64,000 nucleotides of DNA from NCBI RefSeq assembly GCF_030517065.1, contig NZ_CP103950.1, forward strand, positions 1,364,001 to 1,428,000, given 5' to 3'. Of this stretch, positions 1 through 64,000 are shown piece by piece; position 1 is the stretch's first letter, and every line of letters starts with the position of its first letter. A program made the translations under genes and the position numbers. Below the pieces are notes generated by a model, which was not told the DNA's origin, ran no database searches, and was given only the letters and a program-made list of their open reading frames with translations. This DNA is from Riemerella columbina (lineage in GTDB: Bacteria > Bacteroidota > Bacteroidia > Flavobacteriales > Weeksellaceae).

Positions 1-968
1 ATCGCTTGATAACTGCCTTTTTCTTCTATCTCGATAAACAATTGCCAAGCTTTAGTCGCCAATTGTTGGGTCATATCTTCCACGAAATAACTGCCATATG
101 CTGCGTCTTCAAACACATTGATGATGCTTTCATAAGCCAAAACGATGCTTTGTTTAAAGGCTATTTCTTGTGACCAAGGCGTGGAATTTTCAACTTTAAA
201 ATCTCTTGCAAAAACAGCATCAGCACCGCCAATCATCCCAGCGGAAAGCTCCAATGTAGAGCGAATAAGGTTGTTTTCTGGGTCGGCTTTTGTTTTATTT
301 CGCAAGGAAGTTTCTGCAAAAATATAAGGAATGTTGTTCTGTTGATACGCCCTTGACAATTGATTAAATAACAATTTAAGCGCTCTTATTTTAGCAATTT
401 CAAAAAAGTACTGCCGTCCTACCGCTACTTTAAAAATCAGCCGTTCCAGCACCGAGGCACCAAAAATTTCTATTAAATCTTTCGCCTTGGCTAAAGCTAT
501 TGCCAACTGTTGGATGATGCTGGCACCTGCATTCTGGTAAAGGGCCACATCAACTCCCAAAGCTCTCGGTATTGGAGATTTCAATAAATTTTCGCCCCAA
601 TTGAGATTCATATTGCCTTTTTCATCAAAAATATCAACCAAAGACATCAGCTTATTTTCCGTTGTCGCCGACATCGCTTCAAAGGTGCTATAATCCTCAA
701 AAAATAGGGTTTTATCTGCCGTAACAATGGGACCTTTAATGAGAAAAGCATAAGCATCTTCTTCCAAATTTTCTTGATATAGCGCCACCAAATGCGGGCT
801 TTCTTCTACTTTGGGTAAAAGGTTAAAATCCCGATGAGACGCGTGATAATAAGGCTTCACCTCAATATCTTCCAAATTCTCTCTGCGGAGAATGGTGTCA
901 ATATCTTCGGTTTTCAGTTGCTGTTTAACCAGCGCCTCCCAGTCTGCCATTGTGGTGTTCCCCTTCAT
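1..968 (-). CDS. mutA: Methylmalonyl-CoA mutase small (beta) subunit, 3' end outside window
   Basis: About 322 N-terminal codons are visible, starting at ATG 966-968 and running off the left edge. The protein starts MKGNTTMADWEALVKQQL and contains the small-subunit signatures NWGENLLKSPIPRALGVD and GASVLERLIF seen in bacterial MutA. The small subunit pairs with the B12-binding MutB to interconvert succinyl-CoA and (R)-methylmalonyl-CoA in propionate and branched-chain metabolism in the cytoplasm; the small subunit itself is non-catalytic. An in-frame second ATG at 948-950 (MADWEAL) is an alternative start. It follows the DivIC-like gene by only 7 bases, so the two are probably cotranscribed. 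mutB should lie just left of this window (inference). Confidence 0.85.
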   Translation of the reverse strand, partial: MKGNTTMADWEALVKQQLKTEDIDTILRRENLEDIEVKPYYHASHRDFNLLPKVEESPHLVALYQENLEEDAYAFLIKGPIVTADKTLFFEDYSTFEAMSATTENKLMSLVDIFDEKGNMNLNWGENLLKSPIPRALGVDVALYQNAGASIIQQLAIALAKAKDLIEIFGASVLERLIFKVAVGRQYFFEIAKIRALKLLFNQLSRAYQQNNIPYIFAETSLRNKTKADPENNLIRSTLELSAGMIGGADAVFARDFKVENSTPWSQEIAFKQSIVLAYESIINVFEDAAYGSYFVEDMTQQLATKAWQLFIEIEEKGSYQA

Positions 969-975
969 AGCGTTT

Positions 976-1323
976 TTATTTTTTAGCGTTGGTACTATCC
1001 ACCACTAAGATAAAAATTTCTTCGTTTGGTCTTTTCATAAAGTAGTTTTCTCGAGCAAATTTTTCTTTTTCGCCTCTGTCATACATCAGTTTTTTGTAGA
1101 AAGCATCGTTTTTTTTGTACTCTTGTTTATAATATTCCAATTGCTCCTCATACTGACTGATTTCCTGATTAAGTTCGTTAATCACCAAAAAGGAATTGTT
1201 ATCAAAAAAGATCATCCACACAAAAAAACACAATATCGTAACCACATAGCGGTTCAGTACATAAGTCCTAAGCCACTTGAATTTGGGTTGTTTTTTCTCT
1301 ATATCTTTAATTAGATTTTTCAT
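976..1323 (-). CDS. Septum formation initiator (DivIC/FtsB-like) protein
   Basis: A 115-residue bitopic protein: a short basic N-terminus, one membrane segment (about residues 27-45, YVVTILCFFVWMIFF), then a coiled coil (about 50-85) rich in E, Q, K and Y. This is the build of the FtsB/DivIC family, which joins FtsL and FtsQ/DivIB in the divisome and is thought to relay activation to septal peptidoglycan synthesis. The ATG at 1321-1323 is chosen over the upstream TTG at 1329. It lies 11 bases after udk and 7 before mutA, suggesting one operon. The short family has weak sequence conservation, so the assignment rests on architecture. Confidence 0.75.
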   Translation of the reverse strand: MKNLIKDIEKKQPKFKWLRTYVLNRYVVTILCFFVWMIFFDNNSFLVINELNQEISQYEEQLEYYKQEYKKNDAFYKKLMYDRGEKEKFARENYFMKRPNEEIFILVVDSTNAKK

Positions 1324-1334
1324 AAACAAATGGC

Positions 1335-1955
1335 TTAATCTTTGTGTTTTTTCAAAGAGTTATTGATAACAGTGGTAAGGAAATCTATCGCTACAGGGTT
1401 CTGCTTCATATTAGGAATAATGATATCTGCCTGATTTTTAGAAGGTTCTATAAATTCCTGATGCATAGGTTTCAGTGTAGTTTGGTAGCGGTATAGTACC
1501 TCCTCCAAATCTCGCCCACGCTCTTGGGTGTCTCTTTTTATTCTGCGAATCAGACGCTCATCAGAATCGGCATGTACGAATAACTTAACATCAAATTCCT
1601 TTAATAATTCCTTATCTGTAAGCACCAAAATCCCCTCCACAATAAGCACTCTTTTAGGCTCTACCGTTACGAAATCCCCTGTTCTTGAATGGGTTACAAA
1701 TGAGTAAATGGGCTGTTCTATGCTTTCGTTATTTTTAAGCGCACGCACATGCTTTCGCAACAATTCAAAATCTATGGATTTGGGGTGATCATAGTTGAGG
1801 CCTTCCCTCTCTGCCATTGTAAGATTCTGATTATCATGATAATAGTTATCTTGTGATAACACATTAACCCCTTCTACATTCAGATTTTTAAGAATTTTAT
1901 TCACCACGGTGGTTTTTCCAGAACCTGTACCACCAGCAATACCGATTACAAGCAT
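1335..1955 (-). CDS. udk: Uridine kinase
   Basis: Cytoplasmic enzyme phosphorylating uridine and cytidine to UMP/CMP in pyrimidine salvage. The N-terminus carries a P-loop GGTGSGKTT at about residues 7-15, followed by LSQDNYYHD and NYDHPKSIDF typical of Udk; RIKRDTQERGRDLEEVL near the C-terminal third is the lid/substrate signature. The 206-residue length is normal for the family. Start ATG 1953-1955 (MLVIGIAGG) is used because the nine residues upstream are not family-like and contain the likely promoter box at 1970-1977. It heads the udk - divIC-like - mutA cluster. Confidence 0.95.
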   Translation of the reverse strand: MLVIGIAGGTGSGKTTVVNKILKNLNVEGVNVLSQDNYYHDNQNLTMAEREGLNYDHPKSIDFELLRKHVRALKNNESIEQPIYSFVTHSRTGDFVTVEPKRVLIVEGILVLTDKELLKEFDVKLFVHADSDERLIRRIKRDTQERGRDLEEVLYRYQTTLKPMHQEFIEPSKNQADIIIPNMKQNPVAIDFLTTVINNSLKKHKD

Positions 1956-1969
1956 TATTTTGTTTTTTA

Positions 1970-1977
1970 CAAAGATA
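1970..1977 (-). promoter_or_regulatory. Putative -7 element of udk
   Basis: On the minus strand this reads TATCTTTG, matching the flavobacterial -7 consensus TAnnTTTG, 14 bases upstream of the udk ATG. I see no convincing TTG -33 box, so support is the single element and its position. Confidence 0.45.
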
Positions 1978-2030
1978 AGCAATCTTCATAAAAAAACGAT
2001 ATTCATTTTTTAAATTTGAAGATAGCCACA

Positions 2031-2056
2031 AAAAAACAGCCTTTCTAAAGGCTGTT
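2031..2056 (-). terminator. Rho-independent terminator of the glutathione peroxidase gene
   Basis: A perfect 10-bp inverted repeat (AACAGCCTTT / AAAGGCTGTT) lies just past the stop at 2068 and is followed on the minus strand by a run of T. Confidence 0.75.
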
Positions 2057-2067
2057 GATTTAAATTC

Positions 2068-2634
2068 TTATTTTAAATATTGAGTGATTTTTTCACTGTC
2101 GGGTTTGGTTGTGCTCAAAAAGCTGTCTATCAATTTTCCATCTTCATCGATGAGGAATTTTGTGAAATTCCAAAGAATCGTGGTATTTTTAACCCCATTA
2201 AGTTCTTTTTCGGTCAAAAATCTAAAAATAGGTGTCGAATCTTCCCCTTTTACAGAAACTTTGGCAGCCATAGGAAAGGTAACGCCATAGTTCAACTGGC
2301 AAAAATTTTTGATTTCTGCATTGGTTCCAGGCTCTTGCCCTCCAAAATTATTCGCTGGAAAACCAACGATAACCAATTGATTTTGATACTTTTGGTATAG
2401 TTTTTCTAAATCTTCATACTGCGGTGTAAAGCCACATTCTGATGCGGTATTGACAATTAAAATTTTCTTTCCTTTAAAATCCGCAAAGTTGATTTCGCCG
2501 CCATCTAAGCTTTCCACCTTGTAGTCGTAAATGCTCTTTGGCAAAGGCTTTTCATCTTGTTGGGTTGCTTTTTTATGGCTTGTGCATTGCAATAGCGCCA
2601 CTACGGAAAGTAGAAAAATGAATATTTTTTTCAT
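2068..2634 (-). CDS. Glutathione peroxidase family lipoprotein
   Basis: Thiol peroxidase of the GPx fold that reduces hydroperoxides, in bacteria mostly with thioredoxin. Residues 1-17 form a lipoprotein signal with lipobox LLQC (Cys17), so the enzyme is probably anchored in the envelope rather than free in the cytosol. The catalytic set is visible: Cys67 in NTASECGFT, Gln in GFPANNFGGQEPG, and Trp/Asn in LWNFTKFLID. The active-site codon is TGT, so it is the cysteine, not selenocysteine, type. It sits 1 base downstream of the LolA-like gene, so the two are almost certainly cotranscribed; a terminator follows. Confidence 0.9.
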   Translation of the reverse strand: MKKIFIFLLSVVALLQCTSHKKATQQDEKPLPKSIYDYKVESLDGGEINFADFKGKKILIVNTASECGFTPQYEDLEKLYQKYQNQLVIVGFPANNFGGQEPGTNAEIKNFCQLNYGVTFPMAAKVSVKGEDSTPIFRFLTEKELNGVKNTTILWNFTKFLIDEDGKLIDSFLSTTKPDSEKITQYLK

Positions 2635-2635
2635 C

Positions 2636-3301
2636 TTATTTAATTTTAAAAGTATTCTCTGGGAACACCTTGTTGGTTTCTATTTTATTGAAAATCATCG
2701 TATAATCGCCTTCTTTTTTTGGCGTGGAAAAATCTATTCTAAACGGCATAACCAGCGCTCCTACTTTTTTGAAATCAGAATAGATTAAAGTTTCATCTTT
2801 TTTAGTTTCTTTGAGCAACATATAAGTCTCTGTATCAAAGTAATAGATGATTTTATTTACATTTTTAGTCAGCTCTACCTTGTAGCATAAACGGTCATCT
2901 ATTTTGTCCTTACCAAGGATAGTCGCCGTGAAACCTTTGGCTTCAAAATCGATAAAATCGGTGTCAAAACTCTGAGGTTGATAATCGCTAAACTCCTGCA
3001 ATTTATTGTTCGCATAGTTCATCGCATAGCCTTTTTTGCCATCATAAGCCTCTATCACATTTTCCTTTTTATCAATGATGATGGTCGTTTTGGTCAAATT
3101 AGGACGCTGTTGATAAATTTTAATGGGATACTCTTCTTTCAGCCCTAAAATCACTTGACCTTGTAGAACAATAGAGTTCAGCAATTTCCATTTAGAAAGT
3201 CCGCCGGTGGCTTCTATATTCTTATCAATCACCTCTTTAGCCGTTTGTGCCGACCAAAGCGAACCGACAACCATTGTGGTAATAACCAATATTTTTTTCA
3301 T
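2636..3301 (-). CDS. LolA-like outer-membrane lipoprotein-sorting family protein
   Basis: A 221-residue secreted protein with an N-terminal signal peptide (MKKILVITTMVVGSLWSAQ, cleavage after the Ala-Gln region). The remainder, starting AKEVIDKNIEATGG, resembles Bacteroidota proteins of the LolA/LolB-like half-barrel group (alternating strands, YDGKKGYAMNY, and a final KVGALVMPFRIDF). There is no lipobox. Family members bind lipid or lipoprotein in the periplasm, but the substrate of this one is unknown. It is tightly coupled to the downstream lipoprotein peroxidase (1-base gap) and lies 11 bases after kdsB, which fits an envelope operon. The exact family is inferred. Confidence 0.65.
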   Translation of the reverse strand: MKKILVITTMVVGSLWSAQTAKEVIDKNIEATGGLSKWKLLNSIVLQGQVILGLKEEYPIKIYQQRPNLTKTTIIIDKKENVIEAYDGKKGYAMNYANNKLQEFSDYQPQSFDTDFIDFEAKGFTATILGKDKIDDRLCYKVELTKNVNKIIYYFDTETYMLLKETKKDETLIYSDFKKVGALVMPFRIDFSTPKKEGDYTMIFNKIETNKVFPENTFKIK

Positions 3302-3312
3302 TTTTTCTGTAC

Positions 3313-4053
3313 TTATTTTAGATGAAGAAGGCGCTTGGCTTTCTCTAAATCCTCTGGAACATCAATGCCCACACCCACGAAATCAGTTTCTATCATCTTG
3401 ATTTTCATTCCGTTCTCTAAATAACGGATGCATTCTATCTTTTCCAATGTTTCCAATGGCGACATTTCTAAGCTCGCAAAAGTGAGCAACGCCTGTTTTC
3501 TAAATGCATAAACGCCAATGTGCCTAAAATATTTTGCTTCGGCATTCATTTCCCGCTGAAAAGGAATTACCGAACGGCTAAAATAAAGGGCAAATCCGTT
3601 CAAATCCGTGATGACTTTCACATTATTAGGGTTTTCAATCTCGGTGGGCTCAGTGATTTTTATCTTAAGCGATGCCAAGGAAATTTCCTGTTCTGGATCG
3701 TTATGAAACACCGAAGTCAAATCTTGAAGCGGTTCTTTTTTTAGAAAAGGTTCATCGCCTTGCACATTCACCACAATGTCGCAATCTATATCCCGAACGG
3801 CTTCCGCTATTCTGTCGCTCCCCGTTTCGTGTTGCCCTGTGCGAACGGCTTTGCCGCCTATACGGATGATTTCATCAAAAATCAAAACCGAATCTGTCGC
3901 CACAAAAACCTCATCAAACAACTGCGTAGCCACCACATTCTGATAAGTGGTCGCAATGACGGTTTGATCGCCCAAAATCTGCATCAATTTCCCTGGAAAT
4001 CGGCTGGCTTCGTAGCGTGCAGGAATCACCGCTATGATTTTCAGTTTCTTCAT
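3313..4053 (-). CDS. kdsB: 3-deoxy-manno-octulosonate cytidylyltransferase
   Basis: Activates Kdo with CTP to CMP-Kdo for lipopolysaccharide inner-core synthesis. Signatures: [16 protein letters not shown] near the N-terminus (nucleotide-binding loop), [25 protein letters not shown] (metal/CTP site) and [14 protein letters not shown]. The 246-residue length is normal. The ATG at 4051-4053 is preferred to the TTG at 4071. Cytoplasmic. It begins the kdsB - LolA-like - GPx cluster, located after the terminator of the aminotransferase gene. Confidence 0.95.
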
Positions 4054-4076
4054 TGCCTTTGCTTTTTTCAATTAAA

Positions 4077-4110
4077 AAAATAGAGCCTTTTATTTCTCGG
4101 CTCTATTTTT
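4077..4110 (-). terminator. Terminator after the aminotransferase gene
   Basis: Inverted repeat AAAATAGAGCC / GGCTCTATTTT with an 11-base loop and T-rich flank on the minus strand, 16 bases past the aminotransferase stop. Confidence 0.75.
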
Positions 4111-4125
4111 AGTCCACCATTTTAT

Positions 4126-5379
4126 TTATTGTAAAGCCGTTAAAGCTTTCTCTAATTTCGGCAACATTTTTTGAATATCTTCTAACGAGCAACCGCCCAC
4201 CGAAGCTCTAAACCACGGCATCGTTCTGGAATTACCAAACGCTGAAAACGGCACCAACGCCATCCCCGCCTTGTCGATAAGGTAGAACACCAAATCTGAA
4301 CTGTCTTCTATTTTTTTGCCCTCAGGCGTGGTTTTTCCGATATAATCCAACTGAATGGTCAGATAAAGCGCCCCCATCGGCTTAATGCTATCTACCTGAA
4401 AACCATTAACTTTCAAATTCTGAATTCCTTCGTGAAGGGTGTTGAGACTGTGCTGTATTTTGCCTTTAAAATCTTGAATAAAAGCCTCCACCGCTGGCGT
4501 ATCTACCAAAAATTTAGACATCGCTTGTTGCTCTGGCTTAGGCGACCACGCGCCCATATGCATTGCAAAAGCCTTCATCTTATTGATAATCAGCGTTGGT
4601 GCAAAGCCCCAACCCACACGAATACCCGTTGCCGCAAAGCATTTAGAAGCGCCATCGATAAAAATGGTATAATCTCTAACCTCTGGTACCAAACTCACAG
4701 GGTTCACATGGGTTTCGCCGAAGTTGAGCAAGGCATAAATTTGATCGTAAATGATGTAAAGCGGCTTCTCTCCTTCTTTTCTCCTTTTATTCTCCGCTAC
4801 CACCAACTCGCAAATTTCTTTCAATTGGTCGGCAGAAAACATAGTCCCTGTGGGGTTAGATGGCGAGCATAATGCCAATAGCACAGCGCCTTCTAAATGC
4901 GGCTTGATGTCTTCTGCTGTTGGCAAAAAATTATTCTCTAACTTGGTTTCTACCTCCACTTTTTGTGCGGAAGTAAGGTAAGAATAGTGGTTATTATTCC
5001 ACGATGGAATAGGGTAAATCACTTTATCACCTTGATCCACAATGCTCATATAAGCGGTATAAATGAGCGGTCGTGAGCCCCCAGCCACCAAGATTTCATC
5101 TGTGCTGTAATCTAAATGGTATCTGTTTTTAATATCCTTAGCAATGCTTTCTCTCAGCCCTAAAAGCCCATTGGCAGGCGGATAGTTGGTCATATGCTCA
5201 TCATAAGCAATTTTAATTTCATCTTTTAATGCCTCTGGGATGGGATAAATCTGAGCGTTTAAATCGCCGATGGTCAGGTTGGCAATATCTTCGCCTTTGG
5301 CTTTTCTATCATTAACTTCGTTGCCTATTTTCACGATTTCCGAACCCACAAGGCTTTCGGCTAAAGCTGATAATTTCAT
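4126..5379 (-). CDS. PLP-dependent class I/II aminotransferase
   Basis: A 417-residue fold-type I aminotransferase. Visible elements: the N-terminal region NLTIGDLNAQ, YPPANGLLGLRESIA, the cofactor loop LVAGGSRPLIYTAY, CSPSNPTGTMFS, and the Schiff-base lysine in FIDGASKCFAATGIRVGW. The terminal PWFRASVGGCSLEDI contains the conserved substrate-carboxylate arginine. It transfers an amino group between an amino acid and 2-oxoglutarate; aspartate or aromatic specificity cannot be decided from sequence. It lies 33 bases downstream of the phosphoglucomutase gene and ends at a terminator. Confidence 0.9.
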   Translation of the reverse strand: MKLSALAESLVGSEIVKIGNEVNDRKAKGEDIANLTIGDLNAQIYPIPEALKDEIKIAYDEHMTNYPPANGLLGLRESIAKDIKNRYHLDYSTDEILVAGGSRPLIYTAYMSIVDQGDKVIYPIPSWNNNHYSYLTSAQKVEVETKLENNFLPTAEDIKPHLEGAVLLALCSPSNPTGTMFSADQLKEICELVVAENKRRKEGEKPLYIIYDQIYALLNFGETHVNPVSLVPEVRDYTIFIDGASKCFAATGIRVGWGFAPTLIINKMKAFAMHMGAWSPKPEQQAMSKFLVDTPAVEAFIQDFKGKIQHSLNTLHEGIQNLKVNGFQVDSIKPMGALYLTIQLDYIGKTTPEGKKIEDSSDLVFYLIDKAGMALVPFSAFGNSRTMPWFRASVGGCSLEDIQKMLPKLEKALTALQ

Positions 5380-5412
5380 TTTTTTATTTTTTATATGGTG
5401 GTTAAATTCTGG

Positions 5413-7134
5413 CTAAGATAAGCCTAAATCTTTTTTTATAACTTCTATTTTTTCATTGAGTGCCGCAACCTTGGCTTCGTAATCTTTCTCGCTATCCAAA
5501 GTGTCTTTAAGGCTAAAGTAAAACTTGATTTTCGGCTCTGTTCCAGAAGGTCTTATCGCGACTTTGGTGCCATCTTCGGTGTAGTAAATCAGCACATTAG
5601 ACTGTGGAATGCTGTCCATTGTGGTTTTTTCATTTTTTAAAATATCCCAAGCGGTTTGCTCCTGATAATCCTTCACCAATACCACACGAGAGCCTGCCAA
5701 AGTTTGCACTGGGCTGTTGCGGAAGTCTGTCATCATCTTTTTAATTTGCTCTGCCCCTTCTTTGCCTTTTCTCACGATATTAACCAATCCTTCCTGATAC
5801 AAGCCCAGTTTTTGATAAATTTCTATCATATATTGGTACATCGTTTTGCCTTGAGCCTTGCACCACGCCGCAATTTCGCAGGCTAAAAGAATGGAACCGC
5901 AAGAGTCTTTATCTCGGACGAAATCTCCTGTCATAAATCCGAAGCTCTCCTCGCCGCCGCAGATGAATTTTTGCTTGCCTTCGGCTTCTCTAATCATCTT
6001 GCCTATCCACTTGAATCCTGTTAAACCTGCCTTGCACTCTACGCCGTATTTCTTCGCTAAATCAAAGAAAACATCGGAGGTTACAATGGTAGATCCAATG
6101 AACTCTTTGCCTGTAATCTTGCCTAACTTCTGCCACTGGCTGAGGATATAATCCGTGAGAATCATATTGGTTTGGTTACCATTGAGTAACTGCATTTTGC
6201 CTTCTAAATTTCTCACGGCAATTCCTAATCTATCGCCGTCTGGATCAGTGCCAATCACAATGTCTGCGAGGGTTACTTCTGCCAAATCTAATGCCATCGT
6301 TAGCGCCGCTGGCTCTTCAGGATTGGGACTCTCCACCGTTGGGAAATTGCCACTCGGAACCATTTGTTCTTGTACCAAATCTATTTTTTGGAAGCCTGCC
6401 ATTTTTAAGGCTTTAGGAATGGTGGTATAAGTGGTGCCGTGGATAGAAGTAAACACGATATTGAGCTGGTCATAACCTATTTTGTCCTTCTGGTACAGCG
6501 AGTTATCCATACACGCACGGATATAAACTTCATCTTGTGCCTCGCCAATCCATTCTATTAAATCATCATTTCCGTTGAATTTGATGTCTTCGTATTGGGT
6601 TTTAAGCACTTCTTCAATAATGGCGGTATCATTAGGCGTCACCACTTGGGCGCCATCATTCCAATAGACTTTGTAGCCGTTGTATTCTGGTGGGTTGTGA
6701 GAGGCGGTGAGCACGATACCTGCGTTACATTTTTTATCTCTTACCATAAACGATAATTCTGGCGTAGGGCGGTGTTCTTTGAATAACAACACCTTAATGC
6801 CATTGGCGGTCAAAACATCAGCCACCATTTTACCGAATTCTTTAGAGTTGTGTCTAACATCATAAGCTATCGCGACTTTAATTTTTTGATTTGGAAACTG
6901 TTGATGCAAATAATTGGCTAAGCCTTGTGTGGCTTGTCCTAAGGTGTAGCGGTTCAATCTATTAGTACCCACGCCCATAATGCCGCGCATACCGCCAGTA
7001 CCGAATTCTAAGTTTTTGTAAAAAGCATCTTCTAACTCTGGAGAATTAGAATCTATCATCATTTTTACGGTTTCTCTCGTTTCTTCATCAAAAGCTTCTG
7101 ATAGCCAAAGTTTGGCTTTATCTATTGTTGTCAT
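5413..7134 (-). CDS. Phosphoglucomutase / phosphomannomutase (PgcA type)
   Basis: A 573-residue alpha-D-phosphohexomutase interconverting glucose-1-P and glucose-6-P (or mannose equivalents), supplying precursors for glycogen and surface glycans. Domains in order: early substrate loop GTGGMRGIMGVGTNR, phosphoserine loop TASHNPPEYNGYKVYW (about residue 145), metal-binding GTDPDGDRLGIA (about 295), sugar-ring loop GGEESFGFMTGDFVRDKD (about 395), and the phosphate-binding C-terminal RPSGTEPKIKFY. All four active-site loops are intact. Cytoplasmic. The start ATG is 11 bases after the DUF2807 lipoprotein stop. Confidence 0.93.
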   Translation of the reverse strand: MTTIDKAKLWLSEAFDEETRETVKMMIDSNSPELEDAFYKNLEFGTGGMRGIMGVGTNRLNRYTLGQATQGLANYLHQQFPNQKIKVAIAYDVRHNSKEFGKMVADVLTANGIKVLLFKEHRPTPELSFMVRDKKCNAGIVLTASHNPPEYNGYKVYWNDGAQVVTPNDTAIIEEVLKTQYEDIKFNGNDDLIEWIGEAQDEVYIRACMDNSLYQKDKIGYDQLNIVFTSIHGTTYTTIPKALKMAGFQKIDLVQEQMVPSGNFPTVESPNPEEPAALTMALDLAEVTLADIVIGTDPDGDRLGIAVRNLEGKMQLLNGNQTNMILTDYILSQWQKLGKITGKEFIGSTIVTSDVFFDLAKKYGVECKAGLTGFKWIGKMIREAEGKQKFICGGEESFGFMTGDFVRDKDSCGSILLACEIAAWCKAQGKTMYQYMIEIYQKLGLYQEGLVNIVRKGKEGAEQIKKMMTDFRNSPVQTLAGSRVVLVKDYQEQTAWDILKNEKTTMDSIPQSNVLIYYTEDGTKVAIRPSGTEPKIKFYFSLKDTLDSEKDYEAKVAALNEKIEVIKKDLGLS

Positions 7135-7145
7135 AACTTATTTTT

Positions 7146-7856
7146 TTATGGTTTTGGTTTATTTTCTACTTGTGTTTTGTCTTCTATTTTAAGGTTTCGC
7201 CGTGGATTGCCGTAATAGAGCAACTGGGCGGTATTTTGTATTTTCCCTGAAATTTCCTCTTGAGCCGTTACCTCGGTATAGCTTCCGTTTTGGGCTTCTA
7301 AATTGAGATAATCCACCGCCCAATAAGGGGCAACAATGCTCGCTGTATCGGCTATTTTTAAATGGGCTTCTTTGGTTTTTCCTAAAAAATTAGCCTTAGA
7401 TTTTTGGTGCATTTCCACCGTGGCATTGGGCGTATCTACCGCACCGATAAATTTGCCGTAATCCTGAAGGCTCAACTTGAATTCTGGAGTTTTGATCTTC
7501 CCTGAAACATTCACCTCCACAGAATCTGCAATGGTGGTTTTTTGCAACGGTGTTTTAGAATAAACTGTTACCGTGTAGAAGTCCACCGCGCCAGTAGGTC
7601 TATTTTCGGTGATGTTTAAGGCGTTACCTTTTACTTTGATTTCCAGATTATTGGCTAAGTTATCATAGGTTTCTATATTGATAAAATTCTTCTGGCTGGG
7701 CACAAAAAAGAGCCTATATTTCCCCTTTAAATGGAGCTCTGAAAATGGCGCCACCTCTCGGTCTTGAGATTTAATATCGCCCTGAGGTTCTATTTTACCA
7801 CAAGAAACGATGGCGAGCCACGATAATAATATAAGGTATCTTTTGGGTGTCTTCAT
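7146..7856 (-). CDS. DUF2807 (head-GIN domain) lipoprotein
   Basis: Starts with a lipoprotein signal (LLSWLAIVSCGK, Cys20) and continues as a beta-helical repeat of the DUF2807 type, here recognised from SQDREVAPFSELHLKGKYRLFF and repeated short strands with N/G turns. Such proteins are common, poorly characterised cell-envelope proteins in Bacteroidota. The protein is 236 residues, normal for the family. It lies between the glycosyltransferase (32 bases upstream) and phosphoglucomutase genes, all on the minus strand, so it is probably in one operon. No function can be assigned. Confidence 0.8.
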   Translation of the reverse strand: MKTPKRYLILLSWLAIVSCGKIEPQGDIKSQDREVAPFSELHLKGKYRLFFVPSQKNFINIETYDNLANNLEIKVKGNALNITENRPTGAVDFYTVTVYSKTPLQKTTIADSVEVNVSGKIKTPEFKLSLQDYGKFIGAVDTPNATVEMHQKSKANFLGKTKEAHLKIADTASIVAPYWAVDYLNLEAQNGSYTEVTAQEEISGKIQNTAQLLYYGNPRRNLKIEDKTQVENKPKP

Positions 7857-7888
7857 TAGGTCAGCAAATTTCGGTAATTTATACCATT

Positions 7889-8839
7889 TTATATGATTTC
7901 TTCAATATGATAATTCTTATGTTCTCGGTTAGAGCGGATCACGATTTCGCCTAAAAAGCCCGCTATAAAGAGTAAAGTGCCCATCAGCATCATCGTAAGG
8001 GCAATGTAAAACCACGGATTATCTGTGATGAGATTGCCATAGATACCTTGTGATATTTTAACCAACTTAGAAATGCCAATGCCCACCGCCGATAGAAAAC
8101 CGATGATAAACATCAGCGTGCCGCCAGCGCCAAAAAAGTGCATCGGACGGCTGCCAAAACGGCTGATGAACCACAAAGTAATCAGGTCTAAAAAGCCACG
8201 GATAAACCGCTCAGTACCGAACTTAGAGCTACCATAGGGGCGCGCTTGGTGCTGCACCGGTTTTTCGGTAATTCTTCTAAAGCCAGCATTGGCCGCCAGC
8301 ACAGGAATATAGCGGTGCATATCGCCATAGACATCTATGGATTTGACCACTTGCTTTCGGTAGGCTTTCAGTCCGCAATTAAAATCGTGGAGGCTCACGC
8401 CAGAGACTTTTCGTGCTGCAGCATTAAAGAGTTTGGAAGGCAGGTTTTTAGTCATCACATTATCAAAGCGTTTTTTCTTCCAACCGCTCACGATATCATA
8501 ATTTTCAATTAAAACCTTATAATATAAGTCTGGAATTTCTTCAGGAAAGTCCTGTAAATCAGCATCCATCGTGATGACCACATCGCCCTTGGTTCTTTGG
8601 AATGCGGCGTGCAGCGCTTGGGATTTACCATAATTTTTAGAAAACCGAATGCCGTGCACATTGGGGTTTTGCGCCTTTAGCTCGTTAATGATTTCCCAAG
8701 ACTCATCTGTGCTGCCATCATCTACGAACCAAATTTCATAGCTGACCTCTATCTCCTTACAAGTGTGGTCTATGCGCTGGTAGAGCTCTCTTAAAGATGG
8801 TGCCTCATTGAGCAATGGAATAACGATGGAAAGATTCAT
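7889..8839 (-). CDS. Family 2 glycosyltransferase (GtrB/ArnC/DPM-like)
   Basis: A GT-A domain (residues 1-230) with SIVIPLLNEAPSL at the start, the metal-binding DADLQDFPEE around residue 93, and the SKFGTERFIRGFLDLITLWFISRFG junction, followed by two membrane helices (about 235-260 and 275-300). This is the layout of polyprenyl-phosphate sugar transferases such as GtrB and ArnC, which load sugars on undecaprenyl phosphate at the inner membrane. The sugar is unknown. It is 24 bases downstream of the DUF4199 gene and upstream of DUF2807 and phosphoglucomutase genes, consistent with glycan-precursor metabolism. Confidence 0.88.
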   Translation of the reverse strand: MNLSIVIPLLNEAPSLRELYQRIDHTCKEIEVSYEIWFVDDGSTDESWEIINELKAQNPNVHGIRFSKNYGKSQALHAAFQRTKGDVVITMDADLQDFPEEIPDLYYKVLIENYDIVSGWKKKRFDNVMTKNLPSKLFNAAARKVSGVSLHDFNCGLKAYRKQVVKSIDVYGDMHRYIPVLAANAGFRRITEKPVQHQARPYGSSKFGTERFIRGFLDLITLWFISRFGSRPMHFFGAGGTLMFIIGFLSAVGIGISKLVKISQGIYGNLITDNPWFYIALTMMLMGTLLFIAGFLGEIVIRSNREHKNYHIEEII

Positions 8840-8863
8840 ATAATAATGATAACAAATTAAAAT

Positions 8864-9445
8864 TTAGTGATGTGTTTTGCTTCTGAAAAAGCTGCCAAAA
8901 AGCACTGCCAAGATAATAAAAAATGCGGAATATCCAGCAAAAACCAACGAAAAATAATACGCTGAAAACATATCTTCTTTCGCTGCCTTTTTATGGGCGA
9001 TACGCGTCTTGCCTTCTTGGTATTTTTGCTCCAGCTCCTGCGCTTCCTCTGTGTTGGGTTTTATCATTTGCTTGGCTTTGGCGTATTCTTCTTCTAAAGA
9101 ATTTTCAAAACTCTGGATATACTGGGCATTGAGCACTTGCTTGGTCTCTGGATTTACAAAATTGAGGAATAAAAAAATAGAGCCTAAGGACAATAATCCT
9201 GCGCTAAATGTAGGTACAAAAGCTCTGCGAAAGGCTTCCTTAAAAGTTATTCTGCCCTTTTGCTTTTTATAAGATTGCACCGAAACAAAGGCGCCCACAG
9301 CGAAAATAAGCGGGAGCACAAAGGCGTTCATCATCATCGTGATGGTAAAATAGCGCTCATCCATAAAAAAATAGTACACCGCTAAGAATAAGAGAATAAT
9401 AATGGCAAACATCAGCCCTGCATTATTCAGCATTTTTTTATCCAT
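8864..9445 (-). CDS. DUF4199 membrane protein
   Basis: A 193-residue protein with four predicted membrane segments (about residues 10-27, 36-55, 78-95 and 165-185) and a charged coiled region (about 118-158) between the third and fourth. The pattern, including ITFKEAFRRAFVPTF, matches DUF4199, a Bacteroidota family of unknown role usually found upstream of a GT2 gene, as here. An alternative start is Met5. Inner-membrane location is predicted. It is the first gene of the minus-strand run after the divergent rplS region. Confidence 0.8.
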   Translation of the reverse strand: MDKKMLNNAGLMFAIIILLFLAVYYFFMDERYFTITMMMNAFVLPLIFAVGAFVSVQSYKKQKGRITFKEAFRRAFVPTFSAGLLSLGSIFLFLNFVNPETKQVLNAQYIQSFENSLEEEYAKAKQMIKPNTEEAQELEQKYQEGKTRIAHKKAAKEDMFSAYYFSLVFAGYSAFFIILAVLFGSFFRSKTHH

Positions 9446-9626
9446 ATCACTTAAAATTTTAAGCGGGTAAAATTACGGATTATTTTTTAGACCGTCTATC
9501 CTTTTTGAGGTTTTTGACGTTCCTTCAACACAGATTTAGCCCTCTCATTTCCTCGCTTTATATAAAAAAATACGCTTCAACCTGTAATTATTTTAAAAAG
9601 TATTAGGTGGAACCAAAAAAAAATAA

Positions 9627-9634
9627 TACTTTTG
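9627..9634 (+). promoter_or_regulatory. Putative -7 element of rplS
   Basis: TACTTTTG matches TAnnTTTG and lies 79 bases upstream of the rplS ATG; no clear TTG box 19-22 bases further up. The rest of the 9446-9713 gap is AT-rich with nothing else recognised except a possible leader structure. Confidence 0.45.
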
Positions 9635-9713
9635 CACCCTGTTAATCAACCTCTGACGAGAGCCGTGTATGTTGTTTAGCTCATCAACTTATTTATTTAA
9701 TCGATTAAAAACA

Positions 9714-10073
9714 ATGGATTTAATTAAGTACGTACAAGACAAGTACATTACAAAAAAAGAATTCCCAGAATTCAAAGCAGGAGACACCATTACTGTTTAC
9801 TACGAAATTAAGGAGGGACAGAAAACCAGAACACAGTTCTTTAAAGGAGTGGTGATCCAACTAAGAGGTACAGGCGCTACTAAGACCTTTACCATTAGAA
9901 AAATGAGTGGCGATGTAGGTGTAGAAAGGGTTTTCCCAATCAATATGCCAGCGCTACAGAAAATTACCGTAGACAGAAGAGGTAGCGTAAGAAGAGCAAG
10001 AATCTACTACTTCCGTAACCTTAGAGGTAAGAAAGCAAGAATTAAAGATAAACCATACACTGCTAATAAATAG
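9714..10073 (+). CDS. rplS: 50S ribosomal protein L19
   Basis: Ribosomal protein bL19 at the 30S-50S interface. The start at ATG 9714 (MDLIKYVQDKY) gives a normal 119-residue protein; an in-frame upstream extension has no family similarity. Conserved features are FKAGDTITVYYEIKEG, RTQFFKGVVIQLRGTG, the S-G-VGVERVFPI stretch, and a basic tail RGSVRRARIYYFRNLRGKKARIK. It has its own promoter and terminator and is separated from era by 93 bases. The rRNA/tRNA-modification partners often linked to rplS in other phyla (trmD, rimM, rpsP) are absent here. Confidence 0.97.
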   Translation: MDLIKYVQDKYITKKEFPEFKAGDTITVYYEIKEGQKTRTQFFKGVVIQLRGTGATKTFTIRKMSGDVGVERVFPINMPALQKITVDRRGSVRRARIYYFRNLRGKKARIKDKPYTANK

Positions 10074-10092
10074 TATTGGTTATCTCAACACA

Positions 10093-10122
10093 AAAATCCC
10101 TTTGCTCCAAAAGGGATTTTTT
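10093..10122 (+). terminator. rplS terminator
   Basis: Perfect 11-bp stem AAAATCCCTTT / AAAGGGATTTT with 6-base loop followed by T residues, 20 bases after the rplS stop. Confidence 0.85.
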
Positions 10123-10140
10123 TATTTATAAGCCTTTTAG

Positions 10141-10148
10141 TAAATTTG
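10141..10148 (+). promoter_or_regulatory. Putative -7 element of era
   Basis: TAAATTTG, matching TAnnTTTG, 18 bases before the era ATG; the transcript would have a leader of roughly ten bases. No -33 TTG seen. Confidence 0.35.
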
Positions 10149-10166
10149 TCAAAATATTAGTAAAAT

Positions 10167-11048
10167 ATGATAACGCACAAAGCAGGATTTGTCAATATCG
10201 TGGGGAAACCCAACGCTGGTAAATCTACCCTACTCAACCAACTGATGGGCGAGAAATTAGCCATTGTGACTCAAAAAGCCCAAACCACCAGACACCGCAT
10301 CTTCGGAATCTATAACGAACCCGATTTGCAAATTGTATTCTCTGATACACCTGGGGTTTTAGACCCTAAATATGGGCTACAAGAGAAAATGATGGATTTC
10401 GTGAAAGACTCGCTACAAGATGCTGATGTCTTCCTCTTCATCGTAGATGTAACCGACCAAGAGCCGCCATCTGAATTTTTGATTGAGAAACTCAATAAAA
10501 TCCCTGTTCCTGTACTCATTTTAGTCAACAAAATAGACCGCACCAACCAAGAACGCTTAGAGGCGTGCATTCAGTTTTGGCACGAGCAAATTCCGAAGGC
10601 AGAAATCCTTCCCATCTCAGCATTAGAGGGCTTTAACACGGATATTATCTTGCCAAAACTTAAATCTCTATTGCCAGAAAATCCACCGTATTATGACAAA
10701 GACCAGTTTACAGATAAATCTGAGCGTTTTTTCGTAAACGAAACCATCCGCGAGAAAATTCTTCTCAACTACGAAAAAGAAATTCCATATTCCGTAGAGG
10801 TGGTAACGGAATTGTTTAAGGAAAAAGAAGGCATCATCTTCATTGATTCTATCATCTATGTGGAGCGCGACAGCCAAAAAGGCATCCTCATTGGGCACAA
10901 AGGAGAAGCCATAAAAAAAGTAGGCACAGAAGCCCGCTTAGATTTGGAGAAATTTTTTGATAAGAAAATCCACCTCAATCTCTTTGTAAAAGTGAAGAAA
11001 GATTGGCGAAAAAATGAACGCGACCTCAAAAATTTTGGGTATAGATAA
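10167..11048 (+). CDS. era: GTPase Era
   Basis: Essential GTPase that binds the 3' end of 16S rRNA during 30S assembly. G1 GKPNAGKST (about residue 13-21), G3 DTPG, G4 NKID and G5 SALEG are all present, and the C-terminal third holds the KH RNA-binding domain with GILIGHKGEAIKKVG (GxxG loop) and a final KKDWRKNERDLKNFGYR. The 293-residue length is standard. It is transcribed alone between two terminators. Confidence 0.97.
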   Translation: MITHKAGFVNIVGKPNAGKSTLLNQLMGEKLAIVTQKAQTTRHRIFGIYNEPDLQIVFSDTPGVLDPKYGLQEKMMDFVKDSLQDADVFLFIVDVTDQEPPSEFLIEKLNKIPVPVLILVNKIDRTNQERLEACIQFWHEQIPKAEILPISALEGFNTDIILPKLKSLLPENPPYYDKDQFTDKSERFFVNETIREKILLNYEKEIPYSVEVVTELFKEKEGIIFIDSIIYVERDSQKGILIGHKGEAIKKVGTEARLDLEKFFDKKIHLNLFVKVKKDWRKNERDLKNFGYR

Positions 11049-11053
11049 AGAAA

Positions 11054-11090
11054 AACGGATAGCGCCTTAAACCCTATCCGTTTTTTTTTG
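11054..11090 (+). terminator. era terminator
   Basis: 9-bp stem AACGGATAG / CTATCCGTT followed by nine T residues, directly after the era stop. Confidence 0.88.
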
Positions 11091-11189
11091 TGGAGGTGTT
11101 AACTGTCTAATTTTCATTAAATAAAAACCACATTTTTAAGCATCATAAATTATAAAAACAGGAACCATATGCCCTGCTTTTGTTCATCA

Positions 11190-11723
11190 TTAAAGTGTAA
11201 TTTCTAATTTGAATTTTTTGATTTTTTCTTGAAGTTCTGTGGCTAAATCCTGTTGGATGATGCCGTTTTCCATATCAAAGTTTTCGTAGAATTTAGGGAG
11301 CGAAAAAGTTTCAATAATTTCGGCACCAAAAGCGGGGAACATATTTTTAGCAATATTCATAGAATTACCTCCGCCAAAGCCCCCTGGTGAGGTGCTCATC
11401 AGCAACATTTTCTTATCTTGGAAGACTTTAACATTGATTCTGGAACACCAATCAAAAATATTTTTAAACGCTGCGGTCAGGTTGCGGTTGTGCTCCGCCA
11501 TAGAACAAATAATGGCATCTGCCTCCGCTATAGCATCTAAAAATTGCTGTGCCTGCGGCGGAAAACCTTGCTTCTCTCTATCCACAGAGAATATCGGCAT
11601 TTCAAAATCGTTAAGGTCTAAGAGGTTGATTTCCGCCTCTGGGAAAGATTTAAGCACTTGCTTCACCAAGGCTTTATTGATGGACTGCGAGGAAGAACTT
11701 CCTGCGAATGCTAAAATTTTCAT
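11190..11723 (-). CDS. NADPH-dependent FMN reductase family protein
   Basis: A 177-residue flavodoxin-like fold oxidoreductase. The N-terminus MKILAFAGSSSSQSIN is the FMN-phosphate loop, ADAIICSMAEHNRNLTAAFKNIFDW the family's central motif, and LLMSTSPGGFGGGNSM the glycine-rich flavin loop. It is expected to reduce FMN or quinone/azo compounds with NAD(P)H in the cytosol; substrate unknown. It lies 18 bases downstream of the small acetyltransferase gene and downstream of a pirin gene (quercetinase-like), so a redox/detoxification cluster is possible. Confidence 0.85.
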   Translation of the reverse strand: MKILAFAGSSSSQSINKALVKQVLKSFPEAEINLLDLNDFEMPIFSVDREKQGFPPQAQQFLDAIAEADAIICSMAEHNRNLTAAFKNIFDWCSRINVKVFQDKKMLLMSTSPGGFGGGNSMNIAKNMFPAFGAEIIETFSLPKFYENFDMENGIIQQDLATELQEKIKKFKLEITL

Positions 11724-11741
11724 TATATTTTTATTTTTTTG

Positions 11742-12053
11742 TTAAAATCTGGATTTAAAATGCTCATCTACAATGCGAAGCCACTCTGGGTGCTTCTTTA
11801 CATACGCAAAAACCAGCGGACAATAAGGCAATAGTGTTTTTTGGCTCGCCCCAATGTACTGCAAAGTTTTCTCTATCACGGCTGTGGCAGCACCTTTTCC
11901 CTCCAAAGCGGGTTCTACCTCGGTGTGCACCAAAGCTATTTGCGTTGGGGTTTCTTCAAAATCGATGAAAGCTTGAGCGCCCTCTATATGGAGTTCAAAG
12001 CGGTGGGCATCATCATTTTTTATTAACGCAAGAGGTTCAAATTCTGGTTTCAT
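11742..12053 (-). CDS. Small GNAT-family N-acetyltransferase (YjdJ type)
   Basis: A 103-residue minimal GNAT domain. ATG 12051-12053 (MKPEFEPLALIKND) is chosen; the longer reading adds residues overlapping the upstream terminator. Motif A GKGAATAVIEKTLQY is the acetyl-CoA loop and LLPYCPLVFAYVKKHPEW is the conserved C-terminal block of this small family. IDFEETPTQIALVHTEVEPALEG precedes motif A as usual. Target unknown. Cytoplasmic; cotranscribed with the downstream flavin reductase gene. Confidence 0.85.
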   Translation of the reverse strand: MKPEFEPLALIKNDDAHRFELHIEGAQAFIDFEETPTQIALVHTEVEPALEGKGAATAVIEKTLQYIGASQKTLLPYCPLVFAYVKKHPEWLRIVDEHFKSRF

Positions 12054-12070
12054 AAAGTTGTATTTTAAAT

Positions 12071-12112
12071 AAAAACCAAAAGCCTGAAACATAAAACCTC
12101 AGACTTTTGGTT
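12071..12112 (-). terminator. Terminator after pirin gene 1
   Basis: 9-bp stem AACCAAAAG / CTTTTGGTT extended by complementary CTGA / TCAG, with T-run on the minus strand; it separates the pirin gene from the acetyltransferase gene. Confidence 0.7.
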
Positions 12113-12124
12113 GTTGTTAATTTT

Positions 12125-12844
12125 CTATTCTGGCAGCGCCATTGGCACTTCCATCAATAAGATTTGGCTATCCTCCAAAGCTTCTAAAGTGAAGTGGTCG
12201 GTTTCCGATATTCCTAAGCCATCGCGCTGATTCAGCATCTGATCTCCTACCTTGGCTTTACCTTTAATCACGAAGATATAAACGCCGTTACCTTCTTTAT
12301 GGAGACGGTATTCCTTCTGATTTCCAGCGGTGAAGTTAGCCATATTGAACCAAGCATCTTGGTGTATCCACACGCCTTCATCATCTGGATTTGGTGATAA
12401 AATCTGCTGAAAATCATTGGTTTTAATCGCTTCATCTATCCGTTTTTGCTCATAGCGAGGCGTTACATTCTCTTGATTTGGAAAAACCCAAATTTGAAGA
12501 AATTTCACTGGTTTTCCTGCATTGGCGTTCATTTCACTGTGCATAATGCCTGTTCCTGCGCTCATCACTTGGATTTCTCCTTCGCTGATGATGCCTTGGT
12601 TGCCCATACTATCGGCGTGTTTTAGATCACCTTCCAATGGAATACTGATGATTTCCATATTGCTGTGCGGGTGTTTTCCGAAGCCCATATTGCCATCTAC
12701 AGTATCATCATTAAGCACTCTGAGCGTGCCAAAATGTATTCTTTCTGGGTTATAATAATTAGCAAAACTAAAAGTATGGTAAGAGTTGAGCCAACCGTGG
12801 TTAGCGTGTCCTCTGCTTTCTGCTGCGTGATAAATGGTTTTCAT
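12125..12844 (-). CDS. Pirin family protein (YhhW/quercetinase-like)
   Basis: A 239-residue bicupin. The N-terminal cupin carries the metal-binding set FGKHPHSNMEI (two His) and GTGIMHSEMN (His and Glu), as in YhhW, which has quercetin 2,3-dioxygenase activity in E. coli. The C-terminal cupin is degenerate, as is usual. The start YHAAESRGHANHGWLNSYHTFSF is the family hallmark. The physiological substrate is unknown. The gene has a putative promoter at 12921-12928 and ends at a terminator. A second, different pirin gene lies immediately upstream. Confidence 0.9.
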   Translation of the reverse strand: MKTIYHAAESRGHANHGWLNSYHTFSFANYYNPERIHFGTLRVLNDDTVDGNMGFGKHPHSNMEIISIPLEGDLKHADSMGNQGIISEGEIQVMSAGTGIMHSEMNANAGKPVKFLQIWVFPNQENVTPRYEQKRIDEAIKTNDFQQILSPNPDDEGVWIHQDAWFNMANFTAGNQKEYRLHKEGNGVYIFVIKGKAKVGDQMLNQRDGLGISETDHFTLEALEDSQILLMEVPMALPE

Positions 12845-12920
12845 TTGATTTTAATTTAAATTGGGTTATTCTTATTTAATACACTGAGCGACTCTATTAA
12901 AGTCATTGTTTTTAATGAAG

Positions 12921-12928
12921 CAAAGATA
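12921..12928 (-). promoter_or_regulatory. Putative -7 element of pirin gene 1
   Basis: Minus-strand TATCTTTG, a full match to TAnnTTTG, 77 bases upstream of the ATG in the gap between the two pirin genes. Confidence 0.45.
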
Positions 12929-12976
12929 GCCCATAACCGCCGCCCTATGCATTGATGTAAGATAAGAAGTCGCCCT

Positions 12977-13897
12977 TTATAAATCTCGCGCCTGCTGGGC
13001 TTGCGTTCCTAATCGCCTTTCTGGTAGTGGCACATAGGCATCGCCTTCGCCAGGTACTTTTGGGAAAGCCGCGTGGTTCTGCAGCTTCCAATTTTCTTTA
13101 GCCTGCTCCAGCACAGTTTTATCCGAACTCACAAAATTCCAAAATATAAAACGCTCCTCAGGAAAAGGCGTTCCTCCAAAAAGGTAAACCGTGGTATTTT
13201 CTTCCATTTTAAAGGTGCATAGTTCGGCATTTTTTGCGATGAGAAGCTGCTTGTTGCTATACTTCTGCCCTTCTATCTCTACCGTGCCTTCCAGAATATA
13301 CATAGCCACTTCACCATAGAGTTCGTGTCCGATATTTAAATCTTGGGCTTGCGTGGTTTTAATTTCAATGAAATAAAGCGGGCTATAAACGGGCACTGGC
13401 GAAGCCTTTCCAAACGCCTCCCCTGCGATCAGTTTAAAAGTCGCATTTTGGTCTTGCCACACGGGTAAATCTTGGGCTTCGGTATGGTGAAACTCTGGTG
13501 CCATCTGCTCCAAATCTTTGGGCAAAGCCACCCAAATTTGCAATCCGTGCAATTTTTTATCTGTGGTGCGCAAATATTCAGGTGTCCGCTCCGAGTGGAC
13601 CACCCCACGCCCTGCCGTCATCCAATTGACTGCCCCTGGGGTAATCTCCACCGCTGTACCCAAACTATCCCGATGAAAAATGGAACCTTCTATCAAATAA
13701 GTCAGTGTAGAAAGCCCAATATGCGGATGTGGTGGCACATCTAAATTCTGATAATCCTTAAGTGCCGCAGGTCCCATATGGTCTATAAACACAAAAGGTC
13801 CCACGCTTCGCTTCTGGCGAAAGGGCAAAAGCCGCCCGACTAAAAAATTGCCAATATCGGCGGCTTTCTCCTCTAATATCAATTGAATATTTGACAT
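12977..13897 (-). CDS. Pirin family protein (long form)
   Basis: A 306-residue bicupin. Metal ligands of the first cupin are visible in PPHPHIGLSTLTYLIEG (His, His) and GRGVVHSERTP (His, Glu). RSVGPFVFIDHMGPA at the N-terminus and FPEERFIFWNFVSS in the second cupin are typical of the longer pirins. Suggested roles of relatives range from dioxygenase to interaction partner of metabolic enzymes; none can be chosen here. It is 39 bases after kbl on the same strand and precedes pirin gene 1 but with a separate promoter box between them. Confidence 0.9.
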   Translation of the reverse strand: MSNIQLILEEKAADIGNFLVGRLLPFRQKRSVGPFVFIDHMGPAALKDYQNLDVPPHPHIGLSTLTYLIEGSIFHRDSLGTAVEITPGAVNWMTAGRGVVHSERTPEYLRTTDKKLHGLQIWVALPKDLEQMAPEFHHTEAQDLPVWQDQNATFKLIAGEAFGKASPVPVYSPLYFIEIKTTQAQDLNIGHELYGEVAMYILEGTVEIEGQKYSNKQLLIAKNAELCTFKMEENTTVYLFGGTPFPEERFIFWNFVSSDKTVLEQAKENWKLQNHAAFPKVPGEGDAYVPLPERRLGTQAQQARDL

Positions 13898-13936
13898 AAA
13901 ATCAACTTGATTTTTAAATTTTTAAAACTTGGATAT

Positions 13937-15130
13937 TTAAATTACGCCTAACTCCTTGCCTACCTTCTCAAAAGCGGCAATGGCTTTATCCAAATGCTCT
14001 CGCGTATGGGCAGCAGACAGCTGTACTCTAATTCTTGCCTTGCCCTTCGGTACTACAGGGTAGAAAAATCCAATGACATAAATGCCTTCATCCATCAGTT
14101 TTTCTGCCATTTTTTGGGAAAGTGGCGCATCGTATAACATCACAGGGACAATGGCGGCATCTCCATCTGGAATGTCAAAACCGCGGGCTTTCATCTCCGT
14201 GCGGAAATATTGTGCATTGTCCATCACTTTGTCCCTAAGGCTGGTATTTTCGGAAATCATTTCTAAGACTTTTAAAGCCGCGCCCACAATCCCAGGTGCC
14301 AAAGAATTAGAGAATAAATAAGGGCGTGAGCGCTGTCTGAGCATATCGATAATTTCCTTTTTCCCGGAAGTAAATCCACCCAAAGCACCGCCCAAAGCTT
14401 TGCCCAAAGTGGAAGTGATAATGTCTACACGCCCCATCACTTCGTTGGCTTCGTGGGTGCCTCTACCCGTTTTCCCGATGAAACCTGTGGCGTGGGAGTC
14501 GTCCACCATTACCAAAGCGTTGTATTTTTCGGCTAAATCACAAACGCCTTTTAAATCTGCCACGATGCCGTCCATAGAGAACACGCCATCGGTTACGATG
14601 ATTTTAAAACGGTGATTTTTTTCGCTGGCAGCTTGGAGTTGTGCTTCCAAATCTGCCATATCATTATTTTTGTAGCGGTATCTTGCCGCCTTGCAAAGCC
14701 TTACCCCATCAATGATAGAAGCGTGGTTCAGTTCATCGGAAATAATGGCATCTTGGTCGGTAAAAAGTGGTTCAAAAACGCCACCATTGGCATCAAAACA
14801 AGCGGCATAGAGAATGGTATCTTCCATCCCTAAAAACTCGGAAATCTTGGCTTCCAACTGCTTGTGAATGTCCTGTGTGCCGCAAATAAACCGTACCGAA
14901 GACATCCCATATCCGTGCGAAGCAATGGCTTCTTGAGAGGCTTTCATCACTTCTGGATGGTTGGAAAGTCCCAAATAATTATTGGCACAAAAGTTCAGTA
15001 ATTTTTTACCATTGGCAACAATCTCCGCCGACTGCTGCGAGGTGATAATGCGTTCGTTTTTGTAAAGTCCTTCGTTTTTAATGTTTTGAAGTTCGTTTTG
15101 TAAAGTTTCTAAATATTGCGTAGAAATCAT
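13937..15130 (-). CDS. kbl: Glycine C-acetyltransferase (2-amino-3-ketobutyrate CoA ligase)
   Basis: PLP enzyme of the alpha-oxoamine synthase family converting 2-amino-3-oxobutyrate plus CoA to glycine and acetyl-CoA in threonine degradation. Motifs: [53 protein letters not shown], and Schiff-base lysine in [15 protein letters not shown]. The 397-residue length is standard. Threonine dehydrogenase (tdh), its usual partner, is not in this window. Cytoplasmic. Confidence 0.93.
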
Positions 15131-15164
15131 ATCGTTTGGTTTTTAATTAATGTGGCTAATTTAA

Positions 15165-15195
15165 TAAAAAAAGTCTCTACTAAAAGAGAGACTTT
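15165..15195 (-). terminator. dacB terminator
   Basis: 9-bp stem AAAGTCTCT / AGAGACTTT with an 8-base loop and a seven-T run on the minus strand, just past the dacB stop and before kbl. Confidence 0.85.
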
Positions 15196-15210
15196 GGATT
15201 TTTTCTGCGG

Positions 15211-16629
15211 CTACAACCCCAATGCAGGCTGCAGTAAATACTCCATTTTGGATTTAATCTGCGCTACAGAGCCGCTATAGTTATTGATTAACAAGGAGAA
15301 AGTCAGCGTTTTTCCTGTATTGGTTTTGATGTAGCCTGCTAAGCATTTTACAGCTCGGAGAGTTCCTGTTTTGGCGAAAATCTGCCCATAACCATCATTG
15401 TATTTAAACATTGATTTTAGAGTTCCCGTCTGTCCTGCAATCGGTAGGGAGTCAAAATAAGCTGGGAAATAATCGGCATTCATCACGCCTGCTAAAAATT
15501 TAACCTGAGAAATCGGCGTGACCAAATTGCTTCTGGACAGCCCACTACCATCCATCAAATTAAGTCCATAAAAATCATAACCGCCCTCTCTGAGCACCTG
15601 CTCCACAGTGTATCTGCCCGTATCCAAAGACTCATCGCCATTTTTGTAAAATCCAGCACTGCGGAGTAGCGCTTCTGCAAATCTATTGTTACTCGTTTGG
15701 TTGGTAAAATAGACAATTTCCTCCATCTTTGGCGATTTATAAGTGGTTAAAATAAAGCGTTCCTCAGGGTTGATATCCATACTTTTGCCTTGCACGGTTC
15801 CTAATACTGAAATCCCATTTTTAAGTAAAGAAGCCCTTAATGTATTGGCTAAATAATACGGCGCATCTGGCACTTTACCTTGAATTTCGTTACTTAAAAA
15901 AGTATCCGTATAAACCGTTTTTTTCGTATATGGCGAGATGTAGAAAAAGCGTTTTTCTTGGTTGAACGGATTTTTCTGTTTGATGATGCTCTTCTCATTC
16001 CTCGGATTGATGCCTTGTGTAGAGCCTACTGGAAGGTAATAATTGTTATGCTCCAACCATACGATATTGGCTGGTAGGTCTATTTTATTTTCTTTAAAAA
16101 CTGCCGTTTGCACATAGATATCGCCTGTAATTTTGGTAATTCCTGCATCTCTAATGGCATAAATGTAATCCATAATAATGGGCGTATATTTAGAAGAACC
16201 CCCCAATCCTGTGCCAATGGTCGGATCGCCGCTGCCCACAAGGTAAAGGTTGCCTTCCAGAACCCCATTGTTAATGTTACCCGAATATTCCAACTGGGTG
16301 TTGTATCTAAATTTAGTCCCCATAATGCTCATCGCTGCGTTAGTGGTTAGGAGCTTAGTGGTAGAGGCAGGCACCAAAGGCGTATCTTCATTATAAGCGC
16401 TGATCACCTGCTTTTTCTTCGGGTCATAAATCACGAAACCCCACTGGGCATTGCGGAGCATAGGATCATCTAACAAGCGTTCTATGGTATAATCCACCTG
16501 CTGCTTGGCGCTACTCTGCACAGACTCTGTACGAGATTCCGCATAGGTAGGATATTGGGTGGTCTGAGTATAGGTAAAAGCAAATAGCGATAAATGAAGG
16601 GCAAGTAAGCTTTTTCTAATCAAATTCAT
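15211..16629 (-). CDS. dacB: D-alanyl-D-alanine carboxypeptidase/endopeptidase (PBP4, DacB)
   Basis: Low-molecular-weight class C penicillin-binding protein that trims or cleaves peptidoglycan cross-links in the periplasm. With start ATG 16627-16629 the protein is 472 residues and opens with a signal peptide. The three active-site motifs are present: STTK (residues 89-92), SNN in the TSNNRFAEALLRS stretch, and KTG in FAKTGTLRAVK. GDPTIGTG and MDGSGLSR are further PBP4 hallmarks. A possible -7 box is at 16684-16691. Standalone gene with its own terminator. Confidence 0.93.
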   Translation of the reverse strand: MNLIRKSLLALHLSLFAFTYTQTTQYPTYAESRTESVQSSAKQQVDYTIERLLDDPMLRNAQWGFVIYDPKKKQVISAYNEDTPLVPASTTKLLTTNAAMSIMGTKFRYNTQLEYSGNINNGVLEGNLYLVGSGDPTIGTGLGGSSKYTPIIMDYIYAIRDAGITKITGDIYVQTAVFKENKIDLPANIVWLEHNNYYLPVGSTQGINPRNEKSIIKQKNPFNQEKRFFYISPYTKKTVYTDTFLSNEIQGKVPDAPYYLANTLRASLLKNGISVLGTVQGKSMDINPEERFILTTYKSPKMEEIVYFTNQTSNNRFAEALLRSAGFYKNGDESLDTGRYTVEQVLREGGYDFYGLNLMDGSGLSRSNLVTPISQVKFLAGVMNADYFPAYFDSLPIAGQTGTLKSMFKYNDGYGQIFAKTGTLRAVKCLAGYIKTNTGKTLTFSLLINNYSGSVAQIKSKMEYLLQPALGL

Positions 16630-16683
16630 AGGTTTATTTTTTAAGCATAGAGGACGGCTCTTTTGCGCTCTATTAAAACGAAA

Positions 16684-16691
16684 CAAAGTTA
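16684..16691 (-). promoter_or_regulatory. Putative -7 element of dacB
   Basis: Minus-strand TAACTTTG matches TAnnTTTG, 55 bases upstream of the chosen ATG; it supports that start because the longer reading frame would begin inside the transcript leader. Confidence 0.4.
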
Positions 16692-16756
16692 AACATTATT
16701 ACCCAGCACACCGCCGATTGTATATAGTAAATAAAATTAAAGTTTGTTAAAAAATG

Positions 16757-19204
16757 TTAAAAATCAACATAGAGGTCTATTTTAACTGATTGATAGGCGG
16801 TTACCTCTCTAAACTCTGCCATAGATTGCACCAACATTTTTTTGAAAAGTGCATATTTTTCATTCCTCGGAAATTTGAGCAAAATCTGAAATTGATACTT
16901 ATTCTTAAGCCGTGCTATTGGTGCTTTTTCGGGTCCTAAAACACAAATTTCTGGTAAATATTTCCGCAAAATGGAACCCAAAAATTGAGACGCCCTATCC
17001 GCTTTGCCCTCCTTGGCGTGTTTTATCTCTATTAAAATCAACTTGGTGAATGGCGGATACAAAAATTTCTTGCGCTCTTGCAACAGATAATGATAAATCT
17101 GTGCGGTATTTTCTTCCTTAATCAAGCTAAAAACAGGGTGCATAGGCTGATAAGTTTGTATCAACACCCGCCCAGCACCAGAAGTTCGCCCCGCACGCCC
17201 TGCCACTTGGGTAATCAACTGGTAAGCCCGCTCTTCTGCCCTGAAATCTTGCACATACAGCAAGGCATCAGCCTTAGGAATGGCGACCAAATCTATATCG
17301 CCAAAGTCTAAACCTTTCGCCACCATTTGGGTCCCCACAACGATGTCCGTTTCGTGGTTTTCTATTTTCTCGTACAGCTTTTCGTACGCGAATTTTTTCC
17401 GCATCGTGTCCACATCCATACGCTCCACTTCGGCTTCTGGAAACTGTTTTTTGACCTCTTCATACATTTGCTCCACGCCGATGCCTTTGGTATTAAGTTG
17501 CTGCGATTGGCATTTTGGGCATTGTATCGGCTTCGCGGCAGTCTGTCCACAGTAGTGGCATTTCATCTCGTGGGCTGTTTTGTGGTAAGTCATCACCACA
17601 TCACAATTGGTACAATACTGCACATAACCACATGATTCACACTCTATTACATTAGCATAACCCCGCCGATTGTGCAAGATGATGGCTTGTTTTTCATTGG
17701 CTTTATTTTGATGAATTTTCTCAATCAACTGAGGCGAAAACAAGCCTTGGAGGGTTTTATTCTGTTGCTCCTCTTTAAGATTAACGATGCTAAAAGTGGG
17801 CAATGCCACACCGCCAAAGCGTTCAACTAAAGGCACATACGTCAATTTCCCTTTTTGAGCCGCATAATAAGTCTCTAACGATGGCGTGGCAGAACCCAAT
17901 ATCACGCGGGCATTATAATATTGAGCCAATATTTGAGCCGCATCTTTGGCATTAAAATAAGGCGTGGCTTCCCTCGGTTTGTAAGCCGTATCGTGCTCCT
18001 CATCAACGATGATTAAATCCAAATGCACAAAAGGCAAGAACAAAGCCGCCCGCGTTCCTATTAAAATTTTAATTTCGTTATTGCGGATTTTTCGCCAGAC
18101 TTCTACCCGCTCAAAGTCGGTTAATTTCTGATGATAATAACCAATGGTACTACCATATTTTTTCTCTAACCTACTGATAATCTGTTTTGTTAAAGCGATC
18201 TCTGGCAAGAGCAACAGCGTATTTTTGCCTTGGCTGATCGCCTGTTCTATTTGATGAATGTAAAGATGCGTTTTCCCCGATGCCGTTACGCCGTGCAAGA
18301 GAACATTTTGATTTTTCTCAAACGCTTCATCTATCGCTTCCGCTGCTGTTCGTTGCGCTGGTGTGAGCTCTTCCACCGCTTCCAGAGCACCTTCATAAGT
18401 TTCTAAACGGTCTTCGGCGAGGTAATACTCTTCCACCAAGCCTTTGTCTACCAAAGCTTTAAGCTGAGGGTATGCCAAAGAGCCTTCATCAAAAATAGTG
18501 GATTTTTTAATCGGAAGATCTGGATTTTCGGTTTGCTTGGCTAAAATGAGTAAAAAAAGCTCCTTTTGTTTTTTAGCCCTTTGTAAGCTGGAAAGCACCT
18601 CTGGCAAACGATTTTCTGAAATAATCTCTTCCTTGATTTTCACATAAGCAACCGCCTTGGCTTGGTATTTTTCAAACACCTTTTCATCAATTTCTATGTA
18701 GCGCATATCAATCAAGCTGTTCACCGTTTTGATGAGTTCTTTTTTCGGAATAAAAGCCTCCATTTCGGAAAGGCTGACCAGTTGCTGCACCTCTAAAGCT
18801 TGAATCAGGTGGATCTCATTGAGGTCTAATAAATCGTAAGCGATGGTGATATTGGACTTTAGTTTGAGATAGGTTTCGCTCTCCAGTTTTAATGATGAAG
18901 GAAAAGCAAAGCGGTAAATTTCGCCTAAATTCATCAAATAATAATCCGACAACCATTGCCAAAACTGAAGTTGCGACTGCGGTAAAATTGGCGACTCATC
19001 TAAAATACTGATGATGTCCTTCGGCGAAAAGCCTTCTGGCGCTTCGTTATGGAGCGATGCCACGATGCCTGTGTATATTTTCTTGCCTCTAAATGGTACC
19101 AATACCCGCATTCCTACAGCCAGCTGGGACTGTAGTTCGGCAGGGATTTGATAAGTGAAATCGCCTTTTAAATTGAGCGGTAATATAATCTGTGCGTACT
19201 GCAT
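16757..19204 (-). CDS. priA: Primosomal protein N' (PriA helicase)
   Basis: 3'-to-5' DNA helicase that restarts stalled replication forks. Domains: N-terminal 3' DNA-binding region (AQIILPLNLKGDFTYQIP), helicase motif I GVTASGKTHLY (about residue 308), motif II DEEHD (about 400), the cysteine-rich zinc insert with paired CxxC motifs (about residues 520-575: CESCGYVQYC, CTNC, CHYCG, CPKC), motif V/VI GTQMVAKGLDF and QVAGRAGRTSGAG, and the C-terminal domain. Length 815 is typical. A TATTTTTG box lies at 19213-19220. No other replication gene is adjacent. Confidence 0.96.
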   Translation of the reverse strand: MQYAQIILPLNLKGDFTYQIPAELQSQLAVGMRVLVPFRGKKIYTGIVASLHNEAPEGFSPKDIISILDESPILPQSQLQFWQWLSDYYLMNLGEIYRFAFPSSLKLESETYLKLKSNITIAYDLLDLNEIHLIQALEVQQLVSLSEMEAFIPKKELIKTVNSLIDMRYIEIDEKVFEKYQAKAVAYVKIKEEIISENRLPEVLSSLQRAKKQKELFLLILAKQTENPDLPIKKSTIFDEGSLAYPQLKALVDKGLVEEYYLAEDRLETYEGALEAVEELTPAQRTAAEAIDEAFEKNQNVLLHGVTASGKTHLYIHQIEQAISQGKNTLLLLPEIALTKQIISRLEKKYGSTIGYYHQKLTDFERVEVWRKIRNNEIKILIGTRAALFLPFVHLDLIIVDEEHDTAYKPREATPYFNAKDAAQILAQYYNARVILGSATPSLETYYAAQKGKLTYVPLVERFGGVALPTFSIVNLKEEQQNKTLQGLFSPQLIEKIHQNKANEKQAIILHNRRGYANVIECESCGYVQYCTNCDVVMTYHKTAHEMKCHYCGQTAAKPIQCPKCQSQQLNTKGIGVEQMYEEVKKQFPEAEVERMDVDTMRKKFAYEKLYEKIENHETDIVVGTQMVAKGLDFGDIDLVAIPKADALLYVQDFRAEERAYQLITQVAGRAGRTSGAGRVLIQTYQPMHPVFSLIKEENTAQIYHYLLQERKKFLYPPFTKLILIEIKHAKEGKADRASQFLGSILRKYLPEICVLGPEKAPIARLKNKYQFQILLKFPRNEKYALFKKMLVQSMAEFREVTAYQSVKIDLYVDF

Positions 19205-19212
19205 TAGACTGA

Positions 19213-19220
19213 CAAAAATA
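19213..19220 (-). promoter_or_regulatory. Putative -7 element of priA
   Basis: Minus-strand TATTTTTG, 9 bases upstream of the ATG; single element only. The short distance would leave almost no leader. Confidence 0.3.
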
Positions 19221-19235
19221 CGAGATTACACGCAA

Positions 19236-19270
19236 TAAAAAAAGCCTACCTTGTGGGCAAGCTTTTCGTT
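19236..19270 (-). terminator. Terminator after proline dehydrogenase
   Basis: Imperfect hairpin pairing AAAAGC...ACC with GG...GCTTTT, followed on the minus strand by seven T residues, 18 bases past the stop. Confidence 0.6.
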
Positions 19271-19287
19271 TTTTCTATTTTTAGCGA

Positions 19288-20460
19288 TTAAGGCTGGCTT
19301 TTTCTGCGCTTGAGCTCCTTCTCTATTAAAGAGAGTTCCCTGCCTGTTTGCCCTGCAACCGAGGTGTTTTCTTGTGCTCTTCTTGTCAGATAAGGTACCA
19401 CATCTTTCACGGGACCATATGGCAGATATTTGCTGGCATTGTATTTTTGATTTCCTAAAAAATAGGTGATATTATCACTCATTCCATAAAGTTGCCCAAA
19501 GTAAATTCTATGGTCATCATGAGCGAGGTTGAGTTCCTTCATTTTCTCCATTACCAATGCTGTAGAAGCCTCGTTATGGGTACCGAAAAACGCAGATATT
19601 CTATCCAAATGCTGCATTACAAAGACTATTGCAGCGTTATAATTATCATCAGAAGCTTGTTTATTCGGTTGGATTGGCGATGGATAGCCCATTTCCTCGG
19701 CTCTTTGGCGTTCTTTTTCCATATAGGCACCCCGCACGAATTTGTAGCCTAAGAAATAATTTTTCTCTTCGGCTCTTTTAAGGTCTTCTTGGAGGTATTC
19801 TATCCTACCCGTGCGGTACATTTGTATGGTGTTCCAAATGATGGCTTTTTCCTTATTATATCTGGATTTCAATTCATTAACCACCTGGTCTACAGCGGTT
19901 TGTATCCAAGATTCTTCTGCATCTACCATAACCACCACATTTTTCTGATAAGCCAACTGCCCCACTTCTTCAAAACGCTTAACAATACGCTCCCATTCGG
20001 CTTGCTCTGAGGCATTGAGTGCCTTGCCCGCTTGCACATCTGCATACAAATCTAAACGCCCAAATCCTGTCGGCTTAAAAACCACAAAAGGAATGGCTGG
20101 ATTGCCCTCCGCATAAAGAATATTTTGTTTAATCTCTTGGCAAGTATGGTCAAAAGTCGCTTCATCCTCTTTGCCCTCTATGGCATAATCAAAAATACTC
20201 CCAATGTGGCGCTGGTACATCTCGCTCACTACTTTTTGGCTTTGCTCTCTGGTTTCGCCACCACAAAACTGTTGAAAAAGGGTATTTTTAACGATGGTTT
20301 CCACCAATGGGAAATTATGTTTTATGGAAAAATTAAGCAATTTAATTCCTATATTGGTAAGGGCTGGATATTTGATCATCGTAAACATCCACTTGGCTTT
20401 TTCTAATTGTGCTGTGGCTTTATCCGCAAAAGCAATCTTAGTATTGTCAAAAATGCTCAT
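19288..20460 (-). CDS. Proline dehydrogenase
   Basis: FAD enzyme oxidising proline to pyrroline-5-carboxylate and feeding electrons to quinone. This is a monofunctional 390-residue enzyme, not fused to P5C dehydrogenase as in PutA. Signatures are VVVMVDAEESWIQTAVD (core barrel strand), KFVRGAYMEKERQRAEEMGYPSPIQ, FFGTHNEASTALVM, and the C-terminal YLPYGPVKDVVPYLTRRAQENTS with the substrate-binding arginine pair. It is likely membrane-associated through its helices. Possible promoter at 20483-20490; own terminator. No P5C dehydrogenase in the window. Confidence 0.93.
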   Translation of the reverse strand: MSIFDNTKIAFADKATAQLEKAKWMFTMIKYPALTNIGIKLLNFSIKHNFPLVETIVKNTLFQQFCGGETREQSQKVVSEMYQRHIGSIFDYAIEGKEDEATFDHTCQEIKQNILYAEGNPAIPFVVFKPTGFGRLDLYADVQAGKALNASEQAEWERIVKRFEEVGQLAYQKNVVVMVDAEESWIQTAVDQVVNELKSRYNKEKAIIWNTIQMYRTGRIEYLQEDLKRAEEKNYFLGYKFVRGAYMEKERQRAEEMGYPSPIQPNKQASDDNYNAAIVFVMQHLDRISAFFGTHNEASTALVMEKMKELNLAHDDHRIYFGQLYGMSDNITYFLGNQKYNASKYLPYGPVKDVVPYLTRRAQENTSVAGQTGRELSLIEKELKRRKSQP

Positions 20461-20482
20461 TCTATTTCGTTTATTTTGACGA

Positions 20483-20490
20483 CAAATTTA
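20483..20490 (-). promoter_or_regulatory. Putative -7 element of proline dehydrogenase gene
   Basis: Minus-strand TAAATTTG, 22 bases upstream of the ATG; single element. Confidence 0.35.
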
Positions 20491-20589
20491 ATAATACTTA
20501 TTCAATTGGTCACATTTTTTTTTGCAGAATATCAATTTAGATTATAACCATTTATTTTACAGAACATTAAGACTTATATTCGCTTTTAT

Positions 20590-22182
20590 TTAAGCTGAAA
20601 AATCACCTTCTTGAAGCAAATGTGCCATACAATATTCAGCGATGGCGGTAATGGTAACAAACGGATTAACGCCCACACCGCCTGGTATCAAAGCGCCATC
20701 TAAGACATAAAGATTGGTGTGCCCTTTGAGCCGCCCATAGCGGTCTGTCGCTTCGCCCAAAACCACACCGCCCAACGGGTGGTAGCAAATATCATAGCCC
20801 CAACCATTATGAAACAACAGATGCGCACGCGTGCCGCCATTGGCTTTGTTCATCTTTCTAACAAAATATTTGGCATTTTCTTGAAAAGATTGATAATTGG
20901 TTTTATCCCATTTAATTGCGATATCTTGTTTTTTGGCATCAAAATAAATCTCGCCATAACTTTTAATTTTATTGACCATTAAATAGAGCGCCGTAGCCAC
21001 ATCCATCCCCATAGGTAACGGGGCGATTTCCGCAAAAAACTGATGCTGAGGGTGTTCCCAATGGTCTATCGCCCCCACGGGAATGGTGGATTGCTTAACA
21101 CCTGTGCCGCCCTTCATCGGATTAACCCAGTTTCTGCCCGTCATAAAATTGCCATTATTGCCCCATTTTTTGCCCACATTTTGGTCTATTTTCAATTTTC
21201 CTAAATGTTGAGATTTTAGCAATAGAGCGTTCGTTCCCATAGTGCCCGCACAAACAAAAAGTTTAGAACAATTGAAATTTTTAGTCACCAAAACTTCGCC
21301 TTCTGTAGAAATTTGCGATACCTTTAATCGGAATTGGTGGTTTTCTGTTTGCTCAATAAAATGCACTTGATGTAAATCCAAAATTTCTAAATTTCCTGTT
21401 TCTAAAGCTTTGCGGAGGTAAGTTTTGGTTAAATCATTCTTGCCATAGTTGTTGCCATAAATGACCTCGCCGCCTAAGGCTGAAGCGGGTACCTCACCAC
21501 GATATTCTTTTTGCATATAGCCAAAATCATAAGTATTGGGCACCATTGTGGTTTCAAAACCAGCTTTTTTTGCCTCGCTAAAACCCACCTGTGTGAACTG
21601 ATAATAAGGACAATTTTTTATAAAATCCTCGGGCGGCAACTCTACACGAAGTTCTTTCCGAGCTAATGGAAAATATTGATTATAAAATAAATCTGCATCT
21701 AAATTAGGAAATATGGATTTAAAATACTCTTTTTTGGGTGTGGGTGCAATACCACCATTCACCAAAGAACCGCCGCCAACGCCTCGCCCTAACCATATTT
21801 TGATATTTTCAAAATCCAGCCTATCCAAAACACCTGTAAATTTTTTAAGTGCAAAAATATTGAGAAAAGGAGCAATGGTTTTCGTCCTTAGCCACGCGGC
21901 ACTTTTTCCTGGATTCATCATTTTTGAGAAAGGAATTTTGGCTTTATTCCAGTCTAAACCCATCTCTAAAATGGTCACTTTATGTCCTTGCTCACACAAG
22001 CGCAAAGCCGCTACAGCACCGCCATAACCAGAACCGATAATGATAATGGGGCGAGTTTCATCCTCTTGAGAAATCTGAGGTTCGGGGTATTCTGGCAACC
22101 TTCCAAACAAATCACCAATACCACTGAAAAATAACGCGCCTATACCTAAAACCGAAGTAGAGATAAATTCTTTTCTTTTCAT
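20590..22182 (-). CDS. GMC oxidoreductase, cholesterol-oxidase-like
   Basis: A 530-residue FAD-dependent alcohol oxidase/dehydrogenase. The dinucleotide fold is IIIIGSGYGGAVAALRLC (about residues 46-63); GRGVGGGSLVNGG, CYHPLGGVVLGEATD and GALIPGGVGVNPFVTITA near the C-terminus match class I cholesterol oxidases, with the catalytic His (HPLGG) and Asn (VNPF) present. The N-terminus MKRKEFISTSVLGIGALFF resembles a twin-arginine leader with KR instead of RR, suggesting export of a folded flavoprotein. Substrate unknown; a sterol or other hydrophobic alcohol is inferred. Stands alone. Confidence 0.85.
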   Translation of the reverse strand: MKRKEFISTSVLGIGALFFSGIGDLFGRLPEYPEPQISQEDETRPIIIIGSGYGGAVAALRLCEQGHKVTILEMGLDWNKAKIPFSKMMNPGKSAAWLRTKTIAPFLNIFALKKFTGVLDRLDFENIKIWLGRGVGGGSLVNGGIAPTPKKEYFKSIFPNLDADLFYNQYFPLARKELRVELPPEDFIKNCPYYQFTQVGFSEAKKAGFETTMVPNTYDFGYMQKEYRGEVPASALGGEVIYGNNYGKNDLTKTYLRKALETGNLEILDLHQVHFIEQTENHQFRLKVSQISTEGEVLVTKNFNCSKLFVCAGTMGTNALLLKSQHLGKLKIDQNVGKKWGNNGNFMTGRNWVNPMKGGTGVKQSTIPVGAIDHWEHPQHQFFAEIAPLPMGMDVATALYLMVNKIKSYGEIYFDAKKQDIAIKWDKTNYQSFQENAKYFVRKMNKANGGTRAHLLFHNGWGYDICYHPLGGVVLGEATDRYGRLKGHTNLYVLDGALIPGGVGVNPFVTITAIAEYCMAHLLQEGDFSA

Positions 22183-22328
22183 ACCCTTTTATCATCAATA
22201 AACATACTATAATCACTATTTTCACTCACTTTAATATGCTTGTCATAACATTTTAAAATTTATTACTTTTTATTAATTTTTATTTATGATTATTTAATTA
22301 AATTCTAAGTCTTTATTATTGAAATTTG

Positions 22329-22439
22329 ATGTGGAAAATATTAGGGATTAACTATGGTATTTTAGTAGGATTAGGCGTAAAAATTGAAGTGGCAATAAGC
22401 TATTTAATTAAAAATTTATGTAAGTTTGCAGTATGTTAA
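22329..22439 (+). CDS. Possible 36-residue hydrophobic ORF upstream of panD
   Basis: ATG 22329 opens a frame [19 protein letters not shown]... ending at TAA 22437-22439, overlapping the panD ATG by seven bases in another frame. One hydrophobic stretch and Gly spacing resemble the start of a small membrane protein. It lies in the AT-rich 22183-22432 gap, which otherwise holds only the panD box. It lacks a Shine-Dalgarno sequence. It may be chance or the remnant of a longer gene. Confidence 0.2.
22421..22428 (+). promoter_or_regulatory. Putative -7 element of panD
   Basis: TAAGTTTG matches TAnnTTTG and ends only 4 bases before the panD ATG, so a transcript from here would be leaderless or nearly so. 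No TTG box at the usual distance. Confidence 0.35.
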
Positions 22440-22783
22440 TAGAAGTATTTAAATCCAAAATTCATAGGGTAAAAGTTACAGAATCTGACCTTAATTATAT
22501 CGGCAGCATCACGATTGATGAAGAATTGATAGAGGCTGCAGGTCTGGTGGTTGGCGAGCGTGTTTATATTGTAAATGTGAATAATGGCGAGCGTTTTGAC
22601 ACTTATGTGATTAAAGGAAAAAGAAAATCGGGGGAGGTTTGTCTCAACGGTCCTGCTGCCAGAAAAGTGCAAAAAGGTGATATCATCATCATTATTGCTT
22701 ATGCTCAAATGACGCCAGAGGAGGCTAAAAACTTCCAACCTACCATTATTTTCCCTAACGAGGAAACCAATCTTTTAACTTAA
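22433..22783 (+). CDS. panD: Aspartate 1-decarboxylase proenzyme
   Basis: Makes beta-alanine from aspartate for pantothenate/CoA synthesis. The 116-residue precursor self-cleaves between Gly24 and Ser25 (YIGSITID), creating the pyruvoyl cofactor at Ser25. Other conserved parts: [18 protein letters not shown] at the N-terminus and [22 protein letters not shown]. It is followed after 6 bases by a membrane protein gene, so the two are cotranscribed. No panB or panC is in the window. Confidence 0.96.
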
Positions 22784-22789
22784 TTGCTT

Positions 22790-23827
22790 ATGCCTACCAC
22801 TAAAAATAAAAAAAATAATGCCCTAAAAAATGGCATTACTATTTTGGTGTCTTTAATTTTTGCTGGAGTTTTTATGTGGCTCGCTGTCAGAGGTTTAGAC
22901 TGGGATAAAATTAAAACTTCACTCTCCAAAGCCAATTATTTTTGGGTATTGGTAGCGGCTATTTTTGGCGTGTTAGCCTATTGGGTTAGAGCCATCCGCT
23001 GGAATTTACTTTTGGAGCCGATGGGCTATCAAATTTCTAATAAAAACGCGTTGTGGTCGTTATCTTTTGGATATTTGATGAATTTAACGATCCCAAGAAG
23101 TGGCGAAGTGGCGAGAGCGACAGCGCTCTACGGCGTGGAGAAAGTCCCTGTAGATCAATCTTTTGGCACTATTATATTAGAACGCATTGTGGATTTGCTC
23201 TGTATGGGTGTTTTCTTGGGGCTGACTTTAATTTTTAAATACGATGCTATTTTGGCATTCTACCAATTGGCGACTTCAGAACAACAAAATACCGATGCTT
23301 CCGCTGCGCATACCAACTCGGGACTATGGTTAATCGGCATTGCTATTTTAGCAATTATTTTTATTATTTTTAGAAAAAAAATAATACAATCTAACCTCTA
23401 TCAAAAAGTAAAACAGTTTATTTTAGGCATACTTTCTGGGCTTCAATCCATTTTTAAACTCAAGCACAAAATGAGATTTCTATTGCTCTCTCTTGGGATA
23501 TGGGTTTGCTATTATTTGGCGGCTTATTTGGTTTGCTTTGCCCTACCAGAAACAAAAAACTTGGGTATTGCTGATGGATTTTTCATTATTGTTGTGGGGA
23601 CTTTGGGAATGATGGTGCCTGCCAGCGGTGGTATTGGAGCTTTTCATTTTGCTCTAAAATTAGGATTTATGGCATTATTTATCGCCCTCGGTCAATCGCC
23701 AGAAGAAGGCGGTCAAGTTGGACTTTCTTATGCATTTATCTCCCATACTATGCAGTTGGTCATTATGCTGGTGATGGGCGTTATTTCTATTCCTATGCTA
23801 GCACAAGCACGAAAAGTTCATTTTTAA
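22790..23827 (+). CDS. Lysylphosphatidylglycerol-synthase-type transmembrane (flippase-like) protein
   Basis: A 345-residue integral membrane protein with about eight to nine hydrophobic segments, of the LPG_synthase_TM (UPF0104) family: MLNLTIPRSGEVARATALYG-like loop (here MNLTIPRSGEVARATALYG) and GTLGMMVPASGGIGAFHFAL are the family motifs. It has only the membrane domain, without the aminoacyl-transferase domain of MprF, so lipid translocation rather than lysinylation is the plausible role. The ATG at 22790 is chosen over TTG 22784. Coupled to panD, an association seen in other Bacteroidota but functionally unexplained. Confidence 0.85.
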   Translation: MPTTKNKKNNALKNGITILVSLIFAGVFMWLAVRGLDWDKIKTSLSKANYFWVLVAAIFGVLAYWVRAIRWNLLLEPMGYQISNKNALWSLSFGYLMNLTIPRSGEVARATALYGVEKVPVDQSFGTIILERIVDLLCMGVFLGLTLIFKYDAILAFYQLATSEQQNTDASAAHTNSGLWLIGIAILAIIFIIFRKKIIQSNLYQKVKQFILGILSGLQSIFKLKHKMRFLLLSLGIWVCYYLAAYLVCFALPETKNLGIADGFFIIVVGTLGMMVPASGGIGAFHFALKLGFMALFIALGQSPEEGGQVGLSYAFISHTMQLVIMLVMGVISIPMLAQARKVHF

Positions 23828-23854
23828 AATATTGATTGATTTTTTAAAATACAG

Positions 23855-23890
23855 AAAAAAAAAGCTTAGAAAAAAACTAAGCCTTTTTTT
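23855..23890. terminator. Bidirectional terminator between convergent genes
   Basis: GCTTAG / CTAAGC stem flanked by A-run on one side and T-run on the other, lying between the stops at 23827 (plus) and 23939 (minus), so it can serve both. Confidence 0.75.
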
Positions 23891-23938
23891 AACTTTTTCT
23901 ATTAAATAGAAATTATCATTTAATTATTCACAAAAACT

Positions 23939-25960
23939 TTATCCAAAAGCCCGCTTAAGCAAACTCTCCACCTGAGGTTCTCGCCCTCGGAATTCGCGAT
24001 AAAGTGTCATTGGATCTTCTGTGCCTCCTTTGGATAATAATTTTTTATATTTTTGAGCAATTTCAGCGTTAAAAATTCCATTTTCCTTAAAATACTGGAA
24101 GGCATCGGCATCCAAAACTTCTGCCCACTTATAGGAGTAATATCCAGAGGCATAGCCTCCTTGAAAAATATGGGAAAAACTTGGGCTCATCGCCACTTCG
24201 GGATGCGATGGATAAAGTTGTGTCGGCGCCATTACACGAGTTTCAAACGCTTTAATGTCAATAGGCTGAGCCGATAAATCTTCCGTGTGATAATGCATAT
24301 CTAACAAGCCAAAGCCCAACTGTCGCAAGGTTTGGTAGCCTTCCATAAAGTTTTTAGAAAGTGATAATTTCTCAATTTTTTCTTGCGGTAATGCCTCGCC
24401 AGTTTGGTAGTGCTTAGCAAAAGTTTTTAAAAACTCGGCTTCGTAGCAATAATTTTCTAAAAATTGAGAGGGCAATTCCACAAAATCCCATTTTACAGAA
24501 GTTCCCGAAAGATTAGGGTACTGCGTATCCGCTAAAATGCCGTGTATAGCGTGCCCAAATTCGTGGAAAAGTGTGGTCACTTCTTGGAAAGTCAATAAAC
24601 TCGGTGTTTCGGCGGTGGGTTTAGAAAAATTACAAACCACAGAAATATGCGGACGATGGTTTTCGCCATTTTTCTGATATTGGTTTCTAAAAACAGTCAT
24701 CCACGCCCCTGCCCGCTTGCCTTTTCTTGGATGATAATCCACATAAAGTAAAGCTTTGTAAGTCCCATTTTCAGTGACTTTGTAAGTTTTTACATCGGGA
24801 TGGTATTTGGGAACATCGGTTACTTCTTCAAACTCCAATTGAAATAAAGTTTTTGCCAAGCCAAACACCGCCGCTTGCACGCTTTCTAAAGAAAAATAAG
24901 GCTTAAGTTCTTCATTATTTAAATTCAATTTTTGCTTTTTCAGCCGTTCAGCATAGAACGCGTGATCGTAACTTTGAGGGACATCAATACCATCATTTTG
25001 GGCTAAAACTTTAAGTTCCTCAACATCTTTATTGGCGTAGGGCTGCGCTTTTTCTAAAAATTCATTTAAAAACGAAAGCACCTGCTGTGGGCTTTTTGCC
25101 ATTCTATCTTCTAAAATATACGCCGCATAAGATGGATAGCCCAACAATTGAGCTTTTTGTTGCCTCAGCTTCACGATGCTATCTATCAATTGCTGATTAT
25201 CAAATTCGGAATTATCAAAAGATTTTTTGCCATTCGCTAAAGCCAATTCTGCTCTTAAATCTCGGTTTTCTGCGTAGGTAAGCAACGGAATATAGCTCGG
25301 ATATTGAAGGGTAATCACATAACCTTCCAAACCTCTGTCTTTAGCCTCCTGAGCGTATTGTTGCAGAATTGCTTCTGGCACACCTTTAAGTAAATTAACA
25401 TCGGTAATGTGCTTATCATAGGCATTGGTAGCGGCTAAAAGATTTTGACCAAACTTCAACGATTGAATTGCCAAATTCTTATTCAGTTCCTCTAATTTTT
25501 GTTTTTCTTCAATGCTCAACAAGGCACCGTTTCTAACAAAACTTTTATAAGTCTCTTCAAGGAGTGTTTTTTGTTCCGTGCTTAGATCTAAAGTGCTTTT
25601 AGCCTCATAAACGGTTTTTATTCTTTCAAATAACGCTATATTTTGGAAAATTTTAGATGAAAATTCCGTTAATAATGGAGAAACTTCTTGAGCGATATTC
25701 TGTAATTCATCATTGGTTTCCGCTGAGTTCAGGTTAAAAAATAAGTTAGAAACCACATCTAACTGTTGCCCTGAATAAGCTAAAGCCTCAATGGTATTTT
25801 GAAAAGAGGCAGGCGCTTGATTATAGGCTATTTGGTCTATTTCTGCCGTGGTTTCATCAATTAACACCTTGAAAGCGGGTAAAAAATGTGCTTCTTTTAT
25901 TTCGTTAAAAGGTGCGGCTTGATATTGGCTATCAATTTTTTTAAGTAATGGATTATTCAT
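23939..25960 (-). CDS. M3 family metallopeptidase (oligopeptidase A / Dcp type)
   Basis: Zinc peptidase of 673 residues degrading oligopeptides in the cytoplasm; there is no signal peptide. The zinc motif HEFGHAIHG lies at about residue 463 with the glutamate ligand downstream, and the C-terminal SPSFSHIFQGGYASGYYSYKWAEVLDADAF block is typical of OpdA/Dcp. N-terminal helices start PLLKKIDSQYQAAPFNEIKEAHFLPAF. Oligopeptidase A versus peptidyl-dipeptidase Dcp cannot be decided. A TATCTTTG box is at 25983-25990; gene stands alone between terminators. Confidence 0.93.
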   Translation of the reverse strand: MNNPLLKKIDSQYQAAPFNEIKEAHFLPAFKVLIDETTAEIDQIAYNQAPASFQNTIEALAYSGQQLDVVSNLFFNLNSAETNDELQNIAQEVSPLLTEFSSKIFQNIALFERIKTVYEAKSTLDLSTEQKTLLEETYKSFVRNGALLSIEEKQKLEELNKNLAIQSLKFGQNLLAATNAYDKHITDVNLLKGVPEAILQQYAQEAKDRGLEGYVITLQYPSYIPLLTYAENRDLRAELALANGKKSFDNSEFDNQQLIDSIVKLRQQKAQLLGYPSYAAYILEDRMAKSPQQVLSFLNEFLEKAQPYANKDVEELKVLAQNDGIDVPQSYDHAFYAERLKKQKLNLNNEELKPYFSLESVQAAVFGLAKTLFQLEFEEVTDVPKYHPDVKTYKVTENGTYKALLYVDYHPRKGKRAGAWMTVFRNQYQKNGENHRPHISVVCNFSKPTAETPSLLTFQEVTTLFHEFGHAIHGILADTQYPNLSGTSVKWDFVELPSQFLENYCYEAEFLKTFAKHYQTGEALPQEKIEKLSLSKNFMEGYQTLRQLGFGLLDMHYHTEDLSAQPIDIKAFETRVMAPTQLYPSHPEVAMSPSFSHIFQGGYASGYYSYKWAEVLDADAFQYFKENGIFNAEIAQKYKKLLSKGGTEDPMTLYREFRGREPQVESLLKRAFG

Positions 25961-25982
25961 AGGTTCAAATCAAATTTATAAA

Positions 25983-25990
25983 CAAAGATA
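25983..25990 (-). promoter_or_regulatory. Putative -7 element of M3 peptidase gene
   Basis: Minus-strand TATCTTTG, 22 bases upstream of the ATG. No clear -33 box. Confidence 0.45.
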
Positions 25991-26008
25991 CGATTAAAAA
26001 AGCAATAG

Positions 26009-26042
26009 AAAAAGGCTACACCTTGCGGTATAGCCTTTTTAT
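26009..26042 (-). terminator. Terminator after ompA paralogue 1
   Basis: 14-bp stem with one mismatch (AAAAAGGCTACACC / GGTATAGCCTTTTT), tetraloop, T-run on the minus strand, 25 bases past the stop. Confidence 0.88.
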
Positions 26043-26065
26043 CAATATTAGAAATTTAATATTTC

Positions 26066-27502
26066 TTATTTTGCCTCAAAGTAAACTCTTCTGTTAGCTC
26101 TGTTTTTCCATTCTGGACATTTAGAAGTAGGGTTACATTCTGGATATTTTAAATCCTTTTCACCTCTACCTACGGCTTCTAATTTAGAAGCGCTTACACC
26201 ATTCTGAATTAAGTAAGACTTCACGCTATTGGCTCTTCTTTCAGATAATTTTTGGTTGTATTTGTCAGAACCTGCGGTATCTGTACCCCCAACTACTCTA
26301 TAAGAACCGTTAGATGAGTTAATGTAATTCACTGCATTGTTAAGAATTGGCGTGTTAGAAGATAAGATTTTAGAAGAGTTGAAATCAAACTCAATACCTT
26401 CTAAGTTCTTAGTTTCTTCAGTAATTGTTGTATTTACATTAGCTGCGTTATTTAATGGACAACCATTATTTTCTGCAGGACCAGGAACGGTAACACACTT
26501 ATCATAAAGGTCAATCACACCATCTAAGTCAGCGTCTAAAGCAACCCCAGCACCATCAACTCTGGCACCTGCTGGTGTATCTAATTGTCTATCCCAATCA
26601 TCGCAAACGCCATCATTATCAGCATCTCCACTCTTACAAACTTCTACATTAGGAGCTTCTGCTAAAATGTCTAATTTATTATAGATTTCTTGAAGTGGAT
26701 CATGCCACATTAAGTGAGATTCATGTTTTCCAAGTTTGAAAGTCATACCCACTGTAGCATTGAAGAAGTTATCAGAAACTTGCTCTTCTCTTTGGTTTAC
26801 TACGCTGTATTGATCTCCACCGCCATCAAAAGAATCATCACCAGTTACCACATACATCAATCTGGTTTCTAAGTCTAATCTTTTGCTTACTTTAAATTTA
26901 AGACCAGCACCTGCTTGTCCAAAAAGAGAAAGCGATTTGAAAGGCTTTACTTCAGTAATCAAAGCTTGAGGTCCTCCATCTTTTTCTCTATACGCTCTAT
27001 ACGCCAAAGTACCGATACCTGCGTAACCGTGCAATGCCCATCTGTAGTTAGATTTGTTATCCACTCTTCTTAAAAGATTAGAAAAGTTGATATCTCCTAA
27101 TAAAGAGAGCGCATCATACTGAGTTCTTGCGGCATAACCTTTACCATTAACATCTTTGGTGTTATAAAAACCTTGTCTAGTTTCACCTCTGTCATACTGA
27201 AGGTTTAATCCGAAAGCATGAGTGATGGCTTTGTCAACACTTAAATAAGCTGAATAGCCGAAAAGGTTTTTACCGTTTCCGTTTTTGATAGAAGTCAAAT
27301 CCGCAGATTGGATTAAAGGAACCCCTGCCCCTACTGAGATAGACCAATCATTAAATCTTTTAGCCTCTTGTGTAAAAGGAGCTACATTAGATGAACCTGA
27401 AGAGAAAGTATTAGGATACTGCTCTGAGGTTGTTGTTTCTTGTGCTAAAATCGCTGTAGGTATTACTAACGCTAACGCTACACTTGCAAAATTTAATTTC
27501 AT
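26066..27502 (-). CDS. OmpA family outer-membrane protein, paralogue 1
   Basis: A 478-residue protein from ATG 27500-27502: signal peptide ending AILAQ, an N-terminal barrel-like region (about residues 25-270), an acidic Asp-rich linker ([19 protein letters not shown] ... [14 protein letters not shown], about 285-345) of the thrombospondin-type-3/EF-hand-like calcium-binding kind, and a C-terminal OmpA peptidoglycan-binding domain ([12 protein letters not shown] ... [15 protein letters not shown]). It anchors the outer membrane to the cell wall. The related paralogue lies 31 bases upstream. A similar OmpA is the major antigen of Riemerella. Confidence 0.92.
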
Positions 27503-27533
27503 AATATTTTTAATTAAATACATTGATTATTAT

Positions 27534-28976
27534 TTATTTTTCAGAAAAATAGACTCTTCTATTAGCCTCGTTTTTCCACTCAGGACATTTGGTTGCTGGA
27601 TTACATTCTGGATATTTTAAGTCCTTTTCTCCTCTACCTTCTGCTACAAGTAAAGATGGTTTTACACCTTTACCTTCTAAATATTTCACAACAGCATTAG
27701 CTCTTTTTTGTGATAATTTCAAGTTATAAGCCTCAGAACCTCTAGTATCTGTAGCACCAATAACAAAATATTGTTTATTGCTATCTAAGCTTTTAATAAT
27801 TTCAGCCGCGTGATCTAATTTAGAGAATGATTTTGTTCTGATAACATCGCTATTTAAAGCAAATTCTATACCTTCAAAATTCTTATTAATCTCATTAACA
27901 GCAGTGGTCTGTGTCACTACTTCTTGTTGTAATGGACATCCATCATTTTCTACAGGACCAGGTACAGTCACACACTTATCATACAAATCAATTACTGTAT
28001 CTAAATCAAGGTCTAATGCTACCCCTGCTCCATCAACTCTAGCACCTGCTGGAGTGTCAAGCTGTCTGTCCCAATCGTCACAAACGCCATCATTATCAGC
28101 ATCTCCTTTTTCACAAACTGTAAAATCTTTAGTATTTAAAATTGCAATTCTATTATCTATTTCTTCTAATGGGTCATGCCAAGTTAAATGGGAAGTGTGT
28201 TTACCTAATTTAAAGGTAAGACCTAAGTTTGCAGTTAAGAAATTATCTGAATAGCTCTTATGAATTTGGTTATATGGCGAGTTTTCAGGTTTGCTATCCC
28301 AGCCACCACCATCAAACTCATCATCACCAGACATAATATACATCAAGCGGGCTTCAATATCTACTAATTTAGAAATCTTATACTTCAACCCAGCTCCTGC
28401 TTGATAGAAAAATGAATTGATCGCTAAATCTTGCTCTACTTCTACAGGAATATTCCATCTTTTAGTTTTTCCTTGGTCTTCTAAATAAGTCTTATAACCT
28501 TGGAGACCAATCCCTGCATAACCGTGTAAAGCCCATCTGTAAGGTGAATTGTTATCCACTCTTCTCAATAAATTAGAGAAATTGATATCCCCTAACAATG
28601 AAACCTGCTGGTACTTTGTGTTGGCTTCTGCTACCCCATATTCTGGTTTTAGCATCGCTTTTTGGTTGGTTTGTCCTTGCTGATATTGCAAGCTTAGCCC
28701 AAAAGTGTGCGAAATTTGCTTATCTAAACTCACATAAGCATTCCAACCCCAATTGATTTTGTTGTCATAAAAAGAAGTAAGGTCTGCAGACTGCATCAGC
28801 GCTGTACCACCACCTACCGAGATAGACCAATCGTTAAATCGACGAGATTGGTTATCAAATTTTTCAACTTTAGCAGAGCCAGAAGAAAATGTGTTCGGAT
28901 ACTGCTCTTGTGTAGCGTTTTCCTGAGCATAAAATACCGCTGGCAGTGCTAATAATGCTAATAAATTAATTTTCAT
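27534..28976 (-). CDS. OmpA family outer-membrane protein, paralogue 2
   Basis: 480 residues with the same order as its neighbour: signal peptide (MKINLLALLALPAVFYAQ), barrel-like region with [22 protein letters not shown], acidic linker [19 protein letters not shown], and OmpA C-terminal domain with NLKLSQKRANAVVKYLEG. Barrel sequences of the two have diverged while linker and C-terminal domain remain close, implying an old tandem duplication. Both end with Cys-containing YPECNP-TKCPEWKN-ANRRVYF. Likely cotranscribed with paralogue 1; folK lies 26 bases upstream. Confidence 0.92.
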   Translation of the reverse strand: MKINLLALLALPAVFYAQENATQEQYPNTFSSGSAKVEKFDNQSRRFNDWSISVGGGTALMQSADLTSFYDNKINWGWNAYVSLDKQISHTFGLSLQYQQGQTNQKAMLKPEYGVAEANTKYQQVSLLGDINFSNLLRRVDNNSPYRWALHGYAGIGLQGYKTYLEDQGKTKRWNIPVEVEQDLAINSFFYQAGAGLKYKISKLVDIEARLMYIMSGDDEFDGGGWDSKPENSPYNQIHKSYSDNFLTANLGLTFKLGKHTSHLTWHDPLEEIDNRIAILNTKDFTVCEKGDADNDGVCDDWDRQLDTPAGARVDGAGVALDLDLDTVIDLYDKCVTVPGPVENDGCPLQQEVVTQTTAVNEINKNFEGIEFALNSDVIRTKSFSKLDHAAEIIKSLDSNKQYFVIGATDTRGSEAYNLKLSQKRANAVVKYLEGKGVKPSLLVAEGRGEKDLKYPECNPATKCPEWKNEANRRVYFSEK

Positions 28977-29002
28977 ATATATGTTTTTAAATCATAACTT
29001 TA

Positions 29003-29428
29003 TTACATCTTTGAGATTAAATCTTCTATCAATTCCTTAGAAAAATCACGCTCAAAACAATGTTTATGGTGTGGAATTTCTAAATCTTTTGAGATAAAAT
29101 TCAACGCTCCTATCTTTACAATATCAATATCAATCATCCGATCCTGATACTCTCCTGCTTGTTTGGAATCTATATCCCGCCCCATTTTTCTCTCTATCGC
29201 CTTGATTTTCCTTAATAAACTCAGTGGAGAATCATCAGTCTGTATTGAAACTGCAATATTACAAAAATTATTAGAACTTACAAACTCTACAGGCAAGGTT
29301 TCTAAATATTTACTCTGGTGAGTCACTTTATTTATTTCACTATTTATCAAATCAATAGCATTCTCAATATTTTTTTTTGTATCCCCAAGGTTGCTCCCCA
29401 GTAACAAAATAGCCTCTTTTTGCGACAT
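29003..29428 (-). CDS. folK: 2-amino-4-hydroxy-6-hydroxymethyldihydropteridine pyrophosphokinase
   Basis: HPPK transfers pyrophosphate from ATP to the hydroxymethyl-pterin in folate synthesis. LLLGSNLGDTKKNIENAI (N-terminal), the YLETLPVEF strand, KAIERKMGRD and DRMIDIDIVKIG (magnesium-binding Asp pair) followed by LEIPHHKHCFERDF are all characteristic. At 141 residues it is monofunctional, slightly short. It is divergent from sppA with only 21 bases between start codons, so promoters must overlap coding sequence. Confidence 0.92.
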   Translation of the reverse strand: MSQKEAILLLGSNLGDTKKNIENAIDLINSEINKVTHQSKYLETLPVEFVSSNNFCNIAVSIQTDDSPLSLLRKIKAIERKMGRDIDSKQAGEYQDRMIDIDIVKIGALNFISKDLEIPHHKHCFERDFSKELIEDLISKM

Positions 29429-29449
29429 ATAATAGAAATTTAAATTATT

Positions 29450-31204
29450 ATGCGAGATTTTATCAAAAATGTATTAGCCAATATAGTGGCCATTGGTTTG
29501 GTTATTTTTATGTTTTTTGGTTTTATGATTTTTATCATTATGCTCAGTACTATGGGCAGTTCCAAAGAAAGTGTAAAGGTAGAAAAAAATTCTGTACTTA
29601 CCTTTGATGATCAACTCAAAATTATAGAAAGTGATACAGAAAAAGAAATCAACCTCTTTGAAATCAGAAATAACACCAAAGAAGCCCACCTTTTTGACAT
29701 CATTCAAGCGATTAAAAAAGCCAAAAACGACCCACAAATTAAAGGAATTAGCATAGAAAACGACCAAATCATCGCGGGGATTACCCAAATTGAAAACCTA
29801 AGAACCGCCATCGATGATTTCAAAAAAAGTGGAAAATGGGTCTATGCTTATGGCAACACCGTTTCGCAGCCAGCCTATTTCCTCGGTTCCGTGGCGGATA
29901 AGTACATTCTGAACCCCGCAGGTGGCATTGAACTTAAAGGTATGGCGTCCGAAGTTGTCTTCTTCAAAGACTTTGCAGAGCAGTATGGCATTGGGCTCAA
30001 TGTGATTAGACACGGCAAATTCAAAGCCGCTGTAGAACCTTTTTTAAGAAACGATATTTCCCCAGAAAACCAAGAACAGCTCAGCACTTTATTGAATGAT
30101 GTTTGGTCTCGGACGGCTTCCCAAATCTCACAATCAAGAAAAATTGATTCCGCTGATTTTAAGACCATTACCGACAGTTTATTTGCGATGATTCCCGAGC
30201 TGAGCCTCAAATATAAATTGGCAGACCAGCTCCTCCAAAAAACGGAATACGACAATTTAATCAAAGCCAAACTCAACCTTAAAAAAGAGGATGAACTCAA
30301 TAAAATCTCTATCCGAAAATATATCAAAACCATAGAATTCAACGAAACCGACAACCAACAAATTGCAGTGCTATACGCCTCTGGAAGCATTACCGATGGT
30401 GATGATATTCAAGGGATTTCATCTAAAAAATACATCCAATACATCCAAGATTTAAAAGATGATGATGACATCAAAGCTGTGGTTTTGAGAATCAACTCGC
30501 CAGGGGGTAGCGCCAATGCTTCGGACCAAATTTTATACGAATTACAACAGCTGAAACAGAAAAAACCACTCATCGTTTCGTTTGGAGATTACGCCGCTTC
30601 TGGTGGTTATTATATCGCGATGGCTGGGGATAGAATTTTCTCCGAACCCAATACCATTACGGGTTCCATCGGGGTGTTTAGTATGATTCCTGATTTTAAA
30701 AAATTGGCGAACAAAAACGGAATTCGCTCGGATGTGGTGGCTACCAATGCCAATTCTTCTATGATTTCTCCAATTAACGGTATCACCGAGGGCACCAAAA
30801 CGATGCTCCAAAAGCAAGTGAATCAAATTTATAAAAGGTTTGTGTATTTCGTGACCAAAAACAGAAATAAAACCTTTGAGCAGATCGATCAAGTGGGCGG
30901 CGGGCGTGTTTGGTCAGGTACCAGAGCTAAGGAAATTGGTTTGGTAGATGCGTTAGGTGGGCTAAATGAAGCCATCGCCTACACCGCGGAAAAAGCCCAA
31001 CTCAAAAACTACACAATTACGAGTTACCCAGGCGAAATCAGTCCTATTGAGGCCTTTTTTAATGATTTTAGCGATGATGAAGTTTCCGCTTATTTTATGA
31101 AAAAGAAATTAGGAACTGCAGAATATGAGATGTTTGAAGCCATCGAAAAGTTAAAAATCCAAAAAGGCAGTATGATGTACACCCCTTTTAAAATTATTTT
31201 TTAA
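29450..31204 (+). CDS. sppA: Signal peptide peptidase SppA, 67K type
   Basis: Inner-membrane Ser/Lys protease that degrades released signal peptides. One N-terminal membrane helix (about residues 8-33) is followed by two tandem S49 domains. The general-base lysine lies in VIRHGKFKAAVEPF (about 189) and the nucleophile serine in DYAASGGYYIAMAGD (about 383); INSPGGSANASDQI and NTITGSIGVF flank the active site. Length 584 suits the long form. It starts 21 bases from the divergent folK start and ends at a weak terminator. Confidence 0.95.
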   Translation: MRDFIKNVLANIVAIGLVIFMFFGFMIFIIMLSTMGSSKESVKVEKNSVLTFDDQLKIIESDTEKEINLFEIRNNTKEAHLFDIIQAIKKAKNDPQIKGISIENDQIIAGITQIENLRTAIDDFKKSGKWVYAYGNTVSQPAYFLGSVADKYILNPAGGIELKGMASEVVFFKDFAEQYGIGLNVIRHGKFKAAVEPFLRNDISPENQEQLSTLLNDVWSRTASQISQSRKIDSADFKTITDSLFAMIPELSLKYKLADQLLQKTEYDNLIKAKLNLKKEDELNKISIRKYIKTIEFNETDNQQIAVLYASGSITDGDDIQGISSKKYIQYIQDLKDDDDIKAVVLRINSPGGSANASDQILYELQQLKQKKPLIVSFGDYAASGGYYIAMAGDRIFSEPNTITGSIGVFSMIPDFKKLANKNGIRSDVVATNANSSMISPINGITEGTKTMLQKQVNQIYKRFVYFVTKNRNKTFEQIDQVGGGRVWSGTRAKEIGLVDALGGLNEAIAYTAEKAQLKNYTITSYPGEISPIEAFFNDFSDDEVSAYFMKKKLGTAEYEMFEAIEKLKIQKGSMMYTPFKIIF

Positions 31205-31236
31205 ACTCCATTTTCCATATAAAATTTAGATTTTAG

Positions 31237-31268
31237 CCGTCTCAATCTTGGGGCGGTTTTTGTTTTTT
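31237..31268 (+). terminator. Probable sppA terminator
   Basis: Seven-pair stem CCGTCTC / GGGGCGG (with G-U pairs), six-base loop, then a T-rich tract, 30 bases after the sppA stop. Confidence 0.55.
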
Positions 31269-31356
31269 CTCTTCAAAAATAGAGCGTTTTAGAATTTATT
31301 TTTTCATCAAAATAAAAATAAGTCTCAAAAAATTCTTTTATTTATGCTATAAATAG

Positions 31357-31364
31357 TATTTTTG
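31357..31364 (+). promoter_or_regulatory. Putative -7 element of the desaturase gene
   Basis: TATTTTTG, 27 bases upstream of the ATG, in the AT-rich 187-base gap after sppA; no TTG -33 box. Confidence 0.4.
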
Positions 31365-31391
31365 GAGAAAATAACTTAAATCTAATAAAAA

Positions 31392-32372
31392 ATGAAATAC
31401 AGTAGCCTTGTTAGAACGGAAGTCATGCAGACTTTAGCCAAAGAAGTCGGCACCTTTATGGACAAATACCTCACCCCGATTGAAAAGATTTGGCAACCCA
31501 CAGACTTCCTTCCAGACAGCTCTACGCCAGACTTTCAGCATCAAGTAGAAGAGTTGCAAGAGCACGCCCACCAGATGGAGTATGATTTATTTGTTACCCT
31601 CATTGGCGATTGCATTACAGAGGAAGCCCTCCCCACTTACGAATCTTGGATTATGGGCATAGAAGGTATCAACCAAGAGGAAAAACAAGGTTGGTCACAA
31701 TGGGTGCGGGCGTGGACGGCGGAAGAAAATAGACACGGTGACTTGCTCAACAAATACCTCTACCTCTGTGGGCGCGTTAATATGCGAGAAATGGAGGTCA
31801 CCACGCAATATTTAATCCACGATGGTTTTGACCTCGGCACCAGTTCAGACCCTTACCGAAATTTTATCTATACGAGTTTCCAAGAAACGGCAACCAATAT
31901 TTCGCACCGCCGTGTGGGCACCTTAGCCAAACAGAGCGGTAATACGCAATTGGCTAAAATGTGTGGCGTCATCGCTGCGGACGAAGCCAGACACGCCAAG
32001 GCTTACAAACATTTTGTGGCTAAAATTTTAGAATTAGACCCCAACGAAATGCTCCTCGCTTTTGAGGATATGATGAGAAAAAAAATCGTGATGCCTGCCC
32101 ACCTGATGCGCGAAAGTGGTCAGAAAGCTGGCGAATTATGGACCCACTTTTCTGATGCCGCCCAAAGGTGTATGGTCTACACCGCGAATGATTATATTGA
32201 TATTCTGTCTCAACTTTTAGCCGAGTGGAAAATAGAGCACCTGCAAGGGCTTAACGAAAAAGCTCAAAAAGCCCAAGAATTCCTGATGAAATTACCATTA
32301 AGGCTGTCTAAAATTGCAGAGCGTATGGCAACGCCAGACCTCCAACATCAGTTCAAATGGGTCAAAAGTTAA
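31392..32372 (+). CDS. Acyl-ACP desaturase (plant-like stearoyl-ACP desaturase family)
   Basis: Soluble di-iron enzyme introducing a double bond in acyl-ACP with ferredoxin and O2. The two metal-binding repeats are EENRHG (about residue 111) and DEARH (about 197), each supplying Glu and His ligands; the four-helix-bundle arrangement EETATNISHRRVGTLAKQSG between them is typical. Length 326 is normal for bacterial members. An electron-donating ferredoxin is encoded at 40 kb, though no link is shown. It would modulate membrane fluidity. Standalone; convergent terminator follows. Confidence 0.92.
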   Translation: MKYSSLVRTEVMQTLAKEVGTFMDKYLTPIEKIWQPTDFLPDSSTPDFQHQVEELQEHAHQMEYDLFVTLIGDCITEEALPTYESWIMGIEGINQEEKQGWSQWVRAWTAEENRHGDLLNKYLYLCGRVNMREMEVTTQYLIHDGFDLGTSSDPYRNFIYTSFQETATNISHRRVGTLAKQSGNTQLAKMCGVIAADEARHAKAYKHFVAKILELDPNEMLLAFEDMMRKKIVMPAHLMRESGQKAGELWTHFSDAAQRCMVYTANDYIDILSQLLAEWKIEHLQGLNEKAQKAQEFLMKLPLRLSKIAERMATPDLQHQFKWVKS

Positions 32373-32378
32373 CTCACA

Positions 32379-32416
32379 AAAAAAAGCGATTGTATTTTCT
32401 GACAATCGCTTTTTTT
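32379..32416. terminator. Bidirectional terminator
   Basis: AGCGATTGT / ACAATCGCT stem flanked by A-run and T-run between the desaturase stop (plus) and the stop at 32420 (minus). Confidence 0.88.
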
Positions 32417-32419
32417 AGG

Positions 32420-32899
32420 TTATGATGATGATTTTTCTTGGTTTTCTTCCAATTTTTCTCGTATAAATCTAAGTGCCATTGGAACCACATAAACCAGCGC
32501 TAAGCCGATAAGTCTGTTTTTCCAACTGCTGTTATAGAGTTTTTTTCTGGTATAGCTCCCCACGAAACTCACAATCCCCAGTCTCAATGCGTTCTCTACC
32601 ACGCTTTGCCCCAAGCCTGCATTTTCAAAAGATAAAATCGGTTTGGTGTTTTTATCTACTATTTTCTTTTTGATGCCTTCTGCTACGCCTTTTACCACTT
32701 GGCTGGTTTTTAATGCCAACTGAGTGCCGTTTTCAGTGTTTTGTTCCGTTAGAAATTCATCTGTAAAACCATTGGTTAGAGCACTTAGCGAATCTTTAGG
32801 ATTTTTAAAAGTCAGGAGATCTTGCATCTGCCCCACCTCTTTTTTCAATGCTGCTTTTTGAGCTCTAAGCTCTGCTAAACTGTTGTATTTTTCCTTCAT
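32420..32899 (-). CDS. Uncharacterised envelope protein of the phage-holin/YtxH cluster
   Basis: A 159-residue protein I do not recognise. The N-terminus is a charged coiled helix (SLAELRAQKAALKKEVGQMQDLLTF), the middle is polar (SALTNGFTDEFLTEQ), and the C-terminus has two short hydrophobic stretches (RLGIVSFVGSYTRKK and LIGLALVYVVPMALRFI) that may insert in the membrane, ending in a Lys/Glu/Ser tail. It lies 4 bases downstream of the holin-X gene and is therefore surely cotranscribed with it, suggesting a shared envelope role. No function can be assigned. Confidence 0.75.
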   Translation of the reverse strand: MKEKYNSLAELRAQKAALKKEVGQMQDLLTFKNPKDSLSALTNGFTDEFLTEQNTENGTQLALKTSQVVKGVAEGIKKKIVDKNTKPILSFENAGLGQSVVENALRLGIVSFVGSYTRKKLYNSSWKNRLIGLALVYVVPMALRFIREKLEENQEKSSS

Positions 32900-32903
32900 C
32901 GCC

Positions 32904-33212
32904 TTATCCGTTTATCATTCTAATTACGATATTTGCCACGCCTTCTTTCAAGGCTTTTTTAAACACCAAACTCAATATAAAACATAGAAAATAAACGCCA
33001 CCCATGATTAAAAAACCATACGCCATATTTTCTACATAATAGCCTATCAGTACCGCTAAGCCGATGCTTATCAATATCAAAAAGAACAAGGCTAATCCGC
33101 ATAAAATTAACGCCAATACCACGCCACCTATCGTTAAGGAGACTTTTTCTGTGGCTTCCATTTTAAGGAGATTGAGCCGACCTTCTGCATAATTTTTTAA
33201 AATATCTATCAT
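32904..33212 (-). CDS. Phage-holin-family (holin superfamily III / holin-X-like) membrane protein
   Basis: A 102-residue protein with an amphipathic N-terminal helix (MIDILKNYAEGRLNLLKMEATEKVS) and two long hydrophobic segments (about 25-55 and 60-85). This is the architecture of the Actinobacterial holin-X/PF07332-like family, which despite the name is mostly chromosomal and found with YtxH-like genes in Bacteroidota. There are no phage genes nearby. Function unknown, possibly membrane stress. Operon with the downstream 159-residue protein; YtxH gene lies upstream behind a terminator. Confidence 0.8.
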   Translation of the reverse strand: MIDILKNYAEGRLNLLKMEATEKVSLTIGGVVLALILCGLALFFLILISIGLAVLIGYYVENMAYGFLIMGGVYFLCFILSLVFKKALKEGVANIVIRMING

Positions 33213-33242
33213 ATCATTATGATTTTTAATGGTCTAAAATTA

Positions 33243-33277
33243 CAAAAAAAGGAACTATATTGCAAGTTCCTTTTTGT
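33243..33277 (-). terminator. Terminator after the YtxH gene
   Basis: 11-bp stem AAAAAGGAACT / AGTTCCTTTTT with 8-base loop and T-rich flanks, between ytxH-like and holin-family genes, which weakens the case for one transcript. Confidence 0.8.
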
Positions 33278-33302
33278 TAATTGATATCAAAATCCGCTTA
33301 GA

Positions 33303-33650
33303 TTATTTAAGAGCGTCTAATTCTGACTCTACATCTTTAGCGATTTCGTTAGCTTTGTCAGCTGCTTGACCTTTGTATTTGTCATAAGCATCTTTAACAT
33401 TAGAAACCACTTGGTCTACGCTGGACTTGGCTTTTTCAGAAAGTGTTTGGTATTGGTCTTTTACTTTCTCGCTCGTTTCTTCGTATTTTTTCTGAGCTTG
33501 ATCCTTTAAGTCCTCAGCCTTTTCTTTGATTTTCTTTCTGGTTTTTTTGCCTTCTTCTGGCGCGTATAACATTCCTAACGCTACACCTGCTGCTGCACCT
33601 GCTAATAAACCTACTAAAACGCCTAATGAATTGTTACCTTTTTTTGACAT
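33303..33650 (-). CDS. YtxH domain protein with LEA-like helical tail
   Basis: 115 residues: a Gly/Ala-rich membrane helix (about 8-28, VGLLAGAAAGVALGMLYAP), the YtxH hallmark PEEGKKTRKKIKEKAEDLK, then an amphipathic, Lys/Glu-rich helix of 11-residue-like repeats (KAKSSVDQVVSNVKDAYDKYKGQ...) resembling LEA/apolipoprotein sequences. YtxH proteins are general-stress proteins in Bacillus (known); here membrane-associated protection is inferred. Monocistronic, with terminator behind it. Confidence 0.88.
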   Translation of the reverse strand: MSKKGNNSLGVLVGLLAGAAAGVALGMLYAPEEGKKTRKKIKEKAEDLKDQAQKKYEETSEKVKDQYQTLSEKAKSSVDQVVSNVKDAYDKYKGQAADKANEIAKDVESELDALK

Positions 33651-33742
33651 AATATTGTTTTTTTTTAATTTGTTAATAAATGAAAATGATACTTCTAAAT
33701 TAAATTTGCAAGAACTGTACCATTTTCATTTTTTGACTTTAT

Positions 33743-35128
33743 TTATTTTTGTAAAGAAGCTTCTACCGCTTTTAGCTCTTTGAATTTATCTTCTTTCTTA
33801 AGGGTTTGATACACGCCTTTGAGAAGACTTACAATCTCTAAATTCTGCGGTTCCAAAGCGTACCATTTTTCTAAATAAGGTAAACCTTTCGCAAAACGCT
33901 CTCTACGCTCTTGGAGAATTCTATTAAATTCTTCCATTTTTTTAGCCTTTCTGGCGGCTTCAGCTTGCTCTATCACCTTGCCATCATCTCCCAACATATA
34001 CACATTATAGAATATGCCCTGTAGCGCTGGGATATAGTTAGGATCCACTTCTAAAGCCTTTTTAAAAGCCTCTTCTGCCTCTCCTATTTTCGCTGGATCT
34101 TTGCTCAAAAGCACGCCTAAGTTATACCAAGAAACTTTATCGTTAGGATTGGCTGCTACTTGTTTTTTTAAACTTCCTACAAACTCTTCTGTTTTTCCAG
34201 ATTTGTAGTAAGCCACACTTTGGAGTTCTGATAACTTGCTGGATTTAGGGAATTTCTTAAGCCCTTTTTCAATAACAGACAAGGCTTCAGGGTATTTTTC
34301 GGAGTCTATATAGAGTGCTCCTACAGTTTCATAAAGCTCTTGCTCAATGCTTGGGGTTTGCTCAGTTTTGAAATCGGTGTAATCAGATGCTGCACCTAAT
34401 TTTTTGAGCATTTCAAAACTACTTTTATCCAAATTTTCTACTTGCCCTGTTTTCTTATTTTTGGCTTTGTATTGCGTGGTTACGCCTGTGTAGCCGTTAT
34501 TGAGCAAAGTATCATAAACCTGAATCGCATTGGCTTTATCATTGGCTAATGCATAGTTAAGTCCTGAATAATAAAGGTAAAGTTGGTCATCATTACCTGT
34601 GGCTTTTAGAAGGTTGTAAACTTCTAAATATTTGTTGGCAGCTTTGGCGTAATCTTTGGCTTGATAAGCTTTATAAGCCTCATCACCAGCGATTTTCAAT
34701 AATGGGTTAATCACACCGCCTAAATTCCCTGCCAATTTTGGAGAATAGGTATCTTCTTTTAAATTAGAAATACCGCTTTGGTCGGCTTGAGCTTTACCTA
34801 AGAAATAAACTCTATTTCTATCACTGTCTTTACCTGTGTAGATTTTCGTTTTTCCTAAGTCATTGATTTTCGATAAGAAAGCCGCCCCTTCTTGCACCTT
34901 TCCTGTTTTTAAAAGCGCCAAACCTTTGGTGTAATAATACTGCTCTAAAAGCGCAGGCTCTAAAAGGTAAAGTTTACCGCCAAGCGTGGCATCTGCCTTG
35001 GATAACTCGGCATTGGCAGTGGCTACATCACCAGACTCTACCGCTTTATAAGCATTTTGGATTTCTTTTTTCTGTGCTAAAACCATCGTTGCTGAAAATA
35101 CAGCAAGACTTAAAATGATTTTTTTCAT
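33743..35128 (-). CDS. Secreted tetratricopeptide-repeat protein
   Basis: 461 residues: signal peptide (MKKIILSLAVFSATMVLAQ), then Ala/Lys/Leu-rich helical hairpins typical of TPRs (for example KAYQAKDYAKAANKYLEVYNL and EEAFKKALEVDPNYIPALQG), at least five or six repeats, predicted periplasmic or outer-membrane facing. TPRs bind partner proteins; partner unknown. It lies 18 bases downstream of gyrA and is probably cotranscribed with it, an arrangement common in this group. Confidence 0.88.
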   Translation of the reverse strand: MKKIILSLAVFSATMVLAQKKEIQNAYKAVESGDVATANAELSKADATLGGKLYLLEPALLEQYYYTKGLALLKTGKVQEGAAFLSKINDLGKTKIYTGKDSDRNRVYFLGKAQADQSGISNLKEDTYSPKLAGNLGGVINPLLKIAGDEAYKAYQAKDYAKAANKYLEVYNLLKATGNDDQLYLYYSGLNYALANDKANAIQVYDTLLNNGYTGVTTQYKAKNKKTGQVENLDKSSFEMLKKLGAASDYTDFKTEQTPSIEQELYETVGALYIDSEKYPEALSVIEKGLKKFPKSSKLSELQSVAYYKSGKTEEFVGSLKKQVAANPNDKVSWYNLGVLLSKDPAKIGEAEEAFKKALEVDPNYIPALQGIFYNVYMLGDDGKVIEQAEAARKAKKMEEFNRILQERRERFAKGLPYLEKWYALEPQNLEIVSLLKGVYQTLKKEDKFKELKAVEASLQK

Positions 35129-35146
35129 ATTGTACTGATTTAAAGA

Positions 35147-37750
35147 TTATTCATTATCTCTGTCGGCTTCTTCGCCTTCTATTTCTCTTTTAATTTCCTC
35201 ATCACCTAAATTGATGACATTATCCCCTGTTTGTGGGCGTTCCGCAAATTCTGGGTGGTTAGAATCGCCTTCTGTTTCCTCTTCATTATCTTCCACCTCT
35301 TTCTCTGCTTCCACTTTGGCTACGGCGGCTATTTCGTCATTGCCTTTAAGGTTGATGAGTCTAACGCCTTGGGTATTTCTGCCCATTACTCGCATATTAT
35401 CCACAGACATTCTAATGGCAACGCCAGATTTGTTGATGATCATCAAATCGTTACCATCTACTACCGATTGTATGGCGATGAGATTTCCTGTTTTCTCAGT
35501 GATATTGAGGGTGATGACCCCTTTTCCGCCTCGGTTGGTTATGCGGTAGTCCTCCACCGCAGTCCGCTTACCATAGCCTTTTTCTGATACCACTAAAACG
35601 GTTTCGTTCTCTATATCATTTACAACTATCATACCAACCACCTCATCTTGGTCTTCTAATGAAATCCCGCGTACACCGATGGAATTTCTACCCACAGCGC
35701 GGGCTTTTTCCTCTGGGAAGCGGATACATTTACCATTTTTGGTGGCGATCATAATATCGGATTGTCCGTTGGTGAGCCTTGCGCCTAAGAGTTGGTCATC
35801 TTCTCGGATTTCAATCGCGTTGATACCATTGGCTCTCGGTCTTGAGTAAGCCTCTAACGAGGTTTTTTTGATGGTTCCGTTTTTGGTAATCATCACCACA
35901 AACATCTCTTTTACATACTCGGTATCTTTAAGATCGTTGGTTCTAATGTAGGCTTTAATTTTATCATCAGCCTCTATATTGATAAGGTTTTGGATGGCTC
36001 TACCCTTCGCTGTTTTGGAACCTTCAGGAATTTCAAATACACGCAACCAGTAACAGCGTCCTTTTTCGGTGAAGAAGAGCATATACTGGTGGTTGGTGGC
36101 AGAAACGATGTACTCCAAAAAGTCCTCATCTCGCGTGGAAGCCGCACGGTTCCCTACCCCACCTCTACTTTGAATTTTGTACTCCGAAAGCGGCGTTCTC
36201 TTGATATAACCCGCGTGAGAAATGGTCAGCACCACATCTTCATTCGGGATAAAATCTTCTATGGACATCTCACCTCCAGAATAGTCAATAGCCGTTCTAC
36301 GCTCATCGCCGTATCTTTCTTTTACTTCAATGAGTTCATCTTTGATGATTTGATAACGCCTTGACTCGTTGGCTAAAATATCTTCTAAATCGGAAATTAA
36401 ATCCATAATCGCTTGATATTCATCACGGATTTTATCCAATTCCATACCCGTTAAGCGCGCCAATCTGAGGTCTAATATCGCTTGGGCTTGGATTTCGGAA
36501 AGTTCAAACTCTGCCATTAAACCTTCCTTAGCGGCTTGTGGATTAGCCGAGTGTCTGATGATGGCAATGGCTTTATCCAAAGTGTCTTGCGTGGCAATCA
36601 CCTTCATAAAGCCTTCCAAAATATGGGCTCTTTCTTTGGCTTTTTTGAGTTCGTGCTGCGTTCTGCGAACCACCACCTCGTGGCGATGTTCCACAAAGTG
36701 AACGATGATGTCTTTCAAATTCAATTGCTGTGGTCTACCTTTAACCAACGCAATATTATTAACGCTAAATGAAGTCTGTAGCGCTGTATATTTATAGAGT
36801 AAGTTGAGCACCACATTCGGTATGGCATCGTTTTTAAGCTCGTAGACAATGCGCATTCCACTTCTATCGGACTCATCTCGGATTTCGTAAATTCCTGGGA
36901 TTTTCTCCTCTTTTACCAATTCCGAAGTTCTGGAAATCATCTCCGCCTTGTTCACTTGGTACGGAATTTCCGTAACCACAATGGCGTTTCTGTTGCCTAT
37001 TTCTTCAAAATTAACTTTACCTCTTAGGATAATTCTGCCTCGCCCAGTGTGGAAGGCATCTCTTACGCCATCATAGCCGTAGATAATCCCTCCTGTTGGG
37101 AAATCTGGGGCGCTGATGTGCTTCATTAGCTCATCAATGGTGATGTCTTTATGGTCAATATAAGCACAGATAGCATCGATGGATTCTGATAAGTTATGCG
37201 GCGCCATATTGGTTGCCATACCCACAGCAATCCCCGAGGCTCCATTGACTAAAAGATTCGGAATTTTGGTCGGCAATACGGTAGGTTCTTTCAAACTATC
37301 ATCAAAATTGTTTTGAAAATCCACCGTTTCTTTATCCAAATCGGCTAAAATTTCATCAGAGATTTTTTGAAGTCTTGCCTCGGTGTACCTCATCGCCGCT
37401 GGTGGGTCGCCATCCATAGAACCGAAGTTCCCCTGCCCATCCACTTGCATATAGCGCAAACTCCACGGCTGTGCCATACGCACCATAGCATCATAAACAG
37501 AGATATCGCCGTGTGGGTGGTACTTACCCAGCACATCTCCCACGATTCTGGCAGATTTCAGGTATTTTTTATTTGAAAACACCCCAAGCCCATACATACC
37601 GTATAATACGCGCCTGTGCACGGGTTTTAGCCCATCTCTTACATCGGGCAATGCACGAGAGACAATCACCGACATAGAATAGTCTATGTAGGAAGATTTC
37701 ATTTCATCTACGATGTTGATAGGTATCAACCTTTCTCCTTCTTTTTGCAT
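35147..37750 (-). CDS. gyrA: DNA gyrase subunit A
   Basis: Subunit of type II topoisomerase that introduces negative supercoils. Start [20 protein letters not shown]; catalytic Arg121-Tyr122 in [11 protein letters not shown]; the C-terminal DNA-wrapping pinwheel includes a GyrA-box-like NRGGKG, supporting GyrA over ParC. Numbering equals E. coli in the N-terminal region, so position 83 is directly readable: codon 37502-37504 is ATC, isoleucine, where susceptible relatives have serine or threonine; Asp87 is intact. The C-terminus has an acidic Glu/Asp tail. 867 residues. Cotranscribed with the TPR gene. Confidence 0.97.
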
Positions 37751-37887
37751 AATTTATCTTATTATACTGAATATCAGTTAGTTTTAAATGATTAAAAATT
37801 CCATTTTATCAAAGGGCTAATTTACGAAAAATTTACCGATTTTTGCAGTGATTTTATATAAAATAATCTTAAAAATTAGTTAAAAAA

Positions 37888-38211
37888 ATGAGTATCCTCA
37901 GCATTACTTTTCACTGCGAAGAGCACAGTTTAGAACTTTGGGAAAATTATAAAAAAGAGCGCCTCTACCCGCTTTCGGAGAAAATCCCTCACCTTAAATA
38001 TTTCATCTTTTCCGAAGTGGAGAGCCACCATTTGCAAGAAGGCAAAAACACCAACTTCCTCCTGATTTTCGCTGATGAAAACCAACGCCAAGCCTTTATG
38101 GAGAACGAGCTCACCTACATCACCGAGGCTATTTCTGAAGAGTTTGGAGAGCGTGTTTTAACCTTTGTTACCCTACTCAATCCCACTAAAAGCAACCTTG
38201 CAATTGGATAG
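37888..38211 (+). CDS. DUF4286 family protein
   Basis: A 107-residue soluble protein with MSILSITFHCEEHSLELWENYKKE and FLLIFADENQRQAFMENE, recognised as the Bacteroidota DUF4286 family, predicted ferredoxin-like/dimeric alpha-beta barrel. No signal peptide or catalytic motif. Role unknown. Upstream 137 bases, shared with divergent gyrA, hold no clear promoter box. A strong convergent terminator follows. Confidence 0.8.
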   Translation: MSILSITFHCEEHSLELWENYKKERLYPLSEKIPHLKYFIFSEVESHHLQEGKNTNFLLIFADENQRQAFMENELTYITEAISEEFGERVLTFVTLLNPTKSNLAIG

Positions 38212-38212
38212 T

Positions 38213-38249
38213 AAAAAAGGCAATCTACACACCGCAGATTGCCTTTTTT
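38213..38249. terminator. Bidirectional terminator
   Basis: 14-bp perfect stem AAAAAAGGCAATCT / AGATTGCCTTTTTT, nine-base loop, between convergent stops at 38211 and 38273. Confidence 0.9.
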
Positions 38250-38272
38250 ATATATTTTTTTTAAAAAAAATA

Positions 38273-38971
38273 TTAGTCTCTTCGGGACATTAAAATCCTC
38301 AACACATACCAGAACAAAAGCATAATAGAAGAGAACAGTTGCAATGCCGCGCCTACATATTGATCTTTGGTGTAGGTTACTTTTAGTTTTTGTGTTTCGT
38401 ACAAAATGCTAGCAGAAGCCAAAAGCACCATTCCAATAGAGAACCAAAGTCCTAAATTAAAGCCAAATAAAGCGCCCGCCACAATCAGCCCTAAGGATAA
38501 AAATCCGCCGATAATAATGATGTTTCTAAGAAATGAAAAATCTCGGTTAGAGGTAAATGCCACGCCTGTAAGCCCGCCAAAAAGCGCTAAAGTAATAATA
38601 GCCGCTTGAGGAATCACCGAGGCATCGCTATAATAGCTCGCGATATAAATCATCGGTAAGAAGATCACCGCTTCGATCAAAACATAGAACGCCAATCCTA
38701 AATATTGCGTTCCTCGGCTCTGTGCCACGGTCCATCTACTCGCCAGCATAGATGCCAACCAAAAAGCGCCCAAAATCAACAACCAAGTGAATTTCCCTTG
38801 GAACATTGATAAGATCATTTCCTTTGGAACAATTTTAATTAAAGCCGCTTCCACAAAGATAAAAGCCAACACTGCCAACGCAAGATGGAGGTAAGTTTTT
38901 TTATAAAATGTCGCTTTTTCAGATTCAGAAACCTGCGCCACTAATAAATGATTTTCGGTAGAATATTCCAT
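38273..38971 (-). CDS. Bax inhibitor-1 / YccA family membrane protein
   Basis: A 232-residue integral membrane protein with about seven hydrophobic segments. TFYKKTYLHLALAVLAFIFVEA at the N-terminus and the conserved YETQKLKVTYTKDQYVGAALQLFSSIMLLFWYVLRIL end are typical of the TMBIM/YccA group, which act as pH-sensitive ion leaks or FtsH modulators. The acidic diaspartyl pair of this family is not resolvable with confidence here. TATATTTG box at 38989-38996. Standalone. Confidence 0.88.
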   Translation of the reverse strand: MEYSTENHLLVAQVSESEKATFYKKTYLHLALAVLAFIFVEAALIKIVPKEMILSMFQGKFTWLLILGAFWLASMLASRWTVAQSRGTQYLGLAFYVLIEAVIFLPMIYIASYYSDASVIPQAAIITLALFGGLTGVAFTSNRDFSFLRNIIIIGGFLSLGLIVAGALFGFNLGLWFSIGMVLLASASILYETQKLKVTYTKDQYVGAALQLFSSIMLLFWYVLRILMSRRD

Positions 38972-38988
38972 AATAGTTTATTTTTTTG

Positions 38989-38996
38989 CAAATATA
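38989..38996 (-). promoter_or_regulatory. Putative -7 element of the Bax-inhibitor-family gene
   Basis: Minus-strand TATATTTG, 17 bases upstream of the ATG; single box. Confidence 0.4.
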
Positions 38997-39005
38997 ATCA
39001 ATTTT

Positions 39006-40043
39006 TTAAATTGAAGTTAAAAATTTCATCGTATCCACATTATCGGCGTAAGTTTTTAAGTCGGGTTGCTGAGCTTGACCAAAATCTATACTTCCCTCTA
39101 AACCTAAACGAGGCGCCGCCGCCACACATTGAATTTCTTCTTTATGCGCATCAATAATAGTGAGGGCATCTTCCAATCGCTCGTAACGGCTAAAATGAAT
39201 CACCGCCAGTGGACTAAACAAACGCTCATCTTCTTTGAGCATTACAAAATTATTATCCCAAAAAACCTCTTGGTTGAGGAGATACACCGCTTTATTATAG
39301 TCATAATTATTGGCATATTGATGGTGATGGATAATATCTTTAAAGCCAAAAAAATTCTCAAACAGACGGTCTAATTTAAAATCCTGCGGAATAAAAAGGC
39401 GCGTTACATTGCGACAGCCCAAACCATAATATATAAAGATATCTTGTGCCAAGCGCTGCAGCTCTTCATCGGTTTCATCACCACGAAGCACCGCCACAGA
39501 AGTTCTATTTTTACGGATGATGTGCGGTACTTTTTTAAAATAATACTCTAAATACCTCGCCGTGTTGTTGCTGCCCGTTGCAATAATGGCATCGTAATTT
39601 TCCATTCTCTCCACTAAGGTATACTCCAAATCACCACCGCAGAACGCCGCCCAGCGCTCCATTAAATAAGGAATCAGCCGCTGATCTTTAGAGGAACATT
39701 TGATGATTGGCGTATGCCCACTCAGCACCACCGAAATAATATCGTGAAAGCCTACCAATGGGATATTCCCTGCTAAAATAAGCCCCACGCGCTTCGGTTG
39801 GTCAATGGTAGGATAAGCAGACACCCATTCCTGAAGTTGGTCTTCCGTTAGAAGTTTTGCCCACTGTTGTAGCGCCCAACGAAGGCTCTCTGGTGTGAAC
39901 CACGCGTTTTCAATTTCGCTGCGTTTTAAAACCTCTGAAAACTGTTGTTCATCGGCGGTATACTGGGCTTCTTCGGTGTTTAAAAAGTGGTTGATCCATT
40001 GCCCTAACTGAGCCAATCCTGAAATTTTAGTGCTTGCCTTCAT
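39006..40043 (-). CDS. Acyl-CoA reductase (LuxC family)
   Basis: A 345-residue aldehyde-dehydrogenase-fold enzyme reducing fatty acyl-CoA to aldehyde with NADPH. RVGLILAGNIPLVGFHDIISVVLSGH is the conserved N-terminal nucleotide-binding stretch, and GLGCRNVTRLFIP contains the catalytic Cys typical of LuxC. It lacks luxAB or luxE partners in the window, so a role in aldehyde/hydrocarbon or wax precursor metabolism or CoA recycling is possible but unproven. Divergently transcribed from the ferredoxin gene 55 bases away, with back-to-back promoter boxes. Confidence 0.88.
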   Translation of the reverse strand: MKASTKISGLAQLGQWINHFLNTEEAQYTADEQQFSEVLKRSEIENAWFTPESLRWALQQWAKLLTEDQLQEWVSAYPTIDQPKRVGLILAGNIPLVGFHDIISVVLSGHTPIIKCSSKDQRLIPYLMERWAAFCGGDLEYTLVERMENYDAIIATGSNNTARYLEYYFKKVPHIIRKNRTSVAVLRGDETDEELQRLAQDIFIYYGLGCRNVTRLFIPQDFKLDRLFENFFGFKDIIHHHQYANNYDYNKAVYLLNQEVFWDNNFVMLKEDERLFSPLAVIHFSRYERLEDALTIIDAHKEEIQCVAAAPRLGLEGSIDFGQAQQPDLKTYADNVDTMKFLTSI

Positions 40044-40082
40044 TGCTATTTTATATAAATGTAATAACTTTGTGCAAATTTA
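40043..40082. promoter_or_regulatory. Divergent ferredoxin / acyl-CoA reductase promoter region
   Basis: On the plus strand TTG 40043-40045 and TAACTTTG 40065-40072 are 19 bases apart and drive the ferredoxin gene. Three bases away, 40075-40082 reads TAAATTTG on the minus strand, facing the reductase. The two -7 boxes abut, so their RNA polymerase footprints must overlap. The minus-strand ATG ends at 40043, overlapping the plus TTG. Confidence 0.65.
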
Positions 40083-40097
40083 AAAATTTTATTAGCA

Positions 40098-40448
40098 ATG
40101 GCGATCATAATAACAGATGAATGTATCAATTGTGGGGCTTGTGAGCCTGAATGCCCGAATACAGCCATATACGAAGGTGCTGTAGACTGGCGCGCTTCGG
40201 ATGGCACAGACCTTAAAGGTAGGGTTACTATGCCTTCGGGGCTAACCATAGATGCTGATGCTCCACAAGAACCTGTGAGTGATGATGTCTATTTCATTGT
40301 CCCAGATAAATGCACCGAGTGCAAAGGCTTCCACGAAGAGCCACAATGTGCCGCCGTTTGTCCAGTGGATTGTTGCGTGCCAGATGAAAACCATGTGGAA
40401 ACCGAGGCGCAACTCTTATCTAAAAAAGTATTTCTACACGGTGAATAA
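40098..40448 (+). CDS. 2[4Fe-4S] ferredoxin
   Basis: 116-residue electron carrier with two cluster-binding motifs: [12 protein letters not shown] (residues ~11-22) and a spaced CTEC-...[12 protein letters not shown] (about 75-97), the usual Alvin/FdxA-like arrangement for bacterial-type 2[4Fe-4S] proteins. Cytoplasmic, low-potential donor. Partner is not obvious: acyl-ACP desaturase (31 kb) usually takes electrons from ferredoxin, and LuxC-type reductase uses NADPH. Start ATG 40098; serC starts 89 bases downstream of its stop. Confidence 0.93.
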
Positions 40449-40537
40449 TTGGTGATGGATTATCCGCTCTTTAGTTACTATGGGGTGGATTTTACTTTTT
40501 GCTAACCTTCCCTTTTTCCAAGAAAATACAAGTATCA

Positions 40538-41602
40538 ATGGGTAAAAAACATAATTTTAGCGCAGGACCGTGCATCCTTCCTCAGGAAGTATTTCAAAAA
40601 TCTGCCGAGGCGGTTTTAGATTTTAACCACTCAGGGTTGTCTTTATTAGAAATATCACACCGGAGCCCAGATTTTGTAGAAGTTATGGCGCAAGCCAGAG
40701 CCAGCGTAAAGCGACTAATGAACCTCAATGACGATTATGAAGTGCTTTTCTTACAAGGTGGCGCCAACCTCCAATTTGCTATGGTGCCCTTCAATCTCCT
40801 CTCTACCGAGGGTGTAGCCGCTTATTTAGACACAGGCACTTGGGCGCACAATGCCATTGTAGAAGCCGAAAAAATAGGGCGTGTGGAAGTGGTTGCCTCC
40901 TCAAAGGCTGAAAATTACCACACCATACCGAAGGATTATCAGATAGATCAGCGCTATGACTATTTCCACTGCACTTCTAACAATACCATCTATGGCACAC
41001 AGATGAAAACCTTTCCAAAAGGGGATACCATCAAAGTTTGTGATATGAGCTCCGACCTTTTTTCAAGGCAGTTGGATTTCTCTCAATTTGATCTCATCTA
41101 TGCTGGTGCTCAGAAGAATTTGGGACCTGCGGGAACAGTTTTAGTCGTGGTAAAAAAGGAGATTTTAGGTCAATCAGGCAGAGTGATTCCTTCTTATTTG
41201 GACTATGAACTCCACATCAAAAAGGATTCTATGTTCAATACTCCGCCTGTGTTTGCGGTCTATGCCTCGTGGCTTAACTTGCAATATTTAGAAGCCCATG
41301 GTGGAATTTCGGAAATGGAGAAAAACAACCAAGCCAAAGCACAACTCCTCTATGATGAAATTGACAGAAACCCTTTATTTATAGGCACCGCTGCCAAAGA
41401 AGACCGCTCTATGATGAATGTTTGTTTCCACTTGGTTGATGAAAGCCTAAAAGATCAATTTGACCAAATTTGGAAAAGCCACAACATCAGTGGGCTCAAT
41501 GGTCACCGCAGTGTGGGCGGCTATCGTGCCAGCCTTTATAATGCCCTGCCCATAGAAAGCGTACAAGTATTAGTAAATGCGATGCAACAACTCAAACCTT
41601 AA
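40538..41602 (+). CDS. serC: Phosphoserine aminotransferase
   Basis: PLP enzyme converting 3-phosphohydroxypyruvate to 3-phosphoserine (and contributing to pyridoxal phosphate synthesis). ATG 40538 (MGKKHNFSAGPCILP) gives 354 residues, normal. Schiff-base lysine lies in YAGAQKNLGPAG, with SRNIYGTQ-like substrate region SNNTIYGTQ. First gene of a three-gene serine operon: serA-like starts 7 bases after its stop. No obvious promoter box other than upstream ferredoxin leader, so read-through from it is possible. Confidence 0.95.
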   Translation: MGKKHNFSAGPCILPQEVFQKSAEAVLDFNHSGLSLLEISHRSPDFVEVMAQARASVKRLMNLNDDYEVLFLQGGANLQFAMVPFNLLSTEGVAAYLDTGTWAHNAIVEAEKIGRVEVVASSKAENYHTIPKDYQIDQRYDYFHCTSNNTIYGTQMKTFPKGDTIKVCDMSSDLFSRQLDFSQFDLIYAGAQKNLGPAGTVLVVVKKEILGQSGRVIPSYLDYELHIKKDSMFNTPPVFAVYASWLNLQYLEAHGGISEMEKNNQAKAQLLYDEIDRNPLFIGTAAKEDRSMMNVCFHLVDESLKDQFDQIWKSHNISGLNGHRSVGGYRASLYNALPIESVQVLVNAMQQLKP

Positions 41603-41609
41603 CAAAAAA

Positions 41610-42563
41610 ATGAAAATATTAGCGAACGATGGGCTTTCCCAAAAAGGAGTAAAAATGCTGACCCAAGCGGGGATAGAAGTTTTGGAACACCGCGTAGCCC
41701 AAGAACAGTTGAGCCATTTCATTAACGATAACCAGATTGATGGACTTTTAGTGAGGAGTACCACCAAAGTCCCTAAAGAATTGATAGACGCTTGCCCTTC
41801 GCTTCGGTTGATAGGGCGCGGCGGCGTAGGCACAGACAACATTGATGTGGCTTATGCGGAAAGCAAAGGCATCAAGGTTATTAACACGCCCGCAGCCTCT
41901 GCCCAATCTGTGGCAGAGTTGGTTTTTGCGCACTTTTTCACCTTAGCGAGGTTCCTTCACGAAGCCAATAGAATGATGCCCTTAGAAGGCGAAACCAAAT
42001 TCAAAGCGCTTAAAAAATCTTATGCGCAAGCCGTAGAGCTCTCAGGGAAAACCTTAGGCATTATCGGCTTTGGTAGAATAGGAAAGGAAGTTGCCAAAAT
42101 AGGCATCGCTTTGGGGATGAAGCCCTTGGTGGTTACACGCACAGCAAGAAAAGAAAACCTCAGCTGGTCGTTCTTTGATGGCAGTACGGTTCATTTTGAA
42201 ATAGAAACCACCACTGACCTCCACGAGGTGTTATCACAATCGGATTTTTTGACCATCAACACGCCTAAAACCGAGCATTACCTCATCGATACACCTGAAT
42301 ATGAAGCTATGAAGTCTGGAATATTCATCGTGAATGCTGCTCGTGGTGGCGTTCTTAACGAGCAAGCCCTTTTAGACTTTATAGAATCTGGAAAAATTGC
42401 AGGCGCGGCATTAGATGTTTTTGAAACAGAGCCAGAGCCTTCATTAGCCGTTCTGATGAACCCTGCCCTTTCATTATCTCCACACTTAGGTGGCAGCACC
42501 GTGGAAGCCCAAGATAGAATTGGTACAGAATTAGCACAGCAAATTATAAAATTAAGATCATAA
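41610..42563 (+). CDS. serA: D-3-phosphoglycerate dehydrogenase family (SerA-like) D-2-hydroxyacid dehydrogenase
   Basis: NAD-dependent 2-hydroxyacid dehydrogenase, the first step of serine synthesis by context. ATG 41610 (MKILANDGLSQKG) yields 317 residues. NAD-binding GIIGFGRIGKEVAKI, the substrate R in GLLVRSTTKV and catalytic-acid region SLSPHLGGSTVEAQ are intact. It is the short form lacking the C-terminal ACT/ASB regulatory domains, so serine feedback inhibition as in E. coli SerA is not expected. Tightly coupled to serC and DUF1015 (1-base gap downstream). Confidence 0.9.
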   Translation: MKILANDGLSQKGVKMLTQAGIEVLEHRVAQEQLSHFINDNQIDGLLVRSTTKVPKELIDACPSLRLIGRGGVGTDNIDVAYAESKGIKVINTPAASAQSVAELVFAHFFTLARFLHEANRMMPLEGETKFKALKKSYAQAVELSGKTLGIIGFGRIGKEVAKIGIALGMKPLVVTRTARKENLSWSFFDGSTVHFEIETTTDLHEVLSQSDFLTINTPKTEHYLIDTPEYEAMKSGIFIVNAARGGVLNEQALLDFIESGKIAGAALDVFETEPEPSLAVLMNPALSLSPHLGGSTVEAQDRIGTELAQQIIKLRS

Positions 42564-42564
42564 A

Positions 42565-43806
42565 ATGCCCACTTTTAAACCCTTTAAAGGCATCCGCCCT
42601 AGAGAAGAATATATTAACTCTTTCCCTACGCACCCGCTGGACAACTATACCGATGAACAGCTTGCTCAGAAGGCTAAAGAGCCACACAGCTACATCCAAA
42701 TGGTTAAGCCCTACGCGTGTAGTAAATCTAAAGATGTTGCCAGAAATCTAAGAAAAGTAAGAGCCAATTATGAGGAATGCCTCCAAAATGAATTGAAACA
42801 AGAAGACACTGCTTCCTACTACCTCTATGAGCAAATAATGCCTAACAAAACGGTATTTAGAGGGCTTTTAGGCTTGGTTTCGGTGGAAGATTTCTGGGCT
42901 GGGAAAATCAAAAAACACGAGGCTACCATTACCCAAAGGAAAGAAAAATTAGCTCAATATTTAGAAAAAGTAGAGCTCCAATCTGAGCCCGTGCTTCTGA
43001 CCTACCCTGCCAATGCCAAGGTGGAAATGATGATGAGCCAAGAGGAAAAAAATATCCCTATCATCAATTTTTCTGATCCAGAGGGTATCCGCCACAAAGT
43101 TTGGAAGATAGACAACAGGCTGAAACTTAGCCAGTTTAAAGGCGTATTAGACCAAATAGAAGCGTTCTACATTGCCGATGGTCACCACAGGATAGGCTCG
43201 GCAGCCCTGCACGCTAAAAACCAAAAAGAAAAAAATAAAAAACACACAGGCACAGAGCCTTACAACTTTGTTTTTAGTTTTATCGTATCTAACCAATCCA
43301 TTAAAATCCATGATTATAATCGGTTGATCAAAGACCTCAACGGACTTTCTGAAGCTGAATTTTTGAAAGCGCTGGAACAAGATTTTCTCATCTACGAAAA
43401 AGGCGATGTGCCTTATTATCCGTCTAAAAAGTTCCATATTTCAATGTATTTGGGTGGCAAATTCTACAGCCTCCACATCAAACACGACCTTCGCCCTAAA
43501 AATGAAGATTTAGACAGTATGGACCATGTATTGTTAGAAAAATTCATTTTTAAACCGATTTTAAACATAGAAAACACCAAAAATTCGGATAGAATTAAAT
43601 TTGTAAAAGGGACTTCTAATATTGATGGAATTTTAAAACTTAAAGACAAGGTAGATTCTGGCGAGTTCAAAGTCGCATTTGGGGTTTACCCTGTGAGTTT
43701 CAATGATTTAATTAAGATCTCAGACCTTAATCAAAAGATGCCACCAAAATCCACGCTCATTTCGCCTAAGCTGATTACCGCTATGGTGATGTACGATATG
43801 AGATAG
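42565..43806 (+). CDS. DUF1015 family protein in serine operon
   Basis: 413-residue soluble protein. N-terminal PTFKPFKGIRPREEYI, central IKKHEATITQRKEK, and ADGHHRIGSAAL (residues 204-215) are the hallmarks of DUF1015. The DGHHR element recalls the ParB/SerK-type motif that forms part of a nucleotide/serine-binding site in SerK. It begins 1 base after serA, so it is part of the serC-serA operon. A role in serine metabolism, for example a serine kinase or the missing phosphoserine step, is inference; family function is not established in my knowledge. Confidence 0.85.
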   Translation: MPTFKPFKGIRPREEYINSFPTHPLDNYTDEQLAQKAKEPHSYIQMVKPYACSKSKDVARNLRKVRANYEECLQNELKQEDTASYYLYEQIMPNKTVFRGLLGLVSVEDFWAGKIKKHEATITQRKEKLAQYLEKVELQSEPVLLTYPANAKVEMMMSQEEKNIPIINFSDPEGIRHKVWKIDNRLKLSQFKGVLDQIEAFYIADGHHRIGSAALHAKNQKEKNKKHTGTEPYNFVFSFIVSNQSIKIHDYNRLIKDLNGLSEAEFLKALEQDFLIYEKGDVPYYPSKKFHISMYLGGKFYSLHIKHDLRPKNEDLDSMDHVLLEKFIFKPILNIENTKNSDRIKFVKGTSNIDGILKLKDKVDSGEFKVAFGVYPVSFNDLIKISDLNQKMPPKSTLISPKLITAMVMYDMR

Positions 43807-43810
43807 AGAT

Positions 43811-43849
43811 AAAAAATCCTCGCTAAGTGTTTAGCGAGGATTTTTTTTT
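43811..43849. terminator. Bidirectional terminator after the serine operon
   Basis: Fifteen-base stem AAAAATCCTCGCTAA / TTAGCGAGGATTTTT with loop GTGT and flanking A/T runs, between convergent stops at 43806 and 43864. Confidence 0.92.
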
Positions 43850-43863
43850 GCGTTACTGTTGTT

Positions 43864-45321
43864 CTAATCTTTTTCCCAAAACTTCGCTCCTTTAATGCCT
43901 AATTTTTTAGCATTGAAGGTAGGTGGCGAGATGCCGTTGCGTTTTTGGTCTTCGTAATCTTCCCACACTTTGATGGTAACATTGCTCAAGAGTAAAATCG
44001 CGATGATGTTTACCCACGCCATCAGCCCTACGCCAATATCGCCAATTTGCCACGCCAGCTGTGCCTCTCGCACCGTGCCGATATAGGTGGCACCCAAAAA
44101 TCCAAACCGTAAAATCCAGATGAAAATTTTGGTATATCTCTGATTTTTAAAGACATAAGTAATGTTGGTTTCGGCATAATAATAATATGCCATAATGGTG
44201 GTAAAAGCAAAAAAGAACAATGCTACCGCCACAAATTCGTTCCCAAAATAAGTGAAATGCGAGGACACCGCCGACTGCGTAAACTGCGTGTAATCCTTGC
44301 CTGTCAGGTTCTCCACAAGCATTTGCTGTGTGCCTTCATCAATCACATTATAACTGTTGGTAAACAAAATCATCAGTGCCGTGCAGGTACACATAATCAG
44401 CGTATCAATATAGATAGAAAACGCCTGCACCAGCCCTTGTTCCGCAGGGTGGTTGACCTCCGCTGCCGCTGCCGCATGGGGTGCCGTACCTTGCCCAGCC
44501 TCGTTGGAATACACGCCACGCTTCACACCCCAAGCGATTGCCGAGCCCACAATTCCGCCAAAAGTGGCATCAAAACTCATCGCCGAATTAAATATCAGTG
44601 AGAAAATTTCAGGTATCCGATGCACATTCACCCCGATGATATACAGCACCATCAGAAAATAAATGCCCGCCATAAACGGCACAATGATTTCGGCGATTTT
44701 CCCCAAACGCTTCACGCCACCAAAAATGATGATGCCCAACAGCACAATCACCAGCGTTCCGATGATATTAAAATCATAGCCCAAAACTTGGAAACTATTG
44801 ATATTAAAGGCATTACTCATAGATGAGGAAATGCTATTGCTCTGCACACCTGGCAGCAAAAATCCGCAACTGATGATGGTAACCACCGCAAAAAGAATGG
44901 CATACCACTTGATACCCAGCCCTTTTTCGATGTAAAATGCGGGCCCTCCACGGTATTGCCCATTGAGTTCTTGCTTGTAAACCTGCCCCAGCGTGGATTC
45001 CACAAAGGCAGAAGCCGCACCCAAAATAGCGATGCACCACATCCAAAACACCGCACCCGGTCCACCCAACGCAATAGCCGTTGCCACCCCCACGATATTC
45101 CCTGTGCCCACACGCCCAGAAATGGCTAATGAAAAGGCTTGGAACGGCGAAATCCCTTGTTTGGAATATTCTTTTTTGAAGAGGATTTTCATCATAGTTG
45201 GCAGGTATCGGAATTGCATAAACCGCAGTCTTACAGAGAAATAAAGCCCTGCAAAGACACAAAGGGCAATCAAGGCTACCGACCAAATATAATTGCTAAT
45301 CAACGAGATGATGTCTTCCAT
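43864..45321 (-). CDS. Alanine:sodium symporter (AGCS family)
   Basis: 485-residue inner-membrane transporter with about 10-11 hydrophobic segments of the alanine/glycine:cation symporter family. RLRFMQFRYLP and ISPFQAFSLAISGRVGTGNIVGVATAIALGGPGAVFWMW (first motif) and GVYSNEAGQGTAPHAAAAAEVNHP (the sodium/substrate-binding signature) are conserved. Substrate alanine or glycine. Promoter box TAAATTTG at 45351-45358. A small-amino-acid importer beside the serine operon is suggestive but they are convergent and separately terminated. Confidence 0.92.
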   Translation of the reverse strand: MEDIISLISNYIWSVALIALCVFAGLYFSVRLRFMQFRYLPTMMKILFKKEYSKQGISPFQAFSLAISGRVGTGNIVGVATAIALGGPGAVFWMWCIAILGAASAFVESTLGQVYKQELNGQYRGGPAFYIEKGLGIKWYAILFAVVTIISCGFLLPGVQSNSISSSMSNAFNINSFQVLGYDFNIIGTLVIVLLGIIIFGGVKRLGKIAEIIVPFMAGIYFLMVLYIIGVNVHRIPEIFSLIFNSAMSFDATFGGIVGSAIAWGVKRGVYSNEAGQGTAPHAAAAAEVNHPAEQGLVQAFSIYIDTLIMCTCTALMILFTNSYNVIDEGTQQMLVENLTGKDYTQFTQSAVSSHFTYFGNEFVAVALFFFAFTTIMAYYYYAETNITYVFKNQRYTKIFIWILRFGFLGATYIGTVREAQLAWQIGDIGVGLMAWVNIIAILLLSNVTIKVWEDYEDQKRNGISPPTFNAKKLGIKGAKFWEKD

Positions 45322-45350
45322 ATTACTTTTTTATTACAATTGATACGGCT

Positions 45351-45358
45351 CAAATTTA
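45351..45358 (-). promoter_or_regulatory. Putative -7 element of AGCS symporter gene
   Basis: Minus-strand TAAATTTG, 29 bases upstream of the ATG; single box. Confidence 0.35.
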
Positions 45359-45385
45359 CATTTTTTTTGAGAACCACTAAAAATT

Positions 45386-45410
45386 AAAAAAGCTGCCCAA
45401 AAGACAGCCT
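45386..45410 (-). terminator. purA terminator
   Basis: Stem GCTGTC / GGCAGC (minus strand) followed by six T residues, just past the purA stop at 45429. Confidence 0.6.
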
Positions 45411-45428
45411 TATATTTTGTATTTTAGA

Positions 45429-46782
<1,354 letters not shown>

Positions 46783-46910
46783 GGTTTTTCTCAATAAGTT
46801 ATCAGGATTTAATTTGATGAAAGGGCTTTTCTGAGCTTCTACTCTCCCCACTAAATCCTATCCGCACCGCCACGCCATTAGCAACGGTATTGAATAAAAA
46901 ATCAATATAT

Positions 46911-46943
46911 TTTGGTGATATGATAGATAAGGTAGTATCTTTG
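46911..46943 (+). promoter_or_regulatory. Promoter of the 193-residue lipoprotein gene
   Basis: TTTG 46911-46914, 21-base spacer, TATCTTTG 46936-46943; predicted leader about 60 bases to the ATG at 47009. The stretch 46783-46910 holds nothing I recognise. Confidence 0.65.
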
Positions 46944-47008
46944 CAAAAGAGGATTGGAGTGTTTTTGTAAACATTTAATAATCAAAATATTGGCGTAATG
47001 GTTAGCGT

Positions 47009-47590
47009 ATGAAAAAATCTTTACTTTTAGTTGGCGTGTTAGCTATGGCGGTCTGTGTGGTCAATTGTGCGGCGTGGGGCGATAGTTTGCAGTACCTTAA
47101 TAAAAATATTAAAATTAAAAAAATACAAAAAGCCCTTTACTTTACACCTGAAATCATTCCCAATATTCCAGAGATAAGCTACCCTACCGACCAAGCTTTT
47201 TATAGCGCCGTTAGTGATTTTATGAAAGATGAAGACGGCTTAAAAGTCTCAAAAATAGACACTGTAATGCCTTATGATAGCATTGATACAGACTACATTC
47301 GCGAGGTGTGTGCCAATAATAATGCACAGGTGGTTTTAATCCCGAAAGTGAAATATTTTAAGGTGGGGTTCGGTAAATATGTGTTCTCTAACCAAGTTTT
47401 AGTGAGCGCCAAACTCTACGATGCCGATGGCAATTTCATTATAGAAACCACTTACGACACCTACCGCGGTAACGCCCGACTATTGGGCAGTGCCGAAAAT
47501 TCAGTGAAAATAGGTACCAAAGGAATGCTCAAAAAAATGGATAAAGAAATCCGACGAAACAAGCTGAGCATCGGCACTTCTGCAGATTAA
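47009..47590 (+). CDS. Uncharacterised lipoprotein
   Basis: 193 residues with lipoprotein signal AVCVVNC (lipobox Cys about 20) and an otherwise soluble alpha/beta-looking domain: YTDQAFYSAV-like YPTDQAFYSAVSDFMK, NAQVVLIPKVKYFKVGF and FSNQVLVSAKLYDADGNFI. The pattern of strands with a mid-protein VKYFKV recalls small lipoproteins of unknown function in Chryseobacterium. It is 10 bases upstream of the frameshifted BtuF-like gene, so they form an operon; a role in envelope or metal/cofactor handling is inferred at most. Confidence 0.75.
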   Translation: MKKSLLLVGVLAMAVCVVNCAAWGDSLQYLNKNIKIKKIQKALYFTPEIIPNIPEISYPTDQAFYSAVSDFMKDEDGLKVSKIDTVMPYDSIDTDYIREVCANNNAQVVLIPKVKYFKVGFGKYVFSNQVLVSAKLYDADGNFIIETTYDTYRGNARLLGSAENSVKIGTKGMLKKMDKEIRRNKLSIGTSAD

Positions 47591-47600
47591 AACTTCCGCT

Positions 47601-48324
47601 ATGAAAATCGTTTCGTTAGTGCCTTCCATTACGGAAACTTTATTTGATTTTGATTTAGGAAACAACTTAATCGGGCGGACTAAATTTTATATCCACCCCA
47701 AAGAGCAAGTGGCTCAAATAGAGATTATTGGCGGTACCAAAACATTAAATCTTGATAAAATAAAGGCTTTAAATCCTGACCTCATCATCGCCAACAAGGA
47801 AGAAAATGTAAAGGAACAGGTGGCGGTTTTGCAAAATGATTTTAATGTTTGGGTAACGGATATTCCGGGTCTTCCATCGCTGCAAGCGTTTTTTATAAGT
47901 TTGGGAGAACGCACCCAGCGGCAACAACAAGGCGAATATTTTGCAAAACAATTGGCTGATTGGCTGCCTTTTAATACAGTTTTCCAAAGCGCCAAGGGTG
48001 GCTTATCTCATCTGGCAAAATCCGTATATGGTGGCGGGCGGCGATACTTTTTTCCACAGCATACTCACGCATTTAGGTTTTGAAAACCACTTTAAACACA
48101 CTATGCGTTATCCAGAAATTAGCCTTGAAGATTTGCACCGTGTAGAGGTGATTTTCCTATCTTCCGAGCCTTATCCATTTAAAGAAAAACACCTTGAAGC
48201 GCTCCAAAGTGTTTTTTCTCATCAAAAAATATATTTAGTAGATGGCGAGGCGTTTTCTTGGTACGGCACTCGCATCATCAAATCTCAACCGTATTACCAG
48301 CAATTGCGGCAAATGCTCTTTTAA
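47601..48324 (+). pseudogene. BtuF-like cobalamin/iron-siderophore substrate-binding protein, frameshifted
   Basis: Two overlapping frames add up to one protein of about 240 residues. The first, from ATG 47601, reads MKIVSLVPSITETLFDFD and continues through NPDLIIANKEENVKEQV; after residue 132 it turns to unrelated sequence and stops at 48083. The second frame (plus one base) continues VAYLIWQNPYMVAGGDTFFHSIL to 48324 (from about 47998). Removing one G of the GGG at 47996-47998 restores AKVAYLIW. This is a BtuF/FhuD-type periplasmic-binding fold, but no signal peptide is visible. Single-base insertion, sequencing error or programmed frameshift are possible. The stop shares TTAA with the convergent GAF gene. 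Confidence 0.75.
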
Positions 48325-48776
48325 AGCACGGTTGCCAACTCATCACAAAGCCATTCTAAAAGGGCAATATCTTCTTTTTTAAATGGATCGATGAAGTGAG
48401 AGTCAATGTCTATTTGTCCGATATTTTCGCCATTTTTAATAATCGGTACCACCACTTCTGCCTTAGTTGCGATGGAGCAAGAGAGGTAATTGTCCTCGGC
48501 ATGGACATCTGGCACTTCAAAAGTTTGGTTTGACACTGCCACCTGACCGCAAATGCCCTTCCCAAAAGGAATCACAGTGTGGTCAGTTGCTTCACCAACA
48601 TAAGGTCCTAAGATCAATTCTTTTTTATCGCCGTTTTTAAAATAAAACCCTGTCCAATTGAAATAATCATATGCCGCATCCAAAACTTCGCAAATGGACT
48701 GCAAACGCTCTTCTATTGGCGCTTCTTCATTGTGAACTATTGCGGTTAGCCTATTTTTTAAGTCTTCCATATTCAT
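48321..48776 (-). CDS. GAF-domain protein of the free methionine-R-sulfoxide reductase type
   Basis: 151-residue GAF domain. FNWTGFY (residues ~39-45), ICGQVA with Cys76, DNYLSC with Cys100, AEVVVP and IDIDSHF match YebR/MsrC, which reduces free Met-(R)-sulfoxide. The first of the three conserved cysteines of E. coli MsrC (position 84 there) is replaced here (residues about 63-66 are ATDH), so catalysis or disulfide recycling may differ. Stop overlaps the convergent BtuF-like stop by the TTAA shared bases; the ATG overlaps the upstream gene's stop (TAATG), implying translational coupling. Confidence 0.82.
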   Translation of the reverse strand: MNMEDLKNRLTAIVHNEEAPIEERLQSICEVLDAAYDYFNWTGFYFKNGDKKELILGPYVGEATDHTVIPFGKGICGQVAVSNQTFEVPDVHAEDNYLSCSIATKAEVVVPIIKNGENIGQIDIDSHFIDPFKKEDIALLEWLCDELATVL

Positions 48777-50209
48777 TAAAATTCTTTAATTTCTATCGCT
48801 TCTTTATAACCGAACATTCCTCGTTCTTTAATCATCTCCGCCACGCCCTCAGGAAGCTGATGTTCCCAACCTGGAGCACATTGGGCAATTTTAGATAAAA
48901 TCTCTCTTGAATAAATTTCCGAATATTCAGGATTATGGTTTTTAATATCTACAATTCTATTATTCAGTTTGAAGTATTTATATAATTCTTTAAGATTATC
49001 GTGTACTTTTAAATTATCCGAACATAAATCTTGGTGCGTTTCTGGGTCTTTATAAGGGTAAAGATACACTTTCATATCGTTTCTGAAGAACTTACCAAAA
49101 GCCTCTAAAATACCGCCAGGAAGGTGTTTGTAGTATTCCTCATCAAAGACCATAAGGAGGTTGTTCACGCCCATACCGATGCCCAAATATCTGATGTTAT
49201 AATTATAAAAATACTCTACCAATCGGTAATATTCTGAGAAATTGGAAATCATCACGGTATAACCCAACTTCGCCAAAACATCTACACGATCTAAGAAATC
49301 CCGCTCGTCAATTTTCCCCGTAGCACGGAGATTAGAAATGGTAATTTCAAAAATAATCACGGTATCTTCAGGCTTACCACCCGTATCTTTTAAAAAGAGC
49401 TCCAAGCCGTTTTCAAACATATCAATATTTACCAAAGTTACAGGGCGAAAGCTCCCACGCACCGCAAACACATCTTTTTTATAAAGAATATCCGCTGGCA
49501 GCATCGGCTTACCCTCCGAATTGAAAATCACCGCATCGGTCATTCCCTTTTTCACCAATTGAAGACTCATCAAACGGTTGTCCACATACTCAAATGCAGG
49601 CCCTTGGAACTCAATCATATCAATTTCAATCCTGTCGATGGAAATATCATCATAAAGGCTATTGATGAGCTGCCTCGGGTTATCCGCATAGTTGAACGCG
49701 CCATAGATTAAATTAACCCCAAGGTTCCCCAAAGTCTCTTGCTGGTGGGTAGAATCGTTTTCTTTAAATCTAATATGGATGATAATTTCGCTATAATCGG
49801 CATCTGCCTCGTGCTGAAACATCAGCCCTACCCAACCGTGACCTTTAAAGGTTTTATGATAATTGATGGTGGTCACCGTGTTGGCATACGAGAAAAATTT
49901 ACGATGTGGCGTATCCTCATTATCCAAGCGCTCCTCAATAAGCCCTACCTCGTGCCGAAGCATTTTTTTGAGCCTATTCTGAGTCACAAAGCGGTTTTTC
50001 TCCTCCTTTCCGTAGATGGCGTTACTGTACTCCTTATCATAGGCAGACATCGCCTTAGCAATAGTTAATGATGAGCCACCAGCACGAAAAAAATGCCTTA
50101 CCGTCTCTTGTCCAGCACCAATTTCTGCAAAAGTTCCATAAATATTAGGGTCTAAATTGATGGCCAGTGCCTTTTGTTTCGGGGTTAAAATAGGTTTTAT
50201 TTCAGACAT
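48776..50209 (-). CDS. Conserved 477-residue protein of unknown function
   Basis: A soluble protein with no signal peptide. Recognisable conserved blocks: DPNIYGTFAEIGAGQETVRHFFRAGG, AKAMSAYDKEYSNAIYG, RFVTQNRLKKMLRHEV, NTVTTINYHKTFKGHGWVG. Bacteroidota homologues carry names such as TonB-dependent receptor or nicotinate-nucleotide adenylyltransferase, which I reject since there is no barrel and no HxGH motif. Its stop overlaps the ATG of the GAF/fRMsr gene, so the two are coupled. I cannot name the function. There is no clear promoter box upstream. Confidence 0.85.
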   Translation of the reverse strand: MSEIKPILTPKQKALAINLDPNIYGTFAEIGAGQETVRHFFRAGGSSLTIAKAMSAYDKEYSNAIYGKEEKNRFVTQNRLKKMLRHEVGLIEERLDNEDTPHRKFFSYANTVTTINYHKTFKGHGWVGLMFQHEADADYSEIIIHIRFKENDSTHQQETLGNLGVNLIYGAFNYADNPRQLINSLYDDISIDRIEIDMIEFQGPAFEYVDNRLMSLQLVKKGMTDAVIFNSEGKPMLPADILYKKDVFAVRGSFRPVTLVNIDMFENGLELFLKDTGGKPEDTVIIFEITISNLRATGKIDERDFLDRVDVLAKLGYTVMISNFSEYYRLVEYFYNYNIRYLGIGMGVNNLLMVFDEEYYKHLPGGILEAFGKFFRNDMKVYLYPYKDPETHQDLCSDNLKVHDNLKELYKYFKLNNRIVDIKNHNPEYSEIYSREILSKIAQCAPGWEHQLPEGVAEMIKERGMFGYKEAIEIKEF

Positions 50210-50274
50210 TATTTAAACTTAAAATTAGTATCAAAATTTTTTGTAAATTTACCAAAATGATTTAAATCTCAAAA

Positions 50275-51045
50275 ATGCAATTGAAATTTTTAGGTACAGG
50301 GACCTCTCAGGGCGTTCCTGTTATTGGCTGCACCCACCCCGTATGCTTATCTAAAAACCCTAAGGATAAGCGACTTAGGAGTTCCGCCATCCTCACCACC
50401 GATGCCAAAAAAAAAATCCTGATAGACTGTGGCCCTGATTTTAGACAACAAATGCTCGCCCAAAACGAAAGCCAAGTGGATGCCGTACTCCTCACCCACG
50501 AGCACAACGACCATATCATCGGTTTAGATGACTTGCGTCCTCTGATTTTCAACAACCGTAAGCCGATGCCCATTTATTGCCAAAGCCGTGTTGCCCAAGA
50601 GGTTAAAGCCAGATTTCCTTATGCCTTTGCTGAGATAAAATACCCTGGTGCTCCAAGTTTTGAAGTGGTTGAAATCAGCCACCACCAGCCATTTCAAGTT
50701 TTAGAAACCACCATACAGCCCATTGAAATTTTTCACGGAAAATTACCGATTTTAGGCTATAGAATAGGCGGATTGGCTTATATTACAGATGCCAGTTTGA
50801 TCAGCAAAGATGCGCTAAATCAACTTAAAAACTTAGAAATTTTAGTCATCAACGCTCTAAGGTTAAAGCACGAACACCCTTCCCATTTTATCTTGCCACA
50901 AGCCTTGGAAATCATCCAACAGTTGGCTCCAAAGAAGGCTTTTATCACGCACATCAGTCACAAATTAGGCTTCCACGAAGAAGTAGAGCGCCAACTACCG
51001 CCGCATATCCGCTTGGCGTATGATGGTTTAGTGGTCAATTGGTAA
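50275..51045 (+). CDS. MBL-fold metallohydrolase (PhnP-like)
   Basis: 256-residue metallo-beta-lactamase-fold hydrolase with GTSQGVPVIGCTHPVCLS (N-terminal, with Cys-rich stretch) and the metal motif LLTHEHNDHIIGLDDLRPL (HxHxDH). Further ligand histidines are in FHGKLPILGYRIGG and FITHISHKLGF. This is the PhnP/RNase-Z-related cyclic-phosphodiesterase group; substrate unknown. Divergent start 66 bases from the preceding gene; tRNA-Leu follows. Confidence 0.88.
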   Translation: MQLKFLGTGTSQGVPVIGCTHPVCLSKNPKDKRLRSSAILTTDAKKKILIDCGPDFRQQMLAQNESQVDAVLLTHEHNDHIIGLDDLRPLIFNNRKPMPIYCQSRVAQEVKARFPYAFAEIKYPGAPSFEVVEISHHQPFQVLETTIQPIEIFHGKLPILGYRIGGLAYITDASLISKDALNQLKNLEILVINALRLKHEHPSHFILPQALEIIQQLAPKKAFITHISHKLGFHEEVERQLPPHIRLAYDGLVVNW

Positions 51046-51060
51046 AAAAATCAAAATAAT

Positions 51061-51091
51061 TTTGGTAGAATCAAAAAAAGCGCTATATTTG
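51061..51091 (+). promoter_or_regulatory. tRNA-Leu promoter
   Basis: TTTG 51061-51064, 19-base spacer, TATATTTG 51084-51091, 19 bases before the mature tRNA start; a textbook flavobacterial promoter. Confidence 0.8.
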
Positions 51092-51110
51092 CAAACCAAT
51101 TTTAAGGAAT

Positions 51111-51192
51111 GCCCAGATGGCGGAATTGGTAGACGCGTTGGTCTCAAACACCAATGCCGAAAGGCGTGCCGGTTCGATCCCGGCTCTGGGTA
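51111..51192 (+). tRNA. tRNA-Leu (anticodon CAA)
   Basis: 82-base type II (long variable arm) tRNA. Acceptor stem GCCCAGA (51111-51117) pairs with TCTGGGT (51185-51191, one G-U), discriminator A51192. Anticodon stem TTGGT/ACCAA encloses loop CTCAAAC with anticodon CAA at 51145-51147. Variable arm TGCCGAAAGGCGT and T-arm GCCGG-TTCGATC-CCGGC are intact. The 3' CCA is not encoded in the genome (bases after are CAA). Confidence 0.97.
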
Positions 51193-51197
51193 CAACA

Positions 51198-51248
51198 GGC
51201 GGAAAAGCCCTCCCACAACTACTTTTCCGCCGTTTTTTAAAACTCTTC
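51198..51248 (+). terminator. tRNA-Leu terminator
   Basis: Ten-bp stem GGCGGAAAAG (51198-51207) / CTTTTCCGCC (51232-51241) with a 24-base loop then T6, immediately after the tRNA. Confidence 0.85.
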
Positions 51249-51386
51249 ATTCTCTGTGATTTTTCAAAAGCGGTAAACAAAACGGTAAAATGAAAAATTC
51301 ACATTCAGAGATTAAAGTATTCCCGAAATAATTACTTCCTCCCCCTTTCTTACCCTACATCAATGCATTTACAAGTGGAATTGAAC

Positions 51387-51394
51387 TACCTTTG
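51387..51394 (+). promoter_or_regulatory. Putative -7 element of ygiD
   Basis: TACCTTTG, 14 bases before the ATG at 51409; only a partial -33 element. Confidence 0.4.
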
Positions 51395-51408
51395 CGAAAA
51401 ATACGACG

Positions 51409-52239
51409 ATGTCTGGATTGAAAATTTTAGCCGATTTTACCGCTCGATTAAAAAAGCGAGACGGCTCGATGCCTGCCCTGTTTATCGGACACGGCAGCCC
51501 TATGAACGGCATAGAGGACAATGCTTTTAGCAACAATTGGAAGGCGATTGGCAAGACCATCGACACGCCCTCTGCGATTCTCGTGATTTCCGCCCATTGG
51601 CTGTCCAAAGGCACGCACATCACAGCGATGGAACACCCCAAAACCATTCACGATTTTTCGGGCTTTCCGCCCGCACTTTCCGCCGTGCAATATCCTGCCG
51701 CTGGCAAGCCCGAACTGGCAAAAGAAATTCAGCAAATTGTACAATTTACCCAAATCGGCGAAGACCACGATTGGGGACTCGATCATGGTGCGTGGACCAT
51801 TCTTCGGCATATGTTTCCTGATGCGGAAATCCCTGTATTACAGTTGAGTATAGATTATTATCAACCAGCGACTTACCATTTTGAACTGGCAAAAGAATTA
51901 CAATTTTTACGAAACAAAGGCGTGCTGATTGTGGGCAGCGGCAACATTATTCACAACCTGAAAATGGTGGCATGGAACCGCCTCAACGAGGCATACGGCT
52001 ACGATTGGGCACACGAGGCACACGCATTGTTCAACAAAAGCATCTTGTCTGCCGACCACCAAACGCTCCTCCACCCTGAGAGTATGGGCACTGCGGTTCA
52101 GTTGTCCGTTCCCACACCCGACCATTATTATCCGCTGATTTACACTTTGGGACTGCAAAAATCCAGCGATAGCATCGCCCTCTTCAACGATGAACTCTTG
52201 GCTGGCTCCCTCTCGATGACCTCGCTGGTGGTGGGGTAA
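51409..52239 (+). CDS. ygiD: 4,5-DOPA-dioxygenase-extradiol-like protein (LigB family)
   Basis: 276-residue LigB-fold enzyme. GHGSPMNGIEDNAFS (metal-binding His near residue 29), SAHWLSKGTHITAME, HGAWTILRHMFP and GSGNIIHNL are the YgiD/DODA hallmarks; it binds one divalent metal and opens catechol-type rings in relatives. Start ATG 51409 fits the short N-terminal extension seen in the family; Met21 is an alternative. Base and codon use is clearly more G+C-rich (CTG, CGC, CCC frequent) than in neighbours, and it sits just downstream of tRNA-Leu. Natural substrate unknown. Confidence 0.85.
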   Translation: MSGLKILADFTARLKKRDGSMPALFIGHGSPMNGIEDNAFSNNWKAIGKTIDTPSAILVISAHWLSKGTHITAMEHPKTIHDFSGFPPALSAVQYPAAGKPELAKEIQQIVQFTQIGEDHDWGLDHGAWTILRHMFPDAEIPVLQLSIDYYQPATYHFELAKELQFLRNKGVLIVGSGNIIHNLKMVAWNRLNEAYGYDWAHEAHALFNKSILSADHQTLLHPESMGTAVQLSVPTPDHYYPLIYTLGLQKSSDSIALFNDELLAGSLSMTSLVVG

Positions 52240-52317
52240 CTGCGGCACATTGAATATCGGTGGATGATGAAATAATGGATTTTAAATTTGAAATAATTTA
52301 AACTTTTGAGTTATTCG

Positions 52318-52348
52318 TTTGCTGTATTTAAAAAAAGTTATATCTTTG
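52318..52348 (+). promoter_or_regulatory. rpsO promoter
   Basis: TTTG 52318-52321, 19-base spacer, TATCTTTG 52341-52348; leader about 30 bases to the rpsO ATG at 52387. No stable leader hairpin of the E. coli type is visible in that short leader. Confidence 0.75.
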
Positions 52349-52386
52349 CAACCTCATACATAATAATCATTTAAAATAATATTGGA

Positions 52387-52656
52387 ATGTATCTAACAAA
52401 AGAAAAGAAAGCGGAAATCTTCGCTAAACACGGAAAATCTGCACAAGACACAGGTAGTACAGAAGGACAAGTAGCCCTTTTTACTTACAGAATTAACCAC
52501 CTATCTCAGCACCTTAAGGCTAACCATAAGGATTTCGCGACTGAAAAATCTTTGGTTAAATTGGTAGGTAAAAGAAAAAGATTATTAGATTATCTGAAAA
52601 ATAAGGATATTGAAAGATATAGAGCACTTATTGCAGAGCTTGGATTAAGAAAATAA
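52387..52656 (+). CDS. rpsO: 30S ribosomal protein S15
   Basis: 89-residue uS15 binding 16S rRNA in the platform. Conserved: KHGKSAQDTGSTEGQVALFTYRINHLSQHLK, KDFATEKSLVKLVGKRKRLLDYLK and RYRALIAELGLRK. Own promoter and terminator; pnp lies downstream (278 bases), conserving the rpsO-pnp neighbourhood of E. coli but with separate transcription units. Confidence 0.97.
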   Translation: MYLTKEKKAEIFAKHGKSAQDTGSTEGQVALFTYRINHLSQHLKANHKDFATEKSLVKLVGKRKRLLDYLKNKDIERYRALIAELGLRK

Positions 52657-52669
52657 TCTATCAAAAACC

Positions 52670-52702
52670 AAAAAGCCGCTTCTTTTTGAAACGGCTTTTT
52701 TA
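52670..52702 (+). terminator. rpsO terminator
   Basis: AAAAAGCCG / CGGCTTTTT stem with inner TTC/GAA pairing, T-run, 13 bases after the rpsO stop. Confidence 0.85.
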
Positions 52703-52819
52703 TTTCCATTAAATTTTAAAAAAGGAAGAATATTATTTAAGCCTAACCTTCCACCCTTATTTTTTCTTTGTTTTTATCGATTTCCTAATAAAAATCCCAC
52801 TAAATCTGAAAAAAAATAT

Positions 52820-52827
52820 TACCTTTG
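52820..52827 (+). promoter_or_regulatory. Putative -7 element of pnp
   Basis: TACCTTTG, a full TAnnTTTG match, 107 bases upstream of the pnp ATG; no good TTG at 19-22 bases upstream. The intervening region forms the pnp leader. Confidence 0.5.
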
Positions 52828-52833
52828 CAAAAG

Positions 52834-52934
52834 AGTATTAAACAAGAATATTAACCCAATATCTGCCTAAAGAAGTTGCGCAGATAGCACCGCAGGTACA
52901 CGAAGCCTCGGTATTAAAAAACATTGAATTTTTT
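52834..52934 (+). promoter_or_regulatory. Structured pnp leader
   Basis: Between the likely transcription start and the ATG are an inverted repeat TATCTGC (52860-52866) / GCAGATA (52880-52886) with a 13-base loop, an ACCG/CGGT pairing further down and AAAAAA/TTTTTT just before the start. E. coli pnp is autoregulated through a leader stem; whether this leader acts alike is inference. The frame in phase with pnp is open from 52842 without an ATG. Confidence 0.4.
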
Positions 52935-55067
52935 ATGAATGCACCACAAGCAATCACGGAAACCATTCTGCTAAAAGACGGCAGATCCATCACCATCGAA
53001 ACTGGAAAATTAGCCAAACAAGCCGATGGTGCCGTAGTGGTAAAAATGGGTGGCACTATGCTATTAGCCACCGTAGTAGCCGCCAAGGAAGCCAACCCTG
53101 GCGTAGATTTTCTACCTTTAACTGTAGATTATAGAGAAAAATTTGGTTCTGCAGGGCGTATTCCTGGGAACTTTTTCAGAAGAGAAGCCAAACCTTCTGA
53201 TGATGAGGTACTTACCATGCGTTTGGTAGACCGCGTGATTCGTCCGCTCTTCCCGAGTGACTTCCACGCCGAAGTTCAGGTGATGATTTCCCTAATCTCT
53301 TATGATGGTAAAGTAATGCCTGATTCCTTAGCTGGTTTAGCCGCTTCTGCCGCCATCGCTATTACCGACATCCCTTTCAACGGACCTTTTTCTGAAGTGA
53401 GAGTGATTAAAAAAGACGGTATCCTAAGCATCAACCCAAGTTGGGAAACGCTTCAAGAGGGTGTAGAGTTAGACATTATGGTCGGCGCTACCAAAGATTC
53501 TGTTGTGATGGTAGAGGGCGAGATGGACGAAATTACAGAGCAAGAAATGTTAGAAGCCATTAAATTTGCTCACGAAGAAATCAAAACTCAGATTGCCGCG
53601 CAAGAAGCATTGGCGCAAAAAGTAGGTAAATCTCTACCTAAAAGAGAATACAACCACGAAACGCACGATGAAGCATTGAAACAAGAAATCTGGGATTATG
53701 CCTATCAGAAATATTATGATATTGCTAAAAATCCAAGCGCTAAAGAAGAGCGTAGCGAAAAATTTGCCGCTGTAGTTAATGAATTCTTAACCCGATACAC
53801 CGAGGAAGAATTAGAAGAAAAGGCAGAATTGGCAAAAATTTACTTCCACGATGTTCAAAAAGAAGCCGTAAGACAGCTTATCCTCAACGAAAATATCAGA
53901 TTAGATGGCAGAAATAATCAACAAATTCGTCCTATTTGGTGCGAAGTAGATTATCTGCCTGCCGCTCACGGATCTTCAGTATTTACGCGTGGCGAAACAC
54001 AATCATTAACCACGGTAACCCTCGGTTCTTTGATGGATGCCAACAGAATAGACAGTGTGATTACCCAACACGAAGAGCGTTTTTACCTTCATTATAACTT
54101 CCCACCGTTCTCCACTGGCGAAGCCCGCCCACTCAGAGGGACTTCCAGAAGAGAAGTAGGACACGGGAACTTGGCTCAAAGAGCACTAAAAGTGATGATT
54201 CCTGAAGAAACGCCTTATACCATTCGTGTGGTTTCTGATATTTTGGAATCCAATGGTTCCTCTTCTATGGCAACGGTTTGTGCTGGAACATTGGCATTGA
54301 TGGATGCTGGTATCCCAATGAAGAAGCCTGTTTCGGGGATTGCAATGGGACTTATTACCGATCCAGAATCAGGAAAATGGACCGTGCTTTCCGATATTTT
54401 AGGTGATGAAGACCACTTAGGCGATATGGACTTTAAAGTGACAGGGACTGAAAATGGAATTACCGCTTGCCAAATGGACATTAAAATCCAAGGGTTGAGT
54501 ATGGATATTATGGAACAAGCCTTGATGCAAGCTAAAAACGGAAGACTGCACATCTTAGGCGAGATGCTAAAAACCATCTCCGAACCGAGACAAGATGTGA
54601 AGCCACACGCACCAAAAATGGTAATGATGGAAATTCCGAAAGACTTCATTGGTGCTGTTATTGGTCCTGGTGGTAAGGTAATTCAGCAAATGCAAAAAGA
54701 TACCGATACGGTGATCACTATTGAAGAAAAAGGCGAAATTGGACATATTGAAATTTCGGGAACCGACCGCAATAAAATCAACGAGGCTGTAGCACAAATC
54801 AACGAGATTACCTTTGTGCCAGTGGTTGGCGAGGTTTATAGCGGTAAAGTGGTGAAAGTCGTAGACTTCGGCGCATTTATCCAATTGGCAAAAGGTACCG
54901 AAGGATTACTCCACATTTCTGAAATTGATTGGAAGCGCACCGAAAAAGTGCCTTACCAAGAAGGCGATATTGTAGAAGTGAAATTTATGGGCTATGATGA
55001 CCGTAAAAAAATGAAACTTTCCAGAAAAGTGCTTCTTCCAAAGCCGCCAAGAGAACCGAAAGGATAA
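52935..55067 (+). CDS. pnp: Polynucleotide phosphorylase
   Basis: 3'-5' exoribonuclease phosphorolysing mRNA. 710 residues: two RNase PH-like domains (first from [24 protein letters not shown]; second with [41 protein letters not shown], active-site [24 protein letters not shown]-type), a KH domain ([15 protein letters not shown]) and an S1 domain ([20 protein letters not shown]). All expected elements are present. ATG 52935 agrees with relatives. Followed by a strong convergent terminator. Confidence 0.97.
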
Positions 55068-55086
55068 AATTTAATCATTAAATATT

Positions 55087-55127
55087 AAAAAAGAGCGCTT
55101 CAACTTTGTTGAAGCGCTCTTTTTTTT
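55087..55127. terminator. Bidirectional terminator between pnp and gpsA
   Basis: Eighteen-base perfect stem AAAAAAGAGCGCTTCAAC / GTTGAAGCGCTCTTTTTT with a 3-base loop. Confidence 0.95.
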
Positions 55128-55159
55128 GAATAAGCCAAGTTTTTTGATAAAAAACCGTA

Positions 55160-56170
55160 TTAATTCAATTTAGAAGTCAGTTTTTTAAACTGTTTTTCAA
55201 CATTTTTATCTTCGTATAAGACATTATAAATCGTGTTGATGATTGGGAGTTTTAGTTTTTTGGACTTTGCCGTTTCGTAGATGGAAGCCGCAGCGTAATA
55301 ACCTTCTGCCACCATATTCATCGACTGTATAGCGGATTTTACCGTGTACCCCTTCCCTATCAAATTTCCTAAACTTCGGTTTCGTGAAAATAGTGAATAT
55401 GCCGTTACCAACAAGTCGCCGAGGTAGGCGCTTTCATTCACATCTCTTGGCGCTTCATAGATGGCTTCTAAGAAAATTTCCATCTCTCTAATGGCGTTAG
55501 AAACATACACCGCTTGGAAGTTGTCCCCATACCCCAAGCCGCTTGCCATCCCCGCACCTATGGCATAAATATTTTTGAGAATAGCGCTATATTCATTCCC
55601 CAAAATATCGGTGCTGGTGGTCACTTTAATATAATCTGAAGCAAAAATTTCTTTTAATTTTTCCTCATTTTCAGGCTCCACGGTGGCTAATGTCAGATAA
55701 GATAAACGCTCCATAGCAACCTCTTCGGCGTGGCACGGCCCTGCGATAACCGCTTGATTTCTAAAGCCGATATTAAACTCATCTCTCAAATAATGCGCTA
55801 CAATATCGTTATGTTTAGGCACAATCCCCTTAATTGCAGACACGAAAAGTTTGCCTTCATAAGGCACCGTCATCTTCTCCAACACCTCAGAAAGGTAGAT
55901 AGAAGGTGTCGCGAGAATGATAATCTCGCAGGCGGAAACTAAGGCGTTAATATCCGTTGTAATCTCCAAACCTCGGGTGTTGAACATCACGGTTTGTAGA
56001 TAGGTAGGGTTGTGTTTTCTCAATTCTATAGCCCCTTTTACAAATTCATTTCTAACGCACCAATGCACCATTTTGCAGTTTTCTTGCAGCATTTTCACAA
56101 TGGCGGTGGCAAAACTTCCGCTGCCCACCACCCCAACTGAAAGGGTTGATTTTTTTCGTTTCTTAGCCAT
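55160..56170 (-). CDS. gpsA: Glycerol-3-phosphate dehydrogenase [NAD(P)+]
   Basis: Reduces dihydroxyacetone phosphate to sn-glycerol-3-phosphate for phospholipid synthesis. ATG 56168-56170 (MAKKRKKSTLSVGVVG) is chosen; 336 residues. GVVGSGSFATAIVKML (NAD(P) loop), ILATPSIYLSEVL, FVSAIKGIVPKHN, AVIAGPCHAEEVAMERLSYLT, and the catalytic-lysine segment LGNEYSAILKNIYAIGAGMASGLGYGDN are conserved. Promoter overlaps the prmA end; own terminator. Confidence 0.95.
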   Translation of the reverse strand: MAKKRKKSTLSVGVVGSGSFATAIVKMLQENCKMVHWCVRNEFVKGAIELRKHNPTYLQTVMFNTRGLEITTDINALVSACEIIILATPSIYLSEVLEKMTVPYEGKLFVSAIKGIVPKHNDIVAHYLRDEFNIGFRNQAVIAGPCHAEEVAMERLSYLTLATVEPENEEKLKEIFASDYIKVTTSTDILGNEYSAILKNIYAIGAGMASGLGYGDNFQAVYVSNAIREMEIFLEAIYEAPRDVNESAYLGDLLVTAYSLFSRNRSLGNLIGKGYTVKSAIQSMNMVAEGYYAAASIYETAKSKKLKLPIINTIYNVLYEDKNVEKQFKKLTSKLN

Positions 56171-56190
56171 AAAATTCTTTTTTAGCAATA

Positions 56191-56224
56191 CAAATATACA
56201 GAAAAGATTATTTTTCTAACCAAA
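56191..56224 (-). promoter_or_regulatory. gpsA promoter
   Basis: Minus strand TTTG (56221-56224), 22-base spacer, TATATTTG (56191-56198), 20 bases before the gpsA ATG; it starts inside the 3' end of prmA. Confidence 0.6.
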
Positions 56225-57035
56225 GGCTCACCCATTCTTCTCTCTGGCGTTGGTTTTTCAGTTTTAAATTCTGAGCCGTACAAACCTCCATAATGTCTGC
56301 CACATCAAAGAAACAAAGCCCCGACAGCAATAGTGAGCCGCCTTCTTCCAAAACCGAAGCATAAGTAGGAATGTCGGAAATCAATATATTACGGTTGATA
56401 TTGGCTAAAATAATGTCAAATTTTTCCTGCCCCAGAAGGTCTGTCGTGCCCTCCTCTATCCTCAATTCTATCCCATTTCTTGCGGCATTCTCTTTAGAAT
56501 TCTCCACCGACCACGGGTCTATATCTATCGCCAAAGTGTCTGCAGCGCCCTTCATCTTCGCAAATAATGCCAATACCGAAGTGCCACAGCCCATATCTAA
56601 AACTTTTTTGTTTTGAAAATCCATCTCTAACATCTGTTGTATCATCAGATAAGTGGTAGCGTGGTGCCCAGTGCCAAAGGACATTTTCGGCTGAATGATG
56701 ATTTCGTATTCTTTATTTTCAGGTTGATGAAATTCAGCGCGGATATACACCCGATCTTCCACATTGATGGGCGAAAAATTCTTCTCCCACTCTTCATTCC
56801 AGTTGATATTGGGCATTTCTTGGTAAGTATACGCCAACGCCAACCCTTCTTGATTGAATAAATAAAGCGCTTGGAGTTGCTGTTCATCAAAATCCGATTT
56901 GGGAATATACGCCAAAATGCCGTTGGATTCTTCGGTAAAGCTATCAAAACCAATGTGGATGAGCTCTGCCATTAGGATTTCGCTCCAAGGTTGTGGTGGA
57001 TTTACCGTAAAATTAAACTCTAAATAAGACTGCAT
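56208..57035 (-). CDS. prmA: Ribosomal protein L11 methyltransferase
   Basis: SAM-dependent methylation of L11. 275 residues: N-terminal L11-binding half (LEFNFTVNPPQPWSEILMAELIHIGFDSFTEE) and C-terminal Rossmann domain with motif I VLDMGCGTSVLALFAKMKG, then AIDIDPWSVENSKENAARNG, and ILANINRNILISDI. MSFGTGHHATTYLM precedes motif I. A promoter box TATCTTTG is at 57050-57057. Confidence 0.95.
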   Translation of the reverse strand: MQSYLEFNFTVNPPQPWSEILMAELIHIGFDSFTEESNGILAYIPKSDFDEQQLQALYLFNQEGLALAYTYQEMPNINWNEEWEKNFSPINVEDRVYIRAEFHQPENKEYEIIIQPKMSFGTGHHATTYLMIQQMLEMDFQNKKVLDMGCGTSVLALFAKMKGAADTLAIDIDPWSVENSKENAARNGIELRIEEGTTDLLGQEKFDIILANINRNILISDIPTYASVLEEGGSLLLSGLCFFDVADIMEVCTAQNLKLKNQRQREEWVSLWLEK

Positions 57036-57049
57036 AATATGATCATTTT

Positions 57050-57057
57050 CAAAGATA
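57050..57057 (-). promoter_or_regulatory. Putative -7 element of prmA
   Basis: Minus-strand TATCTTTG, 14 bases upstream of the ATG and abutting the upstream gene's terminator. Confidence 0.45.
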
Positions 57058-57060
57058 GAA

Positions 57061-57096
57061 AAAACGAGAGGCTTTTGAGACCTCTCGGTTTTTGGG
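57061..57096 (-). terminator. Terminator after the DUF937 gene
   Basis: CGAGAGG / CCTCTCG stem (57065-57071 with 57081-57087), nine-base loop, T-run on the minus strand. Confidence 0.8.
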
Positions 57097-57120
57097 TTGT
57101 TAATGGTATGAAATCTGTTT

Positions 57121-58128
57121 TTATTGGGCTGATAGCGTATCTACCGTGGCGTGCTCTGCCGTGTCTACTTGTACGCTATCTACGGTCTGCGCAGGCGTTT
57201 CTGGCGTGGTTGGGATTTCTTCTTTCTTGTTGAATAATTTCCATACAAACCAGCCCATCAGCAATAATAACACCAGTGGAATTAACCATTTCCAGATGGA
57301 AACTTCCTCCTTAGACTCGTCGCCAAATTGCTGTTGTACTTTTTCTTCCGCTTGGTGGAACACTGATTTTACCGCTTCCGTTTTCTCAGAAACAAAATCT
57401 TTGGCATCTTCTAATTTCTCGCTCACGCTATCCTTAACTTCTCCAGAAAAATCTGCCATTTTTTCCTTCGCATTTTCGGCAAAGTCGGAGACTTTATCTT
57501 TGGTTTCTTCGGTAAAAGCACTGATTTTTTCTTTGGCATCATTGGCGTTTTGTGCCACTTTGTCGCCCAAATTTTCTGTAACCTCGGTTATTTTTTCTTT
57601 GGCTTTATCAAAAAATTGCTCTGCATGCCCCAAGCCCACCGCCGCGAGTGAAAAGCCCGCAGGCAGAAGGTTAGAGAAGTTGGTTTTCTCTTGATTTAAA
57701 AGATTTTTAAGTCCCTCGGCATCCAAATTTTGCTCCTTAGCGTAGCGCCCCATCGTGGCTAAAGAAGTGAGCGTGGTAAAGCCCAACAATGCGGCAGAAG
57801 ACGCTGGTTTAATATCCGCAAAAGAAGCCACGCCAGACATCAGCGTATCCACTTTGTCGCCGTAAACCAACGATAAAACACTTGCCAAAAGTTCATTAGA
57901 CTCTGGCGTATTTTGGCTCAACTTGGCAAGCACGCTGGTGTCCGCCAAATTGGTAATTTCTTTGAGCAAACGCGGATGGTCGGTTTGGGCAATCATTCCA
58001 CCTAAAACCGCTGGTATAAACGCTTGTATCGCTTTTGAGGTATTCGCCTCTGTTTCTCCTAACTGGCTGGCTAAATGAGCGGCTACACCGTGCCCAAATT
58101 GCCCTTTAATTAAATCTATAATGTTCAT
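57121..58128 (-). CDS. DUF937 protein with LEA-like helical region and C-terminal membrane anchor
   Basis: 335 residues in three parts: an N-terminal alpha-helical DUF937 domain (about 1-165, MNIIDLIKGQFGHGVAAHLASQLGETEANTSKAI; IPAVLGGMIAQT), an amphipathic Lys/Glu/Ala/Asp stretch of about 11-residue repeats (about 168-275, e.g. AKEKISAFTEETKDKVSDFAENAKEKMADF), and a membrane helix (WLIPLVLLLLMGWFVWKLF, about 281-299) followed by a Thr/Pro/Glu-rich tail. The repeat region resembles LEA/apolipoprotein helices. No function established; coupled to terminator, separate from neighbours. Confidence 0.8.
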   Translation of the reverse strand: MNIIDLIKGQFGHGVAAHLASQLGETEANTSKAIQAFIPAVLGGMIAQTDHPRLLKEITNLADTSVLAKLSQNTPESNELLASVLSLVYGDKVDTLMSGVASFADIKPASSAALLGFTTLTSLATMGRYAKEQNLDAEGLKNLLNQEKTNFSNLLPAGFSLAAVGLGHAEQFFDKAKEKITEVTENLGDKVAQNANDAKEKISAFTEETKDKVSDFAENAKEKMADFSGEVKDSVSEKLEDAKDFVSEKTEAVKSVFHQAEEKVQQQFGDESKEEVSIWKWLIPLVLLLLMGWFVWKLFNKKEEIPTTPETPAQTVDSVQVDTAEHATVDTLSAQ

Positions 58129-58161
58129 TATCTGTTATTTATGTTTCGTTAATTTCCTTTT

Positions 58162-59637
58162 TTAATATGCCTTAGCGAATAAAACCCGTTGCTGAGAAGG
58201 CTTCCCTGAAATCATAGAAACGCCAGCCTCTTTTTCGCCTTCCAAAGGAATACAGCGGATGGTGGCTTTGGTTTCTTCTTTAATTTGCTGCTCTTCTTCC
58301 TCCGTGCCGTCCCAATGGGCTAAAATAAAGCCGCCTTTGGTCTCTAAAACTTCTTTAAATTCTTCGTAAGAATCTACTTTAGTAATGTTATTTTGTCTAA
58401 AATCTAAGGCTTTTTGATAAATATCTTTCTGTATTTGGTCTAATAAATTCTTGATATAGACTTCTACGCCATCTAAACTTTGAGTTTCTTTGGTTAGCGT
58501 GTCTCGCCTTGCAATTTCTACAGTATTGTTTTCCAAATCTCTGGCGCCCATCGCTATTCTTACCGGCACACCTTTGAGTTCATACTCGGCGAATTTCCAA
58601 CCTGGTTTGTGCGTGTCTCGGTTGTCATATTTTACGGAAATGCCCAATGCCTTGAGTTTGTCTTGAAGTTCATACGCCACTTGGTCGATTTTCTGCAACT
58701 GTTCTTCGCCTTTAAAAATAGGCACAATCACCACCTGGATAGGCGCCAATGTAGGCGGCAACACCAAGCCATTATCATCGGAATGCGACATAATTAGCGC
58801 GCCCATCAACCTCGTGGAAACGCCCCAAGAAGTCGCCCATGCGTATTCTATTTTACCTTCTTTATTGGTAAATTTAACATCAAAAGCTTCGGCAAAATTT
58901 TGACCTAAAAAGTGTGAAGTTCCCGCTTGTAGCGCCTTGCCATCTTGCATTAAAGCTTCTATACAGTAGGTTTCCTCAGCGCCTGCAAACCTTTCGCTTG
59001 GTGTTTTGAGCCCTCGCACCACTGGAACTGCCATAAAATTTTCCACGAAATTGGCATAGATTTCCAGCATTCTTTCGGTTTCCTCCACGGCTTCTGTTCT
59101 TGTGGCGTGGGCAGTGTGTCCTTCTTGCCAAAGGAATTCCGCAGTTCTTAAGAATAAGCGTGTTCTCATCTCCCAGCGCACCACATTTGCCCATTGGTTA
59201 ATTAAAATCGGTAAATCTCTATACGACTGAATCCAATTTTTGTAAGTGTTCCATATAATGGCCTCCGAAGTGGGTCTCACGATGAGCTCTTCCTCCAACT
59301 TGGCTTCCGGATCTACCATCAATTTCTGAGGATTGTCGGGGTCTGTTTTAAGGCGGTAATGGGTTACCACGGCGCATTCTTTTGCAAAGCCTTCGGCGTT
59401 TTTTTCCTCTGCCTCAAATAAACTTTTGGGTACAAAAATGGGGAAATAAGCATTCTCATGCCCAGTTTCTTTGAACTTTTTGTCCAGCTCATCTCTCATT
59501 TTTTCCCAAATGGCGTAGCCGTAAGGTTTGATGACCATACACCCGCGCACGCCAGAGTTTTCGGCAAGGTCTGCTTTTACCACTAACTCATTGTACCACT
59601 TGCTATAATCCTCTGCTCTTGATGTTAATTTTGCCAT
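58162..59637 (-). CDS. proS: Prolyl-tRNA synthetase (archaeal/eukaryotic-type)
   Basis: Class II aaRS charging tRNA-Pro. 491 residues, the short archaeal-like type without the bacterial editing insert; [19 protein letters not shown] opening. Class II motifs: motif 2 [24 protein letters not shown] and motif 3 [31 protein letters not shown]; anticodon-binding domain at the C-terminus ending QRVLFAKAY. Transfer-type distribution in Bacteroidota is known. A second box TATCTTTG for this strand lies at 59768-59775. Confidence 0.95.
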
Positions 59638-59715
59638 AATATTTTAACTTTTGTCTTATTTTTTAATCTAAATATAGAAGTTGGTTGTCCTTTCTTTATT
59701 ATCCTTTAAATTAGA

Positions 59716-59747
59716 TTTGGTAGTTTTATAAATTTGGTATAATTTTG
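59716..59747 (+). promoter_or_regulatory. Promoter of the aromatic-rich lipoprotein gene
   Basis: TTTG 59716-59719, 20-base spacer, TAATTTTG 59740-59747, then about 48 bases to the ATG at 59796. A minus-strand TATCTTTG at 59768-59775, possibly serving proS, lies just downstream. Confidence 0.6.
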
Positions 59748-59795
59748 GATATCCGAAAGGTAAGGCACAAAGATAAATAAAACCTTCATAAAATT

Positions 59796-60761
59796 ATGAA
59801 AAAAATATCATTTAATCTTAAAAAAAATTGGGCATACAGAGCTTTGATGCTTACTTCTGTAAGTTTCTTACTCTCTTCTTGTGGCGCCCAGATGGGAGGT
59901 TATACAGAGACCGATGGCGTTTACTATAACCCTAACCAAGACACGATCCCTGAGGGCATCGTGATGAGTGATGGCAACCATGTTGATGAAAATTATAACT
60001 ATAATAATAATTACAGCGTGGTGGAGCATTCTAAGGTATTAGAGAAATCTCAGCACAACAAATATAACCAGTGGAACTCTCACCCAGTATCTGAATCGGA
60101 TTGGGGCTATTACGCAGGTTCTGAGCAATATTACAATGGCTGGAACACGCCTTACTATGGTAGCCGTTTTGGTTATAATCCATATTGGGGTTCAGGTTGG
60201 AATATCGGCTTTGGCTGGGGTGCTGGCTATGGCTGGAATTCTTATTTTAGTATGAACTGGGGCTATTATCCTTATGGTTACGGCTGGAATAGATGGTACA
60301 CGCCGTTCTATAATCCGTATTGGGATTGGGGTTATTACGGCTGGAATCCTTATTGGGGCGGCTATTATGGCGGCTACGGCTATCCATACTATGGCGGTGG
60401 CTATGTGGTGGTGCCAAGATATAATTACAGAAGAAGTGGCGCTACCAACCCTCAATACAATAATGGACAAGGGCGCTATTCTAATCCGTTTAGAAACGGC
60501 GTTAGGTCTAACGGCAACAACATCTACAACAATAGAAACTATCAAAGTAACCCTAATGTAGCTTCTTCTGGCGGGTTCAGAAATGCGCCAAGCCGCACCG
60601 ATTCTTATAACACACCAAGAACGAATAACAACAATACTTATAGAACTCCATCTTCTAATAACTCCAATTGGGGTAACTCTTCTAACAGCGGTGGCTTCCG
60701 TTCTGGCAGTAGTAGTTCTACACGCTCAAGCGGTGGTTTTAGATCAGGTGGTTTCAGATAA
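59796..60761 (+). CDS. Low-complexity Tyr/Trp/Gly/Asn-rich lipoprotein
   Basis: 321 residues. Lipoprotein signal with lipobox SFLLSSCG (Cys29). An ordinary 30-100 region is followed by a stretch of about 105-215 dominated by Y, W, G, N, F and P (e.g. WGYYPYGYGWNRWYTPFYNP), then an N/S/R-rich tail ending in SGGFRSG repeats. Related Chryseobacterium proteins are sometimes mislabelled vitellogenin II. The composition is prion-like/adhesive-like. It is 19 bases upstream of the OmpP1/FadL gene and very likely cotranscribed. Function unknown. Confidence 0.8.
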   Translation: MKKISFNLKKNWAYRALMLTSVSFLLSSCGAQMGGYTETDGVYYNPNQDTIPEGIVMSDGNHVDENYNYNNNYSVVEHSKVLEKSQHNKYNQWNSHPVSESDWGYYAGSEQYYNGWNTPYYGSRFGYNPYWGSGWNIGFGWGAGYGWNSYFSMNWGYYPYGYGWNRWYTPFYNPYWDWGYYGWNPYWGGYYGGYGYPYYGGGYVVVPRYNYRRSGATNPQYNNGQGRYSNPFRNGVRSNGNNIYNNRNYQSNPNVASSGGFRNAPSRTDSYNTPRTNNNNTYRTPSSNNSNWGNSSNSGGFRSGSSSSTRSSGGFRSGGFR

Positions 60762-60780
60762 TTTATAAAGCAATAAAACA

Positions 60781-62184
60781 ATGAAAAGAAAAATAATAAG
60801 CCTTTGTTTGCTTCCTGCAGCGCTTTATCTTAGTGCTCAAGATGCTTCAACTATTAAAAATACAGCGGAGGTTTACTCTAACAGTACGCAGTTTGGTACC
60901 GCTAAATATACTGCTATGGCAGGTTCTATCGGTGCTTTGGGTGGAGATATTTCTTCCATCAATACCAACCCTGCAGGTTTAGGTGTTGCCATTACTGGGA
61001 GCATCGGTGCTACGCTCAATATGGTAAAAAATAGCAATACCTCCTCTATCGGTGGTGCTTCCCTTGAAAAATCAACCAACAAAACCAGTTTTGGTCAGGC
61101 GGGTGGTATCGCGACTTTTATGTTCAATGAGAGCTCTAAGTGGAAGTTTGTCAATATTGGCGTTAATTATACCAATCAGGATATAGAAGATTATATCCAA
61201 TCTCCGAAGAGTGGTGCTGTCATCAGCCGAGAGCTTCTTAATAGCCAAAATCAAAAAGTGATAGGCAACTTTACCAATGAGGCACACGCGTTTGATAGAA
61301 CAGGTTATGTTTCTAAAATGAACATCGGTGTGGGTGGTAACTACGATAACCGAATTTATGTAGGGGGAAGCATCAATTTCTCCAGCGCAAATATAGAACA
61401 GTATGATACCCAACGATTTGCATTAGATCTTGACCCCAATCATTGGTATGATTTTAACCAAAGGTTTACGCCATTTGCAGAAGAAAGCTCTGGGCTCTCC
61501 ATTTCGGCTGGGGTGATTGCTAAAGTATCGCCTCAAATCCGATTAGGTGCTGCTTTGGAAACGCCAACTTGGTGGAAAATCAACCGTGTGTTTACGGGGC
61601 AACTCTTTACCAAAGATGGACAAGTGATCCCTGATAGCCAATGGCAAGATAATAATGGTTTTGTTGCCGAAAACTACACCGAAGACCGCAGCTTGACTAC
61701 GCCTGCCAAAATGACCCTCAGTGGCGCTTTTGTACCGAACAAAAATTTTGCTTTCAATATTGACTATACTTTGGGGCTTTCTAAACCTAAATATAAAGTG
61801 CAAGGTGATGCAGAAACTGAACTCAACAATTTCTTAGATGAGAATTATAAAAACATCTCGGATTTAAGAATTGGCGCGGAATATAGATATGCAGGTTTTA
61901 GATTAAGAGGCGGTTATGGCTTTGCAAGTAGCGCTTTTAGCCAAGAGGATTTCTTAGGCAAAAGACATACTTTGGGCTTAGGTTTGGGTTATGATTTCAA
62001 GTCGTTTTATATAGATGCGGCTTACCAAAATATCAGTTCAGATTATAATCATTTCTATGGTGGTGGCAATTATTTCTCCACGAGTAACGGCAGCGAAATC
62101 TCCTTATTCTCCAACGATTATTCTCAAACCAAAATTAAAAACAAACAAAATAATTTCTTCTTAACCGCAGGTTGGAAGTTTTAA
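60781..62184 (+). CDS. OmpP1/FadL family outer-membrane transport protein
   Basis: 467-residue beta-barrel protein with signal peptide (MKRKIISLCLLPAALYLSAQ). ALGGDISSINTNPAGLGVAITGS near the start, long strand-turn pattern and the final aromatic YDFKSFYIDAAYQNISSDYNHF, ending in LTAGWKF (C-terminal aromatic). FadL-like porins import hydrophobic molecules; Bacteroidota homologues are often called hemin receptor. Operon with the upstream lipoprotein, suggesting partner function. Convergent terminator follows. Confidence 0.85.
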   Translation: MKRKIISLCLLPAALYLSAQDASTIKNTAEVYSNSTQFGTAKYTAMAGSIGALGGDISSINTNPAGLGVAITGSIGATLNMVKNSNTSSIGGASLEKSTNKTSFGQAGGIATFMFNESSKWKFVNIGVNYTNQDIEDYIQSPKSGAVISRELLNSQNQKVIGNFTNEAHAFDRTGYVSKMNIGVGGNYDNRIYVGGSINFSSANIEQYDTQRFALDLDPNHWYDFNQRFTPFAEESSGLSISAGVIAKVSPQIRLGAALETPTWWKINRVFTGQLFTKDGQVIPDSQWQDNNGFVAENYTEDRSLTTPAKMTLSGAFVPNKNFAFNIDYTLGLSKPKYKVQGDAETELNNFLDENYKNISDLRIGAEYRYAGFRLRGGYGFASSAFSQEDFLGKRHTLGLGLGYDFKSFYIDAAYQNISSDYNHFYGGGNYFSTSNGSEISLFSNDYSQTKIKNKQNNFFLTAGWKF

Positions 62185-62205
62185 ATAAAACAAGGATTAG
62201 TTTAC

Positions 62206-62242
62206 AAAAAAATCCTTCTAAAATATTTTAGAAGGATTTTTT
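62206..62242. terminator. Bidirectional terminator
   Basis: Near-perfect palindrome AAAAATCCTTCTAAAATATTTTAGAAGGATTTTT between the convergent stops at 62184 and 62268. Confidence 0.92.
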
Positions 62243-62267
62243 AATATTCTATAAAGTAAATTAAGCC

Positions 62268-62933
62268 TTAATCAAAGATATAATTCAAAGTTACACTGAT
62301 GACTTGCTCAGATTTTTTCTTTAAAGTATTAGGATCGTCAGTATAGTTTTCCACCATATTAGGATAGGTATTTGAAAGACCTAAATCATACTTCAAGGCG
62401 ATTTCCCATTGGCGTTTGTAACTAAAGCCCACTCCAGCGCCTATACCAAAATTAAAGCTATTGGCTTTACCGTTGATATTAGGATATCTTGGATCGCCTT
62501 CTATGGTATAAGCTAGGCGACTTGCCTCCTCTACTTTTTGGCTAATCAAGAAGTTAAATCTCGGACCTAACATTCCGAAAAATTCTGTTTCAGCTTCCGA
62601 AAAATATCCTTTAATATAGAGCGGTACAGAAATGTAATTATTGTAATAAATACTTCCTTTTTTTCCGTATTGAGAATTATGCCCTGTTTCTCCCGCTTGG
62701 TAATATTGAACTTCAGGTTGGATGTAAAATTGATCATCATTATCTGCTGGAATAGATGCTAAAATCCCTGCCTGAAAGCCTATACGCTTTCCTGATGGGT
62801 TGTGGGCATTTCTAACGCCAGAGTAATTTCCTCCTGCGCTAATCCCGAAACGGGTATTTTCAAACTGAATGTTAATTTGTGCAAAAGATAACGATGTTAG
62901 CAACAATGCACTGGCTAAAGCTAATTTTTTCAT
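62268..62933 (-). CDS. Outer-membrane beta-barrel (PorT-family) protein
   Basis: 221 residues with signal peptide (MKKLALASALLLTSLSFAQ). Eight-strand barrel-like pattern: FGISAGGNYSGVRNAH, IGFQAGILASIP, FYIQPEVQYYQAGE, FFGMLGPRFNFLIS, and a C-terminal VISVTLNYIFD ending. Such porin-family barrels are widespread in Bacteroidota; PorT itself belongs to type IX secretion, but no other T9SS gene is near, so role is unassigned. Lies downstream of sucD beyond its terminator. Confidence 0.82.
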   Translation of the reverse strand: MKKLALASALLLTSLSFAQINIQFENTRFGISAGGNYSGVRNAHNPSGKRIGFQAGILASIPADNDDQFYIQPEVQYYQAGETGHNSQYGKKGSIYYNNYISVPLYIKGYFSEAETEFFGMLGPRFNFLISQKVEEASRLAYTIEGDPRYPNINGKANSFNFGIGAGVGFSYKRQWEIALKYDLGLSNTYPNMVENYTDDPNTLKKKSEQVISVTLNYIFD

Positions 62934-62954
62934 AATATTGTATTTTTAAGTATA

Positions 62955-62988
62955 AAAACCTTAATGATAAAACTACCATTAAGGTTTT
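62955..62988 (-). terminator. sucD terminator
   Basis: Twelve-bp stem AAAACCTTAATG / CATTAAGGTTTT, ten-base loop, T-run on the minus strand. Confidence 0.85.
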
Positions 62989-63015
62989 ATTATTTATTTT
63001 TTAATTGTTTGGAAA

Positions 63016-63888
63016 TTATGCTAATACCTTAGCTACAGTTTTACCTATATCTGCAGGAGAATCCACCACATGGATGCCGTTTTCTCTCATAATTGCCATT
63101 TTGGCTTGTGCTGTATCTTCAGCGCCGCCTACAATGGCTCCAGCATGCCCCATAGTTCTTCCTTTTGGTGCTGTTTGACCTGCGATAAAACCTACCACTG
63201 GCTTAGTAGAGCCGCTGGCTTTATACCATTTAGCTGCTTCTGCCTCTAAGTTACCACCTATCTCTCCAATCATCACTACAGCCTCAGTTTCTGGGTCGTT
63301 GATGAACATTTCTAACGCCTCTTTAGTCGTTGTTCCAATAATTGGGTCTCCACCGATACCGATAGCCGTAGAAATACCGTAACCTGCTCTCACCACTTGG
63401 TCTGCAGCTTCGTAAGTTAGCGTTCCAGACTTTGAAACGATCCCCACTTTACCTTTTTTGAAAACGAAACCTGGCATAATCCCGATTTTAGCTTCATCAG
63501 AAGTGATAATACCTGGGCAGTTAGGACCGATTAAACGGCAATCTCTATCTGCAATATATTCTTTAACCTTGGTCATATCAGCAACAGGAATACCTTCTGT
63601 AATACAAACAATAACTTTGATTCCTGCATCTGCAGCTTCCATAATAGCATCTGCTGCAAATGCTGGCGGTACGAATATAATACTCACATTAGCACCTGCT
63701 TTTTCTACAGCCTCTGCTACAGAATTAAATACGGGTTTTCCTAAATGCTCTGTCCCTCCTTTTCCTGGTGTTACGCCACCTACTACATTGGTACCATAGT
63801 CTATCATTTGACCTGCGTGGAAGGTTCCTTCATTACCTGTAAACCCTTGAACGATTACTTTAGAATCTTTGTTAACTAATACTGACAT
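63016..63888 (-). CDS. sucD: Succinyl-CoA synthetase alpha subunit
   Basis: TCA-cycle enzyme making succinate plus ATP/GTP from succinyl-CoA. 290 residues: CoA-binding N-terminus [60 protein letters not shown], and phosphohistidine loop [11 protein letters not shown] near residue 248. Beta subunit sucC is not in this window. With methylmalonyl-CoA mutase (left edge) it links propionate metabolism to the TCA cycle. Upstream 59 bases are AT-rich with no clear promoter box. Confidence 0.96.
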
Positions 63889-63947
63889 CTTATTTTTTTA
63901 TTTAATTTTTTATTTCTAATATCTATAAGCCACTTATATACAGTAAC

Positions 63948-64000
63948 TTAAATTTTACTTTCAATTTCTATGAGCGCTCTATTCCGTAGCCCAATATTTT
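63948..64000 (-). CDS. Possible 3' end of a further minus-strand gene
   Basis: The last 17 codons read NIGLRNRALIEIESKI then stop TAA (63948-63950), with the rest beyond the right edge. The composition looks coding, and this strand is consistent with the next gene upstream of sucD. Too short to identify. Confidence 0.35.
   Translation of the reverse strand, partial: NIGLRNRALIEIESKI

Follow-up and report, generated by a model that had tools for sequence, protein, structure and literature searches.

Three genes, namely serC, serA, and a gene that encodes a DUF1015 protein, are arranged head to tail on the + strand of the window, that is, the whole 64,000-nucleotide stretch of the Riemerella columbina genome analyzed here (Table 1). 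The spacing claimed in an earlier note on this DNA was confirmed in the sequence: seven bases separate the stop codon of serC (41600–41602) from the ATG of serA (41610), and a single base separates the stop codon of serA (42561–42563) from the ATG of the DUF1015 gene (42565). The serA product is short. Its match to TIGR01327 covers profile positions 1–299 of 525, which correspond to the N-terminal part of phosphoglycerate dehydrogenase, and scores below the cut-off of 454; the C-terminal regulatory part is missing according to this profile match. On the other side of serC, genes for a LuxC-like acyl-CoA reductase and a YfhL-type ferredoxin adjoin it (39006–40448). As judged by eye, a similar reductase gene lies beside serC in L125 and L130, both relatives, and L125 also has a ferredoxin gene nearby. 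An Rfam search of the window found no riboswitch or T-box at the serC-serA-DUF1015 operon. The same search identified two ribosomal protein leaders, S15-Flavobacteria and L19-Flavobacteria (52341–52389 and 9647–9674, respectively).

Table 1. Features of the serC-serA-DUF1015 operon, with positions counted from the first letter of the window.
Feature	Position	Strand	Basis or remark
serC, phosphoserine aminotransferase	40538–41602	+	NF003764, 467.5 bits (3-phosphoserine transaminase); TIGR01364, 446.5 bits
serA, short phosphoglycerate dehydrogenase, 317 aa	41610–42563	+	TIGR01327, 267.6 bits; PF02826, PF00389
DUF1015 gene, 413 aa, putative enzyme with SerK fold for the final step to serine	42565–43806	+	PF06245; AlphaFold2 model
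H118-E119 codons	42916–42921	+	counterpart of SerK H29-E30 and SbnI H19-E20; end-anchored structural alignment
D205-G-H-H-R209 codons	43177–43191	+	counterpart of SerK D69–R73 (DGHHR) and SbnI D58–R62 (DGVHR)
P393-P-K-S-T397 codons, conserved C-terminal motif	43741–43755	+	T397 in 243/244 letters
Terminator-like hairpin after the DUF1015 gene	43811–43846	+	16 pairs, T tail; consensus match only

The DUF1015 protein belongs to PF06245 (residues 5–308), with a score of 271 bits against a cut-off of 25.8. This is the sole family reported by Pfam, which identified no second domain (HTH, ParBc, or dimerization) in the protein; the ParBc plus HTH/dimerization architecture of chromosome-partition ParB proteins is thus not present. 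No named NCBIfam family matched the protein, and no match to TIGR00338 was found, which places it outside the HAD-fold SerB family. In the open-licence literature, no published function was found for DUF1015, whether under this name, as COG4198 (which we take to be the same family), or via Bacteroides thetaiotaomicron locus tags. A survey of the ParB-CTPase fold published in 2025 included a DUF1015 protein among 50 candidates; in the accessible text of that survey, DUF1015 is not among the named NTP binders, and the ligands named exclude ADP and AMP (PMC12704722).

The sequence alone gave few clues to distant relatives. Solved relatives were found neither by a profile search against PDB sequences nor by a single-sequence search, and the hhalign comparison of DUF1015 with SerK gave a weak match (probability 37% over 42 columns), in which the DG-x-H-R motifs were paired. 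An AlphaFold2 model was computed from the window protein and 57 relatives (pLDDT 93.9, pTM 0.90). Foldseek returned nine PDB matches for this model with E ≤ 0.001 (range 2.5e-8 to 4.9e-7), and every one is SerK (5x0b/e/g/j/k), its Pyrococcus relative (1vk1), or SbnI (5uje/5ujd/6nr6). The VIA-align Z scores for this set are 11.2–13.8 over 210–225 residues, and the next-best entry is the ParB N-domain 5k5d at Z 3.2. The aligned range starts at residue 82 or later in five of the nine structures and at residue 21–26 in the other four. Both Foldseek and the Z scores place the predicted model in the SerK fold, and a SerK-like fold with intact catalytic residues is well supported. A fold unrelated to ParB/SerK, which the earlier note had named as grounds for refutation, was not what the comparison gave, and the likeness proposed there is supported.

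The catalytic residues could be placed by structure. According to the PDB titles, the ligand complexes of SerK carry a mutation at E30. An alignment of the PDB sequences gives H29-E30 and D69-G-H-H-R73 for SerK, and H19-E20 and D58-G-V-H-R62 for SbnI. The window protein contains A204-D-G-H-H-R209, exactly where it had been noted before, and so carries the DG-x-H-R motif. To place the counterpart of E30 without relying on sequence similarity, a second model was folded from I115 onward (pLDDT 90.6). Its first residue was paired with residue 26 of SerK or its Pyrococcus relative (all six chains) and with residue 16 of SbnI (all three chains), such that E119 falls on SerK E30 and SbnI E20 provided that the first five residues are ungapped. 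Taken by themselves, the HE segments give a weak local alignment (mean score 23.5, compared with 18.1 for shuffled segments; 9% of the shuffles reach 23.5), and the residue equivalence therefore rests on the structural alignment of the I115-start model. Conservation was examined in 246 sequences of groups A and B (defined below) from the Bacteroidota, named, and clostridial sets, including the window protein and leaving out one outlier. E119, D205, G206, and R209 are each present in 246/246 sequences, and H118, H207, and H208 in 245/246. With its catalytic residues nearly invariant, the protein appears to be catalytically active rather than a dead relative.

Among the structurally characterized proteins, SerK (Thermococcus kodakarensis TK0378, PDB 5x0b–5x0k; Pyrococcus 1vk1) is one of the two closest, with the predicted fold shared over most of its 240-residue chain (Z 12.1–13.8) together with the HE and DGHHR catalytic motifs. 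However, the sequence identity is only 12–13%, and DUF1015 has about 80 extra residues at the N-terminus and about 47 extra residues between HE and DGHHR (86 versus 39). Moreover, DUF1015 is bacterial and occurs in serC-serA operons, some of which have a serine T-box in Clostridia. SbnI, a staphylococcal protein of 254 aa, shares the predicted fold (Z 11.2–12.4) with 17–18% identity over the aligned residues; its H19-E20 and DGVHR match H118-E119 and DGHHR of the window protein. A C-terminal P-x-x-x-T-x-F stretch of SbnI also resembles the MPPKST region of DUF1015, as judged by eye. Unlike DUF1015, SbnI belongs to the synthesis of a siderophore (staphyloferrin B) and is not known from a serC-serA operon. 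The likeness to the ParB/sulfiredoxin superfamily, which includes SerK, is limited to the weak structural match to the N-domain of ParB noted above, and the domains that accompany this fold in ParB are lacking. For SerB (TIGR00338), the likeness lies in the reaction and pathway position proposed for DUF1015, and the difference lies in the fold. Regarding SerK itself, the accessible text of Makino et al. describes an ADP-dependent enzyme without clear-cut bacterial homologs, whose gene, in some Desulfurococcales, has serA and a gene for an aminotransferase as neighbors (PMC5120207).

The genome of the window consists of one contig of 2.04 Mb that is 99.96% complete, and it has a single DUF1015 copy. 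The absence of SerB, proposed earlier from the region alone, holds genome-wide at the family cut-off, which rules out a SerB elsewhere at this threshold; the best TIGR00338 match has 20.6 bits, compared with the 144 bits of the cut-off. A phosphoserine phosphatase of the histidine-phosphatase type was also ruled out, as the genome has no PF00300 match. HAD proteins were searched with two Pfam families, PF12710 and PF13419. Over their cut-offs, the genome has a HAD-IB hydrolase ‘hyp1’ (TIGR01490, 112 bits; G000:C1:992114), a YjjG-type nucleotidase/hydrolase, and a third HAD match that is a stretch inside a 595-aa frame. Phosphoserine is a possible cysteine precursor in this organism, with CysE matched below the cut-off only (90 of 210 bits).

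In a survey of 148 genomes drawn over Bacteroidota, DUF1015 was found in 131, SerB over the cut-off in 41, and serC_1 over the cut-off in 63. The pairing of DUF1015 with serC, counted with serC matches of about 377 bits and more, was found within 6 kb in 63 of the 148 genomes, with both genes on the same strand in 61 of these and with both gene orders represented. None of these 63 genomes has SerB, and none of the 41 genomes with SerB has the pairing. Flanking sequence is limited to 1.5 kb at many loci of the survey, and the linkage counts are therefore lower bounds. Five genomes (G106, G117, G002, G079, and G137) have serC and neither DUF1015 nor SerB over the cut-off; in three of them, a reading frame of roughly 440 aa contains a diverged HAD stretch (69–73 bits to TIGR00338).

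A tree of 210 DUF1015 proteins, with G007 left out, has two groups, A (159 proteins, including that of the window) and B (51 proteins), and this split rests on midpoint rooting. The split rules out the treatment of DUF1015 as one uniform family. Among the surveyed Bacteroidota, group A occurs in 79 genomes. In 62 of them, serA or serC lies on the same strand no more than 3.5 kb away, and SerB is present in four of the 79, leaving 75 without it. By the same measure, none of the 51 group B genomes is linked, and 35 have SerB. At the genome level, the Fisher p for the association between SerB and group is 5e-15, but this value is inflated by kinship, as 29 of the 35 genomes come from one family. 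Counted by families, SerB occurs in 1/20 families with group A and in 4/11 with group B.

The four SerB-bearing group A genomes all belong to one family (f2), in which they make up four of the 10 genomes that carry group A DUF1015, and their DUF1015 lies beside other genes. As judged by eye, these neighbors resemble 3-hydroxyacyl-CoA dehydrogenase and yggS genes (L128, L129, L131, and L134). The order serC-serA-DUF1015-yggS, with labels again assigned by eye, is found in L125 and L130. In the SerB-bearing genomes of this family, serC-serA appears to have been relocated away from DUF1015. In some Bacteroidota (L135–L139), group B DUF1015 lies beside scpA-like and tsaB/tsaE-like genes by the same kind of inspection, and it keeps the catalytic residues.

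A scan of named genomes, based on the best 80 of at least 585 DUF1015 relatives, found 54 of these 80 loci to have serA and/or serC on the same strand at a distance of up to 3.5 kb. Together with the 63 Bacteroidota genomes described above, this result bears out the statement in the earlier note that the association is common in Bacteroidota. The adjacency to serine genes recurs across families and phyla, which rules out chance. Among the matches listed, group A is found in Bacteroidales, Clostridium, Anaerotignum, Lutispora, Pelosinus, Acidobacteria, Gemmatimonadetes, Elusimicrobiales, and others. SerB accompanies DUF1015 in 6 of the 36 named genomes searched, all of them Bacteroidales, and five of these six carry serC-serA-DUF1015 clusters. 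A strict exclusion between SerB and DUF1015 is thus ruled out. One of the six, Prevotella disiens, has an interrupted SerB frame.

No SerB over the cut-off was found in any of 118 Clostridia, and the control genomes were positive in 7 of 14 cases, including Escherichia coli. DUF1015 of any group is present in 96 of these 118 genomes, and 22 have neither DUF1015 nor SerB. Sorting with profiles of the two groups assigned 27 of the 96 genomes to clear group A and 23 to clear group B; 40 have only forms that match neither profile strongly, six were not assigned, and no genome has both clear group A and clear group B. Most DUF1015 genes in Clostridia thus lie outside group A. In 19 of the 27 genomes with group A, a gene for SerA, SerC, or a class V aminotransferase lies on the same strand no more than 3.5 kb away. 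Same-strand linkage to serine genes was found in no genome with group B, but in three (L281, L286, and L287) group B DUF1015 and serA are arranged tail to tail, and group B may also serve serine metabolism. Two DUF1015 loci with weak matches to both profiles (38 bits) have serA within 3.5 kb on the same strand (L327 in G224 and L329 in G194), and the former also has serC; the link to serine genes may thus extend to a third group, which is divergent. The absence of SerB alone says little, because SerB is rare in the Bacteroidota sample (5 of 33 families) and missing from all 118 Clostridia.

Information on the direction of the reaction comes from T-box leaders, which were searched in 24 named and 38 clostridial loci (leaving out L308–L367). 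At the Rfam threshold, T-boxes directly precede an aminotransferase-serA-DUF1015 operon in three of the named loci (L110, L085, and L089) and three of the clostridial loci (L262, L266, and L269, the last with two in tandem); in L269, DUF1015 overlaps serA by four bases. Read by the rule for the specifier position, the specifier triplet is UCC (serine), followed by a purine, in all seven aptamers across these six loci. No T-box over the Rfam threshold was found at the aminotransferase-type operons of L258, L260, L265, L282, and L288 or at the serC-type operons, and the T-boxes of L286, L287, L293, and L294 precede other reading frames. In the literature, Ser(UCC) T-boxes have been predicted for clostridial serA, as cited in the accessible text of PMC8002221, and the same source reports that a Paenibacillus serA gene with a T-box is induced by serine starvation. 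In addition, glycine riboswitches were placed before five COG4198 genes, on fragments presumed to be from Firmicutes, in the accessible part of a survey from 2007 (PMC2211319). An operon that is switched on when charged tRNA-Ser is short should make serine. An enzyme that releases serine from phosphoserine fits such an operon, whereas a serine-consuming kinase does not. The earlier note allowed for action on serine or phosphoserine in either direction, or for regulation; of these, the serine T-boxes and the absence of SerB together favor the reverse, biosynthetic direction.

On this evidence, group A DUF1015 is moderately likely to perform the SerB step, from O-phosphoserine to serine, as an enzyme of the SerK fold. 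SerA would make 3-phosphohydroxypyruvate, SerC would make O-phosphoserine, and DUF1015 would take the phosphoryl group off this product in a SerK-type active site (E119 and D205–R209), replacing SerB. Structurally, the protein would be the SerK/SbnI fold enlarged by about 80 N-terminal residues and by the insertion between HE and DGHHR. We infer the catalysis, its direction, and the phosphoryl acceptor. Several observations weigh against this reading: the kinase direction known for SerK and SbnI, the genomes with both SerB and DUF1015, the five Bacteroidota genomes with serC and neither protein, the many clostridial DUF1015 genes outside group A, the generic HAD hydrolases of the genome, the absence of DUF1015 from the NTP binders named in the ParB-fold survey, and the weak sequence kinship to SerK. 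Water, which would make the enzyme a phosphatase, seems a likelier acceptor than AMP or ADP because phosphotransfer from phosphoserine to a nucleotide is uphill. A bolder version of this proposal appears unlikely, namely that group A forms a second, non-HAD class of phosphoserine-dephosphorylating enzymes in which the SerK chemistry is reversed, the phosphoryl group passes to a nucleotide or another acceptor with part of the energy saved, and that these proteins are the hidden final serine enzyme in many SerB-less Bacteroidota and Clostridia.

SerK and SbnI are kinases that work from serine to phosphoserine, and the predicted fold and catalytic residues that DUF1015 shares with these proven enzymes would equally suit a kinase acting on free serine. 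Such an enzyme could feed O-phosphoserine through reversed SerC and SerA into 3-phosphoglycerate for serine assimilation, or supply phosphoserine for another product. Precedent exists in archaea, where clusters of serK with serA and a gene for an aminotransferase are read as serine assimilation in the accessible text (PMC5120207), and the coexistence of DUF1015 with SerB in some Bacteroidales also speaks for such a kinase. However, six clostridial operons carry serine T-boxes and would be expressed when charged tRNA-Ser is short, a condition under which burning serine is senseless, and the clostridial genomes are without SerB over the cut-off. The forward reaction, the main alternative, is rather unlikely in view of these observations. 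An enzyme of a different type, such as the HAD-IB hydrolase encoded at G000:C1:992114, may instead be the true phosphoserine phosphatase, and DUF1015 may catalyze a side reaction (e.g., phosphoryl transfer to another acceptor). This hydrolase and the YjjG-type hydrolase are both available in the genome. In addition, ThrH has a dual phosphoserine:homoserine phosphotransferase activity, as cited in the portion of PMC7478625 available, and YsaA, a HAD protein of Bacillus subtilis, has phosphoserine phosphatase activity, as cited in PMC8002221. Nevertheless, the HAD proteins of this genome fall in generic families and are not encoded near serC-serA, and the repeated coupling of DUF1015 to serA/serC in separate phyla would be left without explanation, which makes this possibility quite improbable. 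The title of 6nr6 names SbnI a ‘Bifunctional transcriptional regulator/O-phospho-L-serine synthase’, and the serA of the window lacks its C-terminal regulatory part; both would suit a regulator or scaffold, in which a ParB-like protein binds serine, phosphoserine, or a nucleotide as a signal and adjusts either SerA/SerC or the operon. Yet the catalytic counterparts E119, D205, and R209 are kept in every sequence compared, and Pfam reports no HTH or other second domain, such that a purely regulatory role is very improbable.

The proposed role of group A DUF1015 in freeing serine from phosphoserine bears on a gap acknowledged in print, since the accessible parts of four studies treat the missing SerB step as an open problem (PMC9026213, PMC7311316, PMC5764234, and PMC7478625). 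According to the available text of one of these, serA and serC without serB are common in Firmicutes, for which serine auxotrophy is predicted and the resulting paradox is acknowledged (PMC7478625). Likewise, 450 gut genomes, from diverse Firmicutes, are reported to have SerA and SerC and none of four SerB types (PMC9026213, accessible text), and the growth of Clostridium perfringens and Enterococcus faecalis without serine is left unexplained in the part of the GapMind study available (PMC7311316). In many bacteria without SerB, the final step of serine synthesis may be catalyzed by DUF1015 as an enzyme so far unrecognized. Group A, present in 79 Bacteroidota survey genomes (75 without SerB) and in 27 of the 118 SerB-less Clostridia, is a testable candidate for part of this gap. 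If the proposal is true, a kinase fold was recruited to biosynthetic dephosphorylation, and a large unnamed family would gain a function.
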